A stretch of 50,100 nucleotides of DNA, from the NCBI GenBank assembly GCA_947631405.1, contig CANRLC010000012.1, positions 1 to 50,100 of the forward strand, read 5' to 3'. The notes beneath the pieces were generated by a model that saw only the letters and a program-made list of their open reading frames with translations, was not told where the DNA came from and did no database searches. Origin of the DNA: an uncultured Clostridia bacterium. Lineage in GTDB: Bacteria > Bacillota > Clostridia > Christensenellales > Aristaeellaceae. Each line of letters starts with the position of its first letter. The first letter of the stretch is position 1. This document shows positions 1 to 50,100 of this stretch, piece after piece. The position numbers and the translations under genes were made by a program.

Positions 1-372
1 AAATGTCGCTCACGCGCTCCGTCGCCATCCTTTATCCCTCGAAAAACGCTTCGCGTTTTTCTCGGGAGTTACGGGGGGTACGGTCGCGGACTTCGCTATG
101 TTCGCGACGACCTTTTTGTGCTTCGCACAAAAAATGTCGCTCACGCGCTCCGTCGCCATCCTTTATCCCTCGAAAAACGCTTCGCGTTTTTCTCGGGAGT
201 TACGGGGGTTACGTTCGCGGGCTTCGCTTCGTTCGCGACGACCTTTTTGTGCTTCGCACAAAAAATGTCGCTCACGCGCTCTGTCGCCATCCTTTATCCC
301 TCAAAAAACGCTGCGCGTTTTTCTCGGGAGCTAAGGGGTTACGGGCGTCGCGGACTACGCTTCGCTCACGCG
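1..372. repeat. Tandem array of a 131-bp hairpin-rich unit (about 2.8 copies, cut by window start)
   Basis: The same sequence restarts at 1, 132 and 263, a period of 131 bp; copies 1 and 2 are nearly identical and the last one decays after about 310. Each unit holds perfect small palindromes with TTC loops: GAAAAACGC/GCGTTTTTC and TTTTTGTGC/GCACAAAAA. Because 131 is not a multiple of 3, the same peptide-like string appears in successive frames, so open frames here are not genes. No gene is seen in this stretch. The array lies directly upstream of the GNAT gene and may continue left of the window. Confidence 0.9.
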
Positions 373-383
373 AAAAGGGGGGA

Positions 384-1169
384 ATGGCCATGCGCCCGAC
401 TTCGCCGGACATTTTTCAAACCGCGCTGCGGCAATCCGCGCTTGACGCAAATTGCAGCCCGGAGGATTTCCTGCGGCAGGAGAACGTCGTCGTCGCCTCC
501 GCCGCGCATCCGGGCGCGAGGAAATATTTGACGCTCCCGTTTGACTGTCAGCTGATCTCCTATGGGAACAACATCGTCGCCTCCGTGAGCGAAACGGCGC
601 GCGCCGCCGTGACCGATTACCTCGCCCGCTTCCCCGTCCGGCACGACTGCTTCGAGACGCCCGGTCTTCTGCTTCTGGACGACGTGCTGCGCGGGGACGG
701 CCTGCGCGTCTGCTTCATGGCGGAATATTTTTTGCCCGACCTCGAGGCGCTCCGCCCCTTGGATTGTCCCTATGAGACGCGGCTGCTGCGCGCGCCGGAC
801 TTTGCGCCGCTCTACGTCCCCGAATGGAGCAACGCGCTGTGCGAAAAGCGCCGCGAGCTGGACGTTCTGGGCGTCGGCGCATACGACGGCGGCGCGCTGA
901 TCGGGTTGGCCGCCTGCTCGGCCGACTGCGATTCCATGTGGCAGATCGGCGTCGATGTGCTGCCCGCCTATCGCAGGCAGGGCGTCGCCTCCGCGCTGAC
1001 CAGCCGTCTGGCGCTGGAGATTCTTGATCGGGGAAAGGTGCCGTTTTACTGCGCCGCGTGGTCGAATCTCAAGTCCGTGCGCAACGCCGTGCGCAGCGGC
1101 TTTCGCCCCTCGTGGATCGAGCTGTCGGCGAGGAGCGCCTTCTTTGTCGAGACGCTGCTGCCTAAATGA
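384..1169 (+). CDS. GNAT family N-acetyltransferase
   Basis: A 261-residue protein whose C-terminal half carries the acetyl-CoA binding signature of GCN5-related acetyltransferases (VLPAYRRQGVASAL, about residues 190-205), followed by the usual beta-strand and a late NxKSxRNAxRSGF segment. The N-terminal 120 residues resemble the extra domain of two-part GNAT proteins of Bacillota; the substrate is unknown. The frame is open further upstream but only through the tandem repeat, so I start at the ATG at 384, just after a GGGG stretch; ATG 390 is an alternative. It faces the radical SAM gene tail-to-tail with a shared hairpin between them. Family assignment is firm, function is not. Confidence 0.85.
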   Translation: MAMRPTSPDIFQTALRQSALDANCSPEDFLRQENVVVASAAHPGARKYLTLPFDCQLISYGNNIVASVSETARAAVTDYLARFPVRHDCFETPGLLLLDDVLRGDGLRVCFMAEYFLPDLEALRPLDCPYETRLLRAPDFAPLYVPEWSNALCEKRRELDVLGVGAYDGGALIGLAACSADCDSMWQIGVDVLPAYRRQGVASALTSRLALEILDRGKVPFYCAAWSNLKSVRNAVRSGFRPSWIELSARSAFFVETLLPK

Positions 1170-1201
1170 GGCCGCGCCGAACGTATGATTTTTGCAAAAT
1201 G

Positions 1202-1240
1202 AAACCGCCGAATCCCGAAAAGCGTGGGGTTCGACGGTTT
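1202..1240. terminator. Bidirectional hairpin between convergent genes
   Basis: Imperfect inverted repeat AAACCG..CCC / GGGGTTCGACGGTTT between the GNAT stop and the radical SAM stop. A-rich sequence flanks the left side, giving a T-rich tail for the minus-strand transcript. Confidence 0.6.
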
Positions 1241-1260
1241 GATTTGCTTCGCTTGGGCGC

Positions 1261-2604
1261 TTAGGCTCTTTTTCGTCCCTCGTTCCAGAGCGCGTCGGCG
1301 GTCGGCTTCCAGCGCTCGGCGTAGGGCGTCGTCTTGTCGCAGAGGTGATCGACGCTCTCCGGGCTTTGGTAGTCCGTGTTCACCGCGCCCGTCTCCTTCA
1401 CCATCCTGCGCAGGCACTCGGGGTTTTCGAGCATCGGGCAGGGGCGCAGCATGTTGCCGTTGAAGGGCTGCTCGTCGTGATAGGCCATGAAGATCGGGCT
1501 TTTGAGCGCGTCCAGCAGCGTGCAGTCGTGGATGTTGACGTTTGAATAGTGGATGAACACGCAAGGCTCCACGTCGCCCTTGGCGTTGATGTGCAGGTAG
1601 TTGCGCCCGCCCGCGATGCAGCCGCCGACGTACTCGGCGTCGTTTTGGAAGTCCAGCGTGAAGATCGGCTTGCTGCTCCTAAACGCGCGGATGCGGCGGT
1701 AGACCTCCGCGCGCTGCTCGGGCGCGGGCAGCAGCTCGGGCGCGGCGTCGTTGCCGACCGGCATGTAGTGGAAGAACCACGCGAAGAGCGCGCCGCTGTC
1801 CACCATGTAATCGAAGAACGCCTCGCTGGTGACATCCTCAAAGTTGCGGCTCGTGTAGCAGGTGGAGATGCCGAAGGGCAGGCGGTGCGCCTTGAGCAGC
1901 GCCATCGCATCCTTCACCTTTCCAAAGGCTCCCTCGCCCCGGCGGGAGTCGTTCGCCTCCTCGAAGCCCTCCAGCGAGATCGCGGGCACGAAGTTGCCCA
2001 CGCGCAGCATCTCGTTGCAGAAGGCCTCGTCGATGAGCGTGCCGTTGGTAAAGGAGAGGAACTCGCAGTCGGGGTGTGCCTCGCACAGCCGGATGAGATC
2101 CGCCTTGCGCACCAGCGGCTCGCCGCCGGTGTAGATGTACATGTAGACGCCCAGCTCCTTGCCCTGCCGGATGATCGAGTCGATGTCCTCGTAGGACAGG
2201 TTGAGCAGGTGGCCGTACTCCGCCGCCCAGCAGCCGGTGCAGTGCATGTTGCAGGCGGACGTCGGGTCGAGCAGGATCGCCCACGGCACGTTGCAGCCCT
2301 CGCGTTCCTTGGCCTCGTTCTGGATGGCGCTGCCCTTGAGGCTCGCGTTGAACAGGAAATTCTGGAAGAACGCGCGGCGCACATTGGGGGATAGCTCGTA
2401 GAGCTTGAGGATGAGCTGATACCAGTTGTTCTTCTTCTCAATGACCTCGCGCACGGCGCTGCGCTGCGAGGCGTACCAGTCCGCCGGGGAGAAGCGGTCG
2501 ACCAGCGCCATCAGCTTGGGCAGGTTCTCCTCCGGATTGCCTTCGACGTATTTGAGGGCCTGCTTGATCGCGAAGCCCTGCATCTGTTCCTTGATGCTTT
2601 CCAT
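1261..2604 (-). CDS. Radical SAM protein with cysteine-rich C-terminal region
   Basis: A 447-residue protein with the radical SAM cluster motif CxxxCxxC at C118, C122 and C125 (CNMHCTGC), which binds the 4Fe-4S cluster that cleaves S-adenosylmethionine. A GGEP segment (YTGGEPLVRK) follows. The C-terminus has further cysteines (GGCIAGG, EPCVF, RPCPMLENPEC) that may hold an auxiliary cluster, as in SPASM-like proteins. About 100 residues precede the core. I chose the ATG at 2604 because GGAGGGAAAGG lies just upstream; a longer frame to 2679 lacks such support. It is divergent from a TetR regulator, a plausible controller. The substrate cannot be named from the sequence. Confidence 0.85.
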   Translation of the reverse strand: MESIKEQMQGFAIKQALKYVEGNPEENLPKLMALVDRFSPADWYASQRSAVREVIEKKNNWYQLILKLYELSPNVRRAFFQNFLFNASLKGSAIQNEAKEREGCNVPWAILLDPTSACNMHCTGCWAAEYGHLLNLSYEDIDSIIRQGKELGVYMYIYTGGEPLVRKADLIRLCEAHPDCEFLSFTNGTLIDEAFCNEMLRVGNFVPAISLEGFEEANDSRRGEGAFGKVKDAMALLKAHRLPFGISTCYTSRNFEDVTSEAFFDYMVDSGALFAWFFHYMPVGNDAAPELLPAPEQRAEVYRRIRAFRSSKPIFTLDFQNDAEYVGGCIAGGRNYLHINAKGDVEPCVFIHYSNVNIHDCTLLDALKSPIFMAYHDEQPFNGNMLRPCPMLENPECLRRMVKETGAVNTDYQSPESVDHLCDKTTPYAERWKPTADALWNEGRKRA

Positions 2605-2650
2605 AGCCTTTCCCTCCGTGCATTTTGTAGCGGCTCGCGCCGCCGTGGGC

Positions 2651-2679
2651 ATTATACGGCGCGCCGGGCGGGCGGACAA
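2651..2679 (-). promoter_or_regulatory. Promoter of the radical SAM gene
   Basis: On the minus strand: TTGTCC (2674-2679), 17 bp, TATAAT (2651-2656), about 47 nt before the ATG. Confidence 0.7.
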
Positions 2680-2750
2680 TGAACAGGGCGCTTAGCGTGC
2701 CCAATTTTTAGGCATTTGCGCCCGTTTGCCCAAAAGGCGGCCCTCGCCGC

Positions 2751-2779
2751 TTGCCCGTCCGGGCGATCTGCGCTACAAT
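2751..2779 (+). promoter_or_regulatory. Promoter of the TetR gene
   Basis: TTGCCC (2751-2756), 17 bp, TACAAT (2774-2779). It lies about 70-100 bp from the divergent radical SAM promoter, so one regulator could act on both. Confidence 0.7.
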
Positions 2780-2809
2780 GGACGCGAATGGACAAGGAGG
2801 TCGATTCGC

Positions 2810-3388
2810 ATGGCGTCTTTCACCCGGGAGGCCATCATCCGCTCGTTTTTAAGGCTCTTGGACGAGCGGCCCTTAAACAAGATCACCGTCCGGGACATCG
2901 TCGAGGACTGCGGCGTCAACCGAAACACGTTCTACTATCACTTCGAGGGCGGCATCCCGGCGCTGGTGGAAGCGGTCTCCAAGGGGGAGATCGACCGGCT
3001 CCTCGCGCAAAACGAGCGCATCTCCTCGATGAGCGAGGCGCTCGACGTGGCGACGGCGTTCATCTGCCGGCACCGGCGCGCGGTGCTGCACCTGTACAAT
3101 TCCTCCAACCGCGACATCTACGAGCGCTACCTGATGGAGATCACGCGCTACACCGCGCGCCGCTACTTCGATACGGCCTTTCCAGACGCCGATCTCCTCG
3201 AGGGCGACCTAGAGATCGTCGTGCTCGCCTACGCCAGCGAGAGCTACGGGCTGATCGTCGAGTGGCTCAACCGTTCGCTGGACGAGGGATTCCGCGCGAC
3301 GCTCCGCCGCCTGTGCGAATTGCGCGCCGGAACGATCGAGACGATGATTCATCGCAGCGCGCAGGACAGGGAAAAGCAGGCAAACTAA
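2810..3388 (+). CDS. TetR/AcrR family transcriptional regulator
   Basis: A 192-residue regulator. The N-terminal 50 residues form the TetR helix-turn-helix: TREAIIRSFLRLL, then ITVRDIVEDCGVNRNTFYYHF, the last part being the family's recognition helix. The rest is an all-helical ligand/dimer domain. The ATG at 2810 follows AAGGAGG at a good distance; a longer frame starting at 2726 would run through the promoter. It probably controls the divergent radical SAM gene and itself, but no operator palindrome is obvious. The stop codon is where the dispersed repeat copy at 3388 begins. Confidence 0.88.
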   Translation: MASFTREAIIRSFLRLLDERPLNKITVRDIVEDCGVNRNTFYYHFEGGIPALVEAVSKGEIDRLLAQNERISSMSEALDVATAFICRHRRAVLHLYNSSNRDIYERYLMEITRYTARRYFDTAFPDADLLEGDLEIVVLAYASESYGLIVEWLNRSLDEGFRATLRRLCELRAGTIETMIHRSAQDREKQAN

Positions 3389-3752
3389 TACTATTCGCAA
3401 AACAAATTATCGATCATTCTGTCATTGGATTATGCCGAGCAAGCATCAGCGGAATAACGCAACTTTTCACGATCAACCCGCCCGGGATCGCTTCGCTTCC
3501 GGGCTGCCTTGGCAATCGCTTCGCGATTTGGGGTACGTTGGGGCTACCATGGGGAACGGTCACTGTCGGGGCGGTGACTGTATAAGTCTTTGTAGCGCTC
3601 GCCCGGGGAACTCGCATAGTCGCGAGCTACGCTCGCTCCTTGCGATTCCCCGCGTTCCGCCTCGCTGTTTCGGCCACTGGCCGCGCTCGGCTCCAGCGCC
3701 AGACCCCTACTTGTGCTTCGCACCATATGAAAGCTTTATCTGAGGGAAGTAT
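3388..3752 (+). repeat. Dispersed hairpin-rich element, copy A (365 bp, variant interior)
   Basis: The left part matches copies at 8455-8661 (inverted) and 29374-29620: ATACTATT start, then CCCGCCCGGGATCGCTTCGC, AATCGCTTCGCGATTTGGGG and GTACGTTGGGGCTACC. The right end (TGTGCTTCGCACCATATGA to AAGTAT) matches copy C. The interior from about 3548 to 3712 is different and longer than in B and C. Terminal inverted repeats are ATACTATTCGCA against ATACTTCCCTCA. No gene is seen in it. Confidence 0.85.
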
Positions 3753-3777
3753 AAAAGCGGGGCCTCCCCCGCTTTTT
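3753..3777. terminator. Bidirectional terminator between tetR and the sirtuin gene
   Basis: AAAAGCGGGG / CCCCGCTTTT stem with a short loop and T-runs on both strands; it fits the convergent genes on either side. Confidence 0.85.
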
Positions 3778-4641
3778 CTATTCCTTCTCTTCCCTCAGTG
3801 CCGCGATCGCTTCCCCGATGTCCGCATCGATGCACACGGCGCGCGGCGCGATCTCGGGCGGGCAGACGGCCTCGCCCCGATTGACGCACGCGTAGAGCGC
3901 GCGCGGGTTTTCCGCCGTCATCCGCCAGAACGGATACTTGATGATCGAGGGCGTGTTGTAGCCGACGCCCAGCTCGAGGAAGAGCACGCGCATGCCCTCA
4001 TGCGCGCGCAGGAACGCGCCGTAGCGCGCGGCGGCGCGATGCCAGCCCTCGTCCTCGACGAACGTGTCGTCGCTGCGCAGGTTCATCGCCATCGGCCGGC
4101 CGCAGCGCGGGCAGACGGGCAGCAGCTCCGTGGGCACGCGCAGGCCGCGCTGGCGCTCCGCCATCCGGCGCACGGCCTCCTCGTTGTCGTAGGTCGCCAT
4201 GTGGCAGGGCAAGCTGCACTGGAATAGCCCGTAGTCGCCCTGCGTGTAAAACAGCCGCGCCTTGTCAAAGCCCGCCTTTTGAAAGCAGTGATCGACGTTC
4301 GTGGTGAGGACGAAATAGTCCTTGTCTCGCACCAGCGACAGCAGCTCGTCGTAGACCGGCTTCGGCGCATCCATGTAGCGGTTGATGAAAATATACCGGC
4401 TCCAGTACGCCCAGAACTCCTCCGGCGTGGGATACGGATAAAACCCTCCGGAGTACATGTCCGAAAAGCCGTACTTGTCGGCGAAGTCGGCAAAATGCCG
4501 CCTAAACCGCTCCCCGGCATAGGTAAAGCCCGCCGCGGTGGACAGCCCAGCGCCCGCGCCGATCACCACGGCGTCGCAGCGCGAGAGCGCCTCCCGCAGC
4601 CGTCTAATGTCATCCGAGCAGCGCCCGGTAGATGCTTTCAT
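3778..4641 (-). CDS. SirTM-type sirtuin (Sir2 family, macrodomain-linked)
   Basis: A 287-residue Sir2-family protein. The NAD-binding GAGAGLSTAAGF is at residues 28-39, TTNVDH at 113-118, and four zinc cysteines are C142, C146, C177 and C180 (CSLPC, CPRC). Where deacetylating sirtuins have the catalytic His, this protein reads YTQGDYG (Gln134), as in class M sirtuins. In Staphylococcus and Streptococcus these are protein ADP-ribosyltransferases that modify a lipoylated GcvH-like protein and are encoded next to a macrodomain hydrolase, as here. The start overlaps the macrodomain gene by about 30 bases; I took the ATG at 4641, preceded by AAGG, while ATGs at 4647 and 4659 are possible. It is the last gene of the RiPP operon. 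No GcvH-L or lipoate ligase is nearby, so the substrate is open. Confidence 0.88.
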   Translation of the reverse strand: MKASTGRCSDDIRRLREALSRCDAVVIGAGAGLSTAAGFTYAGERFRRHFADFADKYGFSDMYSGGFYPYPTPEEFWAYWSRYIFINRYMDAPKPVYDELLSLVRDKDYFVLTTNVDHCFQKAGFDKARLFYTQGDYGLFQCSLPCHMATYDNEEAVRRMAERQRGLRVPTELLPVCPRCGRPMAMNLRSDDTFVEDEGWHRAAARYGAFLRAHEGMRVLFLELGVGYNTPSIIKYPFWRMTAENPRALYACVNRGEAVCPPEIAPRAVCIDADIGEAIAALREEKE

Positions 4642-5371
4642 CGGCATCCTTGAAGACACAGAAGATCACCTCCGTCTCGCCCCGGTGCCTGCGCACCGTG
4701 TCCACGGCGATTCTCGCGGCCTCCTCGTTCGGGAAGCGGAACTCCCCGGTGGAGATGCAGCAGAACGCCACGCTTTGTATCCCGCTTTGCTGCGCCAGCT
4801 GAAGGCAGGCGCGGTAGCAGGAGGCGAGTCCTTCCCGCTCCCTTTGCGTCACAGGGTCGCTTGCGATGGGGCCGACGGTGTGCAGGACGTAGCGGCAGGG
4901 CAGGTTGTAGGCGGGCGTGAGCTTCGCGCCGCCCGGCTCCTCCTCATGGCCCTGCTCTTCCATGAGCCTTGCGCAGGCCAGCCGAAGCTGCACCCCGGCA
5001 TAGGTGTGAATCGCGTTGTCGATGCAGCGGTGGCAGGGGATGTAGCAGCCCGTCAGGCCGCCGTTTGCGGCGTTGACGATGGCGTCGCAGCGCAGCGTCG
5101 TGATGTCTCCCCGCCAGAGCTTGATTCCCGGCTCGATGGGCGTCAGGTTTGCGGCGTCCGTGACGCCCTTGCGCGCCGCCTCCTCGCGCAGGTATGCGTC
5201 CTGCACGGAGAGGAAGTCCTCGCCGATGGGGCGCGGCGGGCGCACGTTCATCAGGGAGCGGAGCAGCTTTTTCTGTTCCGCCTCGCCGGAAGGAATCTGC
5301 AAATCCCGATACCGGGACTCCTCGGCGATCAGCGCTCGAACGAGGAATTCTCGTCTTTCCCTCTGTGTCAT
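4610..5371 (-). CDS. Zinc-type macrodomain protein, ADP-ribosyl hydrolase
   Basis: A 253-residue protein with an N-terminal helical extension (about 1-75) and a macrodomain from about 80. VNAANGGLTG (residues 99-108) is the ADP-ribose binding loop, followed by a Cys/His stretch, CYIPCHRCIDNAIH (109-122), typical of the zinc-containing macrodomains found with SirTM sirtuins. These remove ADP-ribose from the protein modified by the partner sirtuin. The pairing with the downstream sirtuin gene, with overlapping ends, fits a write/erase pair. The ATG at 5371 follows AGAGGATAAC, and the stop codon of the upstream gene is 1 base away, so translation is probably coupled. Confidence 0.9.
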   Translation of the reverse strand: MTQRERREFLVRALIAEESRYRDLQIPSGEAEQKKLLRSLMNVRPPRPIGEDFLSVQDAYLREEAARKGVTDAANLTPIEPGIKLWRGDITTLRCDAIVNAANGGLTGCYIPCHRCIDNAIHTYAGVQLRLACARLMEEQGHEEEPGGAKLTPAYNLPCRYVLHTVGPIASDPVTQREREGLASCYRACLQLAQQSGIQSVAFCCISTGEFRFPNEEAARIAVDTVRRHRGETEVIFCVFKDADESIYRALLG

Positions 5372-5372
5372 G

Positions 5373-5990
5373 TTATCCTCTCTTTTCTATCGCCTTTGCC
5401 GGGCAGACCGCAAAGCAATTCCCACAATGCAGGCAATGGCTCTGCACAACGCGGTAGGGCTTTCCCGGCTCGATGCACTGCTGCGGACAATTTTTGAGGC
5501 ACTGGCCGCAGCCGATACAGCGATCAAGAATGACGTATCCCTTTTGCGTGGGATTTCCCGCGCCAATGGCGTAGCTCTCCCTGAAAATCGGATTGACGCC
5601 GAGATTGAAATACTCGATCTCCGCATCCCTGATCTCAAAGACGATCCCCGCCAGCTTTCGGGTGTCGCCGGGATAGATGTTGGAGAGGTATGGCTGCTCT
5701 GCAAAGATCGTGTCGATCCACTTCTCTTGCTCGATCTCCGGTACGGGAACCGCCTTTGCGGACAGGCGGATCATCTCCTTATACTTGGTATAGCCGAGCG
5801 CCTGTACGCGCCCGTCGCGCAGGAGTTCCTCGCAGAAAGCCTTCCCCTTTGCGGTAAAGAAGATCATCCTATCCGGCTCGTAGTGGATGGCGGAGATGTT
5901 GCGGATTTGCGGCGCGCCGTCCTTGTCCACCGTGGCAAAGGCCAACACGCCGACATATTCCAGTTTTTTGAGACAGGTTTGTGCGTCCAT
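5373..5990 (-). CDS. Pyridoxamine-phosphate-oxidase-like FMN barrel fused to a 2x[4Fe-4S] ferredoxin
   Basis: A 205-residue fusion. Residues 1-125 fit the split-barrel flavin fold of the pyridoxamine 5'-phosphate oxidase family (LAFATVDKDGAPQIRNISAI). Residues 158-168 and 186-196 hold two CxxCxxCxxxC motifs (C158, C161, C164, C168; C186, C189, C192, C196), so the protein likely passes electrons between a flavin and ferredoxin-type clusters. The ATG at 5990 follows GGAGG. It sits 17 bp after the nitroreductase gene in the RiPP operon and may be an electron carrier for the maturase or nitroreductase; this role is inference. Confidence 0.85.
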   Translation of the reverse strand: MDAQTCLKKLEYVGVLAFATVDKDGAPQIRNISAIHYEPDRMIFFTAKGKAFCEELLRDGRVQALGYTKYKEMIRLSAKAVPVPEIEQEKWIDTIFAEQPYLSNIYPGDTRKLAGIVFEIRDAEIEYFNLGVNPIFRESYAIGAGNPTQKGYVILDRCIGCGQCLKNCPQQCIEPGKPYRVVQSHCLHCGNCFAVCPAKAIEKRG

Positions 5991-6007
5991 GGATCGATCC
6001 TCCAATG

Positions 6008-6595
6008 TCAAAATCTGAGGATGCGCCCGTCCTTGCGCGGCTTTGGCGTCGGGTGGGCGTCGCCCGCCCGCGGATAGCCGAGCAAAATCTGTGCCACCGC
6101 ATAGTAGTCCGTGCGGATATTCCACCGGCGCAGGATTTCCTGCCCGTAGGGATCGGCAAACGCCGCAAAGCCCTGCCCGACGTAACAGGAACCGACGCCG
6201 AGGGAATCCGCCGTGAGCATCATATTTTCGGCGGCACAGGCGCAGTCCTCGGCGGAAAACAGGAAGTTTTTGGGAGCGAACAACGTAATCACGGTCGGCG
6301 CGTCGTAAAATGCGTTTTGCAGATGGGGATCGTCCGCGATGCTGGGCTGCTCTTTGGAAACATAGCTCGTCGCCGTCGCCATTTGCGGGTGGGAATGGGC
6401 GCGTTTGATTTTCCCCAGCCGCTCGTTTACCGCCCTGTCCTGACTGACCGCAAACAGCACGCCCTGACGCCCGGCCGCGCTGGGCGCATACAGGCCCGCC
6501 TCCAATATCCGCTGCAAAACGCCCTCGTCGATCTGCCTCTCCTCAAACCGCCGGATCGACCGGCGGTGCAGGATCGTCCCTCTACATTCGCTCAT
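6008..6595 (-). CDS. Nitroreductase family FMN oxidoreductase
   Basis: A 195-residue protein of the nitroreductase fold: N-terminal RRSIRRF motif that contacts FMN phosphate, APSAAGRQG around residues 36-44, and a late helix with GVGSCYVG. The family uses FMN and NAD(P)H; some members act on peptide substrates in RiPP pathways (for example azoline oxidation). The start at 6595 overlaps the stop of the radical SAM gene as ATGA, so the two are translationally coupled. This tight link suggests it works on the same peptide or supplies electrons, but the reaction is unknown. Confidence 0.85.
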   Translation of the reverse strand: MSECRGTILHRRSIRRFEERQIDEGVLQRILEAGLYAPSAAGRQGVLFAVSQDRAVNERLGKIKRAHSHPQMATATSYVSKEQPSIADDPHLQNAFYDAPTVITLFAPKNFLFSAEDCACAAENMMLTADSLGVGSCYVGQGFAAFADPYGQEILRRWNIRTDYYAVAQILLGYPRAGDAHPTPKPRKDGRILRF

Positions 6596-7641
6596 TCTAT
6601 CCCACCCCCCTCGATTTCCTTCCAGCATTGCGGGTCTGCGGCGTAAAAGTCTCCGTTTGTCCCCTTCGCCACGGCGGGACAGCCCCGGCACCACGCCTTG
6701 AGTTCGCACTTGCCGCACTTTTCAAATTTGTCGTACTCCCGATATTTCTCCATCTCGCACGCCCAAACGTCGGCCAGCCGGTCGGAAAACACGTTGCCGA
6801 CCTTGCTTCCCGCAACGCGGCGGCAGGCGTACACGTCGCCCGTGGGCAGGATGGTGATGTGGCAGTTGCCGCAGTTGCAGCCGCCGTAAATCATGCCCTC
6901 CTTGGCGTCGGCTGGAATAGTGAAAGCGCCCGTCTCGTACTCGTAGAGCGTCCAGAGATGGTCTTTTTTATTGAAATAGGTCTGGCAGCCCGCCGCCTCA
7001 TAGGCTTTGAATTTTCCGTCGCAGATTTCAAGCAATTCCCGGTACTCCTGCGGCGTCATGGAGGCGTTCAGCTCGCCGCCGCTGGGCACATAGCGGGAGA
7101 AGGCGAATACGTTTGCCCCCGCCGCCACCGCCGCGTCGATGATCCCCGGCACCTCCATGCGGTTTGCCTTCGATACCGTCGTCATGACGACGCTTCGCAT
7201 CCCGGAGCGGTTGATGCAGCCGATCTTCTCCATGGTGCAGTCAAAAGAGCCGGGTTTGCGGAACCAGTCGTGGGTCTCGCGCAGGCCGTCGAGGGAAAGC
7301 TGGTACTTTTCGCATCCGCAATCCCTCATCTTCCGGCACACCGCATCGTCCAGATAAAACGGGTTGCCCATGAGGGTAAACGGGATGCGGCGTTCTTTCA
7401 GCAGCGCCAGCAGCCGCCAGAAATCCGGGTGCAGGATGGGATCGCCGCCCGTGAGATAAAAATAGGGCGAGCGACCATAGCTTTCGCAGAAGTCCAGACA
7501 GTTGCAAACGGTCTCTTCCATCTGCGCCCAGCTCATGGAATCCGGCTTTTTGCACGCGTCACCGGAGTAGATATAGCAGTGCTTACACCGCTGGTCACAC
7601 TCGTCCGTGATGTGCCATTGGAAGGAAAAAGTTCGTTTCAT
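6592..7641 (-). CDS. Radical SAM/SPASM maturase of the ACGX-repeat peptide system
   Basis: A 349-residue radical SAM enzyme. C15, C19 and C22 form CxxxCxxC (CDQRCKHC), followed by TGGDP at the SAM-binding site. The C-terminal SPASM region has many cysteines (GGCNCGNCHI, VYACRR, KCGKCELKAWCRGC, PQCW) expected to bind auxiliary 4Fe-4S clusters. Proteins of this architecture modify ribosomal peptides. The gene directly upstream encodes a peptide with six ACGX motifs, the arrangement named the ACGX system in protein family databases; the chemistry is not described as far as I know. The ATG at 7641 follows GGAGCTTTAGG. It lies 89 bp after the peptide gene, with a strong hairpin between. Confidence 0.9.
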   Translation of the reverse strand: MKRTFSFQWHITDECDQRCKHCYIYSGDACKKPDSMSWAQMEETVCNCLDFCESYGRSPYFYLTGGDPILHPDFWRLLALLKERRIPFTLMGNPFYLDDAVCRKMRDCGCEKYQLSLDGLRETHDWFRKPGSFDCTMEKIGCINRSGMRSVVMTTVSKANRMEVPGIIDAAVAAGANVFAFSRYVPSGGELNASMTPQEYRELLEICDGKFKAYEAAGCQTYFNKKDHLWTLYEYETGAFTIPADAKEGMIYGGCNCGNCHITILPTGDVYACRRVAGSKVGNVFSDRLADVWACEMEKYREYDKFEKCGKCELKAWCRGCPAVAKGTNGDFYAADPQCWKEIEGGGIE

Positions 7642-7691
7642 CCTAAAGCTCCGCTCGATATGCCATCGGTTTTGACCGAGAGCGATCGCGT

Positions 7692-7721
7692 GTTCCCGGC
7701 GGGAGCAGGCCCGCCGGGAAC
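7692..7721 (-). promoter_or_regulatory. Strong hairpin between precursor and maturase genes (attenuator or mRNA-end stabiliser)
   Basis: GTTCCCGGCGGG (7692-7703) pairs perfectly with CCCGCCGGGAAC (7710-7721) around a 6-nt loop. No T-run follows on the minus strand, so full termination is unlikely. A hairpin here could give more peptide than enzyme by partial read-through or by protecting the short mRNA. Confidence 0.7.
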
Positions 7722-7730
7722 GGTAGGTCG

Positions 7731-7946
7731 TCAATTCTTGTCGCCGGCTCCGCAGGCCGTGCCGCACGCCGCGGGCTTTTCCTCCGGCTTGCCGGCGGCG
7801 CCGCAGGCGGTGGGCGCCTCGGCGGGCTTGTCTGCCGCGCCGCAGGCGGCGGGGGTCTTCTCGGGCTTGTCTGCCGCGCCGCAAGCCGCGCCACAGGCGG
7901 AAGCCGCCTTGTCCCCGGCCCATTCGGCGAGATGAGAGAGCGCCAT
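7731..7946 (-). CDS. ACGX-repeat RiPP precursor peptide
   Basis: A 71-residue peptide: a short leader of about 15 residues (MALSHLAEWAGDKAA) and a repeat region with six ACGX motifs. Cysteines are at 18, 22, 35, 48, 61 and 65, a symmetrical 4-13-13-13-4 spacing. The 13-residue units have the form CGAADKPxxxPxA, rich in Ala, Lys, Pro and Glu. It has no catalytic domain and no membrane segment. The ATG at 7946 follows AAAGGAGG at good spacing; an upstream in-frame ATG at 8033 would run through the promoter. It is the first gene of the operon, which fits a precursor made in excess. The repeated Cys-Gly units are the likely modification sites; the final product is unknown. Confidence 0.9.
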   Translation of the reverse strand: MALSHLAEWAGDKAASACGAACGAADKPEKTPAACGAADKPAEAPTACGAAGKPEEKPAACGTACGAGDKN

Positions 7947-7997
7947 GGTCGTATCCTCCTTTCCCAATTCAAGGGGCTTTTGCCTCCCGTATCTCCC

Positions 7998-8025
7998 ATT
8001 GTACGGATTCTTCTCCCTCGCACAA
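7998..8025 (-). promoter_or_regulatory. Promoter of the ACGX operon
   Basis: On the minus strand: TTGTGC (8020-8025), 16 bp, TACAAT (7998-8003), giving a leader of about 45 nt. The direct repeats at 8027-8057 lie immediately upstream. Confidence 0.6.
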
Positions 8026-8026
8026 G

Positions 8027-8057
8027 TACGCACCTTTCGGGGAGGTTACGCACCTTT
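8027..8057. promoter_or_regulatory. Direct repeats, candidate HxlR operator
   Basis: TACGCACCTTT occurs at 8027-8037 and 8047-8057, 20 bp apart (about two helix turns), between the two divergent promoters. The place and spacing suit a dimeric regulator; assignment to the adjacent HxlR protein is inference. Confidence 0.55.
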
Positions 8058-8066
8058 TTGTAACTA

Positions 8067-8095
8067 TTGCGTTTTGCGGGCTGCAACCGTATAAT
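8067..8095 (+). promoter_or_regulatory. Promoter of the HxlR gene
   Basis: TTGCGT (8067-8072), 17 bp, TATAAT (8090-8095). Confidence 0.75.
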
Positions 8096-8132
8096 AAACG
8101 TGCAACATGATTTGATGTGATGGAGGCGCGCG

Positions 8133-8504
8133 ATGAAAACGAAGGCCGAGCTTCTTCCCCAATGCCCCGTCGCGACGACGGTTCAGCTCATCGGGAACAA
8201 GTGGAAGCTCCTCATCATCCGGAACCTGTCCGCCCGCCCGTGGCGCTTTAACGAGCTGCAGCGGGATCTGGACGGCATCAGCCAGAAGGTGCTCACGGAC
8301 AGCCTGCGCTCCATGGAGGCGGACGGGCTGATCACCCGAACCGTCTATCCCGAGGTGCCGCCGCGGGTGGAATACGCGCTCTCGGAGCTAGGCGAATCCC
8401 TGAGGCCGATTTTGGACGCCATGAAGGCATGGGGAGAGCGCTATCAGGCGGGGAACAGGATGGGGTCTGGGGACAATGTCCCCAGACAGGGTTTGGGGCG
8501 GTAG
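8133..8504 (+). CDS. HxlR family winged-helix regulator
   Basis: A 123-residue winged-helix regulator. The motif IGNKWKLLIIRNL at about 20-32, the recognition region FNELQRDLDGISQKVLTDSLR and the wing GLITRTVYPEVPPRVEYALS are family hallmarks. Cys11 in LLPQCPVATT sits where YodB/HypR-type members carry a redox-sensing Cys, so it may respond to thiol stress. The ATG at 8133 follows GGAGG. It is divergent from the ACGX operon and is its likely regulator. The last 16 or so codons (from about 8455) and the stop lie inside an inverted copy of the dispersed repeat, so the native C-terminus seems to have been replaced. Confidence 0.88.
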   Translation: MKTKAELLPQCPVATTVQLIGNKWKLLIIRNLSARPWRFNELQRDLDGISQKVLTDSLRSMEADGLITRTVYPEVPPRVEYALSELGESLRPILDAMKAWGERYQAGNRMGSGDNVPRQGLGR

Positions 8505-8661
8505 CCCCAACGTCACCCCAATCGCGAAGCGATTGCCAAATGTAGCCCGGTAGCGAAGCGATCCCGGGCGGGTTGTTCATGAGAAGTGGCGCACTCCCGC
8601 CCTTGCTTGCTCAGTATAACCCCTGACGGAATGGTTCGATCATTTGATTTGAAAATAGCAT
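8455..8661 (-). repeat. Dispersed hairpin-rich element, copy B (inverted, truncated)
   Basis: Read on the minus strand it matches copy C from ATGCTATTTTCAAATCAAA to GTCTGGGGAC/GTCCCCAGAC and ACCCCATCCTGT, then stops: the TGTGCTTCGCACC end is missing. The truncated end lies inside the hxlR reading frame. Hairpins include TTGGGGC/GCCCCAA and GTCTGGGGAC/GTCCCCAGAC. Confidence 0.88.
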
Positions 8662-8671
8662 ACCATCAAAA

Positions 8672-8704
8672 ATCGGGGCCGCTTCGCAGCGGCTCCGATC
8701 TTTT
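8672..8704. terminator. Bidirectional terminator, hxlR / lipoprotein gene
   Basis: ATCGGGGCCGCT / AGCGGCTCCGAT with a TCGC loop; TCTTTTATT follows on the plus strand and TTTTTG on the minus strand. Confidence 0.85.
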
Positions 8705-8722
8705 ATTGCGGTTTGTCAGTCT

Positions 8723-9553
8723 TCATTGCTCCGCCCAGACCCGTTCCCCGTCGGAAAAGACGGTCAGGTCGCCGTCTCGCGCGCTGTAGACCGCGCAGCC
8801 CGTCTCCCGCAGCAGCGCGAGCAGCGCGGCATCCGCAGGCTCCTCGTCGCTGTCGGAGACGAACGCGATCTTCGGCGCGGCGGCCTGTACAAACGCGGCG
8901 CTCGCCTCGTGCAGCCTGCCGTGATGCGGCACCTTCAGCACGTCGCAGGCGACGTCGCCCTCGGCGAGCAGCTCGCGCTGGCGGGCGTCCTCGGCGTCCC
9001 CGGTGAAGAGAAAGCGCGTGCCGCCGTAGACGACGCGCAGCGCGAGGGAAAAGTCGTTTTCCTCGTCCCTGCCGTAGTCGGTCTCGTGCGCGCTGGTCAG
9101 CGTCAGCGTCGCCTCGCCGCCCAGATCGAGGGAAAGCGTCTCGCCCGTCCCCATCCGTGTCACGCGGGTGGCGGGACTGCTCTCCAGAGCCTCCATGAAT
9201 TGCTCGTATTGCTTGCCGTCCTTCGCGTAGTCCGGCATCACGACCTGCGCCACGTCGAGAGATTCCAGCAGCTTGTCCGCGCCGCCGACGTGATCCTTGT
9301 CAAAGTGGGTGACGATCAGCGCGTCCAGCGCGGTCACGCCGCCCTCGGTCAGCCGCTCGGCCAGATGCTTGCCCTCTTTATTCGTCCCGGCGTCGATCAT
9401 CACGCGGCGTCCGCCGGGCAGCGTGAGGAGCGCGGCGTCGGCCTTGCCGACGTCAAAAAACTCCGCCTTCATCGTTTCCTCTCCCCGCGAGGCGCAGCCG
9501 CACGCCAGCAGCGCCGTAAGCAGCAGCATCGCGCGCGCGATCCGTTTGCGCAT
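8723..9553 (-). CDS. Metallo-beta-lactamase-fold lipoprotein, ComEC C-terminal-like
   Basis: A 276-residue protein with a lipoprotein signal peptide (MRKRIARAMLLLTALLACG, lipobox LLAC, Cys18). The mature part is a metallo-beta-lactamase fold: THFDKDHVGG (metal-binding HxDxDH variant), FTGDAE, and VPHHG. This set is typical of the ComEC/Rec2 C-terminal hydrolase family, often hydrolysing phosphodiester bonds outside the membrane. No ComEC membrane domain is present. The gene starts 22 bp after the dnaA stop and has no promoter of its own that I can see, so it is probably co-transcribed with dnaA. The substrate is unknown. Confidence 0.87.
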   Translation of the reverse strand: MRKRIARAMLLLTALLACGCASRGEETMKAEFFDVGKADAALLTLPGGRRVMIDAGTNKEGKHLAERLTEGGVTALDALIVTHFDKDHVGGADKLLESLDVAQVVMPDYAKDGKQYEQFMEALESSPATRVTRMGTGETLSLDLGGEATLTLTSAHETDYGRDEENDFSLALRVVYGGTRFLFTGDAEDARQRELLAEGDVACDVLKVPHHGRLHEASAAFVQAAAPKIAFVSDSDEEPADAALLALLRETGCAVYSARDGDLTVFSDGERVWAEQ

Positions 9554-9575
9554 GGGGTCGGCCTCCTTTGCTCGC

Positions 9576-10901
9576 TCACTTTTCCGAGACGATCCGCTTG
9601 ATGTCCTCGACGGCGCCGCGCAGCTCCGGGGATTCGCCGAGCAGGCGCGTCACCTTGTCGCAGGAGTTGATGATGGTCGAGTGGTCGCGCCTGAACGCGT
9701 CGCCGATGCGCGGCAGGCTCATGCCCGTCATCTCGCGCGTCAGGTAGACGGCGACGTGCCGGGCCAGCGCGATTTCCTTCTTGCGGGAATCGCCGCGCAG
9801 CAGCGCCGGGCTGAGATCATAGTATTCCGCGACGCAGTCGATGATGAGGTCGGGCGTGATGCGCTTGGGGTCGCGCACGACGGACAGATCGTGCAGCGCG
9901 CGGGCGACGACCTCCTCGTCGATCGAGCAGCGGTTGAGCTTGGCGTAGGCGCTCACGCGGGTAAGCGAGCCTTCCAGCTCGCGGATGTTGCTCTCGATGC
10001 GCCCGGCGATCAGTTCCAGCATGTCGTTGCCGATCTCGATGCCCTCGTTGTCGGCCTTCTTGCGCAGGATGGCGAGGCGGGTGTCGAAGTCCGGCTTCTG
10101 GATGTCGGCGATGAGGCCCCACTCAAAGCGGGAGCGCAGCCGCTCCTCCAGCCGGGCGATCTCCCTCGGCGGCTTATCCGAGGAGATGATGATCTGCTTG
10201 CCCGCGCTGTGCAGCGCGTTAAAGGTGTGGAAAAACTCCTCCTGCGTCGAGTCGCGGCCCGCGATGAACTGGATGTCGTCGAGCATCAGCACGTCCACGT
10301 TGCGGAAGCGGTTGCGGAACTCGACGTTCTTGTTGTTCTTGATGGCGGCGATCAGCTCGTTGGTGAACATCTCGCTGGGCAGGTAGAGCATGCGCAGCGT
10401 CGGGAAGTGCTCGCGGATGTAGTGGCCGATCGCGTGCATCAGGTGCGTCTTGCCCAGCCCCACGCCGCCGTAGAGGAACAGCGGGTTATACGCGCGGCCC
10501 GGCTCCTCGGCCACGGCCAGAGAGGCCGCGTGCGCGAAGCGGTTGGACGAGCCGACCACGAACGTGTCGAACGTCGATTTGGGATTGAAGGTGTTGACGC
10601 CGTAGAGCGGCTCCTGCTCCTCCTTGCGCCGGCGCTCCTGCCAGTCGATGCGCTCCTTGACGTTCATCAGCTCCACGGTCATCTCGCGCCCGGCGGCCTG
10701 GCAGACCGCCTCGGTGATGATGGAGAGATAGCGCGCGCGGATGGTCTTCTCGGTGAACTCGCTGATGACCTCCAGCGCGAGCTTGTCGTCGATGACGTAC
10801 ACGGGCTTGAGCGGCTGGTCGATCCATGTGGTGTAGGATACGTTGGCCAGCTCCTCGCGCAGCAGCGCTTTGGCTTTTTCCCAGATCTCGACGTGATCCA
10901 T
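9576..10901 (-). CDS. dnaA: Chromosomal replication initiator protein DnaA
   Basis: A 441-residue DnaA, full length. Domain I is at 1-80, a short linker to about 108, then the AAA+ domain with Walker A GGVGLGKTH (145-153) and Walker B VLMLDDIQF, and domain IV with the DnaA-box reading signature RRDHSTIINSCDKV. The ATG at 10901 follows GGAGG. It unwinds the replication origin in its ATP form and regulates its own gene. The dnaN-recF genes that usually follow dnaA are absent; instead a metallo-beta-lactamase lipoprotein gene follows after 22 bp. Several DnaA boxes lie upstream. Identification is certain. Confidence 0.98.
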   Translation of the reverse strand: MDHVEIWEKAKALLREELANVSYTTWIDQPLKPVYVIDDKLALEVISEFTEKTIRARYLSIITEAVCQAAGREMTVELMNVKERIDWQERRRKEEQEPLYGVNTFNPKSTFDTFVVGSSNRFAHAASLAVAEEPGRAYNPLFLYGGVGLGKTHLMHAIGHYIREHFPTLRMLYLPSEMFTNELIAAIKNNKNVEFRNRFRNVDVLMLDDIQFIAGRDSTQEEFFHTFNALHSAGKQIIISSDKPPREIARLEERLRSRFEWGLIADIQKPDFDTRLAILRKKADNEGIEIGNDMLELIAGRIESNIRELEGSLTRVSAYAKLNRCSIDEEVVARALHDLSVVRDPKRITPDLIIDCVAEYYDLSPALLRGDSRKKEIALARHVAVYLTREMTGMSLPRIGDAFRRDHSTIINSCDKVTRLLGESPELRGAVEDIKRIVSEK

Positions 10902-10921
10902 GAGGCTTCCTCCGTTATTCG

Positions 10922-11051
10922 TTTTCCACGGCGCGCTGTGGACATCCTGTGGATAACTTCGATCGCATGTTCCCCATGATAGCAAAAAAAGCCCCCGTTT
11001 TCAAGGGCTTTTCGGCGGCGTTTTCTGTGGAAAATTTGCAGCTTTTCCACA
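10922..11051. other. DnaA-box cluster upstream of dnaA (possible oriC or autoregulatory region)
   Basis: One perfect box (TGTGGATAA, 10948-10956) and four close matches: TTTTCCACG 10922-10930, TGTGGACAT 10937-10945, TGTGGAAAA 11026-11034, TTTTCCACA 11043-11051. The last two form an inverted pair 8 bp apart. The rest of the 365-bp gene-free stretch up to 11266 includes an AT-rich segment near 11150-11245 and no gene. Genes on both sides are on the minus strand, so the switch in gene direction common at an origin is not seen; autoregulation alone could explain the boxes. Confidence 0.6.
10976..11004 (-). promoter_or_regulatory. dnaA promoter
   Basis: On the minus strand: TTGAAA (10999-11004), 17 bp, TATCAT (10976-10981). 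It lies between the two groups of DnaA boxes, so DnaA itself could control it. Confidence 0.7.
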
Positions 11052-11266
11052 GCGCGCCGCCCGCCGCCGCGCGCGGCTGCACAAGATGCTGTGTCCCGCC
11101 GCGGCGCTCAAACACAAGAGCCGATCAAAAGCGGGCAAAATCCTGCAAATTCGCTGCAATTTCGGCGAAAAGTTGTGTCAAAAAATGTCACGAAATTTCA
11201 CTTTTTTGTAACGAAGGCCGCAATAACTGGAAATTTTCGCATCGGTCGCGGGAAAAATGCCGCCCT

Positions 11267-11980
11267 CTAGCGCGCGGCGAGCGCGCCGTCGCCCACGACG
11301 TAGCTGGCCTCCTGCACGGTGAGCGTGAGCGTCGCCTCGGCGAGCGTCTCGCCCGTGGCGGCGTCGGTCACGAGGATGGCGATCTGCGGGTCGCGCGCGT
11401 CCTCGGCGGGCGTCTGGTCGCTCCAGACGACGGTCTCGCCGGTGCTCTCGGCCTCGCGGCCCACGTCCTGATAGGTGCCCAAGAGCGCGTCCCACTTGAG
11501 GAAGACGCCGCTGTCCGCGCGCAGCGTGAAGGCCGCGTCGCGCGGCGCGCCGCTCGCGTCCGCGAGCGAGAGCGTGAGCATGAGGCCGGGCAGGGAGCTG
11601 TCCTGCGGAGTGTAGCGGCGCATGGTGTCCAGCTCGAGCGCGCCGCCGTCGGGCAGCGGCGCGCGCAGCTCGGCGAGCGTGTCCTCCTCGCGGGCGAGGC
11701 CGAGTGCGCCCGGCATGTAGCTGGCGAGGATGGAGCCGTAACCGCCGTTCTGGAAGAAGTCGCCCATCTGCGCGTCGCGCCACGCCTCGCGGTCGTCCTC
11801 GGAGAGCAGTCCGCGCGAGACGATCAGATCCTCCAGCTGGGATAAAAACGCGCTGTAGCTCTCCTCGAGGGAGAGCAGATCGTCCACGCCGAGCAGGGGA
11901 TCCCCCTCTGCGGCGCGGGCGGCGGGAGCAAGCAGCAGCGCCGCGATGAACAGCGGCGCGGCGGCGCGGGCAAAGCGCAT
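11267..11980 (-). CDS. Secreted protein of unknown function
   Basis: A 237-residue protein with a clear Sec signal peptide (MRFARAAAPLFIAALLLAPAARA, cut likely after ARA). The mature part is acidic, with a helical start (about 25-60) and beta-rich C-terminal region where LRADSGVFLKWDAL and VTDAATGETLAEATLTLTV suggest an Ig-like or carbohydrate-binding-like fold; I do not recognise a named family. The ATG at 11980 follows GGAGG. It is the last gene of a minus-strand group after two phosphodiester glycosidase genes (25-bp gap), so it may act on the cell surface with them. Confidence 0.75.
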   Translation of the reverse strand: MRFARAAAPLFIAALLLAPAARAAEGDPLLGVDDLLSLEESYSAFLSQLEDLIVSRGLLSEDDREAWRDAQMGDFFQNGGYGSILASYMPGALGLAREEDTLAELRAPLPDGGALELDTMRRYTPQDSSLPGLMLTLSLADASGAPRDAAFTLRADSGVFLKWDALLGTYQDVGREAESTGETVVWSDQTPAEDARDPQIAILVTDAATGETLAEATLTLTVQEASYVVGDGALAAR

Positions 11981-12005
11981 GGGCGGCCTCCTTGCAACGG
12001 CGTGA

Positions 12006-12857
12006 TTATCGGACGAAGTAGATGATGTCGCTCACATTGCGCTCGCGCGAGCCGCTGGTGCGGTTGACGCGCTCGCCGTTGAGGATCATCGTGGCGCTGC
12101 CGCCGCCGTCGAGATTGTAGGCGACCTGGCAGCCCTCCTGCACGAACACCTGCTGCATCTCCTGCAGGGTCATGCCCTTGTCGCTCCAGCCGTCACGGCG
12201 GCCGTCGGCGACGAGCAGCACATAGTGGTTCGCGTCCACCCAGCCGATGCCGGTGCGCGGCTCGCGGATGGTGTCGTCGGTGTAGATGATGTACTTTTCG
12301 GGCAGCGTCACGGCGGCGCCGCCGTCCACGAGCAGCGGGCCGAAGGAGAAGCTCTGCACCACGCCCTCGGAAACGAGCGCCTCGCCCTGCCCGACGATGT
12401 CGGTGCCCTTGGGTACGCCCTTGAACGTGCCGTCCGCGTAGACGAGCAGCTGGTCGCGCGTCGTCGCGCAGTCCCTGAACAACTCGCCGTTGCGGATGAT
12501 GAGGCCGTTTTTATCCTTATAGTTGTAGTAGTCGCCGTTGATCGCGATCACGGCGTCGTGCCGCGCGGCGATGGCGCTGGTGGCCTCGGCGCTGCTCTTG
12601 TTGTACTTTTCGCCCGCGAACGCCGTCTGCAGCTGGGACGGGTCGTCCACATAGACGTTGGCGACGAAGAAGCGCAGCTCGGTGCGGTTGAACGCGTAGC
12701 ACCAGCGGTCGATGGTGATGCGGATGCCGTCCTCCTCGTAGGAGGTCGTCTCCTCGACGGTCTTGCTGTTCGGCTCGGTGGCGGCGAGCGCGCAGGCGGA
12801 GAGCGCGAGGGTGAGCAGCAGCGCGGTCAGCGCGCAGGCGATGGCTTTGTCGGACAT
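12006..12857 (-). CDS. Phosphodiester glycosidase family protein (NAGPA domain), secreted
   Basis: A 283-residue protein with an N-terminal signal peptide (MSDKAIACALTALLLTLALS...). The rest is the NAGPA/phosphodiester glycosidase domain: AINGDYYNY, RNGELFRD, PRTGIGWVD, LLVADGRRDGWS and NLDGGGSATMILNG, the last being the family hallmark near the C-terminus. Members remove sugar-1-phosphate caps or act in exopolysaccharide processing. It is a paralogue of the next upstream gene (51-bp gap), sharing the order of all motifs. It acts outside the membrane; the substrate is unknown. Confidence 0.88.
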   Translation of the reverse strand: MSDKAIACALTALLLTLALSACALAATEPNSKTVEETTSYEEDGIRITIDRWCYAFNRTELRFFVANVYVDDPSQLQTAFAGEKYNKSSAEATSAIAARHDAVIAINGDYYNYKDKNGLIIRNGELFRDCATTRDQLLVYADGTFKGVPKGTDIVGQGEALVSEGVVQSFSFGPLLVDGGAAVTLPEKYIIYTDDTIREPRTGIGWVDANHYVLLVADGRRDGWSDKGMTLQEMQQVFVQEGCQVAYNLDGGGSATMILNGERVNRTSGSRERNVSDIIYFVR

Positions 12858-12908
12858 GGCGCAGATCCTTTCTGTCGGAAAAAATGGGCGGGCTTTTCGC
12901 GCGAGGCG

Positions 12909-14102
12909 TCAGCTCGGGTTGGGCATGAACATGATGACGTCGCTGACGGAGCGCTCCTTGCCGCTGGAGGGCATGTTGACGACGTCGCCCAAGAAGTAGA
13001 GCGTGGTGGAGCCGCCGCCGTCGAGGTTAAAGGCGAACTGCGCGCCCTCGTCGAGGAAGAGCTGCTGCAGCTGCGGGATGCTCGCGCCGGTGGAGTAGCC
13101 CTCGCGTCGCCCGTCCACGACGATGACGATGTAGTGCAGCGGCCCGAGCTGGCCGATGGCGGTGCGCGGCTCGTAGTAGCCGTCGTGGCAGTTGACGTAG
13201 AAGGACGAGGGCAGCTTCGCGGCCTCTCCGTCCTTGACCAGCACCGGGCCGAACTCGAACGTCTGCCATGTGTTCTTGGCCTCCAGTTCGCTGGCGACGA
13301 GGCCCTGCTTACCCGTGCGGTCGGTGAGCGCGGAGAAGTCGCCGTTCTCGTCCACGATCATCAGGTGATGGCGCGTGATGTTCTGGCGGCGCAGCACCTC
13401 GCCGTTGCGCAGGATGACGCCGTTGTGGTGGTAGCGGCAGAAGTCCGCGTTGATGGCGAGCACGGGGCCGTAACGGCTGGCGATGTCGCTGACGGCCTCG
13501 TAGATGCCGCTGTTAAAGTCGTCGCCCGCGAACGCGGTGCGCAGCTGGCTGACGTCGCTGACGCGGATGTCGCAGACGAAGTAGGTCATGCCGTCCTTCT
13601 GCTTCTGCTCGATGGAAACCTGCAGCCGCTCCGTCTGGTAGGAAAGCTCGCCCGGCTCGTAGTGCTTGAAGGCGCGCTGCTCCTCCTGCGCCTCGGCGAA
13701 CGCCTCCTCGACGGTGGGCGCAGGCGTCTGCGCGAGCAGCGCCTCCTGCGCAGCCTCGTCGTAATGCACGGCGGCGTAGAGCGCGCTGCCTGGCTCGGGC
13801 GTCGCACCGGGCAGGGCGTGTACGGCCTGCTCGTTGTGGGCGGCGGCCCAGTCCGCGAAGCGCTCCTCCACGCCGGGAACGCTGGCCAGCGGCGCGCTGG
13901 CGTTGCACAGGCACAGCAGCAGCGCCGCGCCCAGCGCGCAGCCGAGCGCGCGCTCGCCGCTCAGGCCGAGGGCGGGCAGGTCGAAGTGCCGCTTGCGAAA
14001 GCGCGCGCTGTGCTCCACGCGCCCTTCCTCCTGCGGCGCGCGGTCGTAGCGGCGGGGCGGGGTGCGCCGGAACGCATCGAGCGGCTTGGGCCTTCTGTCC
14101 AC
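12909..14102 (-). CDS. Phosphodiester glycosidase family protein (NAGPA domain), membrane-anchored
   Basis: A 397-residue paralogue of the neighbouring 12006-12857 gene. It starts with GTG at 14102 behind GGAGGGGG. Residues 1-48 are charged and probably cytoplasmic; a single membrane segment (LGCALGAALLLCLCNA, about 53-68) follows, then an Ala/Glu-rich stalk to about 150 and the NAGPA domain: AINADFCRYHHNG, RNGEVLRRQ, PRTAIGQLG, VVDGRREGYSTG, NLDGGGSTTLYFLG. The anchor and stalk place the enzyme on the outer face of the membrane. A consensus-like promoter precedes it, so it probably leads the three-gene unit down to 11267. Confidence 0.88.
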   Translation of the reverse strand: MDRRPKPLDAFRRTPPRRYDRAPQEEGRVEHSARFRKRHFDLPALGLSGERALGCALGAALLLCLCNASAPLASVPGVEERFADWAAAHNEQAVHALPGATPEPGSALYAAVHYDEAAQEALLAQTPAPTVEEAFAEAQEEQRAFKHYEPGELSYQTERLQVSIEQKQKDGMTYFVCDIRVSDVSQLRTAFAGDDFNSGIYEAVSDIASRYGPVLAINADFCRYHHNGVILRNGEVLRRQNITRHHLMIVDENGDFSALTDRTGKQGLVASELEAKNTWQTFEFGPVLVKDGEAAKLPSSFYVNCHDGYYEPRTAIGQLGPLHYIVIVVDGRREGYSTGASIPQLQQLFLDEGAQFAFNLDGGGSTTLYFLGDVVNMPSSGKERSVSDVIMFMPNPS

Positions 14103-14131
14103 GCGCGTTCCCCCTCCCCTCGATGAAGCCT

Positions 14132-14160
14132 ATTATACGTCCTCGCGCGACCGGTGTCAA
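14132..14160 (-). promoter_or_regulatory. Promoter of the phosphodiester glycosidase operon
   Basis: On the minus strand: TTGACA (14155-14160), 17 bp, TATAAT (14132-14137), about 30 nt before the GTG start. Confidence 0.85.
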
Positions 14161-14194
14161 ACGTTGCCGAAAAATGGAAATGAAGGGCTGCGCC

Positions 14195-15865
14195 TCAGAA
14201 AAGCCCGGTGATGACGCCCTCGTCGGTGACGTCGATGTCCACCGCGGCGGGCGTCTTGGGCAGGCCGGGCATCGTCAGAATATCCCCGGCGAGCGCGACC
14301 ACGAAGCCCGCGCCCGCGCTCACGCGCACGGCGCGCACGTTCAGCGTGAAGCCCTCCGGCGCGCCCAGCAGCGTCGGGTCGTCGGAGAAGGAATACTGCG
14401 TCTTGGCGATGCACACGGGCATCGCGCCGCAGCCCTCGCGCGCGAGCTGCTCCAGCGCGCGGCGCGCCGCCGGGGCGAAGGAGACGTCCTTCGCGCCGTA
14501 GACGCGCGTGGCGACGGCGCGAATCTTCTCCTGCAGCGGCAGCGCATCCGGATAGGTGAAGGAGAAGCGGTCGGGGTCTCCCTCGCGCAGCGCCTCCATC
14601 ACCAGACGCGCAAGCTCCCGTCCGCCCTCGCCGCCGCGCGCGTAGACCTCGCACAGCGCGGTGCGCGCGCCCTCCTGCGCGGCGGCCTCGCGCACGAGCG
14701 CGATCTCCTTTTCGGTGTCGGTGCCAAAGCGGTTGAGCGCGACGACCGGGGTCAGCCCCCAGACGTCCCGCGCGTTGCGCAGGTGGCGGCGCAGGTTGGC
14801 AAGCCCACGCGCGAGCGCGTCCAGATCTTCCTTCCCCAGCTCGGCCTTGGGTACGCCGCCGTGGCTCTTGAGCGCGCGCACGGTGGCGACGATCACCATC
14901 GCGCCGGGGCGCAGGCCGGACATGCGGCACTTGATGTCGATGAACTTTTCCGCGCCGAGATCCGCGCCGAAGCCCGCCTCGGTGACCACGACGTCGGCGA
15001 GCCTCAAGGCCGTCCTCGTGGCGATCACGGAATTGCAGCCGTGCGCGATGTTGGCGAACGGGCCGCCGTGTACGAAGGCGGGCGTGCCCTCCAGCGTCTG
15101 CACGAGGTTGGGCATGAGCGCGTCGCGCAGCAGCGCCGCCGCCGCGCCCTGCGCGTGCAAATCGCCCGCGGTCACGGGCCGGTCGTCCATCGTGCGCGCG
15201 ACGACGATGCGCGCGAGCCGCGCCTTCAAATCGGCCAGAGACGACGCGAGGCACAGCGTGGCCATGACCTCGCTGGCGGTGGTGATGTCAAAGCCGTCCT
15301 CGCGCGGCGTGCCGTTCGCCTTGCCGCCGAGGCCGTCGATCAGGCTGCGCAGCTGCCGGTCGTTCATGTCCATGCAGCGGCGCAGCAGCACGCGGCGCGG
15401 GTCGATTCCAAGCGGGTTGCCCTGCTGGATGCTGTTGTCGAGCATCGCCGCGATCAGGTTATTGGCGCTGGTGATCGCGTGCATATCGCCGGTGAAGTGC
15501 AGGTTGATGTCCTCCATCGGCACCACCTGCGCGTAGCCGCCGCCCGCCGCGCCACCCTTGACGCCGAACACCGGCCCTAAGGACGGCTCGCGCAGCGCGA
15601 GGCAGGCGCGCACGCCCTCGCGGCGCAGCGCGTCCGCCAGACCGATGGATACGGTGGTCTTACCCTCGCCCGCGGGCGTGGGGTTGACGGCGGAGACCAG
15701 CACGAGCCGTCCGCGCTGGGGCAGCGATTCCAGCTTGCGATAATCCACCTTGGCCTTATTCCGCCCGTAAGGGGTGAGCAGTTCCCGCGGCAGGCCGAGC
15801 TTGTCCGCGATCTCCTCGATGGGCTGCGTCTTGCACGCCTGCGCGATCTCGATGTCCGTGAGCAT
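14195..15865 (-). CDS. fhs: Formate-tetrahydrofolate ligase
   Basis: A 556-residue protein matching the usual length of Fhs. It makes 10-formyltetrahydrofolate from formate, THF and ATP, feeding purine synthesis and, in acetogens, the methyl branch of carbon fixation. Visible marks: the P-loop-like [19 protein letters not shown] near residues 60-80, [34 protein letters not shown] and [16 protein letters not shown]. The ATG at 15865 follows GAAGGAGGG. It is a single gene with its own promoter; other Wood-Ljungdahl genes are not in the window. Confidence 0.97.
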
Positions 15866-15896
15866 GAAGTCCCTCCTTCGCCGTTCTCGGTCTCTT

Positions 15897-15925
15897 ATTA
15901 TAAGGCAAAGCCGCCCCGCACGCAA
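15897..15925 (-). promoter_or_regulatory. fhs promoter
   Basis: On the minus strand: TTGCGT (15920-15925), 17 bp, TATAAT (15897-15902), about 30 nt before the ATG; too short a leader for a riboswitch. Confidence 0.8.
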
Positions 15926-15967
15926 GCGCCGGGGCGAACTTGCGCCCCGCCGCTTTTCTTCATTCCC

Positions 15968-15996
15968 TTGAAATCCCTCGCGCTTCATGATAATAT
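15968..15996 (+). promoter_or_regulatory. Promoter of the VTC-DUF4956-CotH operon
   Basis: TTGAAA (15968-15973), 17 bp, TAATAT (15991-15996) in an AT-rich pocket. Confidence 0.55.
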
Positions 15997-16046
15997 AAAA
16001 TGACAATACGCGCCGGGGCCGACCCGCCGCGAGCGAGAGGCCTGCC

Positions 16047-16751
16047 GTGAAGATCTACCGAAACGAGTGGAAATACCTGCTGCCGGAGGGCGACCTGACC
16101 CTGCTGCAATCGCGCCTTGGGCATGCGCTGCGCCCGGACGCACACGCGCAGGGCGGCGTATACGCCGTACACAGCCTCTACTTCGACGACGCGCGCGATT
16201 CGCTGGCCGCCGCGACGGAGGCGGGCCTCTTCCACCGCTTCAAGTACCGCATGCGCTATTACGGCGCGCCGGGCGAAAACGCGGCGCTGCATCTGGAGCG
16301 CAAGGAGAAGGCCGGAGGCTTCGGCTCCAAGCGCAGCTGCCCGCTGCGCCCCGAGCAGGCGCGCTTGCTGCTGCGCGGCGAATACGCGCCCGCGCTCTAC
16401 GCCGCAAGCGACCCGCTGCTGCGCCGCTTCTGCGCGGACGCCCTGCGCTACGGCCTGCGGCCCCGGGTCGTGATCGACTACGAGCGCACGGCCTTCGTCG
16501 AGCCTGCGGGCAACGTGCGCGTGACGCTCGACCGCGCGCTGTGCGCGTCGCGCAGCGTGGACGCGTTCCTGCTCGGCGGCTATCCGCGCCTGAACCTGCT
16601 GCCCGGCAGTCAGGGCGTGCTGGAGGTCAAGTTCGACGGCCTGCTGCCCGGAACCGTGCGCAAGGCCGTCCTGCTGCGCGGCATGCAGCAAACCTCGTTT
16701 TCCAAATATGTGCTGGGGCTTCGCTCTACAGAAAGGCTGATGTATCGATGA
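16047..16751 (+). CDS. VTC-domain polyphosphate polymerase-like protein
   Basis: A 234-residue VTC domain with no SPX domain. Family features are the opening RNEWKYLL, the FDD in the strand VHSLYFDDA, basic tunnel residues ([14 protein letters not shown]), [13 protein letters not shown] and LEVKFDG near the end. In yeast the VTC catalytic domain makes polyphosphate from ATP; bacterial stand-alone forms are mostly uncharacterised. The start is GTG at 16047 behind GAGAGG. The stop overlaps the next start as ATGA. The VTC, DUF4956, CotH order is a recurring cassette in Bacillota. Confidence 0.88.
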
Positions 16752-17419
16752 ACGCGCTCACTCAGGTCTTCAACGACATTCGCCGCGCCTATGACGCGTC
16801 CAATCTGGCCACGGTCACGCTGCTGGCCGTGCTGCTGGTGACGTTGGCGCTCTCGCTGTATGTGTTTTGCGTGTATCGCTTCGTGTCGCACCGGGCGTTT
16901 TACAACCGCGCGTTTCACATCTCCGTGGCCATCATCCCGCTGTTCATCGCCACGATCGTGCTCAGCCTGCAATCCAACCTCGTCATCACGCTGGGCACCA
17001 TCGGCGCGCTGGCCATCATCCGCTTCCGCACCGCCGTCAAGGATCCGGTGGACATGATCTACGTCCTCTGGGCGGTACACATCGGCATCACCTGCGGCTG
17101 CCAGCTCTACGAGGTGGCGGTGTTCACCTCGCTGCTGGTGACGCTGGTGCTGCTGCTGCTCGAGCACGTCCCCGTGGGCCGCGCGCCGCACACGCTGGCG
17201 CTGCGCTGCCGCACCGGGGCGGAGGAGGACGTCCTTCGCGCGGTGCGCGGCGCGGCCAAGCGCGTGCGCCTGCGCAGCCGCAGCTACGCGCAGGACGGCG
17301 CCGATCTGGTGATCGAGGCGATCGTGCCCGACGCGGCGGCGCTCACCGAGCGTCTCGGCGCGATGGAGGCGGTCGAGCGCTTCTCGCTCATCGAGTACGA
17401 CGCGGAGAACATCCTTTGA
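16748..17419 (+). CDS. DUF4956 family membrane protein
   Basis: A 223-residue protein with three or four membrane helices in the first 140 residues (VTLLAVLLVTLALSLYVFCV; VAIIPLFIATIVLSL; a later LLVTLVLLLLE) separated by the conserved loop GTIGALAIIRFRTAVKDP, the family hallmark. The C-terminal 80 residues form a soluble ferredoxin-like domain. Function is unknown; it always travels with VTC and CotH proteins and may anchor or feed the VTC enzyme. Both ends overlap neighbours by 4 bases, so the three proteins are translationally coupled. Confidence 0.88.
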   Translation: MNALTQVFNDIRRAYDASNLATVTLLAVLLVTLALSLYVFCVYRFVSHRAFYNRAFHISVAIIPLFIATIVLSLQSNLVITLGTIGALAIIRFRTAVKDPVDMIYVLWAVHIGITCGCQLYEVAVFTSLLVTLVLLLLEHVPVGRAPHTLALRCRTGAEEDVLRAVRGAAKRVRLRSRSYAQDGADLVIEAIVPDAAALTERLGAMEAVERFSLIEYDAENIL

Positions 17420-19023
17420 GCGCGCGCATCGGCAAGCGAGCGGGCAGCCTGCTGCTCCTCGCGCTGACGGCCCTCGCGCTGGCGTTCGCCGTGCGGGCGT
17501 GGTCGTCGTGTACGCGCCTTCGGGATCATTTGGCGAGCGCGGCGGAGCTGGACGAGATCGCGGCCGCGCGCCGGGAGGCGGACGAGCCGCTGCTGCTCGA
17601 TTTCACGCTGGACGGCTACGCGCTGCCGCAGGACGAGCTGGCGCGCCGCTTTTATGTTTCGCTCCCCGCGGACGGCGATCCGCTCGAGGCGATCGTGCGC
17701 GTGAGCGGCCGCACGCCCGGCGTGTACGTCGCCGTCGAGGACGCGCCCATCGACGAGGCGCTGCTGCAAAGCGCGCGGGAACTGCGCATGATCGCCTACA
17801 CGGACAACGCGTACACGGAATACCGCCTGTCCCTGACGACGCTGCCGCTGATGGTCATCGACTGCGGGCAGACGATCGGCGGAGAAGCCGTGCCCGCCGA
17901 GGTGACGCTCTACGACAACCGCCCCGGCGCAGAGCGGCGCGTGGTTCGCTCTCTGGCGACGATCCATGTGCGGGGCATCACGACGGCGCTGTTTGAAAAG
18001 AAGGGCTACCGCATCTCGCTCGTGCGCGGCACGGCCGGGAGCCACGCGCGGGAAAACGATCTGCCGCTGCTGGGCATGCGCGCGGACGGCGACTGGCTCC
18101 TGTATTCCTGCTACGACGACCACGAGAAGGTGCGCAGCGCATTTTCCTCGCGCCTGTGGTACGACGGCTGCGCGGCGAATAACGCCTTCGGCCTGCAAAA
18201 CGGAACGTATTATGAATTCGTCGAGGTGCTCCTCGACGAGCGCTATTGGGGCCTCTACGCGATGCGCTTCCCCATCGACGCCAAGCAGCAGTCCCTCGCG
18301 AGGAATGAGATGATCTGCAAGCTCAACCGCTGGTGGGATCCGCTTGACCCCGCGTTTGACGAATACGAGGGCGAGGAAAACGTCTTCACGGTCACGCGGG
18401 GGCAGGCGCTTTGCGGCCCCGCGGACGCGCCGAACCCGCTGCGCCGCTACGGCGCGCTGTTCTCCGGCGGGGACGCGGGCTTCGACGTCGATATGGACAA
18501 CGAGATCGACTTTTTCCTCTTCAACGTCCTCACGCAGAACGTCGATTCCTTTAAGGGCGGCGCGCTCAAGAACACCGTCTTCACCTTCAAGGGTGATCCG
18601 TCCCGCTACACGATGCTCTGCGCGCCGTGGGATCTCAATTTCACATGGGGCAACGATTTCCTCGATCGATATGTGGACGAATACCTCGCGCCATACGCCC
18701 TCTCCCCGCAGGACAATGTCGTGATGGAGCGCAGCCCGGTCTATCTCGCCCTGTCGCAGGGCGACGCTGCGCTGGCCGCGCGCGTGCGCGATCGCTGGGC
18801 GGAGTTGCGCGCGGGCGCGTGGTCGGATGAATCCGTGCTCGCGCTCATCGACGAATGCGAGGCGGCGGTGTTTGGCTCCGGCGCGTATGCGCGCGAGCAG
18901 GCGCGCTGGCCGGAGGGTTCCTACATCGACGGCGAGCCGGGGCTGGACACCCTGCGCGAGTACGCGCAAGCGCGCCTTGTTTGCATGGACGCGTGGGTCG
19001 ATGCGCTTTGCGCCGCGCCGTGA
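17416..19023 (+). CDS. CotH kinase family protein
   Basis: A 535-residue protein. An N-terminal membrane segment (SLLLLALTALALAFAV) puts the rest outside. The CotH kinase fold follows from about 170, with YEFVEVLLDERYWGLYAMRFP, a long DMDNEIDFFLFNVLTQNVDSF segment containing catalytic-type Asp and Asn, and CAPWDLNFTWGND, the metal-binding WDxxxxxG signature. In Bacillus CotH phosphorylates spore coat protein CotB; here the target is unknown. The start is TTG at 17416, overlapping the previous stop (TTGA); no better start is seen. A terminator follows. Confidence 0.85.
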   Translation: MSARIGKRAGSLLLLALTALALAFAVRAWSSCTRLRDHLASAAELDEIAAARREADEPLLLDFTLDGYALPQDELARRFYVSLPADGDPLEAIVRVSGRTPGVYVAVEDAPIDEALLQSARELRMIAYTDNAYTEYRLSLTTLPLMVIDCGQTIGGEAVPAEVTLYDNRPGAERRVVRSLATIHVRGITTALFEKKGYRISLVRGTAGSHARENDLPLLGMRADGDWLLYSCYDDHEKVRSAFSSRLWYDGCAANNAFGLQNGTYYEFVEVLLDERYWGLYAMRFPIDAKQQSLARNEMICKLNRWWDPLDPAFDEYEGEENVFTVTRGQALCGPADAPNPLRRYGALFSGGDAGFDVDMDNEIDFFLFNVLTQNVDSFKGGALKNTVFTFKGDPSRYTMLCAPWDLNFTWGNDFLDRYVDEYLAPYALSPQDNVVMERSPVYLALSQGDAALAARVRDRWAELRAGAWSDESVLALIDECEAAVFGSGAYAREQARWPEGSYIDGEPGLDTLREYAQARLVCMDAWVDALCAAP

Positions 19024-19035
19024 CGCGGCGGGGCG

Positions 19036-19064
19036 GGGACGTTTCTTTGGAACGTCCCTTTTTC
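19036..19064 (+). terminator. Terminator of the CotH operon
   Basis: GGGACGTT / AACGTCCC stem with a 7-nt loop followed by TTTTT. Confidence 0.85.
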
Positions 19065-19143
19065 TCGCGCAAAAACTTGCACAAACCGCGGGCGGTTTCG
19101 CGCGGGCGCTTTGTCGGCCTGCGCTGAAATTGGCCCGCCGTTC

Positions 19144-19172
19144 TTGAAATCGCGCGCCGTTCGTGCTAAGAT
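19144..19172 (+). promoter_or_regulatory. Promoter of the serC-serA-leuCDB operon
   Basis: TTGAAA (19144-19149), 17 bp, TAAGAT (19167-19172); about 45 nt to the start, leaving no room for a leader peptide or T-box. Confidence 0.7.
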
Positions 19173-19220
19173 GAAAGCCGTTGGCGCCGCAGGACGCGGC
19201 GTCCCAGAGGAGGAATGACG

Positions 19221-20291
19221 ATGGAACGCGTTTTGAACTTTGCGCCCGGCCCGTCGATGCTGCCGCTGCCGGTGCTGGAGAGGGTGCAAAAGGAGCTGCT
19301 CTGCTACGGCGAGACGGGCATGTCCGTGATGGAGATGAGCCACCGCTCCAAGATGTATCTGGAGATCTTCGAGCGCACCGTGGCCGATCTGCGCGACGTG
19401 ATGGGCGTGCCGCAGAATTACAAGGTGCTCTTTCCGCAGGGCGGCGCGACGGCGATGTTCGCCGCGGTCGCGATGAACCTGATGGACGGCGGCAAGGCCG
19501 ACTATGTGGATTCCGGCAACTTCGCCCACAACGCGCTGGAGGAGGCCAAGAAGTACGGCGAGGTCGTCGTGGCCGGCTCCTCCCGCGAGGAAAACTACAC
19601 GCACATCCCGGACTGGACGCTCTCCCCGGACGCCAAATACGTCCACATCACCACCAACAACACCATCTACGGCACGCGCTACGCCCGCCTGCCGGAGACG
19701 GGCGGCGTGCCGCTGGTGGCGGATATGTCCTCCAACATCCTCAGCGAGGTCTACGACGTGAGCCGCTTCGGCGTCATCTACGCGGGCGCGCAGAAGAACG
19801 TCGGCCCGGCGGGCGTGGTGCTGCTCATCGTGCGCGAGGATCTGCTGGGGCATGCCCTGCCGATCACGCCGAAGGTGATGGACTTCAAGAAGCTCGCCGA
19901 CGCGGACAGCATGCTCAACACGCCCAACTGCTTCGGCATCTACGTCGCGGGGCTGACGTTCCAATGGATCAAGGCGCAGGGCGGCGTGGCGGCGCTGGAG
20001 CGGCGCAACATCGAGAAGGCGAAGCTGCTCTACGACTTCCTCGACGAGAGCCGCCTCTTCAAGGGCACGGCGCAAAAGCGCGACCGCAGCCGCATGAACG
20101 TCACCTTCGTCACCGGCGACGCGGACACGGACGCCCGCTTCGTCAAGGAGGCGGCGGCCAAGGGCCTCGTGAACCTGAAGGGCCACCGCATCGTGGGCGG
20201 CATGCGCGCGAGCATCTACAACGCCATGCCCGCGGAGGGCGTACAGGCGCTGGTCGATTTCATGAAGGACTTTGAGGCGCATACCCGATAA
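19221..20291 (+). CDS. serC: Phosphoserine aminotransferase
   Basis: A 356-residue PLP enzyme of fold type I that converts 3-phosphohydroxypyruvate and glutamate to phosphoserine. Visible: LNFAPGPSMLP at the N-terminus, GGATAMFAAVAMNL, and the PLP lysine in FGVIYAGAQKNVGPAG. I chose the ATG at 19221 because GAGGAGG is 7 bases away; the ATG at 19215 is too close to it. The next gene encodes the preceding step (SerA), 27 bp downstream. No serB is present in the window. Confidence 0.95.
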   Translation: MERVLNFAPGPSMLPLPVLERVQKELLCYGETGMSVMEMSHRSKMYLEIFERTVADLRDVMGVPQNYKVLFPQGGATAMFAAVAMNLMDGGKADYVDSGNFAHNALEEAKKYGEVVVAGSSREENYTHIPDWTLSPDAKYVHITTNNTIYGTRYARLPETGGVPLVADMSSNILSEVYDVSRFGVIYAGAQKNVGPAGVVLLIVREDLLGHALPITPKVMDFKKLADADSMLNTPNCFGIYVAGLTFQWIKAQGGVAALERRNIEKAKLLYDFLDESRLFKGTAQKRDRSRMNVTFVTGDADTDARFVKEAAAKGLVNLKGHRIVGGMRASIYNAMPAEGVQALVDFMKDFEAHTR

Positions 20292-20318
20292 GCGAAAACG
20301 CGGGAAGGATGGGAAAAG

Positions 20319-21497
20319 ATGACCTATCAGATCAAGACGCTCAACGCGATCTCCCCGGCGATCTACACGCAGCTCGGGGATCGCTACAACGTCTCGGCCG
20401 ACGCCGAGCGGCCCGACGCCATTTTAGTGCGCTCGGCCTCGATGCACGAGACGCCGCTGCCCGAGAGCGTGCTGTGCATCGCGCGCGCGGGCGCGGGCAC
20501 CAACAACATCCCCATCGACGCCTGCTCCGAGCGGGGCGTGTGCGTCTTCAACACCCCGGGCGCGAACGCCAACGCCGTGTGCGAGATGGTGATCGCGGGA
20601 TTGCTGCTCTCCTGCCGCAACATCGTGGGCGGCATCGAGTGGGCGCGCACGCTGAAGGGACAGGGCGACGCCGTGGAAAAGGCCGTGGAAAAGGGCAAGG
20701 GCGCCTTCGTCGGCCCGGAGCTGCGCGGCAAGACCCTCGGCGTGATCGGGCTGGGCGCGATCGGCGTGCTGGTCGCCAACGCCGCCGTGGCGCTGGGCAT
20801 GAACGTGATCGGCTACGACCCGATGATCTCCGTCGAGCACGCGTGGAGCCTCTCGCGCAGCGTGCGCCGCGAAAGCTCGCTGGACGCGCTCTTCTCCGAG
20901 AGCGACTTTATCACCGTTCACGTTCCCCTCTCCGACAAGACGCGCGGCATGATCGGCAGCCGGGCGCTGTCGCTGTGCCGCAAGGGCATGCGCGTGATGA
21001 ACTTCGCGCGCGGCGGCCTCGTGGATGAGGACGCGCTGATCGCCGCGCTCGGCGACGGCCGCGTCAGCGCCTACGTCACCGACTTCCCCAGCGACCGGCT
21101 GATCGGCATGGACGGCGTGATCGCCATCCCGCATCTGGGCGCGAGCACGCCCGAGAGCGAGGAGAACTGCGCCGTGATGGCCGCCGCGCAGACGCGCGAC
21201 TTCCTCGAGTCGGGCATCATCCGCAACAGCGTGAACCTGCCCGCCGTGGACGTCGCCCCGGTGAGCAAACCGCGCCTTCTGTGCATTCACGAAAACATCC
21301 CCAACGTGCTCGGCTCCATCACCTCGGAGGTCGCCTCGTTTAAGCTCAACATCTCCGACCTCGTCAACCGCTCGCGCGGGAGCATGGCCGTCTCCGTCGT
21401 GGATATCGACGAGGTGCCGCAGGACGCGCGCGACGCGCTGATCGCACGGGTGGAGAAGATCGCGGGCATGAAGCGCGCGCGGCTGCTGCTCCCCTGA
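20319..21497 (+). CDS. serA: D-3-phosphoglycerate dehydrogenase with ACT domain
   Basis: A 392-residue D-isomer 2-hydroxyacid dehydrogenase. It shows the substrate loop [12 protein letters not shown], the Rossmann motif [13 protein letters not shown], the catalytic Arg in [11 protein letters not shown] and the catalytic His in [11 protein letters not shown]-terminal ACT domain of about 75 residues ([15 protein letters not shown]...) suggests feedback by serine. It oxidises 3-phosphoglycerate with NAD+, supplying SerC. RBS GGAAGG lies upstream of the ATG. Shorter than the long-form enzyme because it lacks the intervening domain. Confidence 0.94.
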
Positions 21498-21525
21498 CGC
21501 GCCGATACGGAAAGGAGAAAACACC

Positions 21526-22788
21526 ATGGGCATGACTATGACCCAGAAGATCCTCGCGCGCGCCGCCGGCGTGGAGCGCTGCCGCCCGGGCGAGTTGCTC
21601 ATGTGCAAGCTCGATCTCGTGCTGGGCAACGACATCACCGCCCCGGTCGCGATCAACGAGTTCGCCAAGATGGGCGCAAAGCGCGTCTTCGATCCCGCCA
21701 AGATCGCGCTCATCCCCGACCACTTCGTCCCCAACAAGGACATCAAGTCCGCCACGATGGCCAAGCAGATGCGCGACTTCGCGCGCGCGCAGGGCATCGT
21801 CCACTACTACGAGGTGGGCCGCGTCGGCATCGAGCACGCGCTGCTGCCGGAGCAGGGCCTCGTCGCGCCGGGCGAGGTCATCATCGGCGCGGACAGCCAC
21901 ACCTGTACCTACGGCGCGGTGGGCGCGTTCTCCACGGGCGTCGGCTCCACCGACATGGCCGTGGGCATGGCCACGGGCGAGTGCTGGTTCAAGGTGCCGC
22001 AGGCCATCCGCGTGGTGCTCACGGGCAAGCCGCGGGGCTACGTCAGCGGCAAGGACGTCATCCTCCACCTGATCGGCGAGATCGGCGTGGACGGCGCGCT
22101 CTATCAATCCCTCGAATTTACCGGCGACGGCGTAGCGCACCTTGACATGGACAGCCGCCTGACCATCGCCAACATGGCCATCGAGGCGGGCGCAAAGAAC
22201 GGCATCTTCCCGGTGGACGGCGTCGCCCGCGCATATCTCGCGGAGCGCGTACACCGCGAGTACGCCGTCTTTGAACCCGACCCCGACGCCAAGTACGAGC
22301 GCACCGTGACCATCGACCTGTCCGCGCTGGAACTGACCGTCGCGCTGCCGCACCTGCCCGAAAACACGCGCCCCGCGAAGGACTGCCGCGACATGAAGAT
22401 CGATCAGGTCGTCATCGGCAGCTGCACGAACGGGCGCATCAGCGACATGCGCATGGCCGCGAAGATCCTGCGCGGGCGCAAGGTGGCGGACGGAGTGCGC
22501 TGCATCGTCATCCCCGGCACGCAGCAGGTCGTCAAGGATTGCCTCGCCGAGGGATTGGTGGACGTCTTCATCGACGCCGGCGCGATCTTCACGATGCCCA
22601 CCTGCGGCCCGTGTCTGGGCGGCTTCTGCGGCGTCCTCGCCGACGGCGAGCGCGCCGTCTCCACCACCAACCGCAACTTCGTGGGCCGCATGGGCCACAC
22701 CGGCAGCGAGGTCATCCTCGCCGGGCCGGCCGTCGCGGCGGCGAGCGCCGTGCTGGGCCGCGTCGCCACGCCAGAGGAGGTGCTTTGA
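21526..22788 (+). CDS. leuC: 3-isopropylmalate dehydratase large subunit
   Basis: A 420-residue aconitase-family large subunit of the shorter, archaeal/clostridial type. The 4Fe-4S ligands are C300 (GSCTNGR), C360 and C363 (CGPCLGG); substrate segments [22 protein letters not shown] and the CTNGR loop are intact. With LeuD it isomerises 2-isopropylmalate to 3-isopropylmalate. It is 28 bp after serA and 1 base before leuD, so one transcript is likely. Members of this branch can also act on homologous acids (homoaconitase, citramalate route), which the sequence cannot exclude. Confidence 0.94.
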
Positions 22789-22789
22789 T

Positions 22790-23284
22790 ATGCAGGCTCG
22801 TTCCCGCGTCATCCGCTACGGCGATCACGTCGATACCGACGTCATCATCCCCGCCCGCTACCTCAATACCGCCGACCCCGCCGAGCTGGCCGTCCACTGC
22901 ATGGAGGATCTCGACCCGGACTTTAAGGCCAAGGTCGGCGAGCGGCGCATCGTCGTCGCCGGGCGCAACTTCGGCTGTGGCTCCTCTCGCGAGCACGCGC
23001 CCATCGCGCTCAAGGCCAGCGGCGTGCAGCTCGTCGTCGCGGATAGCTTCGCGCGCATCTTTTACCGCAACGCCATCGACATCGGCCTGCCGATCGTCGA
23101 GTGCCCCGAGGCCGCCGCGTCCATCGCCGACGGCGACGAGGTCGAGGCCGATCTCGACTCCGGCACGATTCGCGACCTGACCACGGGCAAAGCGTTTACA
23201 AGCGCGCCCTTCCCGCCGTTCATTCAGGAGATCATCGCGCGCGGGGGCATCGCCGCCTTCGTGCGCGGGAAGCTGGAGGCGTAA
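22790..23284 (+). CDS. leuD: 3-isopropylmalate dehydratase small subunit
   Basis: A 164-residue small subunit. It carries DVIIPARYLN, the substrate-recognition loop FGCGSSREHAP, and RIFYRNAIDIGLP typical of the short-form LeuD. The ATG at 22790 is directly behind the leuC stop, with GGAGGTGC inside the leuC end as RBS. It forms the heterodimer with LeuC. Confidence 0.94.
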   Translation: MQARSRVIRYGDHVDTDVIIPARYLNTADPAELAVHCMEDLDPDFKAKVGERRIVVAGRNFGCGSSREHAPIALKASGVQLVVADSFARIFYRNAIDIGLPIVECPEAAASIADGDEVEADLDSGTIRDLTTGKAFTSAPFPPFIQEIIARGGIAAFVRGKLEA

Positions 23285-23285
23285 C

Positions 23286-24362
23286 ATGCAAGCCACAATC
23301 GTCACGCTGCCGGGCGACTACATCGGCCCGGAGATCGTCGCGCAGGCCGTCAAGGCGCTAGACGCCGTCGCCGCGCGCTGCGGCCATTCCTTCGCCTACG
23401 ACGAGCGCAAGCTGGGCGGCGCGTCCATCGACGCCTTCGGCGTGCCGCTGACCGACGAGACGCTCGCCGCCTGCAACGCGGCGGATGCCGTGCTGATGGG
23501 CAGCGTCGGCGGCCCCAAGTGGGACGCCGTCGAGGCGGCGCGCCGGCCGGAAAAGGGCCTGCTCGCGCTGCGCAAGGGCATGGGCGTCTACGCCAACCTG
23601 CGCCCGTGCCGCATCCATCGCCAGCTCGCGGCGGCCTGCCCGCTGCGCGCGGACATCGCCGCGCAGGACATCGACATCGTCATCCTGCGCGAATTGACGG
23701 GCGACATCTACTTCGGCCGCCGTTCCCGCTCCGAGGATGGGCAGAGCGCCACGGACGAGATGGCCTACTCCGCCATGGAGATCGAGCGGCTGGCGCGCAT
23801 CGGCTTTGAGCTGGCGCGCGCGCGCCGGGGCAAGCTCTGCTCGGTGGACAAGGCGAACGTGCTAGAGTGCTCCCGCCTGTGGCGCGAAACCGTCACGCGA
23901 ATGGCGGGCGAATACCCGGACGTGGAGCTGACGCACCTGTATGTGGACAACGCGGCGATGCAGCTCATCCTGCGCCCGCAGCAGTTCGACGTGATGATCA
24001 CCGGCAACCTGTTCGGCGACATCCTCTCCGACGAGAGCGCCGCCATCGCGGGGAGCCTCGGCATGATGCCCTCCGCCAGCCTCGGCGACGGCACGCGCGG
24101 GCTGTACGAGCCGATCCACGGCTCCGCGCCCGACATCGCCGGGCAGGACGTCGCCAACCCGCTGGGCACCATCCTCTCCGCCGCGCTGCTGCTGCGCCAC
24201 AGCCTGAAGCTGGAGCGCGAGGCCGCCGCCGTCGAGGCCGCGGTGCAATCCGTGCTGGACGCGGGCTACCGCACCGCCGACATTTGGTCGGAGGGCTGCA
24301 CGCGGGTCGGCTGCGCGCAGATGGGCGATCTCGTCGCCGCGCAGATCGAGGCGCTGTTGTAA
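23286..24362 (+). CDS. leuB: 3-isopropylmalate dehydrogenase
   Basis: A 358-residue NAD-dependent decarboxylating dehydrogenase. Visible: LPGDYIGPEIVAQAV at the N-terminus, GSVGGPKWD, the substrate arginines in LRPCR and LRELTGDIYFG, the metal aspartates in TGNLFGDILSDE, and the NAD-site segment HGSAPDIAG. It starts 1 base after leuD and is the last gene of the unit. leuA is not in the window, so the entry step to leucine must be encoded elsewhere. Confidence 0.95.
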   Translation: MQATIVTLPGDYIGPEIVAQAVKALDAVAARCGHSFAYDERKLGGASIDAFGVPLTDETLAACNAADAVLMGSVGGPKWDAVEAARRPEKGLLALRKGMGVYANLRPCRIHRQLAAACPLRADIAAQDIDIVILRELTGDIYFGRRSRSEDGQSATDEMAYSAMEIERLARIGFELARARRGKLCSVDKANVLECSRLWRETVTRMAGEYPDVELTHLYVDNAAMQLILRPQQFDVMITGNLFGDILSDESAAIAGSLGMMPSASLGDGTRGLYEPIHGSAPDIAGQDVANPLGTILSAALLLRHSLKLEREAAAVEAAVQSVLDAGYRTADIWSEGCTRVGCAQMGDLVAAQIEALL

Positions 24363-24398
24363 AGCTCACCGCTGCGGAGAATCCATTTTTCGGCAAAC

Positions 24399-24428
24399 AG
24401 GCCGGGCCTTTGTGAAAGGGTCCGGCCT
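24399..24428 (+). terminator. Hairpin after leuB
   Basis: AGGCCGG..CCTTT / AAAGG..CCGGCCT around GTGA. No T-run follows, because an inserted element (24429-24621) seems to separate it from its tail. A near copy stands at 24623-24648. Confidence 0.65.
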
Positions 24429-24621
24429 CAGACTGTTAAAAAGCCTCATTCCTGTCAAACTTAGAGTTTTTGTATTTTCAAAACAAGCAACAAATCTACA
24501 AAGTTTGGGGGCCGAAGGGTTCCTAGGGGCGACCGGAAAGCCCCTAGGCGGGGCGGTGGGGCAGCGCCCCACATCCTCCGAAAGCAAGAGACAAATGCAA
24601 CTTGGCTTTTTTGACAAGCTG
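24429..24621. repeat. Small element with inverted ends inserted at a terminator (193 bp)
   Basis: Left end CAGACTGTTAAAAAGCC, right end reads CAGCTTGTCAAAAAAGCC on the other strand: an imperfect terminal inverted repeat of 17-18 bp. Inside are strong stems CCTAGGGGC/GCCCCTAGG (24522-24548) and GTGGGGC/GCCCCAC (24556-24572). It is flanked by near-identical copies of GGCCGGGCCTTTG. No coding capacity is seen, and no second copy in this window. Confidence 0.6.
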
Positions 24622-24622
24622 C

Positions 24623-24648
24623 GGCCGGGCCTTTGCGATGGCCCGGCC
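24623..24648 (+). terminator. Second copy of the GGCCGGGCC hairpin
   Basis: GGCCGGGCC / GGCCCGGCC, perfect 9-bp stem with the loop TTTGCGAT. It is 6 bp upstream of the -35 of the next gene. Confidence 0.65.
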
Positions 24649-24654
24649 TTCGTC

Positions 24655-24683
24655 TTGCATCCCCTTTCAAAACATGCTATGAT
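24655..24683 (+). promoter_or_regulatory. Promoter of the membrane protein-helicase operon
   Basis: TTGCAT (24655-24660), 17 bp, TATGAT (24678-24683). Confidence 0.7.
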
Positions 24684-24720
24684 AAGGAAACGAGATGCGA
24701 GGAGATCGGAGGGGACGCGC

Positions 24721-27027
24721 ATGCGGGCGCTCGGCGCGCAAGGGACGGATCACAAGGGACGGCGGCTGCGCCGCGCGCTCGGCGTGGCGGGGCTTTGGCT
24801 GGCGCTGCTGGCGTTGGCCTTCCTGTATACCGATCGCGACGCGAACACGCAGCGCTTTGACGCCGGGGATGCGCCGCTGCTGCTCGTGGACGAGGCGCAG
24901 GCCGCCGCGCTGGACGCGCAGGCCGCGGCGCTGGGCGCGGACGGCGGCGACGGCTCACGCCTGCTGTTACAGGCGCGCGAGGACGGGGAGACCGGCGTCA
25001 ACCTCATGCCCGGCGAATACGAAATCGCCATCGCGTATACCTCTCCGCAGGCGCTTTCGCTGCGCGTGCTCGCGCCGGGGAGGCAGGCGTTCGTGACCGG
25101 CGGCGAGGCGACGCTGCCCGCCGCGCCCGAGGGCGGGAAGGCGACGCTCTCCTTCGCGCTGTCCGGGGCCGCGCCGGGCGTCGTGCTCTGCGGCGACGCG
25201 CTGCAAAGCCTTGAGGTGGCGGAGATCGCCGTGCGCGCGGCGCACCCGCCGCGCGTGTCGCCCGACCTGCTCGCCTACGCGCTGATCGCGGGCGGCGTGC
25301 TCACGCTGCTGCTCGTCCTCTCGTGGGATGCGAGCGAGCGGGGCCGCGCGCGCCGCCGCGTCGCGTTTGCGCTCGTCTGCGCGGCGCTCTTTGCGAGCAT
25401 GCCCAGCCTGTGGGGCGGCATGATCGCCGGACACGACCTCACCTTCCACCTCAACCGCATCGAGGGCATCGCCTCCGCGCTGCGCTGCGGGCAGTTCCCC
25501 GCGCGCATCCACGCCTCGACGCTGCTGGGCTACGGCTACGCCGCGCCGGAATTCTATCCCGAGCTGTTCCTCTATTTCCCGGCGCTGCTGCGTCTGGCGG
25601 GCGCGTCGCTGGCAGCGTGCCTTTGCGTCTTTCAGATCTCCGTCAACCTGCTCACGGCGGCGCTGGCGTACTTCGGCGCGCGGACGCTTCTGTCCTCCCG
25701 GCGCGCGGCCGTGGGCGCGTCCATCCTCTACACGCTGAGCGTCTACCGCGTGGCGAACCTCTACGTCCGCGCGTCTCTGGGCGAGAGCGTGGCGCTCGCC
25801 TTCGCGCCGCTGCTCATCGCCGCGATGGCCGACGTGCTGCTGGGCGACGAGCGCCGCTGGCCGCTGCTCGCGCTGGCGATGATCGGCGTGCTTTTGAGCC
25901 ACCTGCTCAGCGCGCTGTTCTTCACCGTCCTGTGTGCGGTCTCGGCGCTGCTGTGCCTGCCGCGCCTGTTGCGCGAGCCGCGGCGGCTGCCGGCCATCCT
26001 CAAGGCGGCGGCGCTCACCGCGCTGTGTGCGCTCTGGTTCCTCGTGCCGCTGCTCGATTATACCGCGGCGGGCGTCAGCACCGACGTGCTCTTTGACAGC
26101 GCGGTCAACCGGCTCACGCCCGGCTCGCTGCTGGTCGCCTTCTCCGGCAACCCCGCGTTTTCGGCGATGGAGGATCAGGACTTCGCCTACCACATCGGCG
26201 TCGTGCCGGGCGTCGCCGTGCTCGTGGGCTGCGCGCTGCTCGCGGCGCGGCTGTATGCGCAGGGCGGCGCGCTGCGCGCGCGCGCGTCGCTGGAGTGCGA
26301 GCCGGGCCGGGACAAGCTGTCCCTCTGCCTGCTGCTGCTGGGCGGCGTGACGCTGCTCCTGTCCACGGGGCTTTTCCCGTGGGAGCGCGCCGTCGCCGCC
26401 CGCGCGCCAATCTCCCGCCTCTTCCGGCAGATTCAGTTCCCGTGGCGGCTGGCGGGCGTCGCGACGCCGCTTCTCGCCCTCGCCGCCGCGCGCGGGTATG
26501 GGGACGGGCGGCATGGCCGCGCCGGGATGGCCGCGCTGCTGTGCCTGTCCGTCGTCTTCTGCGGCTATACGACCACCATGATCGCGGCGCGCGGCGCGCG
26601 CTACGGCGCGGACGCCTTCTGCGACACGGCGCTGGTGCAGCGCGAGTACCTCTTTGACGAGGTCTATAAATCCGCGCTGCATCCCGGAGAAATCTCCGTC
26701 GGCATGGGCGAGGGCGAGACGCTGTCCCTCGAAAAGGACGGCACGACGCTCACCGCGCGCATCGAGCTGGAGGGCGGCTGCGCGTATTTCGACGTGCCGC
26801 TGCTCTACTACCCCGGCTACCGCGCCACGGTGAACGGCGCGCCCGCGACGGTGCAGCGCGCCGAAAGCGGCGTCCTGCGCGTGCTGAACACGGGCGCCGT
26901 GCCGCAGATCGAGCTGCGCGTGTGGTACGCGGCGGACGGCAAGTGGCTGCTCGCGCAGGGCGCGTCGCTGGCCGGGGCGGCGCTGCTCGTGGCGCTGCTC
27001 TTAGCGCTGCGCGCGCGACGGGCGTGA
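24721..27027 (+). CDS. Large polytopic membrane protein, GT-C/YfhO-like (PTPS-related membrane domain)
   Basis: A 768-residue membrane protein. One membrane helix (about 20-36) is followed by an extracellular beta-rich region to about 180, then 10-12 helices from 183 to 620 and a C-terminal beta domain (about 660-745) closed by a last helix (SLAGAALLVALLLAL). The segment AGHDLTFHLNRIEGIASAL after the second helix and YGYAAPEFYPELFLYFPA resemble membrane proteins annotated as 6-pyruvoyl-tetrahydropterin synthase-related, which are GT-C-like glycosyltransferase folds. A lipid-linked sugar transfer role is plausible but unproven. The ATG at 24721 follows GGAGGGG; its stop overlaps the possible GTG start of the helicase gene. 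Confidence 0.75.
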   Translation: MRALGAQGTDHKGRRLRRALGVAGLWLALLALAFLYTDRDANTQRFDAGDAPLLLVDEAQAAALDAQAAALGADGGDGSRLLLQAREDGETGVNLMPGEYEIAIAYTSPQALSLRVLAPGRQAFVTGGEATLPAAPEGGKATLSFALSGAAPGVVLCGDALQSLEVAEIAVRAAHPPRVSPDLLAYALIAGGVLTLLLVLSWDASERGRARRRVAFALVCAALFASMPSLWGGMIAGHDLTFHLNRIEGIASALRCGQFPARIHASTLLGYGYAAPEFYPELFLYFPALLRLAGASLAACLCVFQISVNLLTAALAYFGARTLLSSRRAAVGASILYTLSVYRVANLYVRASLGESVALAFAPLLIAAMADVLLGDERRWPLLALAMIGVLLSHLLSALFFTVLCAVSALLCLPRLLREPRRLPAILKAAALTALCALWFLVPLLDYTAAGVSTDVLFDSAVNRLTPGSLLVAFSGNPAFSAMEDQDFAYHIGVVPGVAVLVGCALLAARLYAQGGALRARASLECEPGRDKLSLCLLLLGGVTLLLSTGLFPWERAVAARAPISRLFRQIQFPWRLAGVATPLLALAAARGYGDGRHGRAGMAALLCLSVVFCGYTTTMIAARGARYGADAFCDTALVQREYLFDEVYKSALHPGEISVGMGEGETLSLEKDGTTLTARIELEGGCAYFDVPLLYYPGYRATVNGAPATVQRAESGVLRVLNTGAVPQIELRVWYAADGKWLLAQGASLAGAALLVALLLALRARRA

Positions 27028-27056
27028 GCGGGGAAGCGCCGCGCGCCGAGGCGCGC

Positions 27057-29288
27057 ATGAGCGTGCGCGCGGTCGTCGAGACGACGCTGCACGAGAGCGA
27101 CCTTTTGCCCGCGTTCGGCGCGGCGCAGCGCATGCGCGAGGGGGCGGCGGCCCACCGCGCCCGCCAGCAGGCCGAGGCGGAGCGGGGCGCGAGCTACCGC
27201 GCCGAGACCGCCCTGCGCGCGGATTACGAGGCGGACGGCTTCACGCTGCATGTGACGGGCCGGGCCGACGGCGTGACAACGCGCGAGGACGGCCTGCCGC
27301 TGATTGAGGAGATCAAGCTGGGCGACGCGGACGCGGCGCTCATGCCCGCGCACCGGGCGCAGGCGGCGATGTACGGCCACATGCTCTGCCTGCGGGACGG
27401 CCTGCCGCGCGTCGCGCTGCGCGTGCTATATGTGAGCGCGCAGGGCGAGCCGCTGCGCGCCTACGAGGAGGAGCAGAGCGCCGAGGCGCTCTTGCGGGGC
27501 TTTAACGCGCTGTGCGCGCCCGCCGCCGCTTGGGAAAAAGAGAAGCGCGCGCGCCGCATCCGCCGGGACGCGTCGCTCGCCGCGCTGCCCTTCCCCTACC
27601 CCGCTTATCGCGCGGGACAGGAGCGCTTCGCGCGCAACGTGTACGTCGCCGTCAGCGAGCGGCGGCGTCTGTTTGCGCAGGCCCCCACGGGCATCGGCAA
27701 GACCGTCGCCGCGCTCTATCCCGCGCTGCTCGCCCTGCGCGAGGGGCGCGCCGAGCGCGCGCTGTTTTTGACCGCGCGCACCACGGGCCGCCAAAGCGCG
27801 CTGGACGCGATGGCGCGCCTTTCGGCGGCGGGCGCGCGCGCGATGACGGTGGAACTGACGGCCAAGGACAAGGCCTGCCCGCGCCCGGCGCGCGATTGCC
27901 GCCCCGAGATCTGCCCGCTCGCGCGCGGTTTTTTTGACCGCCTGCCCGGCGCGCTGCGCGAGGCGCTCGCGGGAGACGGCCCGCTGGACGCGGCCGGGAT
28001 CGCGCGGCTCGCCGAAGGGCACGCGCTGTGCCCGTTCGAGCTTTCCCTCTCGCTCGCCGCGCTCGCCGACGTCGTCGTCTGCGACTACAACTACGTCTTC
28101 GACCCCGCCGTCGCGATCGACGCGCTGCTGCCCGGCTCGGCGCTGCTCGTGGACGAGGCGCACCAGCTCCCCGCGCGCGTGCGCGACGCGCTCTCCGCCG
28201 AGGCGGACGAGGAATCGCTGCGCGCGCTGCGGCGCGAGGCCGGCCGCGAGCTGGGGCGCAGAAGCGCGCTCTACCGCGCGCTGACCGCGGCGATCTCCGC
28301 GCTGCGCGAGGCGGCGGAGGCTGCGCCGGACGCCCCTCCCCCGGCGCTCGGCGCGGCGATGGACGCGCTCTGGCAGGCGGCGGCGACGGCCCGCGCGCAG
28401 GGCGGCGGCGCGTGTGCGGCGGACGCGTTGGCCTTAAGCGGCGCGTACCTGCTCGCATGTACGCGCTTTGACGAGCGCTACGCCGTCCTCTCCGGCGCGC
28501 AGGAGCGGCGCGCGCGGGTGTCGCTGCTCTGCCTCGACGCGTCGGGCGAGATCCTCTCCTACACGAAGCGCGCGCGCGGCGCGGCGTTCTTTTCGGCGAC
28601 GCTCGCGCCGTTTGACGCGGCGCGCCGCATGCTCGGCAGCGAGCCGGGCGACGCCTGTCTGTCGCTCCCCTCTCCGTTCGATCCCCGGCATCTCTCGGCG
28701 CGCGTCGCCGATGTGGACATCCGCTACGCCGCGCGCGAGCGGACGGCGGGCGAGGTCGCGCGCCTCATTCGCGAGCACCTCGCGGCGCATCCGGGCAACG
28801 CGCTGGCGTTCTTCCCCTCCTACGCGTACATGGAGCGCATCCTCTCCGAGGTGGGGACGCCCGAGGGCGTGCGCGTCCTGCGCGAGGCGCGCGGGCAGAG
28901 CGAGGCGGAGCGCGCCGCCCTGCTGAGCGCGCTGGGCGAGGGCGGCGAGCGCGCGGCGCTCTTCGCGGTGCTGGGCGGCGCGTTCTCGGAGGCGATCGAC
29001 CTGCCGGGCGCGCGGCTTGAAAGCGTGATCGTCGTCTCCACCGGCCTGCCGCAGATCGACGAACGCCAGCGCGCGATGCGCGCTTATTACGACGCGCGGG
29101 GCGAGGACGGCTATTTCCTGACGATGACGCTGCCGGGGATGGTGCGCGTCATTCAGGCGGCGGGGCGGCTCATCCGCACGGAGCGCGACACGGGCACGCT
29201 GCTGCTGATCGACAGCCGTTACCGGCGCGCGCAGGAGCGCGCCCTGCTGCGCGGAACGCTAATCGGCGACGCGCTGGGGATCGAGTGA
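27057..29288 (+). CDS. XPD/DinG-like superfamily 2 helicase with N-terminal PD-(D/E)XK nuclease-like domain
   Basis: A 743-residue protein. Residues 45-115 have the marks of a Cas4-like PD-(D/E)XK fold: GRADG, EEIK and a later Q..MYGH. The helicase has Walker A PTGIGKT (Lys215), DEAH at 366-369 and motif VI QAAGRLIRTERD. Four cysteines between them (C274, C281, C286, C325) match the XPD/DinG iron-sulfur domain. It probably unwinds and may cut DNA in repair. A GTG at 27024 overlaps the upstream stop (GTGA) and could be the true start; I use the ATG at 27057, which has GAGG close by. Pairing with a membrane protein gene is odd. Confidence 0.85.
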   Translation: MSVRAVVETTLHESDLLPAFGAAQRMREGAAAHRARQQAEAERGASYRAETALRADYEADGFTLHVTGRADGVTTREDGLPLIEEIKLGDADAALMPAHRAQAAMYGHMLCLRDGLPRVALRVLYVSAQGEPLRAYEEEQSAEALLRGFNALCAPAAAWEKEKRARRIRRDASLAALPFPYPAYRAGQERFARNVYVAVSERRRLFAQAPTGIGKTVAALYPALLALREGRAERALFLTARTTGRQSALDAMARLSAAGARAMTVELTAKDKACPRPARDCRPEICPLARGFFDRLPGALREALAGDGPLDAAGIARLAEGHALCPFELSLSLAALADVVVCDYNYVFDPAVAIDALLPGSALLVDEAHQLPARVRDALSAEADEESLRALRREAGRELGRRSALYRALTAAISALREAAEAAPDAPPPALGAAMDALWQAAATARAQGGGACAADALALSGAYLLACTRFDERYAVLSGAQERRARVSLLCLDASGEILSYTKRARGAAFFSATLAPFDAARRMLGSEPGDACLSLPSPFDPRHLSARVADVDIRYAARERTAGEVARLIREHLAAHPGNALAFFPSYAYMERILSEVGTPEGVRVLREARGQSEAERAALLSALGEGGERAALFAVLGGAFSEAIDLPGARLESVIVVSTGLPQIDERQRAMRAYYDARGEDGYFLTMTLPGMVRVIQAAGRLIRTERDTGTLLLIDSRYRRAQERALLRGTLIGDALGIE

Positions 29289-29310
29289 CGCGCGGAAATT
29301 CCTTTTGGAT

Positions 29311-29356
29311 GCAAGAAAGATGCGGGCGGAAAGCGCTCGCATCCTTTTTCTTGCGT
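29311..29356 (+). terminator. Terminator after the helicase gene
   Basis: GCAAGAAAGATGCG pairs imperfectly with CGCATCCTTTTTCTTGC; the 3' arm carries the T-run. Confidence 0.7.
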
Positions 29357-29373
29357 CCCTGACGGGATGTGGC

Positions 29374-29620
29374 ATACTATTTCTCAAATCAAATGATCGA
29401 ACCATTCCGTCATGGGCTATACTGGGGCAAGCAAAGGCGGGATACCGCAACTTTTCATGACCAACCCGCCCGGGATCGCTTCGCTACCGGGCTACTTTTG
29501 GCAATCGCTTCGCGATTTGGGGTACGTTGGGGCTACCGCCCCAAACCCTGTCTGGGGACATTGTCCCCAGACCCCATCCTGTGCTTCGCACCATATGATG
29601 GCGTTATCTGAGAAAAGTAT
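29374..29620 (+). repeat. Dispersed hairpin-rich element, copy C (247 bp, fullest of the standard form)
   Basis: The ends form an inverted repeat: ATACTATTTCTCAAATC against ATACTTTTCTCAGAT. Inside is a series of stems: CCCGGGATCGCTTCGCTACCGG, AATCGCTTCGCGATT, TTGGGGC/GCCCCAA, GTCTGGGGAC/GTCCCCAGAC and TGTGCTTCGCACC. It matches copy B over about 205 bp in the opposite orientation. Short open frames in it (for example one beginning MVRSFDL on the minus strand) are not supported as genes. It explains most of the 380-bp gap between the helicase and XRE genes. Confidence 0.88.
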
Positions 29621-29669
29621 CAAAAGCCTCTCCCCGTGCCGATACTTAAAGTCGACATTTGCGTGAGCG

Positions 29670-30128
29670 TCAATATCGCATCTGAAGCTGTAGCTCGAAG
29701 ACGGCCTCCGGGCTGGGCAGATCGTCCCTCAGGCTCAGAAACGGGATGCGCGGCTGCTCCGCGGAAACGGGCGCGGCGCAGGGGAGCAGCGTCTCGTCGG
29801 GCAGGTTCGTACACAGCCAGTTGGTCAGCGTGTTGCGCAGCCTGTCCGCGGGCGGGAGGCGGCGCGCATGCGTGGGCGGCAGCGCCTCGCCGAAGAAGTC
29901 GTCCGGCATGGAGTCGAGCATCAGCGCGTTGGGCGAAAGCTGCAACGCATAGCAGAGGGCCAACAACACCTGCACGCTGGGGTTGCGAATGCCGCGCTCC
30001 AGATGGCTGATGTATCCCTCGGACAGCCCGGCGCGCTGCGCCAGCGCCCGCTGGGACAGGCCCATCATCCTGCGGCGCTCGACGATGCGGCGAATGAGAC
30101 CCTGCATATCCAGCGATGTGTTCGGCAT
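29670..30128 (-). CDS. XRE family transcriptional regulator
   Basis: A 152-residue protein with an N-terminal Cro/CI-type helix-turn-helix (about 8-65: RRMMGLSQRALAQRAGLSEGYISHLERGIRNPS). The rest has no recognised fold and is Pro/Leu-rich. The ATG at 30128 follows AAAGGGATT; an earlier ATG at 30158 is less well placed. It is divergent from the SDR gene at 30450, which has a full consensus promoter, so it may repress that gene or itself. A palindrome at 30177-30192 is a candidate operator. Confidence 0.85.
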   Translation of the reverse strand: MPNTSLDMQGLIRRIVERRRMMGLSQRALAQRAGLSEGYISHLERGIRNPSVQVLLALCYALQLSPNALMLDSMPDDFFGEALPPTHARRLPPADRLRNTLTNWLCTNLPDETLLPCAAPVSAEQPRIPFLSLRDDLPSPEAVFELQLQMRY

Positions 30129-30176
30129 GGGAATCCCTTTCTGTGCGAAGAAGCGCACGTTTGTTCTTTAACAAAT

Positions 30177-30192
30177 AACGAACCGTATCGTT
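30177..30192. promoter_or_regulatory. Palindrome upstream of the XRE gene
   Basis: AACGA-N6-TCGTT, about 50 bp before the XRE start; a candidate autoregulatory operator. The rest of the 321-bp gap 30129-30449 holds only the promoter and leader of the SDR gene. Confidence 0.4.
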
Positions 30193-30323
30193 CACAATTC
30201 GCCGTCCGCTTCAAAAATCCTCTTTGGAGAAAAACGAAAGCGTCAAAAATGCGGCGGCGCAATTTTGCCCGCCGCGCCTCGGGCGTTTTTTCGCACGGCG
30301 CTTGCCTCCGTCTCGATAAAATA

Positions 30324-30352
30324 TTGACAATCCTCCTTTTTCACACTATAAT
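30324..30352 (+). promoter_or_regulatory. Consensus promoter and structured leader of the SDR gene
   Basis: TTGACA (30324-30329), exactly 17 bp, TATAAT (30347-30352). The leader of about 90 nt contains GCTTTGG / CCAAAGC (about 30359-30392) before GAGAGGAG. This is one of the two perfect consensus promoters in the window. Confidence 0.9.
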
Positions 30353-30449
30353 GGATGCGCTTTGGAGCCGCGCTTGAGCGCGCCGCCAAAGCGAGTTCAC
30401 GCAGGCGCGGAAAACCCTCGCCGAAAACGCTTAGAGAGGAGTACCCGAC

Positions 30450-31223
30450 ATGAAAAACTACTTTGATCTCAAGGGGCAGGTGGCCATCGTCACCGGCGCG
30501 TCCACCGGTCTGGGCGTGCAGATGGCCAAAGCGCTGGCCAATCAGGGCGCCAACATCGTGGTCGTCGCCCGCCGTCAGAACATGATCGAGCAGGTCGCCG
30601 CCGACATCGCCAAGGAGTTTGGCGTCACGACCCTGCCCGTCAAGTGCGACATCACCGACACCGAGGCCGTCAATGCCATGGTGGACGCCGCGCTGGCCAA
30701 GTTCGGCCGCATCGACATCCTCATCAACAACGCCGGCACCGGCGCCGTCGCGCCCGCCGAGGACATCACCGACGAGCAGTTCGCCAACGAGATGAACATC
30801 GACCTCTTTGGCTCCTTCAAGGTCGCCCGCGTCGTGGCGAAGAAGGCCATGATCCCCGCCAAGTATGGCCGCATCATCAACATCGCTTCGATGTACGGCC
30901 TCGTGGGCAACAAGGTCGCCGGCTCCGCGCCGTATCATGCGGCCAAGGGCGGCGTGGTCAACATGACCCGCGCGCTGGCCGCCGAGTGGGGCAAGTACGG
31001 CATCACCGTCAACGCCATCTGCCCGGGCTACTTCTACACCGACCTCACCCGCGCCACGCTGGATTCCGACTTCTTCCAGCAGAACGCCCGCACCATGATC
31101 CCCGAGGAGCGCTACGGCAACGAGGGCGAGCTGGACACCGCCGCGATCTTCCTCGCGTCCCCCGCGTCCAGCTACGTCACCGGTGTGCCGGTTCCCGTGG
31201 ACGGCGGCTACACCTGCATGTAA
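30450..31223 (+). CDS. SDR family oxidoreductase (gluconate 5-dehydrogenase-like)
   Basis: A 257-residue classical short-chain dehydrogenase: TGASTGLG nucleotide motif at about 16-23, NNAG at about 92-95, the catalytic Ser in INIASMYG and YHAAK for Tyr and Lys. The C-terminus has YVTGVPVPVDGGYTCM. It resembles the gluconate 5-dehydrogenase / 2-deoxygluconate dehydrogenase group, but substrate cannot be fixed by sequence. The perfect promoter, strong RBS and strong terminator suggest high expression. Codon choice is strongly C-ending, as in highly expressed genes here. Confidence 0.9.
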   Translation: MKNYFDLKGQVAIVTGASTGLGVQMAKALANQGANIVVVARRQNMIEQVAADIAKEFGVTTLPVKCDITDTEAVNAMVDAALAKFGRIDILINNAGTGAVAPAEDITDEQFANEMNIDLFGSFKVARVVAKKAMIPAKYGRIINIASMYGLVGNKVAGSAPYHAAKGGVVNMTRALAAEWGKYGITVNAICPGYFYTDLTRATLDSDFFQQNARTMIPEERYGNEGELDTAAIFLASPASSYVTGVPVPVDGGYTCM

Positions 31224-31244
31224 TCCGCCCGCGTCGCGAGATAG

Positions 31245-31279
31245 CCGTCCCTTCCGAAGTGGAAGGGGCGGTTTTTTTT
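31245..31279 (+). terminator. Terminator of the SDR gene
   Basis: CCGTCCCTTCC / GGAAGGGGCGG with the loop GAAGT, followed by eight T. Confidence 0.93.
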
Positions 31280-31336
31280 CGTAAAAAAAGGGCGTCCGAA
31301 ATGCGGGCAGCCCCCTTTGCGCGCAAAGCGCCGATG

Positions 31337-32230
31337 TCAGTACCAGTCGTGCTTTTCGCCGCGATCCAGCGCGGCGATTGCGTCCATCTCCTCATCGGTG
31401 AGCGCGAAATCGTATAACTCGGTATTTTCCTGAATGTGTGCGGGATTGCTGGAGCCGGGGATGACGACCACGCCCCTTTGTAGATTCCAGCGGAGGATGA
31501 TCTGCGCCGCGCTCTTCCCGTGGGCGGCGGCGATGCCGAGGATCGTTTCATCTCCCAGCAGCTCGGCGGTGTGGCCGCGCCCGCCCAGCGGATACCAACC
31601 CTGCATGACGATCCCCTTGTTCTGGATGTACGGGACGACGTCGCGCTCCTGATAGTAGGGATGAATCTCGTTTTGCACCAGCGCCGGGGTGATGGTCACC
31701 TGCGGCAGGAAGTCCTCCAGCTCCTCCACATACCAGTTGGACAGACCTATGGAGTGAACCTTGCCAGCCGCCACGGCGCGCTCCATCGCCTTGTACGCCT
31801 GCACGTCTCCCTCTCCGGGATGGTGGAGCAGCAGCATATCGATATAGCCGAGATCAAGCGCGTCAAGCGCACGCTCGATGGCGGCCTCCGCATCGGCGTA
31901 CTGGCTGGGATAGAGCTTGGTGATGACGAAGACGTCCTCCCGCGGGACGCCGCTTTCGCGCACCGCGCGGCCAACCTCTTCCTCGTTGCCGTACATGTAG
32001 GCGGTATCGATCAGCCGAACACCCCGCGCAAGCGCCTCGCTCACGGAGGAAAAACACACGTCGCCCGTGAGGGAATAGGTGCCCAGCCCGTTGATCGGCA
32101 TCGTATAGCCGCTGTTCAGCATCACGCGCCCCGCTTGCAAATCGAAGACGCCGACGGACGTCTCGGCGGCGGCGCTTCCGGTGAACGCGAGCAGGGTAAG
32201 CGCCGCAAGCAGGCGCAGCGTTCGTTTCAT
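31337..32230 (-). CDS. Aldo/keto reductase with N-terminal signal peptide
   Basis: A 297-residue aldo/keto reductase. The AKR core starts near residue 35 (MLNSGYTMPINGLGTYSL) with the catalytic set Asp and Tyr in LIDTAYMYGNE, Lys in ITKLYPSQ and His in LLLHHPGEGD, and the NADPH site near VIPGSSNPAHI. It resembles the 2,5-diketogluconate reductase branch. Residues 1-22 (MKRTLRLLAALTLLAFTGSAAA) look like a Sec signal peptide, unusual for this cytosolic family. The ATG at 32230 follows GGGGAGG. It lies 17 bp after the ferredoxin-fused AKR gene. Confidence 0.88.
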   Translation of the reverse strand: MKRTLRLLAALTLLAFTGSAAAETSVGVFDLQAGRVMLNSGYTMPINGLGTYSLTGDVCFSSVSEALARGVRLIDTAYMYGNEEEVGRAVRESGVPREDVFVITKLYPSQYADAEAAIERALDALDLGYIDMLLLHHPGEGDVQAYKAMERAVAAGKVHSIGLSNWYVEELEDFLPQVTITPALVQNEIHPYYQERDVVPYIQNKGIVMQGWYPLGGRGHTAELLGDETILGIAAAHGKSAAQIILRWNLQRGVVVIPGSSNPAHIQENTELYDFALTDEEMDAIAALDRGEKHDWY

Positions 32231-32247
32231 CGCGCGGCCTCCCCTCG

Positions 32248-33378
32248 TCAACCGTTCAGCCGGGCGGCAAAGTCCGCCATCGCCTCGGAGACCTTGATCC
32301 GCTGCGGGCAGACCTTCTCGCAACTGCGGCAGCCGACGCAGGCCTCTGGGCGCTTTTCGGGCGGCACGGCCATCAGCGCCATGGGCGCGAGGAATCCTCC
32401 GCCCGTGAAGCGGTGCTCGTTGTAAAGCTCCAGCAGCGCGGGAATATCCAGTCCTTTGGGGCAGTGGCTGACGCAGTAGTGGCAAGCCGTGCAGGGCAGC
32501 GTATCGCCGAGCAGGCCATCCGCGACGGAGAGGAGCGTTTCCATTTCGCGCGCGTCAAGCGGAGCCTCCGTCTCGAAGATGCGAAGATTCGCCTCGAGCT
32601 GCGCTATGGTGGACATGCCGGAGAGCACCATCGTGACGCCGGGGATCGTCTGCAGGAAGCGGAACGCCCACGCGGGCGTGCTCTCCTCGGGGCGCAGCGC
32701 GCGAAGACGGGCCTCGGCCTCCTCCGGCAGCTTTGCCAGACGGCCGCCGCGCAGCGGCTCCATCACCCACACCGGGATGCCCCGCTTGCGAAGCAGCTCC
32801 ACCTTCTCGCGCGCGTCCTGAAACGTCCAATCCAGATAGTTGAGCTGAATCTGGCAAAATTCCATGTGCTCGCCCCAGCGTTCGAGGAAACGCTCCATTA
32901 CCGGCACGGCCCCGTGAGCGGAGAAGCCGAGGTGGCGGATGCGCCCGGCGCGCTTTTGCTCGATCAGATACTCGACGACGCCGTAGCGCTCGTCCAGATA
33001 TGCGTCGATGTTCATCTCGCACACGTTGTGGCAGAGGTAAAAGTCAAAGTAATCCACGCCGCACTTTTGCAACTGCTCCTCGAAGATCTCGCGCGCATGC
33101 GGCATGTTCGCCAGATCGTAGCCGGGGAACTTCGTGGCCAGATAGAATTGCTCACGCGGATAGCGGGAGAGCGCCTTGCCCATCACCGCCTCGGAATGGC
33201 CGTCGTGATAGCCCCACGCGGTATCATAGTAGTTGATGCCGCCCGCCATCGCACGCGCGACCATCGCCTCGGCGGCCTCGACGTCGATGCGCGCGTCGTC
33301 CCCATCGATCGTCGGCAGCCGCATCGCACCCATGCCAAGTGCGGAGAGTTTGAGATTCTGAAAGGTCTTGACGATCAT
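32248..33378 (-). CDS. Aldo/keto reductase fused to a C-terminal 4Fe-4S ferredoxin domain
   Basis: A 376-residue protein. Residues 1-265 are an AKR barrel (LGMGAMRLP, INYYDTAWGYHDGHSE, LATKFPGYD, the His in FYLCHNV). The C-terminal 90 residues hold two cysteine clusters, CTACHYCVSHCP and CVGCRSCEKVCP, typical of bacterial ferredoxin-type AKRs. It may use reduced ferredoxin rather than NADPH. The ATG follows GGGAGGAG. It leads a two-gene operon divergent from a LysR gene, which probably controls it. Confidence 0.92.
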   Translation of the reverse strand: MIVKTFQNLKLSALGMGAMRLPTIDGDDARIDVEAAEAMVARAMAGGINYYDTAWGYHDGHSEAVMGKALSRYPREQFYLATKFPGYDLANMPHAREIFEEQLQKCGVDYFDFYLCHNVCEMNIDAYLDERYGVVEYLIEQKRAGRIRHLGFSAHGAVPVMERFLERWGEHMEFCQIQLNYLDWTFQDAREKVELLRKRGIPVWVMEPLRGGRLAKLPEEAEARLRALRPEESTPAWAFRFLQTIPGVTMVLSGMSTIAQLEANLRIFETEAPLDAREMETLLSVADGLLGDTLPCTACHYCVSHCPKGLDIPALLELYNEHRFTGGGFLAPMALMAVPPEKRPEACVGCRSCEKVCPQRIKVSEAMADFAARLNG

Positions 33379-33437
33379 GCGGTTCTCCTCCCGTTCTTTT
33401 TTCGCGCGCGGTTTGGCCGCGCGTCCCTGACGGGATC

Positions 33438-33466
33438 ACTGTACCGCCGTTCGCGCGATATGTCAA
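33438..33466 (-). promoter_or_regulatory. Promoter of the aldo/keto reductase operon
   Basis: On the minus strand: TTGACA (33461-33466), 17 bp, TACAGT (33438-33443), about 60 nt before the ATG. Confidence 0.8.
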
Positions 33467-33487
33467 ATATCTATTTTTAATAGCATG

Positions 33488-33523
33488 TTATTCTTGACAT
33501 GAATAATATGTTTGCCGTATAGT
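33488..33523 (+). promoter_or_regulatory. lysR promoter with overlapping palindrome
   Basis: TTGACA (33494-33499), 18 bp, TATAGT (33518-33523). The inverted repeat TTATTC-N7-GAATAA (33488-33506) covers the -35, about 22 bp from the -35 of the divergent operon: the arrangement expected for LysR autorepression and activation of the neighbour. Confidence 0.65.
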
Positions 33524-33552
33524 GAAGAAAAAGCGGAAAGGACGGAGGGCGT

Positions 33553-34434
33553 ATGGAGCTGCGGACGCTTCGGTATTTTCTGGAGATCGCTCGGGAGGGC
33601 AACATGACGCGCGCGGGGGAGCGGCTCCACGTCTCGCAGCCGACGCTCTCCAAGCAGATGAAGGAACTGGAGGCGGAGCTGGGCACAAAGCTGTTCCGGC
33701 GCGGCAGCGCAGGCCTGCGCCTGACGGATGAGGGGCTGCTGCTGCGCAGGCGTGCGGAGGACATCCTCGCGATGGTCGACAAGACGCAGGACGAGTTCCG
33801 CGCGCTGGACGATGTGATGGGCGGAGACGTGAGCATCGGCTGCGCCGAATCGTATCGGCTTCGCGCCTTGGCCGAGATCATCCACCGCTTTCGCCATCGT
33901 TATCCGCTGCTGCGCGTGCATCTGCTCAGCGGCGATACCGCGCAGGTGACGGAGCGGCTGGATCGAGGTCTGCTCGATTTCGCGGTGATCGTCGAGACGC
34001 CCAATCTGCGCAAGTACAACGCGATCGAACTGCCGGAGGCTGACGTCTGGGGCGTAGTGATGCGCCGGGAATGTCCGCTCGCGCGCAAGGCGTCCGTCAC
34101 CGCGGACGACCTGACCGGCTATGATCTCCTTTCCTCCCCGCAGTCGCTGGCAGCGGATTTTCCCCGCTGGTGCGGGGAGAAGCTGGACAGGCTTCATTTG
34201 GTGGGGACGGTCAACCTGTTTTACAACGGCACGGTCTTCGTGCGTGCGGGCGATTGCCTGCTGCTGACCTTTGACCGCCTCGCCGACACGGGCGAGGGCA
34301 GCGAGCTGGTCTTTCGCCCGCTGTCGCCGCGGCTCTCCTCCAAGATGTACGTCATCTGGAAGAAGTATCCTGCGTTTTCTCCGATCGCGCAACGGCTGCT
34401 CGGGGAGATTCAGGCTGCGTTCGGAAAGGAATAA
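33553..34434 (+). CDS. LysR family transcriptional regulator
   Basis: A 293-residue LysR regulator: N-terminal winged helix (MELRTLRYFLEIAREGNMTRAG..., LHVSQPTLSKQMKELE at about 28-43) and a C-terminal substrate-binding-like effector domain from about 90. The ATG at 33553 follows GGAGGG. Its place opposite the aldo/keto reductase operon, with a palindrome on its own -35, makes it the likely activator. The effector cannot be inferred. Confidence 0.92.
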   Translation: MELRTLRYFLEIAREGNMTRAGERLHVSQPTLSKQMKELEAELGTKLFRRGSAGLRLTDEGLLLRRRAEDILAMVDKTQDEFRALDDVMGGDVSIGCAESYRLRALAEIIHRFRHRYPLLRVHLLSGDTAQVTERLDRGLLDFAVIVETPNLRKYNAIELPEADVWGVVMRRECPLARKASVTADDLTGYDLLSSPQSLAADFPRWCGEKLDRLHLVGTVNLFYNGTVFVRAGDCLLLTFDRLADTGEGSELVFRPLSPRLSSKMYVIWKKYPAFSPIAQRLLGEIQAAFGKE

Positions 34435-34445
34435 GCCCCAAAAAC

Positions 34446-34500
34446 CGGCCCGGCAGCGAACGCCCTTCGTCCGCTGTCGGGCCGATTCTTGTCTTTTTTA
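34446..34500. terminator. Terminator between lysR and the ABC transporter operon
   Basis: CGGCCCGGCAGCG / CGCTGTCGGGCCG stem, followed by a T-rich stretch ending in TTTTTT. Confidence 0.85.
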
Positions 34501-34521
34501 TTCAGAGCTTGTTTTCCCCGC

Positions 34522-35277
<756 letters not shown>

Positions 35278-35287
35278 AGCCGCCCTC

Positions 35288-35953
35288 CTAGTCCTTGTAG
35301 TACGCGAGCGCGCGGTTCATCCGGCTGAACGCGATCGTGACCACGCCGTTCATCAGCAGGTAGATGACGCCCGCGACGAACAGCGGCTCGATGGTCGCGG
35401 CGCGGCTGGCCTCGTTCTTGGCCGCGCGGAAAAGCTCCGCGACGGCGATGACGTTCGCCAGCGACGTGTCCTTGACCAGCGTGATGACCTCGTTGCTCAC
35501 CGGGAGCACGACGCGCTTGACCACCTGCGGCAGGATGATGTGCGAAAACGTCTGCACCTTGGAAAGGCCCAGCACGCGGCACGCCTCGTACTGCCCGACG
35601 GGGATGGACTCGATGCCGCCGCGGAAGATCTCCGCGAAGTACGCCGCGTAGTTGAGCGCGAAGGCGACGATGGTGGCGACGAGCCTGTCCATGTGGAAGG
35701 GCGTGAGCATCGGCACGGCGAAGTAGATCGCGAAGAGCTGGAGCATCAGCGGCGTGCCGCGCATGACCAGAATGTACAGCGACATCGGCAGGCGCAGCGC
35801 CTTGTGCCGGCTCATGCGCAGCAGCGCGACGACCATCCCCAGCGGGATGGAGATGAGCAGCGTGGCGAAGAAGATCGTCAGCGTGGTGACGATGCCGCCG
35901 CGCATCGCGCGCAGCAGCTGAAGCAGCGCATGGGGATCGTTAAAATAGTGCAT
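35288..35953 (-). CDS. Polar amino-acid ABC transporter, permease
   Basis: A 221-residue permease of the His/Glu/Gln/Arg/opine family with about five membrane helices (GIVTTLTIFFATLLISIPLG at the start) and the cytoplasmic EAA loop EACRVLGLSKVQTFSHIILPQ that docks the ATPase. As the only permease gene, it probably forms a homodimer. RBS GGAGGG precedes the ATG at 35953. The gap to the binding-protein gene holds a hairpin. Confidence 0.95.
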   Translation of the reverse strand: MHYFNDPHALLQLLRAMRGGIVTTLTIFFATLLISIPLGMVVALLRMSRHKALRLPMSLYILVMRGTPLMLQLFAIYFAVPMLTPFHMDRLVATIVAFALNYAAYFAEIFRGGIESIPVGQYEACRVLGLSKVQTFSHIILPQVVKRVVLPVSNEVITLVKDTSLANVIAVAELFRAAKNEASRAATIEPLFVAGVIYLLMNGVVTIAFSRMNRALAYYKD

Positions 35954-36000
35954 AGGCCCTCCGCAAGGGGAGCGCGCGCCCCCTTAAAACGAGAAAAGGG

Positions 36001-36023
36001 CGTCGGGGAAAAGTTCTCCGACG
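36001..36023 (-). promoter_or_regulatory. Intercistronic hairpin after the binding-protein gene
   Basis: CGTCGGGGAA / TTCTCCGACG stem; on the minus strand it is followed by a T-rich run (CCCTTTTCTCGTTTT). Partial termination here would give more binding protein than membrane parts, a common pattern in ABC operons. Confidence 0.65.
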
Positions 36024-36048
36024 TCCGGGGAAATCGGTCGTTGCGGGA

Positions 36049-36870
36049 TCACTTCGCGACCGCGTCGGCATAATCGCCGACGATGGACACGTCGTTGGCG
36101 CCCCACTTCTCCCGCAGCGCGTCCAGCGTGCCGTCCTGATAGAGGGCGACGAGCTGCGCGGAGACCGCGTCGGCCAGCGCGGCGTCCTCCTTGCGGAAGG
36201 CGACGCCGTACTCCTCGGCGAGCATCTTCTCATCGAGCACGACCAGCGCGTCCGCCTCATCCTGCTTGGCGATGTACGCGTTGGCGACGACGGAATCGAC
36301 CAGCACCACGTCGATGTTGCCGTTGACCAGATCCTGCAGCGCGATCTGGAAGTCGTCGTAGAGATCCGCCTCGCCGCCGTCCAGCGCGGCGGTGAAGTCG
36401 GGGTTGTCGTCCAGCACGCCCACGGAGCTGGAGCCGGCCTGCGTGCCCAGCCGCTTGCCCGCGACGTCCGCGATGGTCTTGATGTCCGAATCCGGGCGAA
36501 CGACCAGCACCTGCTCGTTGGTCATGTACGGGATGGTGAAGGCGAAGCGCTCCTTGAGCGCGTCGGTCATCGTCAGGCCGGACCAGACGCAGTCGATGCT
36601 GCGCGCGGTGTCCAGCTCCTCCTCCTTGGAATCCCAGTTGACGGGCTGGAACTTCAGCTCGATGCCGAGGTTGGCGAACACCTGCGTGGCGACGTCGATG
36701 TCGAAGCCGATGTAGGTGACGCCGTCCGCGTCGGTGTAGGTCATCGGCGGGTATGCGGAATCGAAGCCCATCACGACGGTCTCGGGCAGCGCGGCGTCCT
36801 CGGCGGCGGCGAAGCAGCAGGCCGAGAGAAGCAGAAGCGCGGTGAGCGCAAGCGCGGCAAACTTTTTCAT
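36049..36870 (-). CDS. Polar amino-acid ABC transporter, substrate-binding lipoprotein
   Basis: A 273-residue family-3 solute-binding protein. The signal peptide MKKFAALALTALLLLSACC has a lipobox (LSAC, Cys18), so it is a lipoprotein. The mature part shows MGFDSAYPPMTY, YIGFDIDVATQVFANLG and, in lobe 2, GKRLGTQAGSSS followed by VDVVLVDSVVANAYI-type segments. The usual substrate-carboxylate Arg region reads SGLTMTDALKERF. The ligand is a polar amino acid, but which one cannot be told. It is the first and probably most expressed gene of the operon. Confidence 0.93.
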   Translation of the reverse strand: MKKFAALALTALLLLSACCFAAAEDAALPETVVMGFDSAYPPMTYTDADGVTYIGFDIDVATQVFANLGIELKFQPVNWDSKEEELDTARSIDCVWSGLTMTDALKERFAFTIPYMTNEQVLVVRPDSDIKTIADVAGKRLGTQAGSSSVGVLDDNPDFTAALDGGEADLYDDFQIALQDLVNGNIDVVLVDSVVANAYIAKQDEADALVVLDEKMLAEEYGVAFRKEDAALADAVSAQLVALYQDGTLDALREKWGANDVSIVGDYADAVAK

Positions 36871-36906
36871 AGGGAAGGCTCTCCTTTTTGGTTCTTTATT
36901 GTGCTA

Positions 36907-36953
36907 ACGCTTTAGCGTGATAAAGTTTACCACGCCAAAGCGCCCCTTGTCAA
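36907..36953 (-). promoter_or_regulatory. Promoter of the ABC operon with palindromic operator
   Basis: On the minus strand: TTGACA (36948-36953), 18 bp, TAAACT (36924-36929). Near the expected start of transcription is ACGCTTTAGCGT (36907-36918), an almost perfect palindrome, a candidate repressor site. Confidence 0.55.
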
Positions 36954-37006
36954 GCGCTAATGCGCCAAAAAATCATCCAAAAACTCCGCCAGAGTACACA
37001 GCCCGC

Positions 37007-37035
37007 TTGCAGCGCGCCGCGTTTTCGCGTACAAT
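37007..37035 (+). promoter_or_regulatory. Promoter of the epimerase-like gene
   Basis: TTGCAG (37007-37012), 17 bp, TACAAT (37030-37035). Confidence 0.7.
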
Positions 37036-37079
37036 GGGGAAAAAGCGCGCCCACCCGGGCGCATCATGGAGGGATCGCC

Positions 37080-37856
37080 ATGCGCCTGCGGACGCTGCTC
37101 GCCGACCCGGCGGGAAACCTGACCGCCTTCGTGCTGACGCCCGTACACGCGGCGCGGCGCGCGGCGCTGGCCTCGGCGCTGATGCGCATTTGCGGCGCGG
37201 AGCAGGCGGCCTTCATCGACGAGGCGAGCCTTCTTTCCCCGCTGCCGCGCATGGAGATGATGGGCGGCGAATTCTGCGGGAACGCGACGCGCGCGTTCGG
37301 GCTGTACGCGGCGCGGCGGCGCGCGCGGGGCGAAAAGAGCCTGCTCGTCTCGGTGAGCGGCGCGCGGGAACCCGTTCTCGTGACGCTTGGCCCGGGGCGG
37401 GACGAGGCCGCGGCGCGCATGCCGCTGCCGCTTGGCGAGGCGGAGGCGGCGTTCATGGGCCGTTGCGCGCCCATCGTGCGCATGGAGGGCATCTCGCACG
37501 CGGTGCTGCTGGACGAGGCCCCGTCGCCCGCGCTGGCGGAGGCGGCGCTCGCCGCGATGCCGCCGGACGACGCACAGGGCGTGCTCTTCGTGCAGGGCGA
37601 GCGCATGACGCCGCTGGTGTACGTCGCCGCGACGGGTACGCGCGTCTGGGAGAGCAGCTGCGGCTCCGGCTCGGTGGCGCTGGCGTGGCTGCTGGGGAAA
37701 GCCCTGCCGGACGGCGAGCACGCCTTCTCCTTCGAGGAGCCGGGCGGCAGGCTGCATGTGACGCTGCGCTTGCAGGGCGGCCGCGCGGTCTCCGCGCAGA
37801 TGGGCGGCAGGGTGACGCTGGGCGCGGAGCGGGAGATCGACGTCCCCGAGCCGTGA
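37080..37856 (+). CDS. Diaminopimelate-epimerase-fold amino-acid racemase, CntK-like
   Basis: A 258-residue protein of the two-cysteine, cofactor-free racemase fold. The catalytic pair is C66 (GGEFCGNATRA) and C194 (ESSCGSGSVAL). It differs from true DapF: the N-terminus reads DPAGNLTAFVL, not the GLGNDF motif, and the protein is shorter. This pattern, with TPLVYV before WESSCGSG and EEPGGRLHV after it, resembles CntK, the histidine racemase of staphylopine synthesis. No nicotianamine-synthase-like or opine dehydrogenase gene is adjacent. The ATG at 37080 follows GGAGGGA. The substrate is inferred only by resemblance. Confidence 0.78.
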   Translation: MRLRTLLADPAGNLTAFVLTPVHAARRAALASALMRICGAEQAAFIDEASLLSPLPRMEMMGGEFCGNATRAFGLYAARRRARGEKSLLVSVSGAREPVLVTLGPGRDEAAARMPLPLGEAEAAFMGRCAPIVRMEGISHAVLLDEAPSPALAEAALAAMPPDDAQGVLFVQGERMTPLVYVAATGTRVWESSCGSGSVALAWLLGKALPDGEHAFSFEEPGGRLHVTLRLQGGRAVSAQMGGRVTLGAEREIDVPEP

Positions 37857-37877
37857 GGCGGCGCGCGCCGCCGGATA

Positions 37878-37906
37878 TTGAGAAAACGCGCACCCTGTGC
37901 TATAAT
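37878..37906 (+). promoter_or_regulatory. ychF promoter
   Basis: TTGAGA (37878-37883), 17 bp, TATAAT (37901-37906). Confidence 0.8.
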
Positions 37907-37941
37907 GGGGACGCAAATTCAACAGATGGGAGCTTTTTGAG

Positions 37942-39039
37942 ATGAAATTAGGCGTCGTCGGGCTGCCCAACGTGGGCAAGTCCACCCTGTTTAACGCGAT
38001 CACGCAGGCGGGCGCGGAGGCTGCAAACTATCCCTTCTGCACCATCGAGCCGAATACCGGCGTCGTCGCCGTGCCGGACGCGCGGCTGGACAAGCTGGCG
38101 CAGATGTATCAGCCCAAGAAGAAGACGCCCGCGGTGATCGAGTTCGTGGACATCGCCGGGCTGGTCAAGGGCGCGAGCCGCGGCGAGGGGCTGGGCAACA
38201 AGTTCCTCTCCCACATCCGCGAGTGCGAGGCCATCGTCCACGTCGTGCGCTGCTTTGAGGATGCCGACATCATCCGCCATTCGGACAGCGTCGACCCGCG
38301 CCACGACATCGAGACGATCAACCTCGAATTGATCGCCGCCGACCGCGAGACCGTCGCCCGGCGCGCCGAGCGCGCGAGCAAGATGCTCAAGAGCGGCGAA
38401 AAGAAATTCGGCGAGGAGGCCGCGCTCGGCGAAAAGCTGCTCGCGCATCTGGACGATCTGCAGCCCGCGCGCACCTGCCCCATGACCGACCGCGAGCGCG
38501 AGATCGCCCGCGAGTGGTTCCTGCTGACGACCAAGCCCGTCATCTACGCCTGCAACATCAAGGAGGACGACCTGTCCACGCCCGAGGATTCCATCCCCGG
38601 CGTGCCGGACGTCAAGGAGATCGCGCGCGCCGAGGGCGCGAAGGTGCTGGTCATCTCCGCGAAGATCGAGGAGGACATCGCGCAGATGGAGCCGGAGGAA
38701 AAGGCGATGTTTCTGGAGGAGCTGGGCATCGGCGCGAGCGGCCTCGACCGGCTGATCGCCGAGTGCTACGACCTGCTGGGGCTGATCTCCTTCCTGACGG
38801 CGGGCGCGGACGAGTGCCGCGCGTGGACGATCCGCCGCGGCACCAAAGCGCCGCAGGCCGCGGGCAAGATCCACACCGACTTTGAGCGCGGCTTCATCCG
38901 CGCCGAGATCGTCTCCTTTGAGGATCTCGAGGCCAACGGCTCCATGGCCGCCTGCAAGGAGCGTGGCCTCGTGCGCAGCGAGGGCAAGGATTATGTGATG
39001 CAGGACGGCGACGTGACGCTGTTCCGGTTTAACGTCTGA
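37942..39039 (+). CDS. ychF: Redox-regulated ATPase/GTPase YchF (Obg family)
   Basis: A 365-residue full-length YchF: G1 GLPNVGKST at about 6-14, the switch region NYPFCTIEPNTG, G3 DIAGLVKGAS, the altered G4 (NIKEDD in place of NKxD, giving ATP preference) and the C-terminal TGS-like domain with FLTAGADECRAWTIRRGTKAPQAAGKIH. It binds ribosomes and is linked to stress control. The ATG follows GGGAG at somewhat long spacing. It has its own promoter and terminator. Confidence 0.97.
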   Translation: MKLGVVGLPNVGKSTLFNAITQAGAEAANYPFCTIEPNTGVVAVPDARLDKLAQMYQPKKKTPAVIEFVDIAGLVKGASRGEGLGNKFLSHIRECEAIVHVVRCFEDADIIRHSDSVDPRHDIETINLELIAADRETVARRAERASKMLKSGEKKFGEEAALGEKLLAHLDDLQPARTCPMTDREREIAREWFLLTTKPVIYACNIKEDDLSTPEDSIPGVPDVKEIARAEGAKVLVISAKIEEDIAQMEPEEKAMFLEELGIGASGLDRLIAECYDLLGLISFLTAGADECRAWTIRRGTKAPQAAGKIHTDFERGFIRAEIVSFEDLEANGSMAACKERGLVRSEGKDYVMQDGDVTLFRFNV

Positions 39040-39050
39040 GGCAGAAACTG

Positions 39051-39088
39051 CAAGGCCCACGCTCCATCGGAGGCGGGCCTTGTTTCTT
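39051..39088. terminator. Bidirectional terminator, ychF / ArsC-like gene
   Basis: CAAGGCCC..CTCC / GGAG..GGGCCTTG followed by TTTCTTTA on the plus strand. Confidence 0.85.
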
Positions 39089-39090
39089 TA

Positions 39091-39444
39091 TCACTCGATC
39101 TTCCCCTCGTCGATCCACCGCTGCCAAACTTCCGGGCAGTAGCCGGCCGTCGCCAGCCTGCCGCAGCGCACGATGGGCAGGCGCAAGAGCTGCGGCCGCT
39201 CCATCAGCCCGTCCAGAACCGCGTCGCGACTGGGCGCGTAGGCGATCACGCTCTCGCGGAAGGCGCGGCTGTCGCGGTCGCACAGCGCCTCCACGCCGAC
39301 CGCCGCGGCGACGCTCTCCAGCTCCCGCCGCCCGAGGCCGTATTTGAGCGCGTCCACCCGCTGGTAGCGGATGCGCCGCTCCTTGAAAAAGCGCTCGGCC
39401 TTTTGCGTGTCGAAGCCCTTCCCGGCGTAGATTTGCAGGGCCAT
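39091..39444 (-). CDS. ArsC/Spx-family thioredoxin-fold protein lacking the redox cysteine
   Basis: A 117-residue member of the ArsC/Spx fold: KAERFFKERRIRYQRVDALK and the late RLPIVRCGRLATAGY with the conserved cis-proline region. At the place of the N-terminal catalytic Cys (CxxC in Spx, Cys in ArsC) it reads GKGFDTQKA, so it has no active Cys there. Such forms are common in Bacillota and unlikely to be arsenate reductases. The ATG at 39444 follows GAAGGA. It is divergent from the SDR-HAD operon. Confidence 0.82.
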   Translation of the reverse strand: MALQIYAGKGFDTQKAERFFKERRIRYQRVDALKYGLGRRELESVAAAVGVEALCDRDSRAFRESVIAYAPSRDAVLDGLMERPQLLRLPIVRCGRLATAGYCPEVWQRWIDEGKIE

Positions 39445-39468
39445 GTCCTTCACCCGCCTTTGCTGCGA

Positions 39469-39497
39469 TTGACGGCCCCGGCGAAGCGGGGTATAAT
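39469..39497 (+). promoter_or_regulatory. Promoter of the SDR-HAD operon
   Basis: TTGACG (39469-39474), 17 bp, TATAAT (39492-39497). Confidence 0.8.
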
Positions 39498-39562
39498 GAA
39501 GGGAGCCGTCCTCCCTATCATAGCCGGAGGCGGCGCGCAAGTCAAGACAAAGAGGTGCGGTC

Positions 39563-40294
39563 ATGAAAAAAACGGCGCTGATCACGGGCGCATCCGGCGG
39601 CATCGGCTCCGCATGCGCGCGGCTGCTCGCCGCGCAGGGATACACCGCGCTGCTGTGCGCGCACCGCGGCGGGGAGACCGCGCATGCCCTCGCGCGCGCG
39701 CTGTGCGCGCAGGGGCTGGACGCCCACGCCTTTGTCTGCGACGTGCGCGACGGCGCGCAGGTACAATCCCTCTGCGAGGACGTGCTGCGCGTCTACCACC
39801 ATGTGGACGCGCTGGCACTCTGCGCGGGCGTATCGCACACGGGCTTGCTCTGCGACATGACCGACGCGCAGTGGCGCGAGGTGATGGACGTCAACCTGAG
39901 CGGCGCGTTCTATTTCGTGCGCGCGCTCGCGCCGGGCATGGTCTCGCGGCGGAGCGGGAGCATCGTCACGGTGTCGAGCATGTGGGGGCGGGCCGGCGCG
40001 TCGTGCGAGGTCGCCTACTCGGCGAGCAAGGCCGCGCTGATCGGCTTCACCCGCGCGCTGGCGAAGGAGCTGGGGCCGAGCGGCGTGCGCGTCAACTGCG
40101 TCGCGCCGGGCGTCATCGACACGCGCATGATGGACGAGCACAGCGAGGAGACCCGCCGTGCCCTCGCGCAGGAGACGCCGCTGGGACGGCTGGGCGCGCC
40201 GCAGGACGTAGCCGCCGCCGTCGCGTATCTGCTTTCGGACGAGGCGTCGTTCGTGACCGGGCAGGTGCTCGGCGTGGACGGCGGGTATCTGTGA
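39563..40294 (+). CDS. SDR family oxidoreductase, FabG-like
   Basis: A 243-residue classical SDR: TGASGGIGSA nucleotide motif near the N-terminus, CAGVS in the NNAG place, the catalytic Ser in VTVSSMWG, and YSASK for Tyr/Lys. It ends SFVTGQVLGVDGGYL as in 3-oxoacyl-ACP reductases and related enzymes. No other fatty-acid gene is near, so FabG activity is not assumed. RBS AAAGAGGTG precedes the ATG. A HAD phosphatase gene follows after 41 bp. Confidence 0.88.
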   Translation: MKKTALITGASGGIGSACARLLAAQGYTALLCAHRGGETAHALARALCAQGLDAHAFVCDVRDGAQVQSLCEDVLRVYHHVDALALCAGVSHTGLLCDMTDAQWREVMDVNLSGAFYFVRALAPGMVSRRSGSIVTVSSMWGRAGASCEVAYSASKAALIGFTRALAKELGPSGVRVNCVAPGVIDTRMMDEHSEETRRALAQETPLGRLGAPQDVAAAVAYLLSDEASFVTGQVLGVDGGYL

Positions 40295-40335
40295 GCGCAT
40301 GGGAACGGGCGGCGCGCGCCGCCGGGAGGAATGAG

Positions 40336-41169
40336 ATGAAAAAGCCGATCGTCGCGCTGATGTACGACTTTGACAAGACCCTCTGCACGAAGGACATGCA
40401 GGAATACGGCTTCATCCCCGCGATGGGCATGAGCGCCGCCGATTTCTGGGGCGAGGTGGACGCGCTGACCGACGCGCAGGCGATGGACAACATCCTCGCC
40501 TACATGTACAAGATGGTGGAAAAGGCGCGCGAGCGGCAGCTGACCGTCACGCGGGAGACGTTCCGCGCGCTGGGCGCAGGCGTGGAGTATTTCGCGGGCG
40601 TGCCGACGTGGTTTGAGCGCATCACGCGCTACGGCGAGGCGGCGGGCGTGCAGGTGGAGCACTACATCGTCTCCTCCGGCATCAAGGAGATCATCGAGGG
40701 CACCGAGATCGCCCGGCACTTCAAGGCCATCTACGCGTGCGAATTCCTCTACGACGCGGACGGCACGATCAAGTGGCCCAAGTTTGCGGTCAACTACACG
40801 GCGAAGACGCAGTTCCTCTTCCGCATCAACAAGGGCGTGCTCGCGATCGACAGCAAGAGCACCGATCTCATGAACCGCTACACGCCGGAGAACGAGCGGC
40901 GCGTCCCCTTCCGCAACATGATCTATCTCGGAGACGGGCTGACCGACGTGCCCTGCATGAAGCTGGTGCGCACCCACGGCGGCCAGTCCATCGCCGTGTA
41001 CGATCCGGCGTCGCCCCGCGCGCAGTCCGCCGCCGAGGGTCTGCTGGACGCCGAGCGCGTCAACTTCACCGCGCCCGCGGATTACCGCGAAGGCGGTCCG
41101 GTCGAGACGCTGGTCAAGGCCATCCTGCGCAAGATTCAGGCCGAGGCCGAAATGCGCGCGTTTGAGTGA
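40336..41169 (+). CDS. HAD family phosphatase-like hydrolase
   Basis: A 277-residue HAD protein. Motif I is YDFDKTL (nucleophile and acid Asp), motif II the Ser of IVSSGIKE, and motif IV YLGDGLTDVP. An alpha-helical cap (about 20-105) follows motif I. It belongs to the group of HAD proteins with a mid-size cap found in Clostridia; substrate unknown. The ATG at 40336 follows GGGAGGA. It shares the transcript of the SDR gene. Confidence 0.85.
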   Translation: MKKPIVALMYDFDKTLCTKDMQEYGFIPAMGMSAADFWGEVDALTDAQAMDNILAYMYKMVEKARERQLTVTRETFRALGAGVEYFAGVPTWFERITRYGEAAGVQVEHYIVSSGIKEIIEGTEIARHFKAIYACEFLYDADGTIKWPKFAVNYTAKTQFLFRINKGVLAIDSKSTDLMNRYTPENERRVPFRNMIYLGDGLTDVPCMKLVRTHGGQSIAVYDPASPRAQSAAEGLLDAERVNFTAPADYREGGPVETLVKAILRKIQAEAEMRAFE

Positions 41170-41174
41170 AAAGC

Positions 41175-41214
41175 GCCAGCCCCGATTTTCGTCGGGGCTG
41201 GCCTCTTTATTTTT
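41175..41214. terminator. Bidirectional terminator, HAD / histidine kinase genes
   Basis: GCCAGCCCCGA / TCGGGGCTGGC with the loop TTTTCG, then CTCTTTATTTTTTT. Confidence 0.93.
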
Positions 41215-41217
41215 TTG

Positions 41218-44200
41218 TCATTTCTTCTCGGAGAACATCTCGCGCATCAGGGCCATCATCTTGTCGAGATCGATCGGCTTGGCCAGATGGCCGTTCATGC
41301 CCGCCTCCAAGGCGCGCTCGCGATCCTCCTCGAACGCGTTGGCGGTCATCGCGATGATGGGAATCCGCGAGATCGCGGGGTCGCCCATCGAGCGGATGGC
41401 GCGGGTGGCGGCGTAGCCGTCCATGATCGGCATCTGAATGTCCATCAACACCAGTTGATAGTGCCCCGCTTGCGCTTTTTCAAGCATCTCGCAGGCCTGC
41501 TGCCCGTCCTCGGCGCACTCCACCTCAAAGCCGGCCTCCTCGAGCAGCTCCGCGGCGATCTCGCGGTTCAGCTCGTTGTCCTCGACCAGCAGGATGCGCT
41601 TGCCCGCAAAGCTGTCCAGCGGGTCGAGCGCGGTCGGCTGCGCGGGCGCGTTCTCGACGCTGTGGCCTAGGCAGCGCTCCAGGGTGAGGTGCAGGTCGGA
41701 AGCAAACAGCGGCTTGCTGATGAATCCGGTGACCCCGGCCTTGCGGGCCTCCGCCTCGATGTCCGTCCAGTCGTAGGCGGACATGAGGATGATCGGGGAC
41801 TCGTCCCCCACGATCTTGCGAATGCCGCGGACGGTCTCAATGCCGCTCATGTCGGGCATCGACCAGTCCACGATGTAGACCTCGAAGGGATCGGCAAGCT
41901 CCTCGGCCTCTCCGGCGCGCGCGATGGCCTCCTGCCCGGACGGCGCCCACTCCGCGCGCAGCCCGATCTGCCGGAGCATCTTGGATACGCTCTGGCAGCA
42001 GACCATGTCGTCGTCCACCACCAAGCCCCTGAAGCCCTTCAATTCCGCGATGGGCCCCATCTCCAGATGGGCGTCGCACAGGCGCAGCTCCAGATTCACG
42101 ATGAAGGTGGTGCCCTTCCCCTGCTCGCTCTCTACACAGATGGTTCCGCCCATCATGTCCACGATGTTCTTGGTGATGGCCATGCCCAGCCCCGTGCCCG
42201 GGATGCCGCTGACGGTGGACGTCTGCTCGCGGGTGAAGGGGTCGAATACGGTCTTGGCGAACTCCGGACTCATGCCGATGCCGGTGTCGCTGACCCGAAA
42301 CTCGTAGACGCCCCGCTTGGGCGAGCGGGAGGGCTTCTGCGTCACGCGGATGGCGACCGTGCCCCCGGCGGGCGTGAACTTGATGGCGTTGGAGGTCAGG
42401 TTGAGCAGGATCTGGCTCAGGCGCAGCTTGTCGCAGTAGACCTCCTCGTCCGTCACATCCACGGTGTCGATGAACAGCTCCAGCCGCTTGGCGTGGACGT
42501 CGGACTGGATGATGTTGCGCAGGCTTTGCAGGATGTCCGCGAGGTTCTCCTGCCGCTCGTTGATGGTCACCTTGCCCGACTCGATGCGGCTCATGTCCAG
42601 CACGTCGTTGATGAGCGAGAGCAGGTGATTGGACGCCTGCGCGATCTTGGAAAGGTAATCCTTGGCGCGCTCCTGATTGTCCAGATGCGTGGTGGTCAGC
42701 GCCGTGTAGCCGATGATCGCGTTCATCGGCGTGCGGATGTCGTGGGACATGTTGTTGAGGAAGGTCGTCTTCGCCCGGTTGGCGGCGTCCGCCGCCTGCA
42801 AGGCGCGCGTCAGCTCCTCCGTCTTATCCTGAAGCGCCTGCGTCGCCTGCGCGACCTTCTTCTTGAGCCTGCGCTGGTTGAGCGTGCGCACCGCCAGCAT
42901 CGCCAGCACAAAGAGCAGCAGCAGCAGCACGCAGACGCCCGCCACGAAGTAGAGCGGGTTGCGGTAAAGGAAGGCGGTGAGGCTCACGCTGTTTACGCGC
43001 CCGTTATCGACCTCGCGCGTCACGATGGCGTCCAGCTCCGTGTCGGAGATGCTGTCCGCGCCCTTGTCGAGCAGCGAGAGCAGGTATCGCCCGTTCGGCA
43101 CGACGTTGGCGACCGCGTAGGCGAGCGACACCTCGCCGAAGACCACGGAGGAGAGCCGGTTGCGCTCGTCCTGCTGCTCGTAGCGCTCGGCGGTGTAGGA
43201 GTAGAGGATGGTGGCGTCGGCCTGACCGTCTAGCACGGCCTGCACGCAGTCCTGCGTGGAGGGGAAGTGCAGGATTTCATCGTCGGAATAGCGGCTGGCG
43301 ATCAGCCGCTCCAGCGCGTCGGCGCGCTCCACCATCGCCAGACGCTCGACCGGGCCGGTAAAGCCGTCCAGCGTCAGGCGGGCAAAGCTGGTCTTGAAGT
43401 AGGGCACGGTGATCTTGTAGCCCTCTTCCTCGGCGAGATAGTAGTCGCCCGCGAAATCGATCACCACGTCCGCCGCGCCCGCCGCGCGCTGGGCGTAGTA
43501 TTCGTTGCGGCCGGCGACCTGAACGTATTCGTAGCGCAGCCCGAGGCGCTGGGCGAGGAGATCGAAGATCGCCGGAAGGATGCCCTCGGCCTCCCCGTCG
43601 CGGAAGTAGCAGTAGGGCGCCCAGTCGGGGTTGACGAGCACCCGCAGCACCGCGTCCGAGGCCTGATGCTCCTCCAGATAGGCGCGCTCCCCTGCGTTCA
43701 TGATGATGGAGCCGTCCCGGTCGGTGGCGTAATACGTCTCGTGAAGCTCGTCGCGCCAGTTGGGGTCGTGCAGATCCATCTCGTTGATGGCGGCGTTCAC
43801 GCGCGCCATCAGGTCGGGGCGATCCTTGCTGGTGCAGACGTAATAGGGGCTGGCGTCAAAGGATTCCAGCAGCCATTCGTCCTCCAGCAGCCGCAGGCTC
43901 CCGGTGACGGAGGCGTCCACCTCGCCCGACTGCAGCGCGGCGCTCAGCTCGTCCTGCGTCGCGAAATACACGGGCGTGAAGGAAAAGCCGTTCTCCTCCG
44001 CGAAGCGCTCGAAGTTGGCGTTCTTGGAGTTGCCCTCCAGCATGCCCACCACCGCGCCGTCGTAGGTGGCGTAATCCCCTTCCACAAAATCCCGGTTGCC
44101 GCTCTTCACGGTGAAGATCGTGGAGTTGACGCCGATGGACTGGTTGGAGAAGAGAAACTCCTCCTGCCGCTCCGGCGTCTTGGAGACGGAGGTGACGATG

Positions 44201-44478
44201 TCCACCTCGCCGCTTTTCAGCATGTTCAGCGCTTCCGCGTAGGAGGCGTCGTAGCCCACATACTCGTAAGACCAGCCCGCATGGATGGCGAGCCGCTGAA
44301 GAAACTCGTAGCCGTAGCCGCTGCGGTGGCCGTCCTCCGTGATCGTGTGATAGCCGGGGAAGGAGAAAAATCCCACCCTGAGAATCTCCTGCTCCCCCGC
44401 CTCGGCGCAGGCGGCGCGGCAGCACAGGGCCAGCGCAAGCACGGCCAGCGCCATGCGCAGCGGTCGCATCCTCTTCAT
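41218..44478 (-). CDS. Hybrid sensor histidine kinase with two extracellular substrate-binding domains and two receiver domains
   Basis: A 1086-residue membrane kinase. Order: signal peptide (1-26), a family-3 solute-binding domain (about 32-265; LRVGFFSFPGYH), a second one (about 285-500; LRVLVNPDWAPYCYF), one membrane helix (about 510-535), a coiled coil, HisKA with His579 (NNMSHDIRTPMNAIIGYT), HATPase_c (NLTSNAIKFTP, DTGIGMSPE, GTGLGMAI), then two receivers with phospho-Asp at D871 (YIVDWSMPDMSG) and D1013 (LMDIQMPIMDG). It has no DNA-binding or output domain, so a partner is needed. The ATG at 44478 has AGGAGG 10 bases upstream. It is divergent from a GH31 gene, perhaps reporting a small nutrient. 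Confidence 0.93.
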   Translation of the reverse strand: MKRMRPLRMALAVLALALCCRAACAEAGEQEILRVGFFSFPGYHTITEDGHRSGYGYEFLQRLAIHAGWSYEYVGYDASYAEALNMLKSGEVDIVTSVSKTPERQEEFLFSNQSIGVNSTIFTVKSGNRDFVEGDYATYDGAVVGMLEGNSKNANFERFAEENGFSFTPVYFATQDELSAALQSGEVDASVTGSLRLLEDEWLLESFDASPYYVCTSKDRPDLMARVNAAINEMDLHDPNWRDELHETYYATDRDGSIIMNAGERAYLEEHQASDAVLRVLVNPDWAPYCYFRDGEAEGILPAIFDLLAQRLGLRYEYVQVAGRNEYYAQRAAGAADVVIDFAGDYYLAEEEGYKITVPYFKTSFARLTLDGFTGPVERLAMVERADALERLIASRYSDDEILHFPSTQDCVQAVLDGQADATILYSYTAERYEQQDERNRLSSVVFGEVSLAYAVANVVPNGRYLLSLLDKGADSISDTELDAIVTREVDNGRVNSVSLTAFLYRNPLYFVAGVCVLLLLLFVLAMLAVRTLNQRRLKKKVAQATQALQDKTEELTRALQAADAANRAKTTFLNNMSHDIRTPMNAIIGYTALTTTHLDNQERAKDYLSKIAQASNHLLSLINDVLDMSRIESGKVTINERQENLADILQSLRNIIQSDVHAKRLELFIDTVDVTDEEVYCDKLRLSQILLNLTSNAIKFTPAGGTVAIRVTQKPSRSPKRGVYEFRVSDTGIGMSPEFAKTVFDPFTREQTSTVSGIPGTGLGMAITKNIVDMMGGTICVESEQGKGTTFIVNLELRLCDAHLEMGPIAELKGFRGLVVDDDMVCCQSVSKMLRQIGLRAEWAPSGQEAIARAGEAEELADPFEVYIVDWSMPDMSGIETVRGIRKIVGDESPIILMSAYDWTDIEAEARKAGVTGFISKPLFASDLHLTLERCLGHSVENAPAQPTALDPLDSFAGKRILLVEDNELNREIAAELLEEAGFEVECAEDGQQACEMLEKAQAGHYQLVLMDIQMPIMDGYAATRAIRSMGDPAISRIPIIAMTANAFEEDRERALEAGMNGHLAKPIDLDKMMALMREMFSEKK

Positions 44479-44538
44479 TCGATCATTTCCTCCTTCGGCG
44501 CGCGGTCTGTCCCCGCCCGCCCCATGGATGACCCTTTT

Positions 44539-44566
44539 ATTATACCGAAAAACGCCGCGATTGCAA
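44539..44566 (-). promoter_or_regulatory. Promoter of the histidine kinase gene
   Basis: On the minus strand: TTGCAA (44561-44566), 16 bp, TATAAT (44539-44544). Confidence 0.75.
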
Positions 44567-44673
44567 GACCCAACGCGGCGCTCAGTGCGGTTTGCGCGCA
44601 GGTTTGTCGATCTTTGTCGGCGGGAAAGGCGGGCGAGCCGCACCGCACCGAGCGCCGCTTGTCGCGCCCACGC

Positions 44674-44702
44674 TTGCAATTCCATCCGTTTTATTATACA
44701 AT
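44674..44702 (+). promoter_or_regulatory. Promoter of the GH31 gene
   Basis: TTGCAA (44674-44679), 17 bp, TACAAT (44697-44702). Confidence 0.8.
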
Positions 44703-44768
44703 ATCGTCAATCGCCACCCCTGTCTGAGCGCAAAACCCTCACCCGATTCTCGAAAGGAGGCCGGCCCG

Positions 44769-47177
44769 ATGATCGTTCAAAGCACGCGGACGGATTGTGT
44801 CCAGTTTCAGTTCCCGGCGGGAAACGGCGGGCAGATGCTTCTGCGGATCGCCGCGCTGTCCTGCGGCGCCGTCCGCGTCACCCGCACGCTGCGGGAGGCG
44901 TTTTGCGGCCAAAGCGGCGACGTGGTGACCGGCGTGCGGCCCGGCGCGTGCCGCCTTCTGAAAGAAGGGGACGCGCCGGTCGTCGCCTGCGGCGGCGTCA
45001 ACGTTCGGGTAAACCCGGAAAGCGGCGCGCTCTCCTTCCTGTCGCAGGACGGGCAAACGCTCTTGCGGGAGGACGAAAAGCGCCCCTGCGTCATGGAAGA
45101 GAAGCCCGTGATGATCCACCGTTTCCGGCAGGACGCCGAGGTCGCCTGCGCGCAGGGCGTGGACGGCGTGCGCTCCTCCTGCGAGGATTTTGAAATCGAG
45201 CAGGCGCGGACGGCCTACGCGTACAGGCTGTCCTTCGCGTTCGACGAAAGCGAGGGGCTGTACGGGCTGGGTTCCCATGAAGAGGGCTATGGGAACCTGC
45301 GGGGCAGGAGCCGGGCGCTGTACCAGCACAATTTGAAGGCCGTGGTGCCGGTGCTTCTGTCCACCAAGGGGTGGGGGCTGCTGTTTGACCTCGGCTGCCT
45401 GTCGGCCTTCCACGACGACGCGCACGGCTCGTACCTGTGGGCGGACTGCGCCGACGAGATGGATTACTACTTCCTCTCCGGCGGGTACGACGCGGTGTGC
45501 CGCCAGTACGCCGCGCTGACGGGCGCGGCCCCGCTGCTGCCCCGGTATGCCTTCGGCTTCATCCAGTCCAAGGAGCGCTACAAGGATGCGCAGGAGCTGC
45601 TCTCCGTCGTGCGGGAATACCGCCGCAGGCAGGTGCCGCTGGACGTGATCGTGCAGGATTGGCAGACGTGGCCGGACGGCCAGTGGGGTTACAAGGTCTT
45701 CGACGAAACGCGCTATCCCGACCCGAAGGGGCTGACGGACGCGCTGCATGCGATGGGTGCGAAGATGATGCTCTCCATCTGGCCGTCGATGAGCGGAGAG
45801 GCAAACCGCGACCGCGAGGAGATGCTGCAAAGCGGCTGCATGCTGGGCAACGGCACGATCTACAACGCCTTTGATGAAAAGGCCCGCCGCCTGTACTGGA
45901 AGCAGACCCGAGAGGGGCTGTTCCGCCACGGCGTGGACGCGTGGTGGTGCGACTGCTCCGAGCCATTTGAATCGGACTGGCACGGGGCCGTGAAGCCGGA
46001 GCCGTTCGAGCGGGTGCGGCTGAACACGGAGGAAGCAAAAAAATATCTTGACCCCGGCAGAATCAGCCTGTACAGCCTGTATCACGCCATGGGCGTGTAT
46101 CAGGGCCAGCGCGGGGAGACCTCGGAAAAGCGGGTGTTCAACCTGACGCGCTCCTCGTGGGCGGGGCAGCACCGCTACGCCGCCGCCACATGGTCCGGCG
46201 ACGTGAGCGCCACATGGGAGACGCTGCGCCGTCAGGTGCCGGAGGGACTGAACTTCATGTCCTCCGGCGAGGCCTACTGGAGCACCGACGCGGGCGGGTT
46301 CTTCCCGGCAGACTGCAACGGCGCGTGGTTTGGCGCGGGGGATTTCCCTCGCGGCGTGGACGACCCGGGCTATCGGGAGCTGTTCGTGCGCTGGATGCAG
46401 CTCGGCGCGTTCCTGCCGCTGATGCGCGCGCACGGTATGGGCACGCCGCGGGAGATCTGGCGCTTTGGGGAAAAGGGCGGCAAGTGGTACGACGCGCTGG
46501 AAAAGATCATCCGCCTGCGCAGCCGGCTGGTGCCGCACCTGTATTCCTTGGCGGCGAGATACGCCTTTGAGGGGCGGCCGCTGGTCTGCTTCCCCGCCCT
46601 CGCGTTTGCGCAGGACGCGCGCCTGCGGCAGATCGACGACGAGATGCTGCTCGGAGACGCCGTCCTCGTGCGGCCCGTCACGCATCCCATGGAATACTTG
46701 CCGGGCGGAAAGAAGCTCGCCGAGACGGACGACACCGTTTCGGTCTACCTGCCCGCGGGAACCTCGTGGTATCGCTGGGATGCAGGCGACGCGATCCATG
46801 GTGGGCAGACCGTCCGCGTACACGCGCCGCTGGATGCGGTGCCGCTGTTCGTCCGCGCGGGCGGGATCGTGCTGCTCGGCCCCGTGCGCCAGCATGTGGA
46901 CGAAAGCCCCGACGCTCCCCTGACCGTCGCGATCTACCCGGGCGCGGACGGCTCCTTCGTCTGGTACAGCGACGCGGGCGACGGCTACGGCTACGAAGCG
47001 GGGCAGTATGCGCTGACGACCTTCACATGGCGCGAGGCGAGCCGCGAGCTGCACATCTCCGAAAGAAAGGGCCGCTTTCCCGGCATGCCGGAAAAGACGT
47101 GGTTCCTCCTCCGCCTCGCGGGCGAGGAAAAGGCCTCCGTGCTCTACGAGGGGAAAGAGATGAGCGTGGGGCTGTGA
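44769..47177 (+). CDS. Glycoside hydrolase family 31 (alpha-glucosidase/alpha-xylosidase type)
   Basis: An 802-residue GH31 enzyme without a signal peptide, so it acts inside the cell on imported sugars. An N-terminal beta-sandwich ends at GLYGLGSHEEGYGNL; the barrel includes PLDVIVQDWQTWPDGQWG, the nucleophile in WWCDCSEPFE (Asp395) and the acid/base in WSGDVSATWETL (Asp478). C-terminal beta domains follow (VSVYLPAGTSWYRWDAG). Members cleave alpha-glucosides or alpha-xylosides; the subfamily is not resolvable by eye. The ATG at 44769 follows GAAAGGAGG. Confidence 0.93.
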   Translation: MIVQSTRTDCVQFQFPAGNGGQMLLRIAALSCGAVRVTRTLREAFCGQSGDVVTGVRPGACRLLKEGDAPVVACGGVNVRVNPESGALSFLSQDGQTLLREDEKRPCVMEEKPVMIHRFRQDAEVACAQGVDGVRSSCEDFEIEQARTAYAYRLSFAFDESEGLYGLGSHEEGYGNLRGRSRALYQHNLKAVVPVLLSTKGWGLLFDLGCLSAFHDDAHGSYLWADCADEMDYYFLSGGYDAVCRQYAALTGAAPLLPRYAFGFIQSKERYKDAQELLSVVREYRRRQVPLDVIVQDWQTWPDGQWGYKVFDETRYPDPKGLTDALHAMGAKMMLSIWPSMSGEANRDREEMLQSGCMLGNGTIYNAFDEKARRLYWKQTREGLFRHGVDAWWCDCSEPFESDWHGAVKPEPFERVRLNTEEAKKYLDPGRISLYSLYHAMGVYQGQRGETSEKRVFNLTRSSWAGQHRYAAATWSGDVSATWETLRRQVPEGLNFMSSGEAYWSTDAGGFFPADCNGAWFGAGDFPRGVDDPGYRELFVRWMQLGAFLPLMRAHGMGTPREIWRFGEKGGKWYDALEKIIRLRSRLVPHLYSLAARYAFEGRPLVCFPALAFAQDARLRQIDDEMLLGDAVLVRPVTHPMEYLPGGKKLAETDDTVSVYLPAGTSWYRWDAGDAIHGGQTVRVHAPLDAVPLFVRAGGIVLLGPVRQHVDESPDAPLTVAIYPGADGSFVWYSDAGDGYGYEAGQYALTTFTWREASRELHISERKGRFPGMPEKTWFLLRLAGEEKASVLYEGKEMSVGL

Positions 47178-47196
47178 GGGGAAGCGCTGCTCCCCT
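47177..47196 (+). terminator. Possible terminator after GH31
   Basis: AGGGG / CCCCT with a long loop, followed by CTTTCTATTCCTTT. Weak stem. Confidence 0.45.
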
Positions 47197-47200
47197 CTTT

Positions 47201-47890
47201 CTATTCCTTTCTTCCCCCTCGGTACGGCTCGACCCCGATCACCGTGAGGCGGCCGCCCTGCACGGTGAAGCGCACGTTCATCCCCGCGAACGCGACGCCG
47301 TAGACCCGCCCGGGGTCGTCCTGATACGACGGACGCGGATCCTGCGCGAGCACGCCGCGCAGCGCCTCCCGCTTCTCCGGCGGCACCCGCGCCTCGAGCG
47401 GCGGCGCGATCTCGACGGCGAGCGTCTCCCGCCGCGCGCGCGCCGTGAATCCGCCCGTCGCCTCCGGGCGGCAGTCCGCCTCGGGCAGATACGGCTTGAT
47501 GTCGAGGATCGGCGTGCCGTCCGCCAGATCCGCGCCGCCGACCGCGAGCGCCGGGCCGTCCGGCGCGTCCCATTCCACGCCCAGCAGCGTCACGCAGGAC
47601 AGGCCGATCGGGTTCGGGCGAAACGGCGAGCGCGTCGCGAAGACGCCCACGCGCTCGTTGCCGCCCAGCCGCGGCGGGCGCACCGTCGCGCTGAAGCCGT
47701 CCCGCCGCGCGCGGTCAAACAGCCAGATCAGCCACAGGTGCGAAAAGCCCTCGATGCCGCGCAGCGCCTCCCGCTGCCGGTAGCGCGGCTCCAGCACAAC
47801 GCGGCCCCGCGTCTGCGGCACGAGGCCGCTCTGGCGCGGCACGCCGAACTTTTCCGGAAACTCGCTTTGCATGCGCGCGATGATCTCCAA
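47201..47890 (-). CDS. trmO: tRNA (N6-threonylcarbamoyladenosine37-N6)-methyltransferase TrmO
   Basis: A 229-residue TrmO/YaeB protein. SAM-dependent methylation of t6A37 in threonine tRNAs is the family's role. Visible: SEFPEKFGVPRQSGL at the N-terminus, FSHLWLIWLFD, RSPFRPNPIGLSCVTLLG (the family core) and ILDIKPYLPEAD; a C-terminal RVYGVAFAGMNVRF domain follows. I start at TTG 47890 (LEIIARM...) because GGGGGAGG lies 6 bases upstream; the ATG at 47866 would drop the first strand. Its promoter is back-to-back with that of the transketolase operon. Confidence 0.9.
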   Translation of the reverse strand: MEIIARMQSEFPEKFGVPRQSGLVPQTRGRVVLEPRYRQREALRGIEGFSHLWLIWLFDRARRDGFSATVRPPRLGGNERVGVFATRSPFRPNPIGLSCVTLLGVEWDAPDGPALAVGGADLADGTPILDIKPYLPEADCRPEATGGFTARARRETLAVEIAPPLEARVPPEKREALRGVLAQDPRPSYQDDPGRVYGVAFAGMNVRFTVQGGRLTVIGVEPYRGGRKE

Positions 47891-47925
47891 GATGCCCGCC
47901 TCCCCCGATAACGCAATCCATGCCC

Positions 47926-47954
47926 ATTGTAGCACACGCGGCGGGCAATCACAA
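47926..47954 (-). promoter_or_regulatory. trmO promoter
   Basis: On the minus strand: TTGTGA (47949-47954), 17 bp, TACAAT (47926-47931). Confidence 0.7.
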
Positions 47955-47977
47955 GCCGCCGGAAAGCCCGGCGCGGC

Positions 47978-48006
47978 TTGACATTTGCCCGGCGCGACCT
48001 TATAAT
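47978..48006 (+). promoter_or_regulatory. Promoter of the transketolase operon
   Basis: TTGACA (47978-47983), exactly 17 bp, TATAAT (48001-48006): full consensus, so strong expression is expected. Confidence 0.92.
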
Positions 48007-48069
48007 ACCAGATAGAATAAGGCGGCGCATCCCCGCGCCGCCACAAAGATATGCGATCGGAGGACGATC

Positions 48070-48888
48070 ATGGACTGCACTGCTCTCAAATCGCGCTGCA
48101 ACCAGATCCGGCGCGACATCGTCTCGATGCTGGCGGCGGCCGGCTCCGGCCACCCCGGCGGCTCGCTCTCCTCGGTGGAGATGCTCGAAGCGCTCTACGG
48201 CTACAAGCTGCATGTGGATCCGAAGAATCCCAAGATGCCTGAGCGCGACCGCTTCATCCTCAGCAAGGGCCACTGCGCGCCCGTGCTCTACGCGACGCTG
48301 GCGAACCACGGCTTCTTCCCCAAGGAGGAGCTGCTGCGCCTGCGCAAGACCGGCGCGATGCTGCAGGGCCACCCGGACAAGAACAAGATCCCCGGCGTGG
48401 ACGCCTGCTCCGGCTCGCTGGGACAGGGCGTGTCCGTTGCCGTCGGCATGGCGCTGGGCTTTAAGCATCAGGGCCTGCCGCAGCGGGTGTACACGCTGCT
48501 GGGCGACGGCGAGTGCGACGAGGGCATGGTCTGGGAGGCGTTCATGGCCAGCGCGCACTACCATCTGGACAACCTCACCATCCTGATCGACTGGAACGGC
48601 CTGCAGATCGACGGCCCGAACGACAAGGTGATGAGCCTTGGCGACTTCCCCGGCAAGCTGCGCGCGTTCGGTCTGGACGTGATCGAGGTGCAAAACGGCA
48701 ACGACATCGAGCAGGTGATCGCGGCGCTGGATACGCCCGTCACGCCGGGCAAGCCGCGCTGCCTGCTCTGCCACACGACGAAGGGCAAGGGCGTGTCCTT
48801 CATGGAGAACCAAGCTTCTTGGCACGGCAAGGCGCCCAACGCGGAGGAAGCGGCGAAAGCGCTTTCGGAATTGGAGGCCCAAGCATGA
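48070..48888 (+). CDS. Transketolase, N-terminal subunit
   Basis: A 272-residue thiamine-diphosphate-binding half of a split transketolase. It carries SGHPGGSLSS at the N-terminus, GHCAPVLYA, GSLGQGVSVAVGMALG and the ThDP/Mg motif LGDGECDEGMVWEAF...N. With the next gene product it moves two-carbon units between sugar phosphates in the non-oxidative pentose phosphate pathway. Split enzymes are usual in many Clostridia. RBS GGAGG is 8 bases before the ATG; the stop overlaps the next start as ATGA. Confidence 0.95.
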   Translation: MDCTALKSRCNQIRRDIVSMLAAAGSGHPGGSLSSVEMLEALYGYKLHVDPKNPKMPERDRFILSKGHCAPVLYATLANHGFFPKEELLRLRKTGAMLQGHPDKNKIPGVDACSGSLGQGVSVAVGMALGFKHQGLPQRVYTLLGDGECDEGMVWEAFMASAHYHLDNLTILIDWNGLQIDGPNDKVMSLGDFPGKLRAFGLDVIEVQNGNDIEQVIAALDTPVTPGKPRCLLCHTTKGKGVSFMENQASWHGKAPNAEEAAKALSELEAQA

Positions 48889-49802
48889 GCGAAAAGAAAG
48901 CTACGCGCGTCGGCTACGGCGAGGAACTCGTTCGCCTCGGCGCGGACAACGACAAGGTGGTCGTGCTGGACGCCGACCTGTCCAACGCGACGATGACCAA
49001 CGCCTTCGCCAAGGCGTACCCCGACCGCTTCTTCGACTGCGGCATCGCCGAGGCGAACATGATCACGATGGCCGCGGGGCTGTCCAGCACCGGGCTGATC
49101 CCGTTCTGCTCCACGTTCGCGGTCTTCGCCGGGCGCTGCTTTGAGCAGATCCGCAACGGCGTGTGCTATCCGCGCCTGAATGTCAAGATCGCCTTCACCC
49201 ACGCGGGCATCACCGTCGGCGAGGACGGCGCGACGCACCAGTCCATCGAGGACTTGGCGCTGATGCGCTCGCTGCCGGGGATGACCGTGATCTGCCCGTG
49301 CGACGCCGTGGAGACGGGCCGCGCCGTGCGCGCCGCCGTCGAGATCGACGGCCCGGTCTACCTGCGTCTGGCGCGCCTGCCCACCACGATCATCTCGCAG
49401 GACATGCCCTTTGTCGTGGGCAAGGCGAACGTGCTGCGCGAGGGCGCGAAGGCCGCGATCATCACCTGCGGGCTGATGGTGGAAAACTGCCTGCTCGCCG
49501 CCGACCTGCTCGCCGCGCAGGGCGTGGAGGTCACCGTGGTCAACATGCATACGATCAAGCCGCTGGACGAGGCGCTCGTGCGCGAGCTGGCCGCGAAGAT
49601 GCCGCTGTTCACCGTCGAGGAGCACTCGATCATCGGCGGTCTGGGCGACGCGTGCGCGGCGGTCGTGGCCGAGCACGGCGGCCGCCTGCACAAGATCGGC
49701 ATCAACGACCGCTTCGGTCAGTCCGGCAAGCCCGCCGAGCTGCTGGAGCTGTACGGCCTGTCCCCGGAGAAAATCGCGGAGACGGTCAAGGGCAAGCTGT
49801 AA
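48885..49802 (+). CDS. Transketolase, C-terminal subunit
   Basis: A 305-residue pyrimidine-binding and C-terminal half. It shows VVVLDADLSNATMT, FDCGIAEANMITMAAGLSS (the Glu that activates ThDP), AFTHAGITVGEDGATHQSIED and the C-terminal VTVVNMHTIKPLDEALV. The start overlaps the N-terminal subunit stop by 4 bases, which keeps the two chains equal in amount. GGAGG in the end of the preceding gene is the RBS. Confidence 0.95.
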   Translation: MSEKKATRVGYGEELVRLGADNDKVVVLDADLSNATMTNAFAKAYPDRFFDCGIAEANMITMAAGLSSTGLIPFCSTFAVFAGRCFEQIRNGVCYPRLNVKIAFTHAGITVGEDGATHQSIEDLALMRSLPGMTVICPCDAVETGRAVRAAVEIDGPVYLRLARLPTTIISQDMPFVVGKANVLREGAKAAIITCGLMVENCLLAADLLAAQGVEVTVVNMHTIKPLDEALVRELAAKMPLFTVEEHSIIGGLGDACAAVVAEHGGRLHKIGINDRFGQSGKPAELLELYGLSPEKIAETVKGKL

Positions 49803-49828
49803 TCGCGCAAGAGAACGGATAGTCAAAA

Positions 49829-49854
49829 GGCTCTTCCTCCCCGGAGGAGGAGCC
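49829..49854 (+). terminator. First hairpin after transketolase
   Basis: GGCTCTTCCTCC / GGAGGAGGAGCC stem; only GGTTTG follows, so it may be a partial terminator. Confidence 0.55.
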
Positions 49855-49870
49855 GGTTTGGGCAAACTGC

Positions 49871-49908
49871 AAGCCGCTTTGCGATCGCGATCGCAAAGCG
49901 GCTTTTTT
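49871..49908. terminator. Perfect palindromic terminator
   Basis: AAGCCGCTTTGCGATCG and its exact complement form a 34-base palindrome (49871-49904), followed by T-rich sequence on the plus strand; it can serve both the transketolase operon and the opposite gene. Confidence 0.9.
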
Positions 49909-49954
49909 GTGCTGTTGCGCTTTGATGCGCGGGGGATGGCCCTGCGGCGAGCGG

Positions 49955-50100
49955 TTAGCAGAAGGAAATCTCCAGCGCGGAGGCGTATTTGCAGGGCCTC
50001 TGCGGCGGGAGCTGCACGGTCAGCACGCCGTCGAACTGGCTGAAGGGCACCTCGCCCACGCCGAGCAGGCGCACGCGCGCGACCCGCTCCTCGGGCGTCA
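49955..50100 (-). CDS. C-terminal fragment, probable GH29 alpha-L-fucosidase (cut by window end)
   Basis: The last 47 codons of a minus-strand gene end with TAA at 49955-49957. The peptide reads TPEERVARVRLLGVGEVPFS, then QFDGVLTVQLPPQRP and CKYASALEISFC. This pattern (RLLG, a short loop, LTVQLP, PCKYASAL) matches the C-terminal beta-sandwich of GH29 alpha-L-fucosidases. The catalytic domain is outside the window, so the call rests on a short tail. Confidence 0.5.
   Translation of the reverse strand, partial: TPEERVARVRLLGVGEVPFSQFDGVLTVQLPPQRPCKYASALEISFC

Follow-up and report, generated by a model that had tools for sequence, protein, structure and literature searches.

The known extended SirTM operon, found in Staphylococcaceae and Lactobacillales, joins lipoyl-GcvH-L, LplA2, a Zn-macrodomain protein (Zn-Macro) and a class M sirtuin (SirTM), and its logic of a modified carrier accompanied by flavoenzymes, Macro and SirTM is paralleled by the operon described here (PMC4518038, PMC11490716). 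In the ranthipeptide systems, the radical SAM enzyme PapB forms crosslinks at CX3D/CX3E spacing (PMC9413430). For the ACGX system, the NCBI models TIGR04340 and TIGR04341 only name an enzyme and a peptide as a pair, to which an operon context and a CX3D pattern are added here. The open full-text papers searched, a scope outside which most subscription papers lie, included none joining ACGX with radical SAM and none joining sirtuin, macrodomain, radical SAM and operon; by title, no match to macrodomain plus radical S-adenosyl, and none of the listed matches to ACGX alone, dealt with a RiPP.

The window, by which we mean the whole stretch of 50,100 nucleotides analysed, carries at 3778-7946 on the minus strand an operon of six open reading frames (Table 1). 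The original prediction had placed six genes on one strand with spacings of 89, -4, 17, 1 and about -32 nt, and re-reading of the frames reproduced this layout exactly. A promoter or terminator splitting the unit at 5371-5373 was also considered and rejected, as the scan found no break and no terminator-like site there. The minus-strand matches inside the operon are weak intragenic stems (7371-7359, 5433-5421 and 4417-4399), and the terminator scan of the region gave 10 matches, as against 6.6 +/- 2.7 in shuffles. The hairpin behind the sirtuin gene is listed by the scan on the plus strand only, its minus-strand reading being made by eye. Among the operon proteins, PF00881, PF01243, Fer4 and PF01661 all exceed their Pfam cut-offs. 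Pfam finds no lipoyl carrier or ligase domain of the GcvH-L/LplA2 kind in any of the seven proteins.

Table 1. Genes and putative control sites of the ACGX operon, in window coordinates.
Feature	Position	Strand	Details
ACGX-repeat precursor peptide	7731..7946	-	71 aa; TIGR04341, 75.2 bits
ACGX radical SAM/SPASM enzyme	6592..7641	-	349 aa; TIGR04340, 583 bits; gap of 89 to precursor
Nitroreductase-family flavoprotein	6008..6595	-	195 aa; PF00881; overlaps radical SAM gene by 4
FMN split-barrel (PNPOx-like) / 2[4Fe-4S] ferredoxin fusion	5373..5990	-	205 aa; 17 nt after nitroreductase
Zn-macrodomain protein-ADP-ribose hydrolase	4610..5371	-	253 aa; NF003163; gap of 1 to FMN-ferredoxin
Class M sirtuin (SirTM)	3778..4641	-	287 aa; overlap of 32 with macrodomain gene
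Divergent HxlR-family regulator	8133..8504	+	123 aa; PF01638
Conserved operator-like block AGTTACAAAAAGGTGCGTA...AAAGGTGCGTACTTG	8019..8065, core 8024-8036	-	over precursor promoter
Promoter TTGTGC, 16 nt, TACAAT	7998..8025	-	by eye; not listed by promoter/terminator scan
Near-symmetric terminator-like hairpin, 10 pairs	3753..3776	.	right after sirtuin stop

At E 0.01 the sirtuin has no match in Pfam, and its NCBIfam matches all stay below cut-off; among solved structures its best relative is SpySirTM (5a3a, 243 bits). Its N115, Q134 and R189, together with GVGYNTP, align with the catalytic set of that structure, the roles of these residues being taken from PMC4518038. It has the features of class M, with QG replacing HG, the Asn, Gln and Arg set, GVGx[NT]TP and a macrodomain neighbour at 4610-5371. 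That neighbour scores 334 bits against NF003163 (cut-off 272) and keeps the Zn loop GCYIPCHRC and DxxxH of Zn-Macro proteins, with GCYIPCHRCIDNAIH aligned to 8rsi, 5kiv, 8rsl and 8rsm. The two are predicted to be a matched pair adding and removing ADP-ribose. As in the GcvH-L operon, SirTM and a Zn-macrodomain with kept catalytic residues are found with flavin oxidoreductases in a redox-stress setting, and the pair adjoins a small protein that is modified by an operon enzyme, a modification that is, like the stress setting, predicted for ACGX. The carrier differs: in the known operon it is lipoylated GcvH-L, here a RiPP precursor with Cys repeats, accompanied by a radical SAM enzyme. The ACGX operon has a nitroreductase, an FMN-ferredoxin protein and a divergent HxlR gene, whereas the GcvH-L operon has OYE and a luciferase-like monooxygenase.

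We favour, tentatively and with confidence falling somewhat short of even, the reading that the six genes form a thiol/electrophile-stress operon under HxlR control. The operon would also represent a second type of extended SirTM operon, one where a modified Cys peptide inside the cell substitutes for lipoyl-GcvH-L. This reading builds on the observed gene set, recurrence, operator-like block conservation and kept catalytic residues. Its steps, in falling order of confidence, begin with an ACGX peptide that would remain inside the cell. The radical SAM/SPASM enzyme would then join Cys to the Asp/Glu at +4 (CX3D) in a PapB-like manner, and the first Cys in every CX3CX3D pair would remain a thiol. 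The nitroreductase and FMN-ferredoxin protein may trade electrons with the peptide once it is modified, or else supply the radical SAM enzyme. Finally, and with the least confidence, the modified peptide might be ADP-ribosylated by SirTM and freed of the mark by the Zn-macrodomain, an off/on switch resembling the one on lipoyl-GcvH-L of Staphylococcus and Streptococcus.

The peptide and the radical SAM protein, described in the original prediction as an ACGX family pair, both score above the curated cut-offs (28 bits for TIGR04341 and 400 bits for TIGR04340), and the enzyme has PF04055 and PF13186 as well as CX3CX2C and SPASM cysteines recognised by eye. Of the six cysteines in the window peptide, C18 and C61 are in CX3C, C48 has Gly at +4, and C22, C35 and C65 are in CX3D (with D26, D39 and D69), so that three of six show the CX3D/CX3E spacing of PapB-type systems. 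Across 93 ACGX peptides the repeat is CX3D/CX3CX3D, with Asp or Glu at +4 in 342 of the 360 Cys-Gly sites lacking Cys at +4; CX3[DE] is also found in all 29 sites of 8 divergent peptides that were selected by hand and whose spacers are altered. Repeated CX3D (or CX3E) with a radical SAM enzyme is what the system has in common with PapA/PapB (PMC9413430). It differs in that the ACGX enzyme lies outside the PapB family (66.3 bits against a cut-off of 340 for NF047865, the SbtM model scoring higher at 155), in that about a third of all Cys-Gly sites carry Cys at +4, and in that the crosslink is here a prediction. For the ACGX family this yields a specific chemical prediction, CX3D thioethers, together with a probable setting, redox or electrophile stress within the cell. 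The conserved Asp was also considered as an ADP-ribosylation mark and rejected: it is present at loci with no macrodomain/sirtuin nearby (L077, L111, L229, L240 and L245), and therefore gives no evidence for ADP-ribosylation.

Secretion is common among Cys-rich RiPPs modified by radical SAM enzymes, and the peptide could by that token be a ranthipeptide exported as an antimicrobial or a signal, SirTM/Macro serving for self-protection. We consider this very improbable. Among 34 ACGX genomes no Peptidase_C39 was found on the ACGX contigs, so bacteriocin export by that route was rejected; in 26 of them, the window's included, it is wholly absent, and in the other 8 it lies on other contigs. By eye, no leader cleavage motif was seen, and among the clusters of unannotated frames with at least 4 loci, those lying mainly directly downstream on the same strand are oxidoreductases and one further family. 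A defence system was rejected as well, PADLOC giving the radical SAM protein only viperin-like matches (31-42 bits).

For recurrence, we compared the best 80 of 341 loci, in which close relatives therefore weigh heavily, with more distant loci, counting as linked those in which a macrodomain or sirtuin lies no more than 6 kb away in either direction. Many of the contigs break off early; 23 of the 80, with less than 4.5 kb after the radical SAM gene, were excluded, leaving 57, and ten genome-derived loci duplicating best-80 contigs were dropped. Among the resulting 74 distinct loci with at least 4.5 kb after that gene, 48 are linked (43/57 close relatives and 5/17 more distant), and the pair is absent nearby in 26, including 12 of the 17 more distant ones. 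Chance neighbourhood was rejected on this count, and the ACGX-SirTM/macrodomain link of the original prediction stands. In the best-80 set the precursor precedes the radical SAM gene on the same strand at all 74 loci that extend 300 nt or more in that direction, and at least one flavin or MDR-type oxidoreductase is present in 57/57 loci with at least 4.5 kb. Peptide, radical SAM enzyme, oxidoreductase and, in most cases, HxlR form a core to which the macrodomain/sirtuin pair is often added. In an order sample, 10 genomes, the window's own among them, exceed the TIGR04340 cut-off; 9 of these have SirTM (E <= 1e-30; counted by hand from a table), against 83 of 386 others (Fisher 1.2e-5), and 83 of the 92 SirTM-bearing genomes are without an ACGX enzyme over cut-off. 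In a SirTM tree made by a quick method, linkage labels change 10 times (shuffled mean 33.7; 0/500 shuffles as low), and one starred group of 68 takes in 53 of 56 ACGX-linked rows.

Discussed against Ariza et al., the operon yields a short list of candidate SirTM targets. Since it recurrently joins a peptide, its modifying enzyme, flavin enzymes and often the ADP-ribose pair, the peptide is a candidate target of these sirtuins. That the radical SAM-modified ACGX peptide is a dedicated SirTM substrate, a redox-active intracellular RiPP whose Asp/Glu or free Cys would be reversibly ADP-ribosylated, and the first SirTM target beyond GcvH-L, is possible but doubtful. The FMN-ferredoxin protein is a serious rival target. 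On this alternative SirTM/Zn-Macro would act on an operon flavoprotein, most likely that one, and the peptide would not be ADP-ribosylated. Its gene accompanies either half alone, being found in 13 of the 26 ACGX loci that have no macrodomain/sirtuin nearby and, with two ferredoxin motifs each time, in 8 of 46 SirTM-only loci. The latter have no radical SAM gene in the stretch fetched and were chosen from the order-sample table, not at random, some lying at contig ends. No homologue is found near the other 38 SirTM-only loci or near 8 of the 48 linked loci, however, and SauSirTM modified the carrier alone among the operon proteins tested (PMC4518038); we judge a flavoprotein target unlikely. 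L152, one of the eight SirTM loci with the gene, is probably a contig-split ACGX operon.

A divergent upstream HxlR gene is found in 60 of 62 best-80 loci with at least 1.2 kb there (61 of 62 when HxlR may lie anywhere on the opposite strand of the locus), and in 13 of 22 more distant loci, being absent in 9. YodB is an HxlR/DUF24 redox regulator. With RrpA/RrpB of this group the window protein has in common the HxlR domain and a position divergent from nitroreductase or MDR-type oxidoreductase genes; it falls below the RrpB cut-off (NF047364, 117.4 bits against 175), and thiol/ligand sensing is here only putative. The original prediction had missed both this gene and the operator-like block, which overlaps the first promoter hexamer, TTGTGC.

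Common control by HxlR of a redox-stress response could account for part of the ACGX-SirTM link with no need for the peptide to be modified directly. In the full form of this explanation, the two would be cassettes belonging to a single HxlR-type stress regulon, brought together by their joint induction, and SirTM would act on an unrelated protein. In keeping with this, 25 of 46 SirTM-only loci have HxlR no more than 2.5 kb from SirTM/Macro, and the operator core GTGCGTACTT, which 73 of 88 ACGX loci carry upstream, is also present in five of the 46 (L153, L160, L175, L177 and L180). In genome G340 the two cassettes occupy separate contigs, and an HxlR gene and the core accompany each of them (L144 and L153). 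Against it, 44 of the 48 linked loci have the pair on the same strand, starting no more than 2.5 kb downstream (both genes there in 42), and the adjacency spans 10 family codes of the genome samples. We hold co-regulation alone to be rather unlikely, and prefer the modified-peptide operon outlined above. The exact core is absent from 41 of the 46 SirTM-only loci, 6 with less than 1 kb upstream. When a matrix derived from ACGX loci is applied, with 12 mononucleotide shuffles of each upstream region as the comparison, L176, L189, L192 and L195, which have no exact core, show a similar site that beats the shuffles; L165 and L193, likewise coreless, beat them without a convincing site, and L153 has the core yet does not beat its shuffles. 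In the whole genome of the window, the operator search gave one exact site, the 8019-8065 block, and two sites with one mismatch.

The six minus-strand genes at 3778-7946, described in the original prediction as one operon, were all recovered with the same coordinates and gaps. In NCBIfam profiles the precursor peptide (a member of TIGR04341), the radical SAM/SPASM enzyme (rSAM, a member of TIGR04340) and the macrodomain protein (NF003163) each score above cut-off, and alignment of the last shows that Zn loop and DxxxH are both kept. The sirtuin has no match in Pfam, and its NCBIfam matches all fall below cut-off; it aligns over 270 residues with SpySirTM 5a3a (243 bits) and keeps the class M active site (Asn, Gln for His, and Arg; roles described in PMC4518038) as well as the GVGx[NT]TP motif. 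Terminator-like hits in the region (10, against 6.6 expected from shuffles) are in little excess.

Features of the operon and its surroundings in the window
Feature	Position	Strand	Remark
131-nt unit	1-393		three head-to-tail copies; 100, 96 and 64% identity
Second radical SAM-like gene	1261-2679	-	named by eye; past the hairpin
TetR-like gene	~2810-3388	+	named by eye; divergent from 1261-2679; past the hairpin
Dispersed-repeat copies, inverted	3427-3548, 8500-8622		flank operon and HxlR gene; arms 80 and 93% complementary
Near-symmetric hairpin	3753-3776		after sirtuin stop; terminator scan lists + strand only
SirTM	3778-4641	-	
Macrodomain	4610-5371	-	
FMN-ferredoxin	5373-5990	-	
Nitroreductase	6008-6595	-	
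rSAM	6592-7641	-	
ACGX precursor	7731-7946	-	
GTGCGTACTT core			in a conserved operator-like block absent from the original prediction; overlaps promoter TTGTGC-16-TACAAT, read by eye
HxlR gene	8133-8504		divergent; absent from the original prediction

The combination of ACGX genes with a Zn-macrodomain and a class M sirtuin (SirTM) is real and recurrent. The close set comprised 80 ACGX rSAM loci, the best 80 of 341 matches. Among the 57 of these that extend 4.5 kb or more beyond the rSAM gene, a macrodomain or sirtuin gene lies downstream on the same strand within 5 kb in 42 (both genes in 37), and in one further locus (L055) the pair sits upstream of the rSAM gene instead. Genome searches contributed another 24 distinct loci; the resulting set of 74 distinct loci consists of these 57 and 17 from the wider set, ten genome-search loci on the same contigs as close-set loci being counted once. 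The predicted genomic link was borne out in these relatives, with one or both pair genes within 6 kb in 48/74 loci (43/57 of the close set and 5/17 of the wider set), and in 44 of the 48 linked loci the pair begins on the same strand no more than 2.5 kb downstream.

Of 396 genomes sampled from the order, ten, including the window's genome, exceeded the TIGR04340 cut-off, and SirTM at E <= 1e-30 was found in nine of these ten versus 83/386 others (Fisher 1.2e-5). When one genome with an rSAM fragment is included, the two genes are adjacent in 3/11; both lie at contig ends in G155, on separate contigs in G340, G067, G111 and G277, and ~286 kb apart in G179, while two of the 11 have no strong SirTM. 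The cut-off was passed by 16/391 genomes of the class sample and 9/398 of the phylum sample, the window's genome in both. From these samples 23 further genomes were taken on (one below the cut-off), of which 20 hold SirTM at E <= 1e-30, adjoining the rSAM in 15. Genomes with such adjacency cover 10 family codes, that of the window's genome included. The cassette is well supported, and no description of the combination was found in the open literature searched.

In the core to which the pair is joined, as read around the best 80 of 341 matches, the precursor lies ahead of the rSAM on the same strand in 74/74 loci with enough sequence, an oxidoreductase follows the rSAM in 57/57, and HxlR is found upstream as a divergent gene in 60/62. 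Among the remaining distinct loci whose upstream sequence reaches 1.2 kb or more, that gene is present in only 13/22. The oxidoreductase, present in 48/48 linked and 23/26 unlinked loci of the 74, varies by locus (nitroreductase, FMN-ferredoxin, zinc-type MDR dehydrogenase in 24 loci, or ferredoxin-nitroreductase fusion). In one MAG (Lapin-021__bin62) an in-frame TAG splits the rSAM gene (L063:6766-7815), and the other operon genes remain.

On a quick-method tree of 102 SirTM proteins labelled by ACGX adjacency, the label changes 10 times against a shuffled mean of 33.7, with six changes forced by starred branches, and one starred group of 68 holds 53/56 ACGX-linked rows; some rows labelled as unlinked (L152, L159) sit at the end of a contig, where the label may be wrong. 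The SirTMs of L103, L143 and L147 fall outside this group, which suggests separate joinings of SirTM and ACGX, the position of L103 being unsure because its branch is very long. From this pattern, the pair is therefore a stable yet optional addition to the ACGX unit.

Among 563 Cys-Gly sites in 93 peptides from distinct loci, the residue at +4 from Cys is Asp in 55%, Cys in 35% and Glu in 6%, so that Asp or Glu stands there in 342/360 sites without Cys. The same holds in 29/29 sites of eight hand-picked divergent peptides, in which spacers are altered or lost and Lys occupies +5 in 27% versus 55%. The ranthipeptide enzyme PapB joins Cys to Asp/Glu in CX3D/CX3E motifs, also in nested arrangement (PMC9413430). 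By analogy the ACGX rSAM would link Cys to Asp/Glu at +4, although it lies outside the PapB family and the SbtM model scores higher. A Cys-Asp link in CX3CX3D would thereby leave the first Cys of every such pair free. This CX3D crosslink chemistry is a good lead from the motif pattern.

In the extended SirTM operon already known, a carrier modified by one of the operon's enzymes is combined with flavoenzymes and a SirTM/Zn-Macro switch; SirTM marks the carrier only when it is lipoylated and marks nothing else, and the authors propose a redox-scavenging role (PMC4518038, PMC11490716). The ACGX cassette is a new variant of this operon, in which the rSAM-modified peptide instead occupies the carrier's position, and SirTM would place ADP-ribose on that peptide. 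The main rival target is the FMN-ferredoxin protein, whose gene occurs with either half, ACGX or SirTM pair, alone; whether the peptide is ADP-ribosylated is the decisive question. A standard bacteriocin export route is unlikely, since Peptidase_C39 was not found in 26/34 ACGX genomes, the window's among them, and in the other eight lies on contigs other than the ACGX contig.

A second rival to direct action on the peptide is mere co-regulation of ACGX and the SirTM pair. GTGCGTACTT occurs on the operon strand in the 1.3 kb ahead of the rSAM ORF in 73/88 distinct ACGX loci and is preceded by a purine in 66/88; in an alignment of these 66 the conservation extends to a longer block, after which comes a TATAAT-like hexamer. 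The core has one exact site in the whole genome, the operon's own. Of the 46 SirTM loci that lack rSAM, HxlR lies no more than 2.5 kb away in 25 and the exact core is present in five, and in G340, with ACGX (L144) and SirTM (L153) on separate contigs, HxlR and core occur at each; taken whole, however, the L153 upstream region scores no better than its shuffles in the operator search. It seems, then, that in some genomes at least ACGX and the SirTM pair belong to one regulatory circuit, even where they are not together. Many HxlR regulators are sensors of quinones or thiol stress, and the NCBI models nearest to the operon's HxlR are RrpB and RrpA, both below cut-off. A redox-stress setting of the cassette is likely.

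The core of the flanking repeat, CCCGGGATCGCTTCGC, occurs 86 times in the 2.28 Mb genome, which gives the repeat the appearance of a small element, mobile or structural. A small cupin protein stands beside HxlR in 8/45 SirTM-only loci scanned (L161, L165, L167-L169, L171, L172, L197), with a different conserved sequence, read by eye. Other SirTM-only operons carry a PNPOx-like FMN protein, an NAD(P)H-binding protein or DUF5131, and these proteins and the cupin are candidate further SirTM partners or targets.
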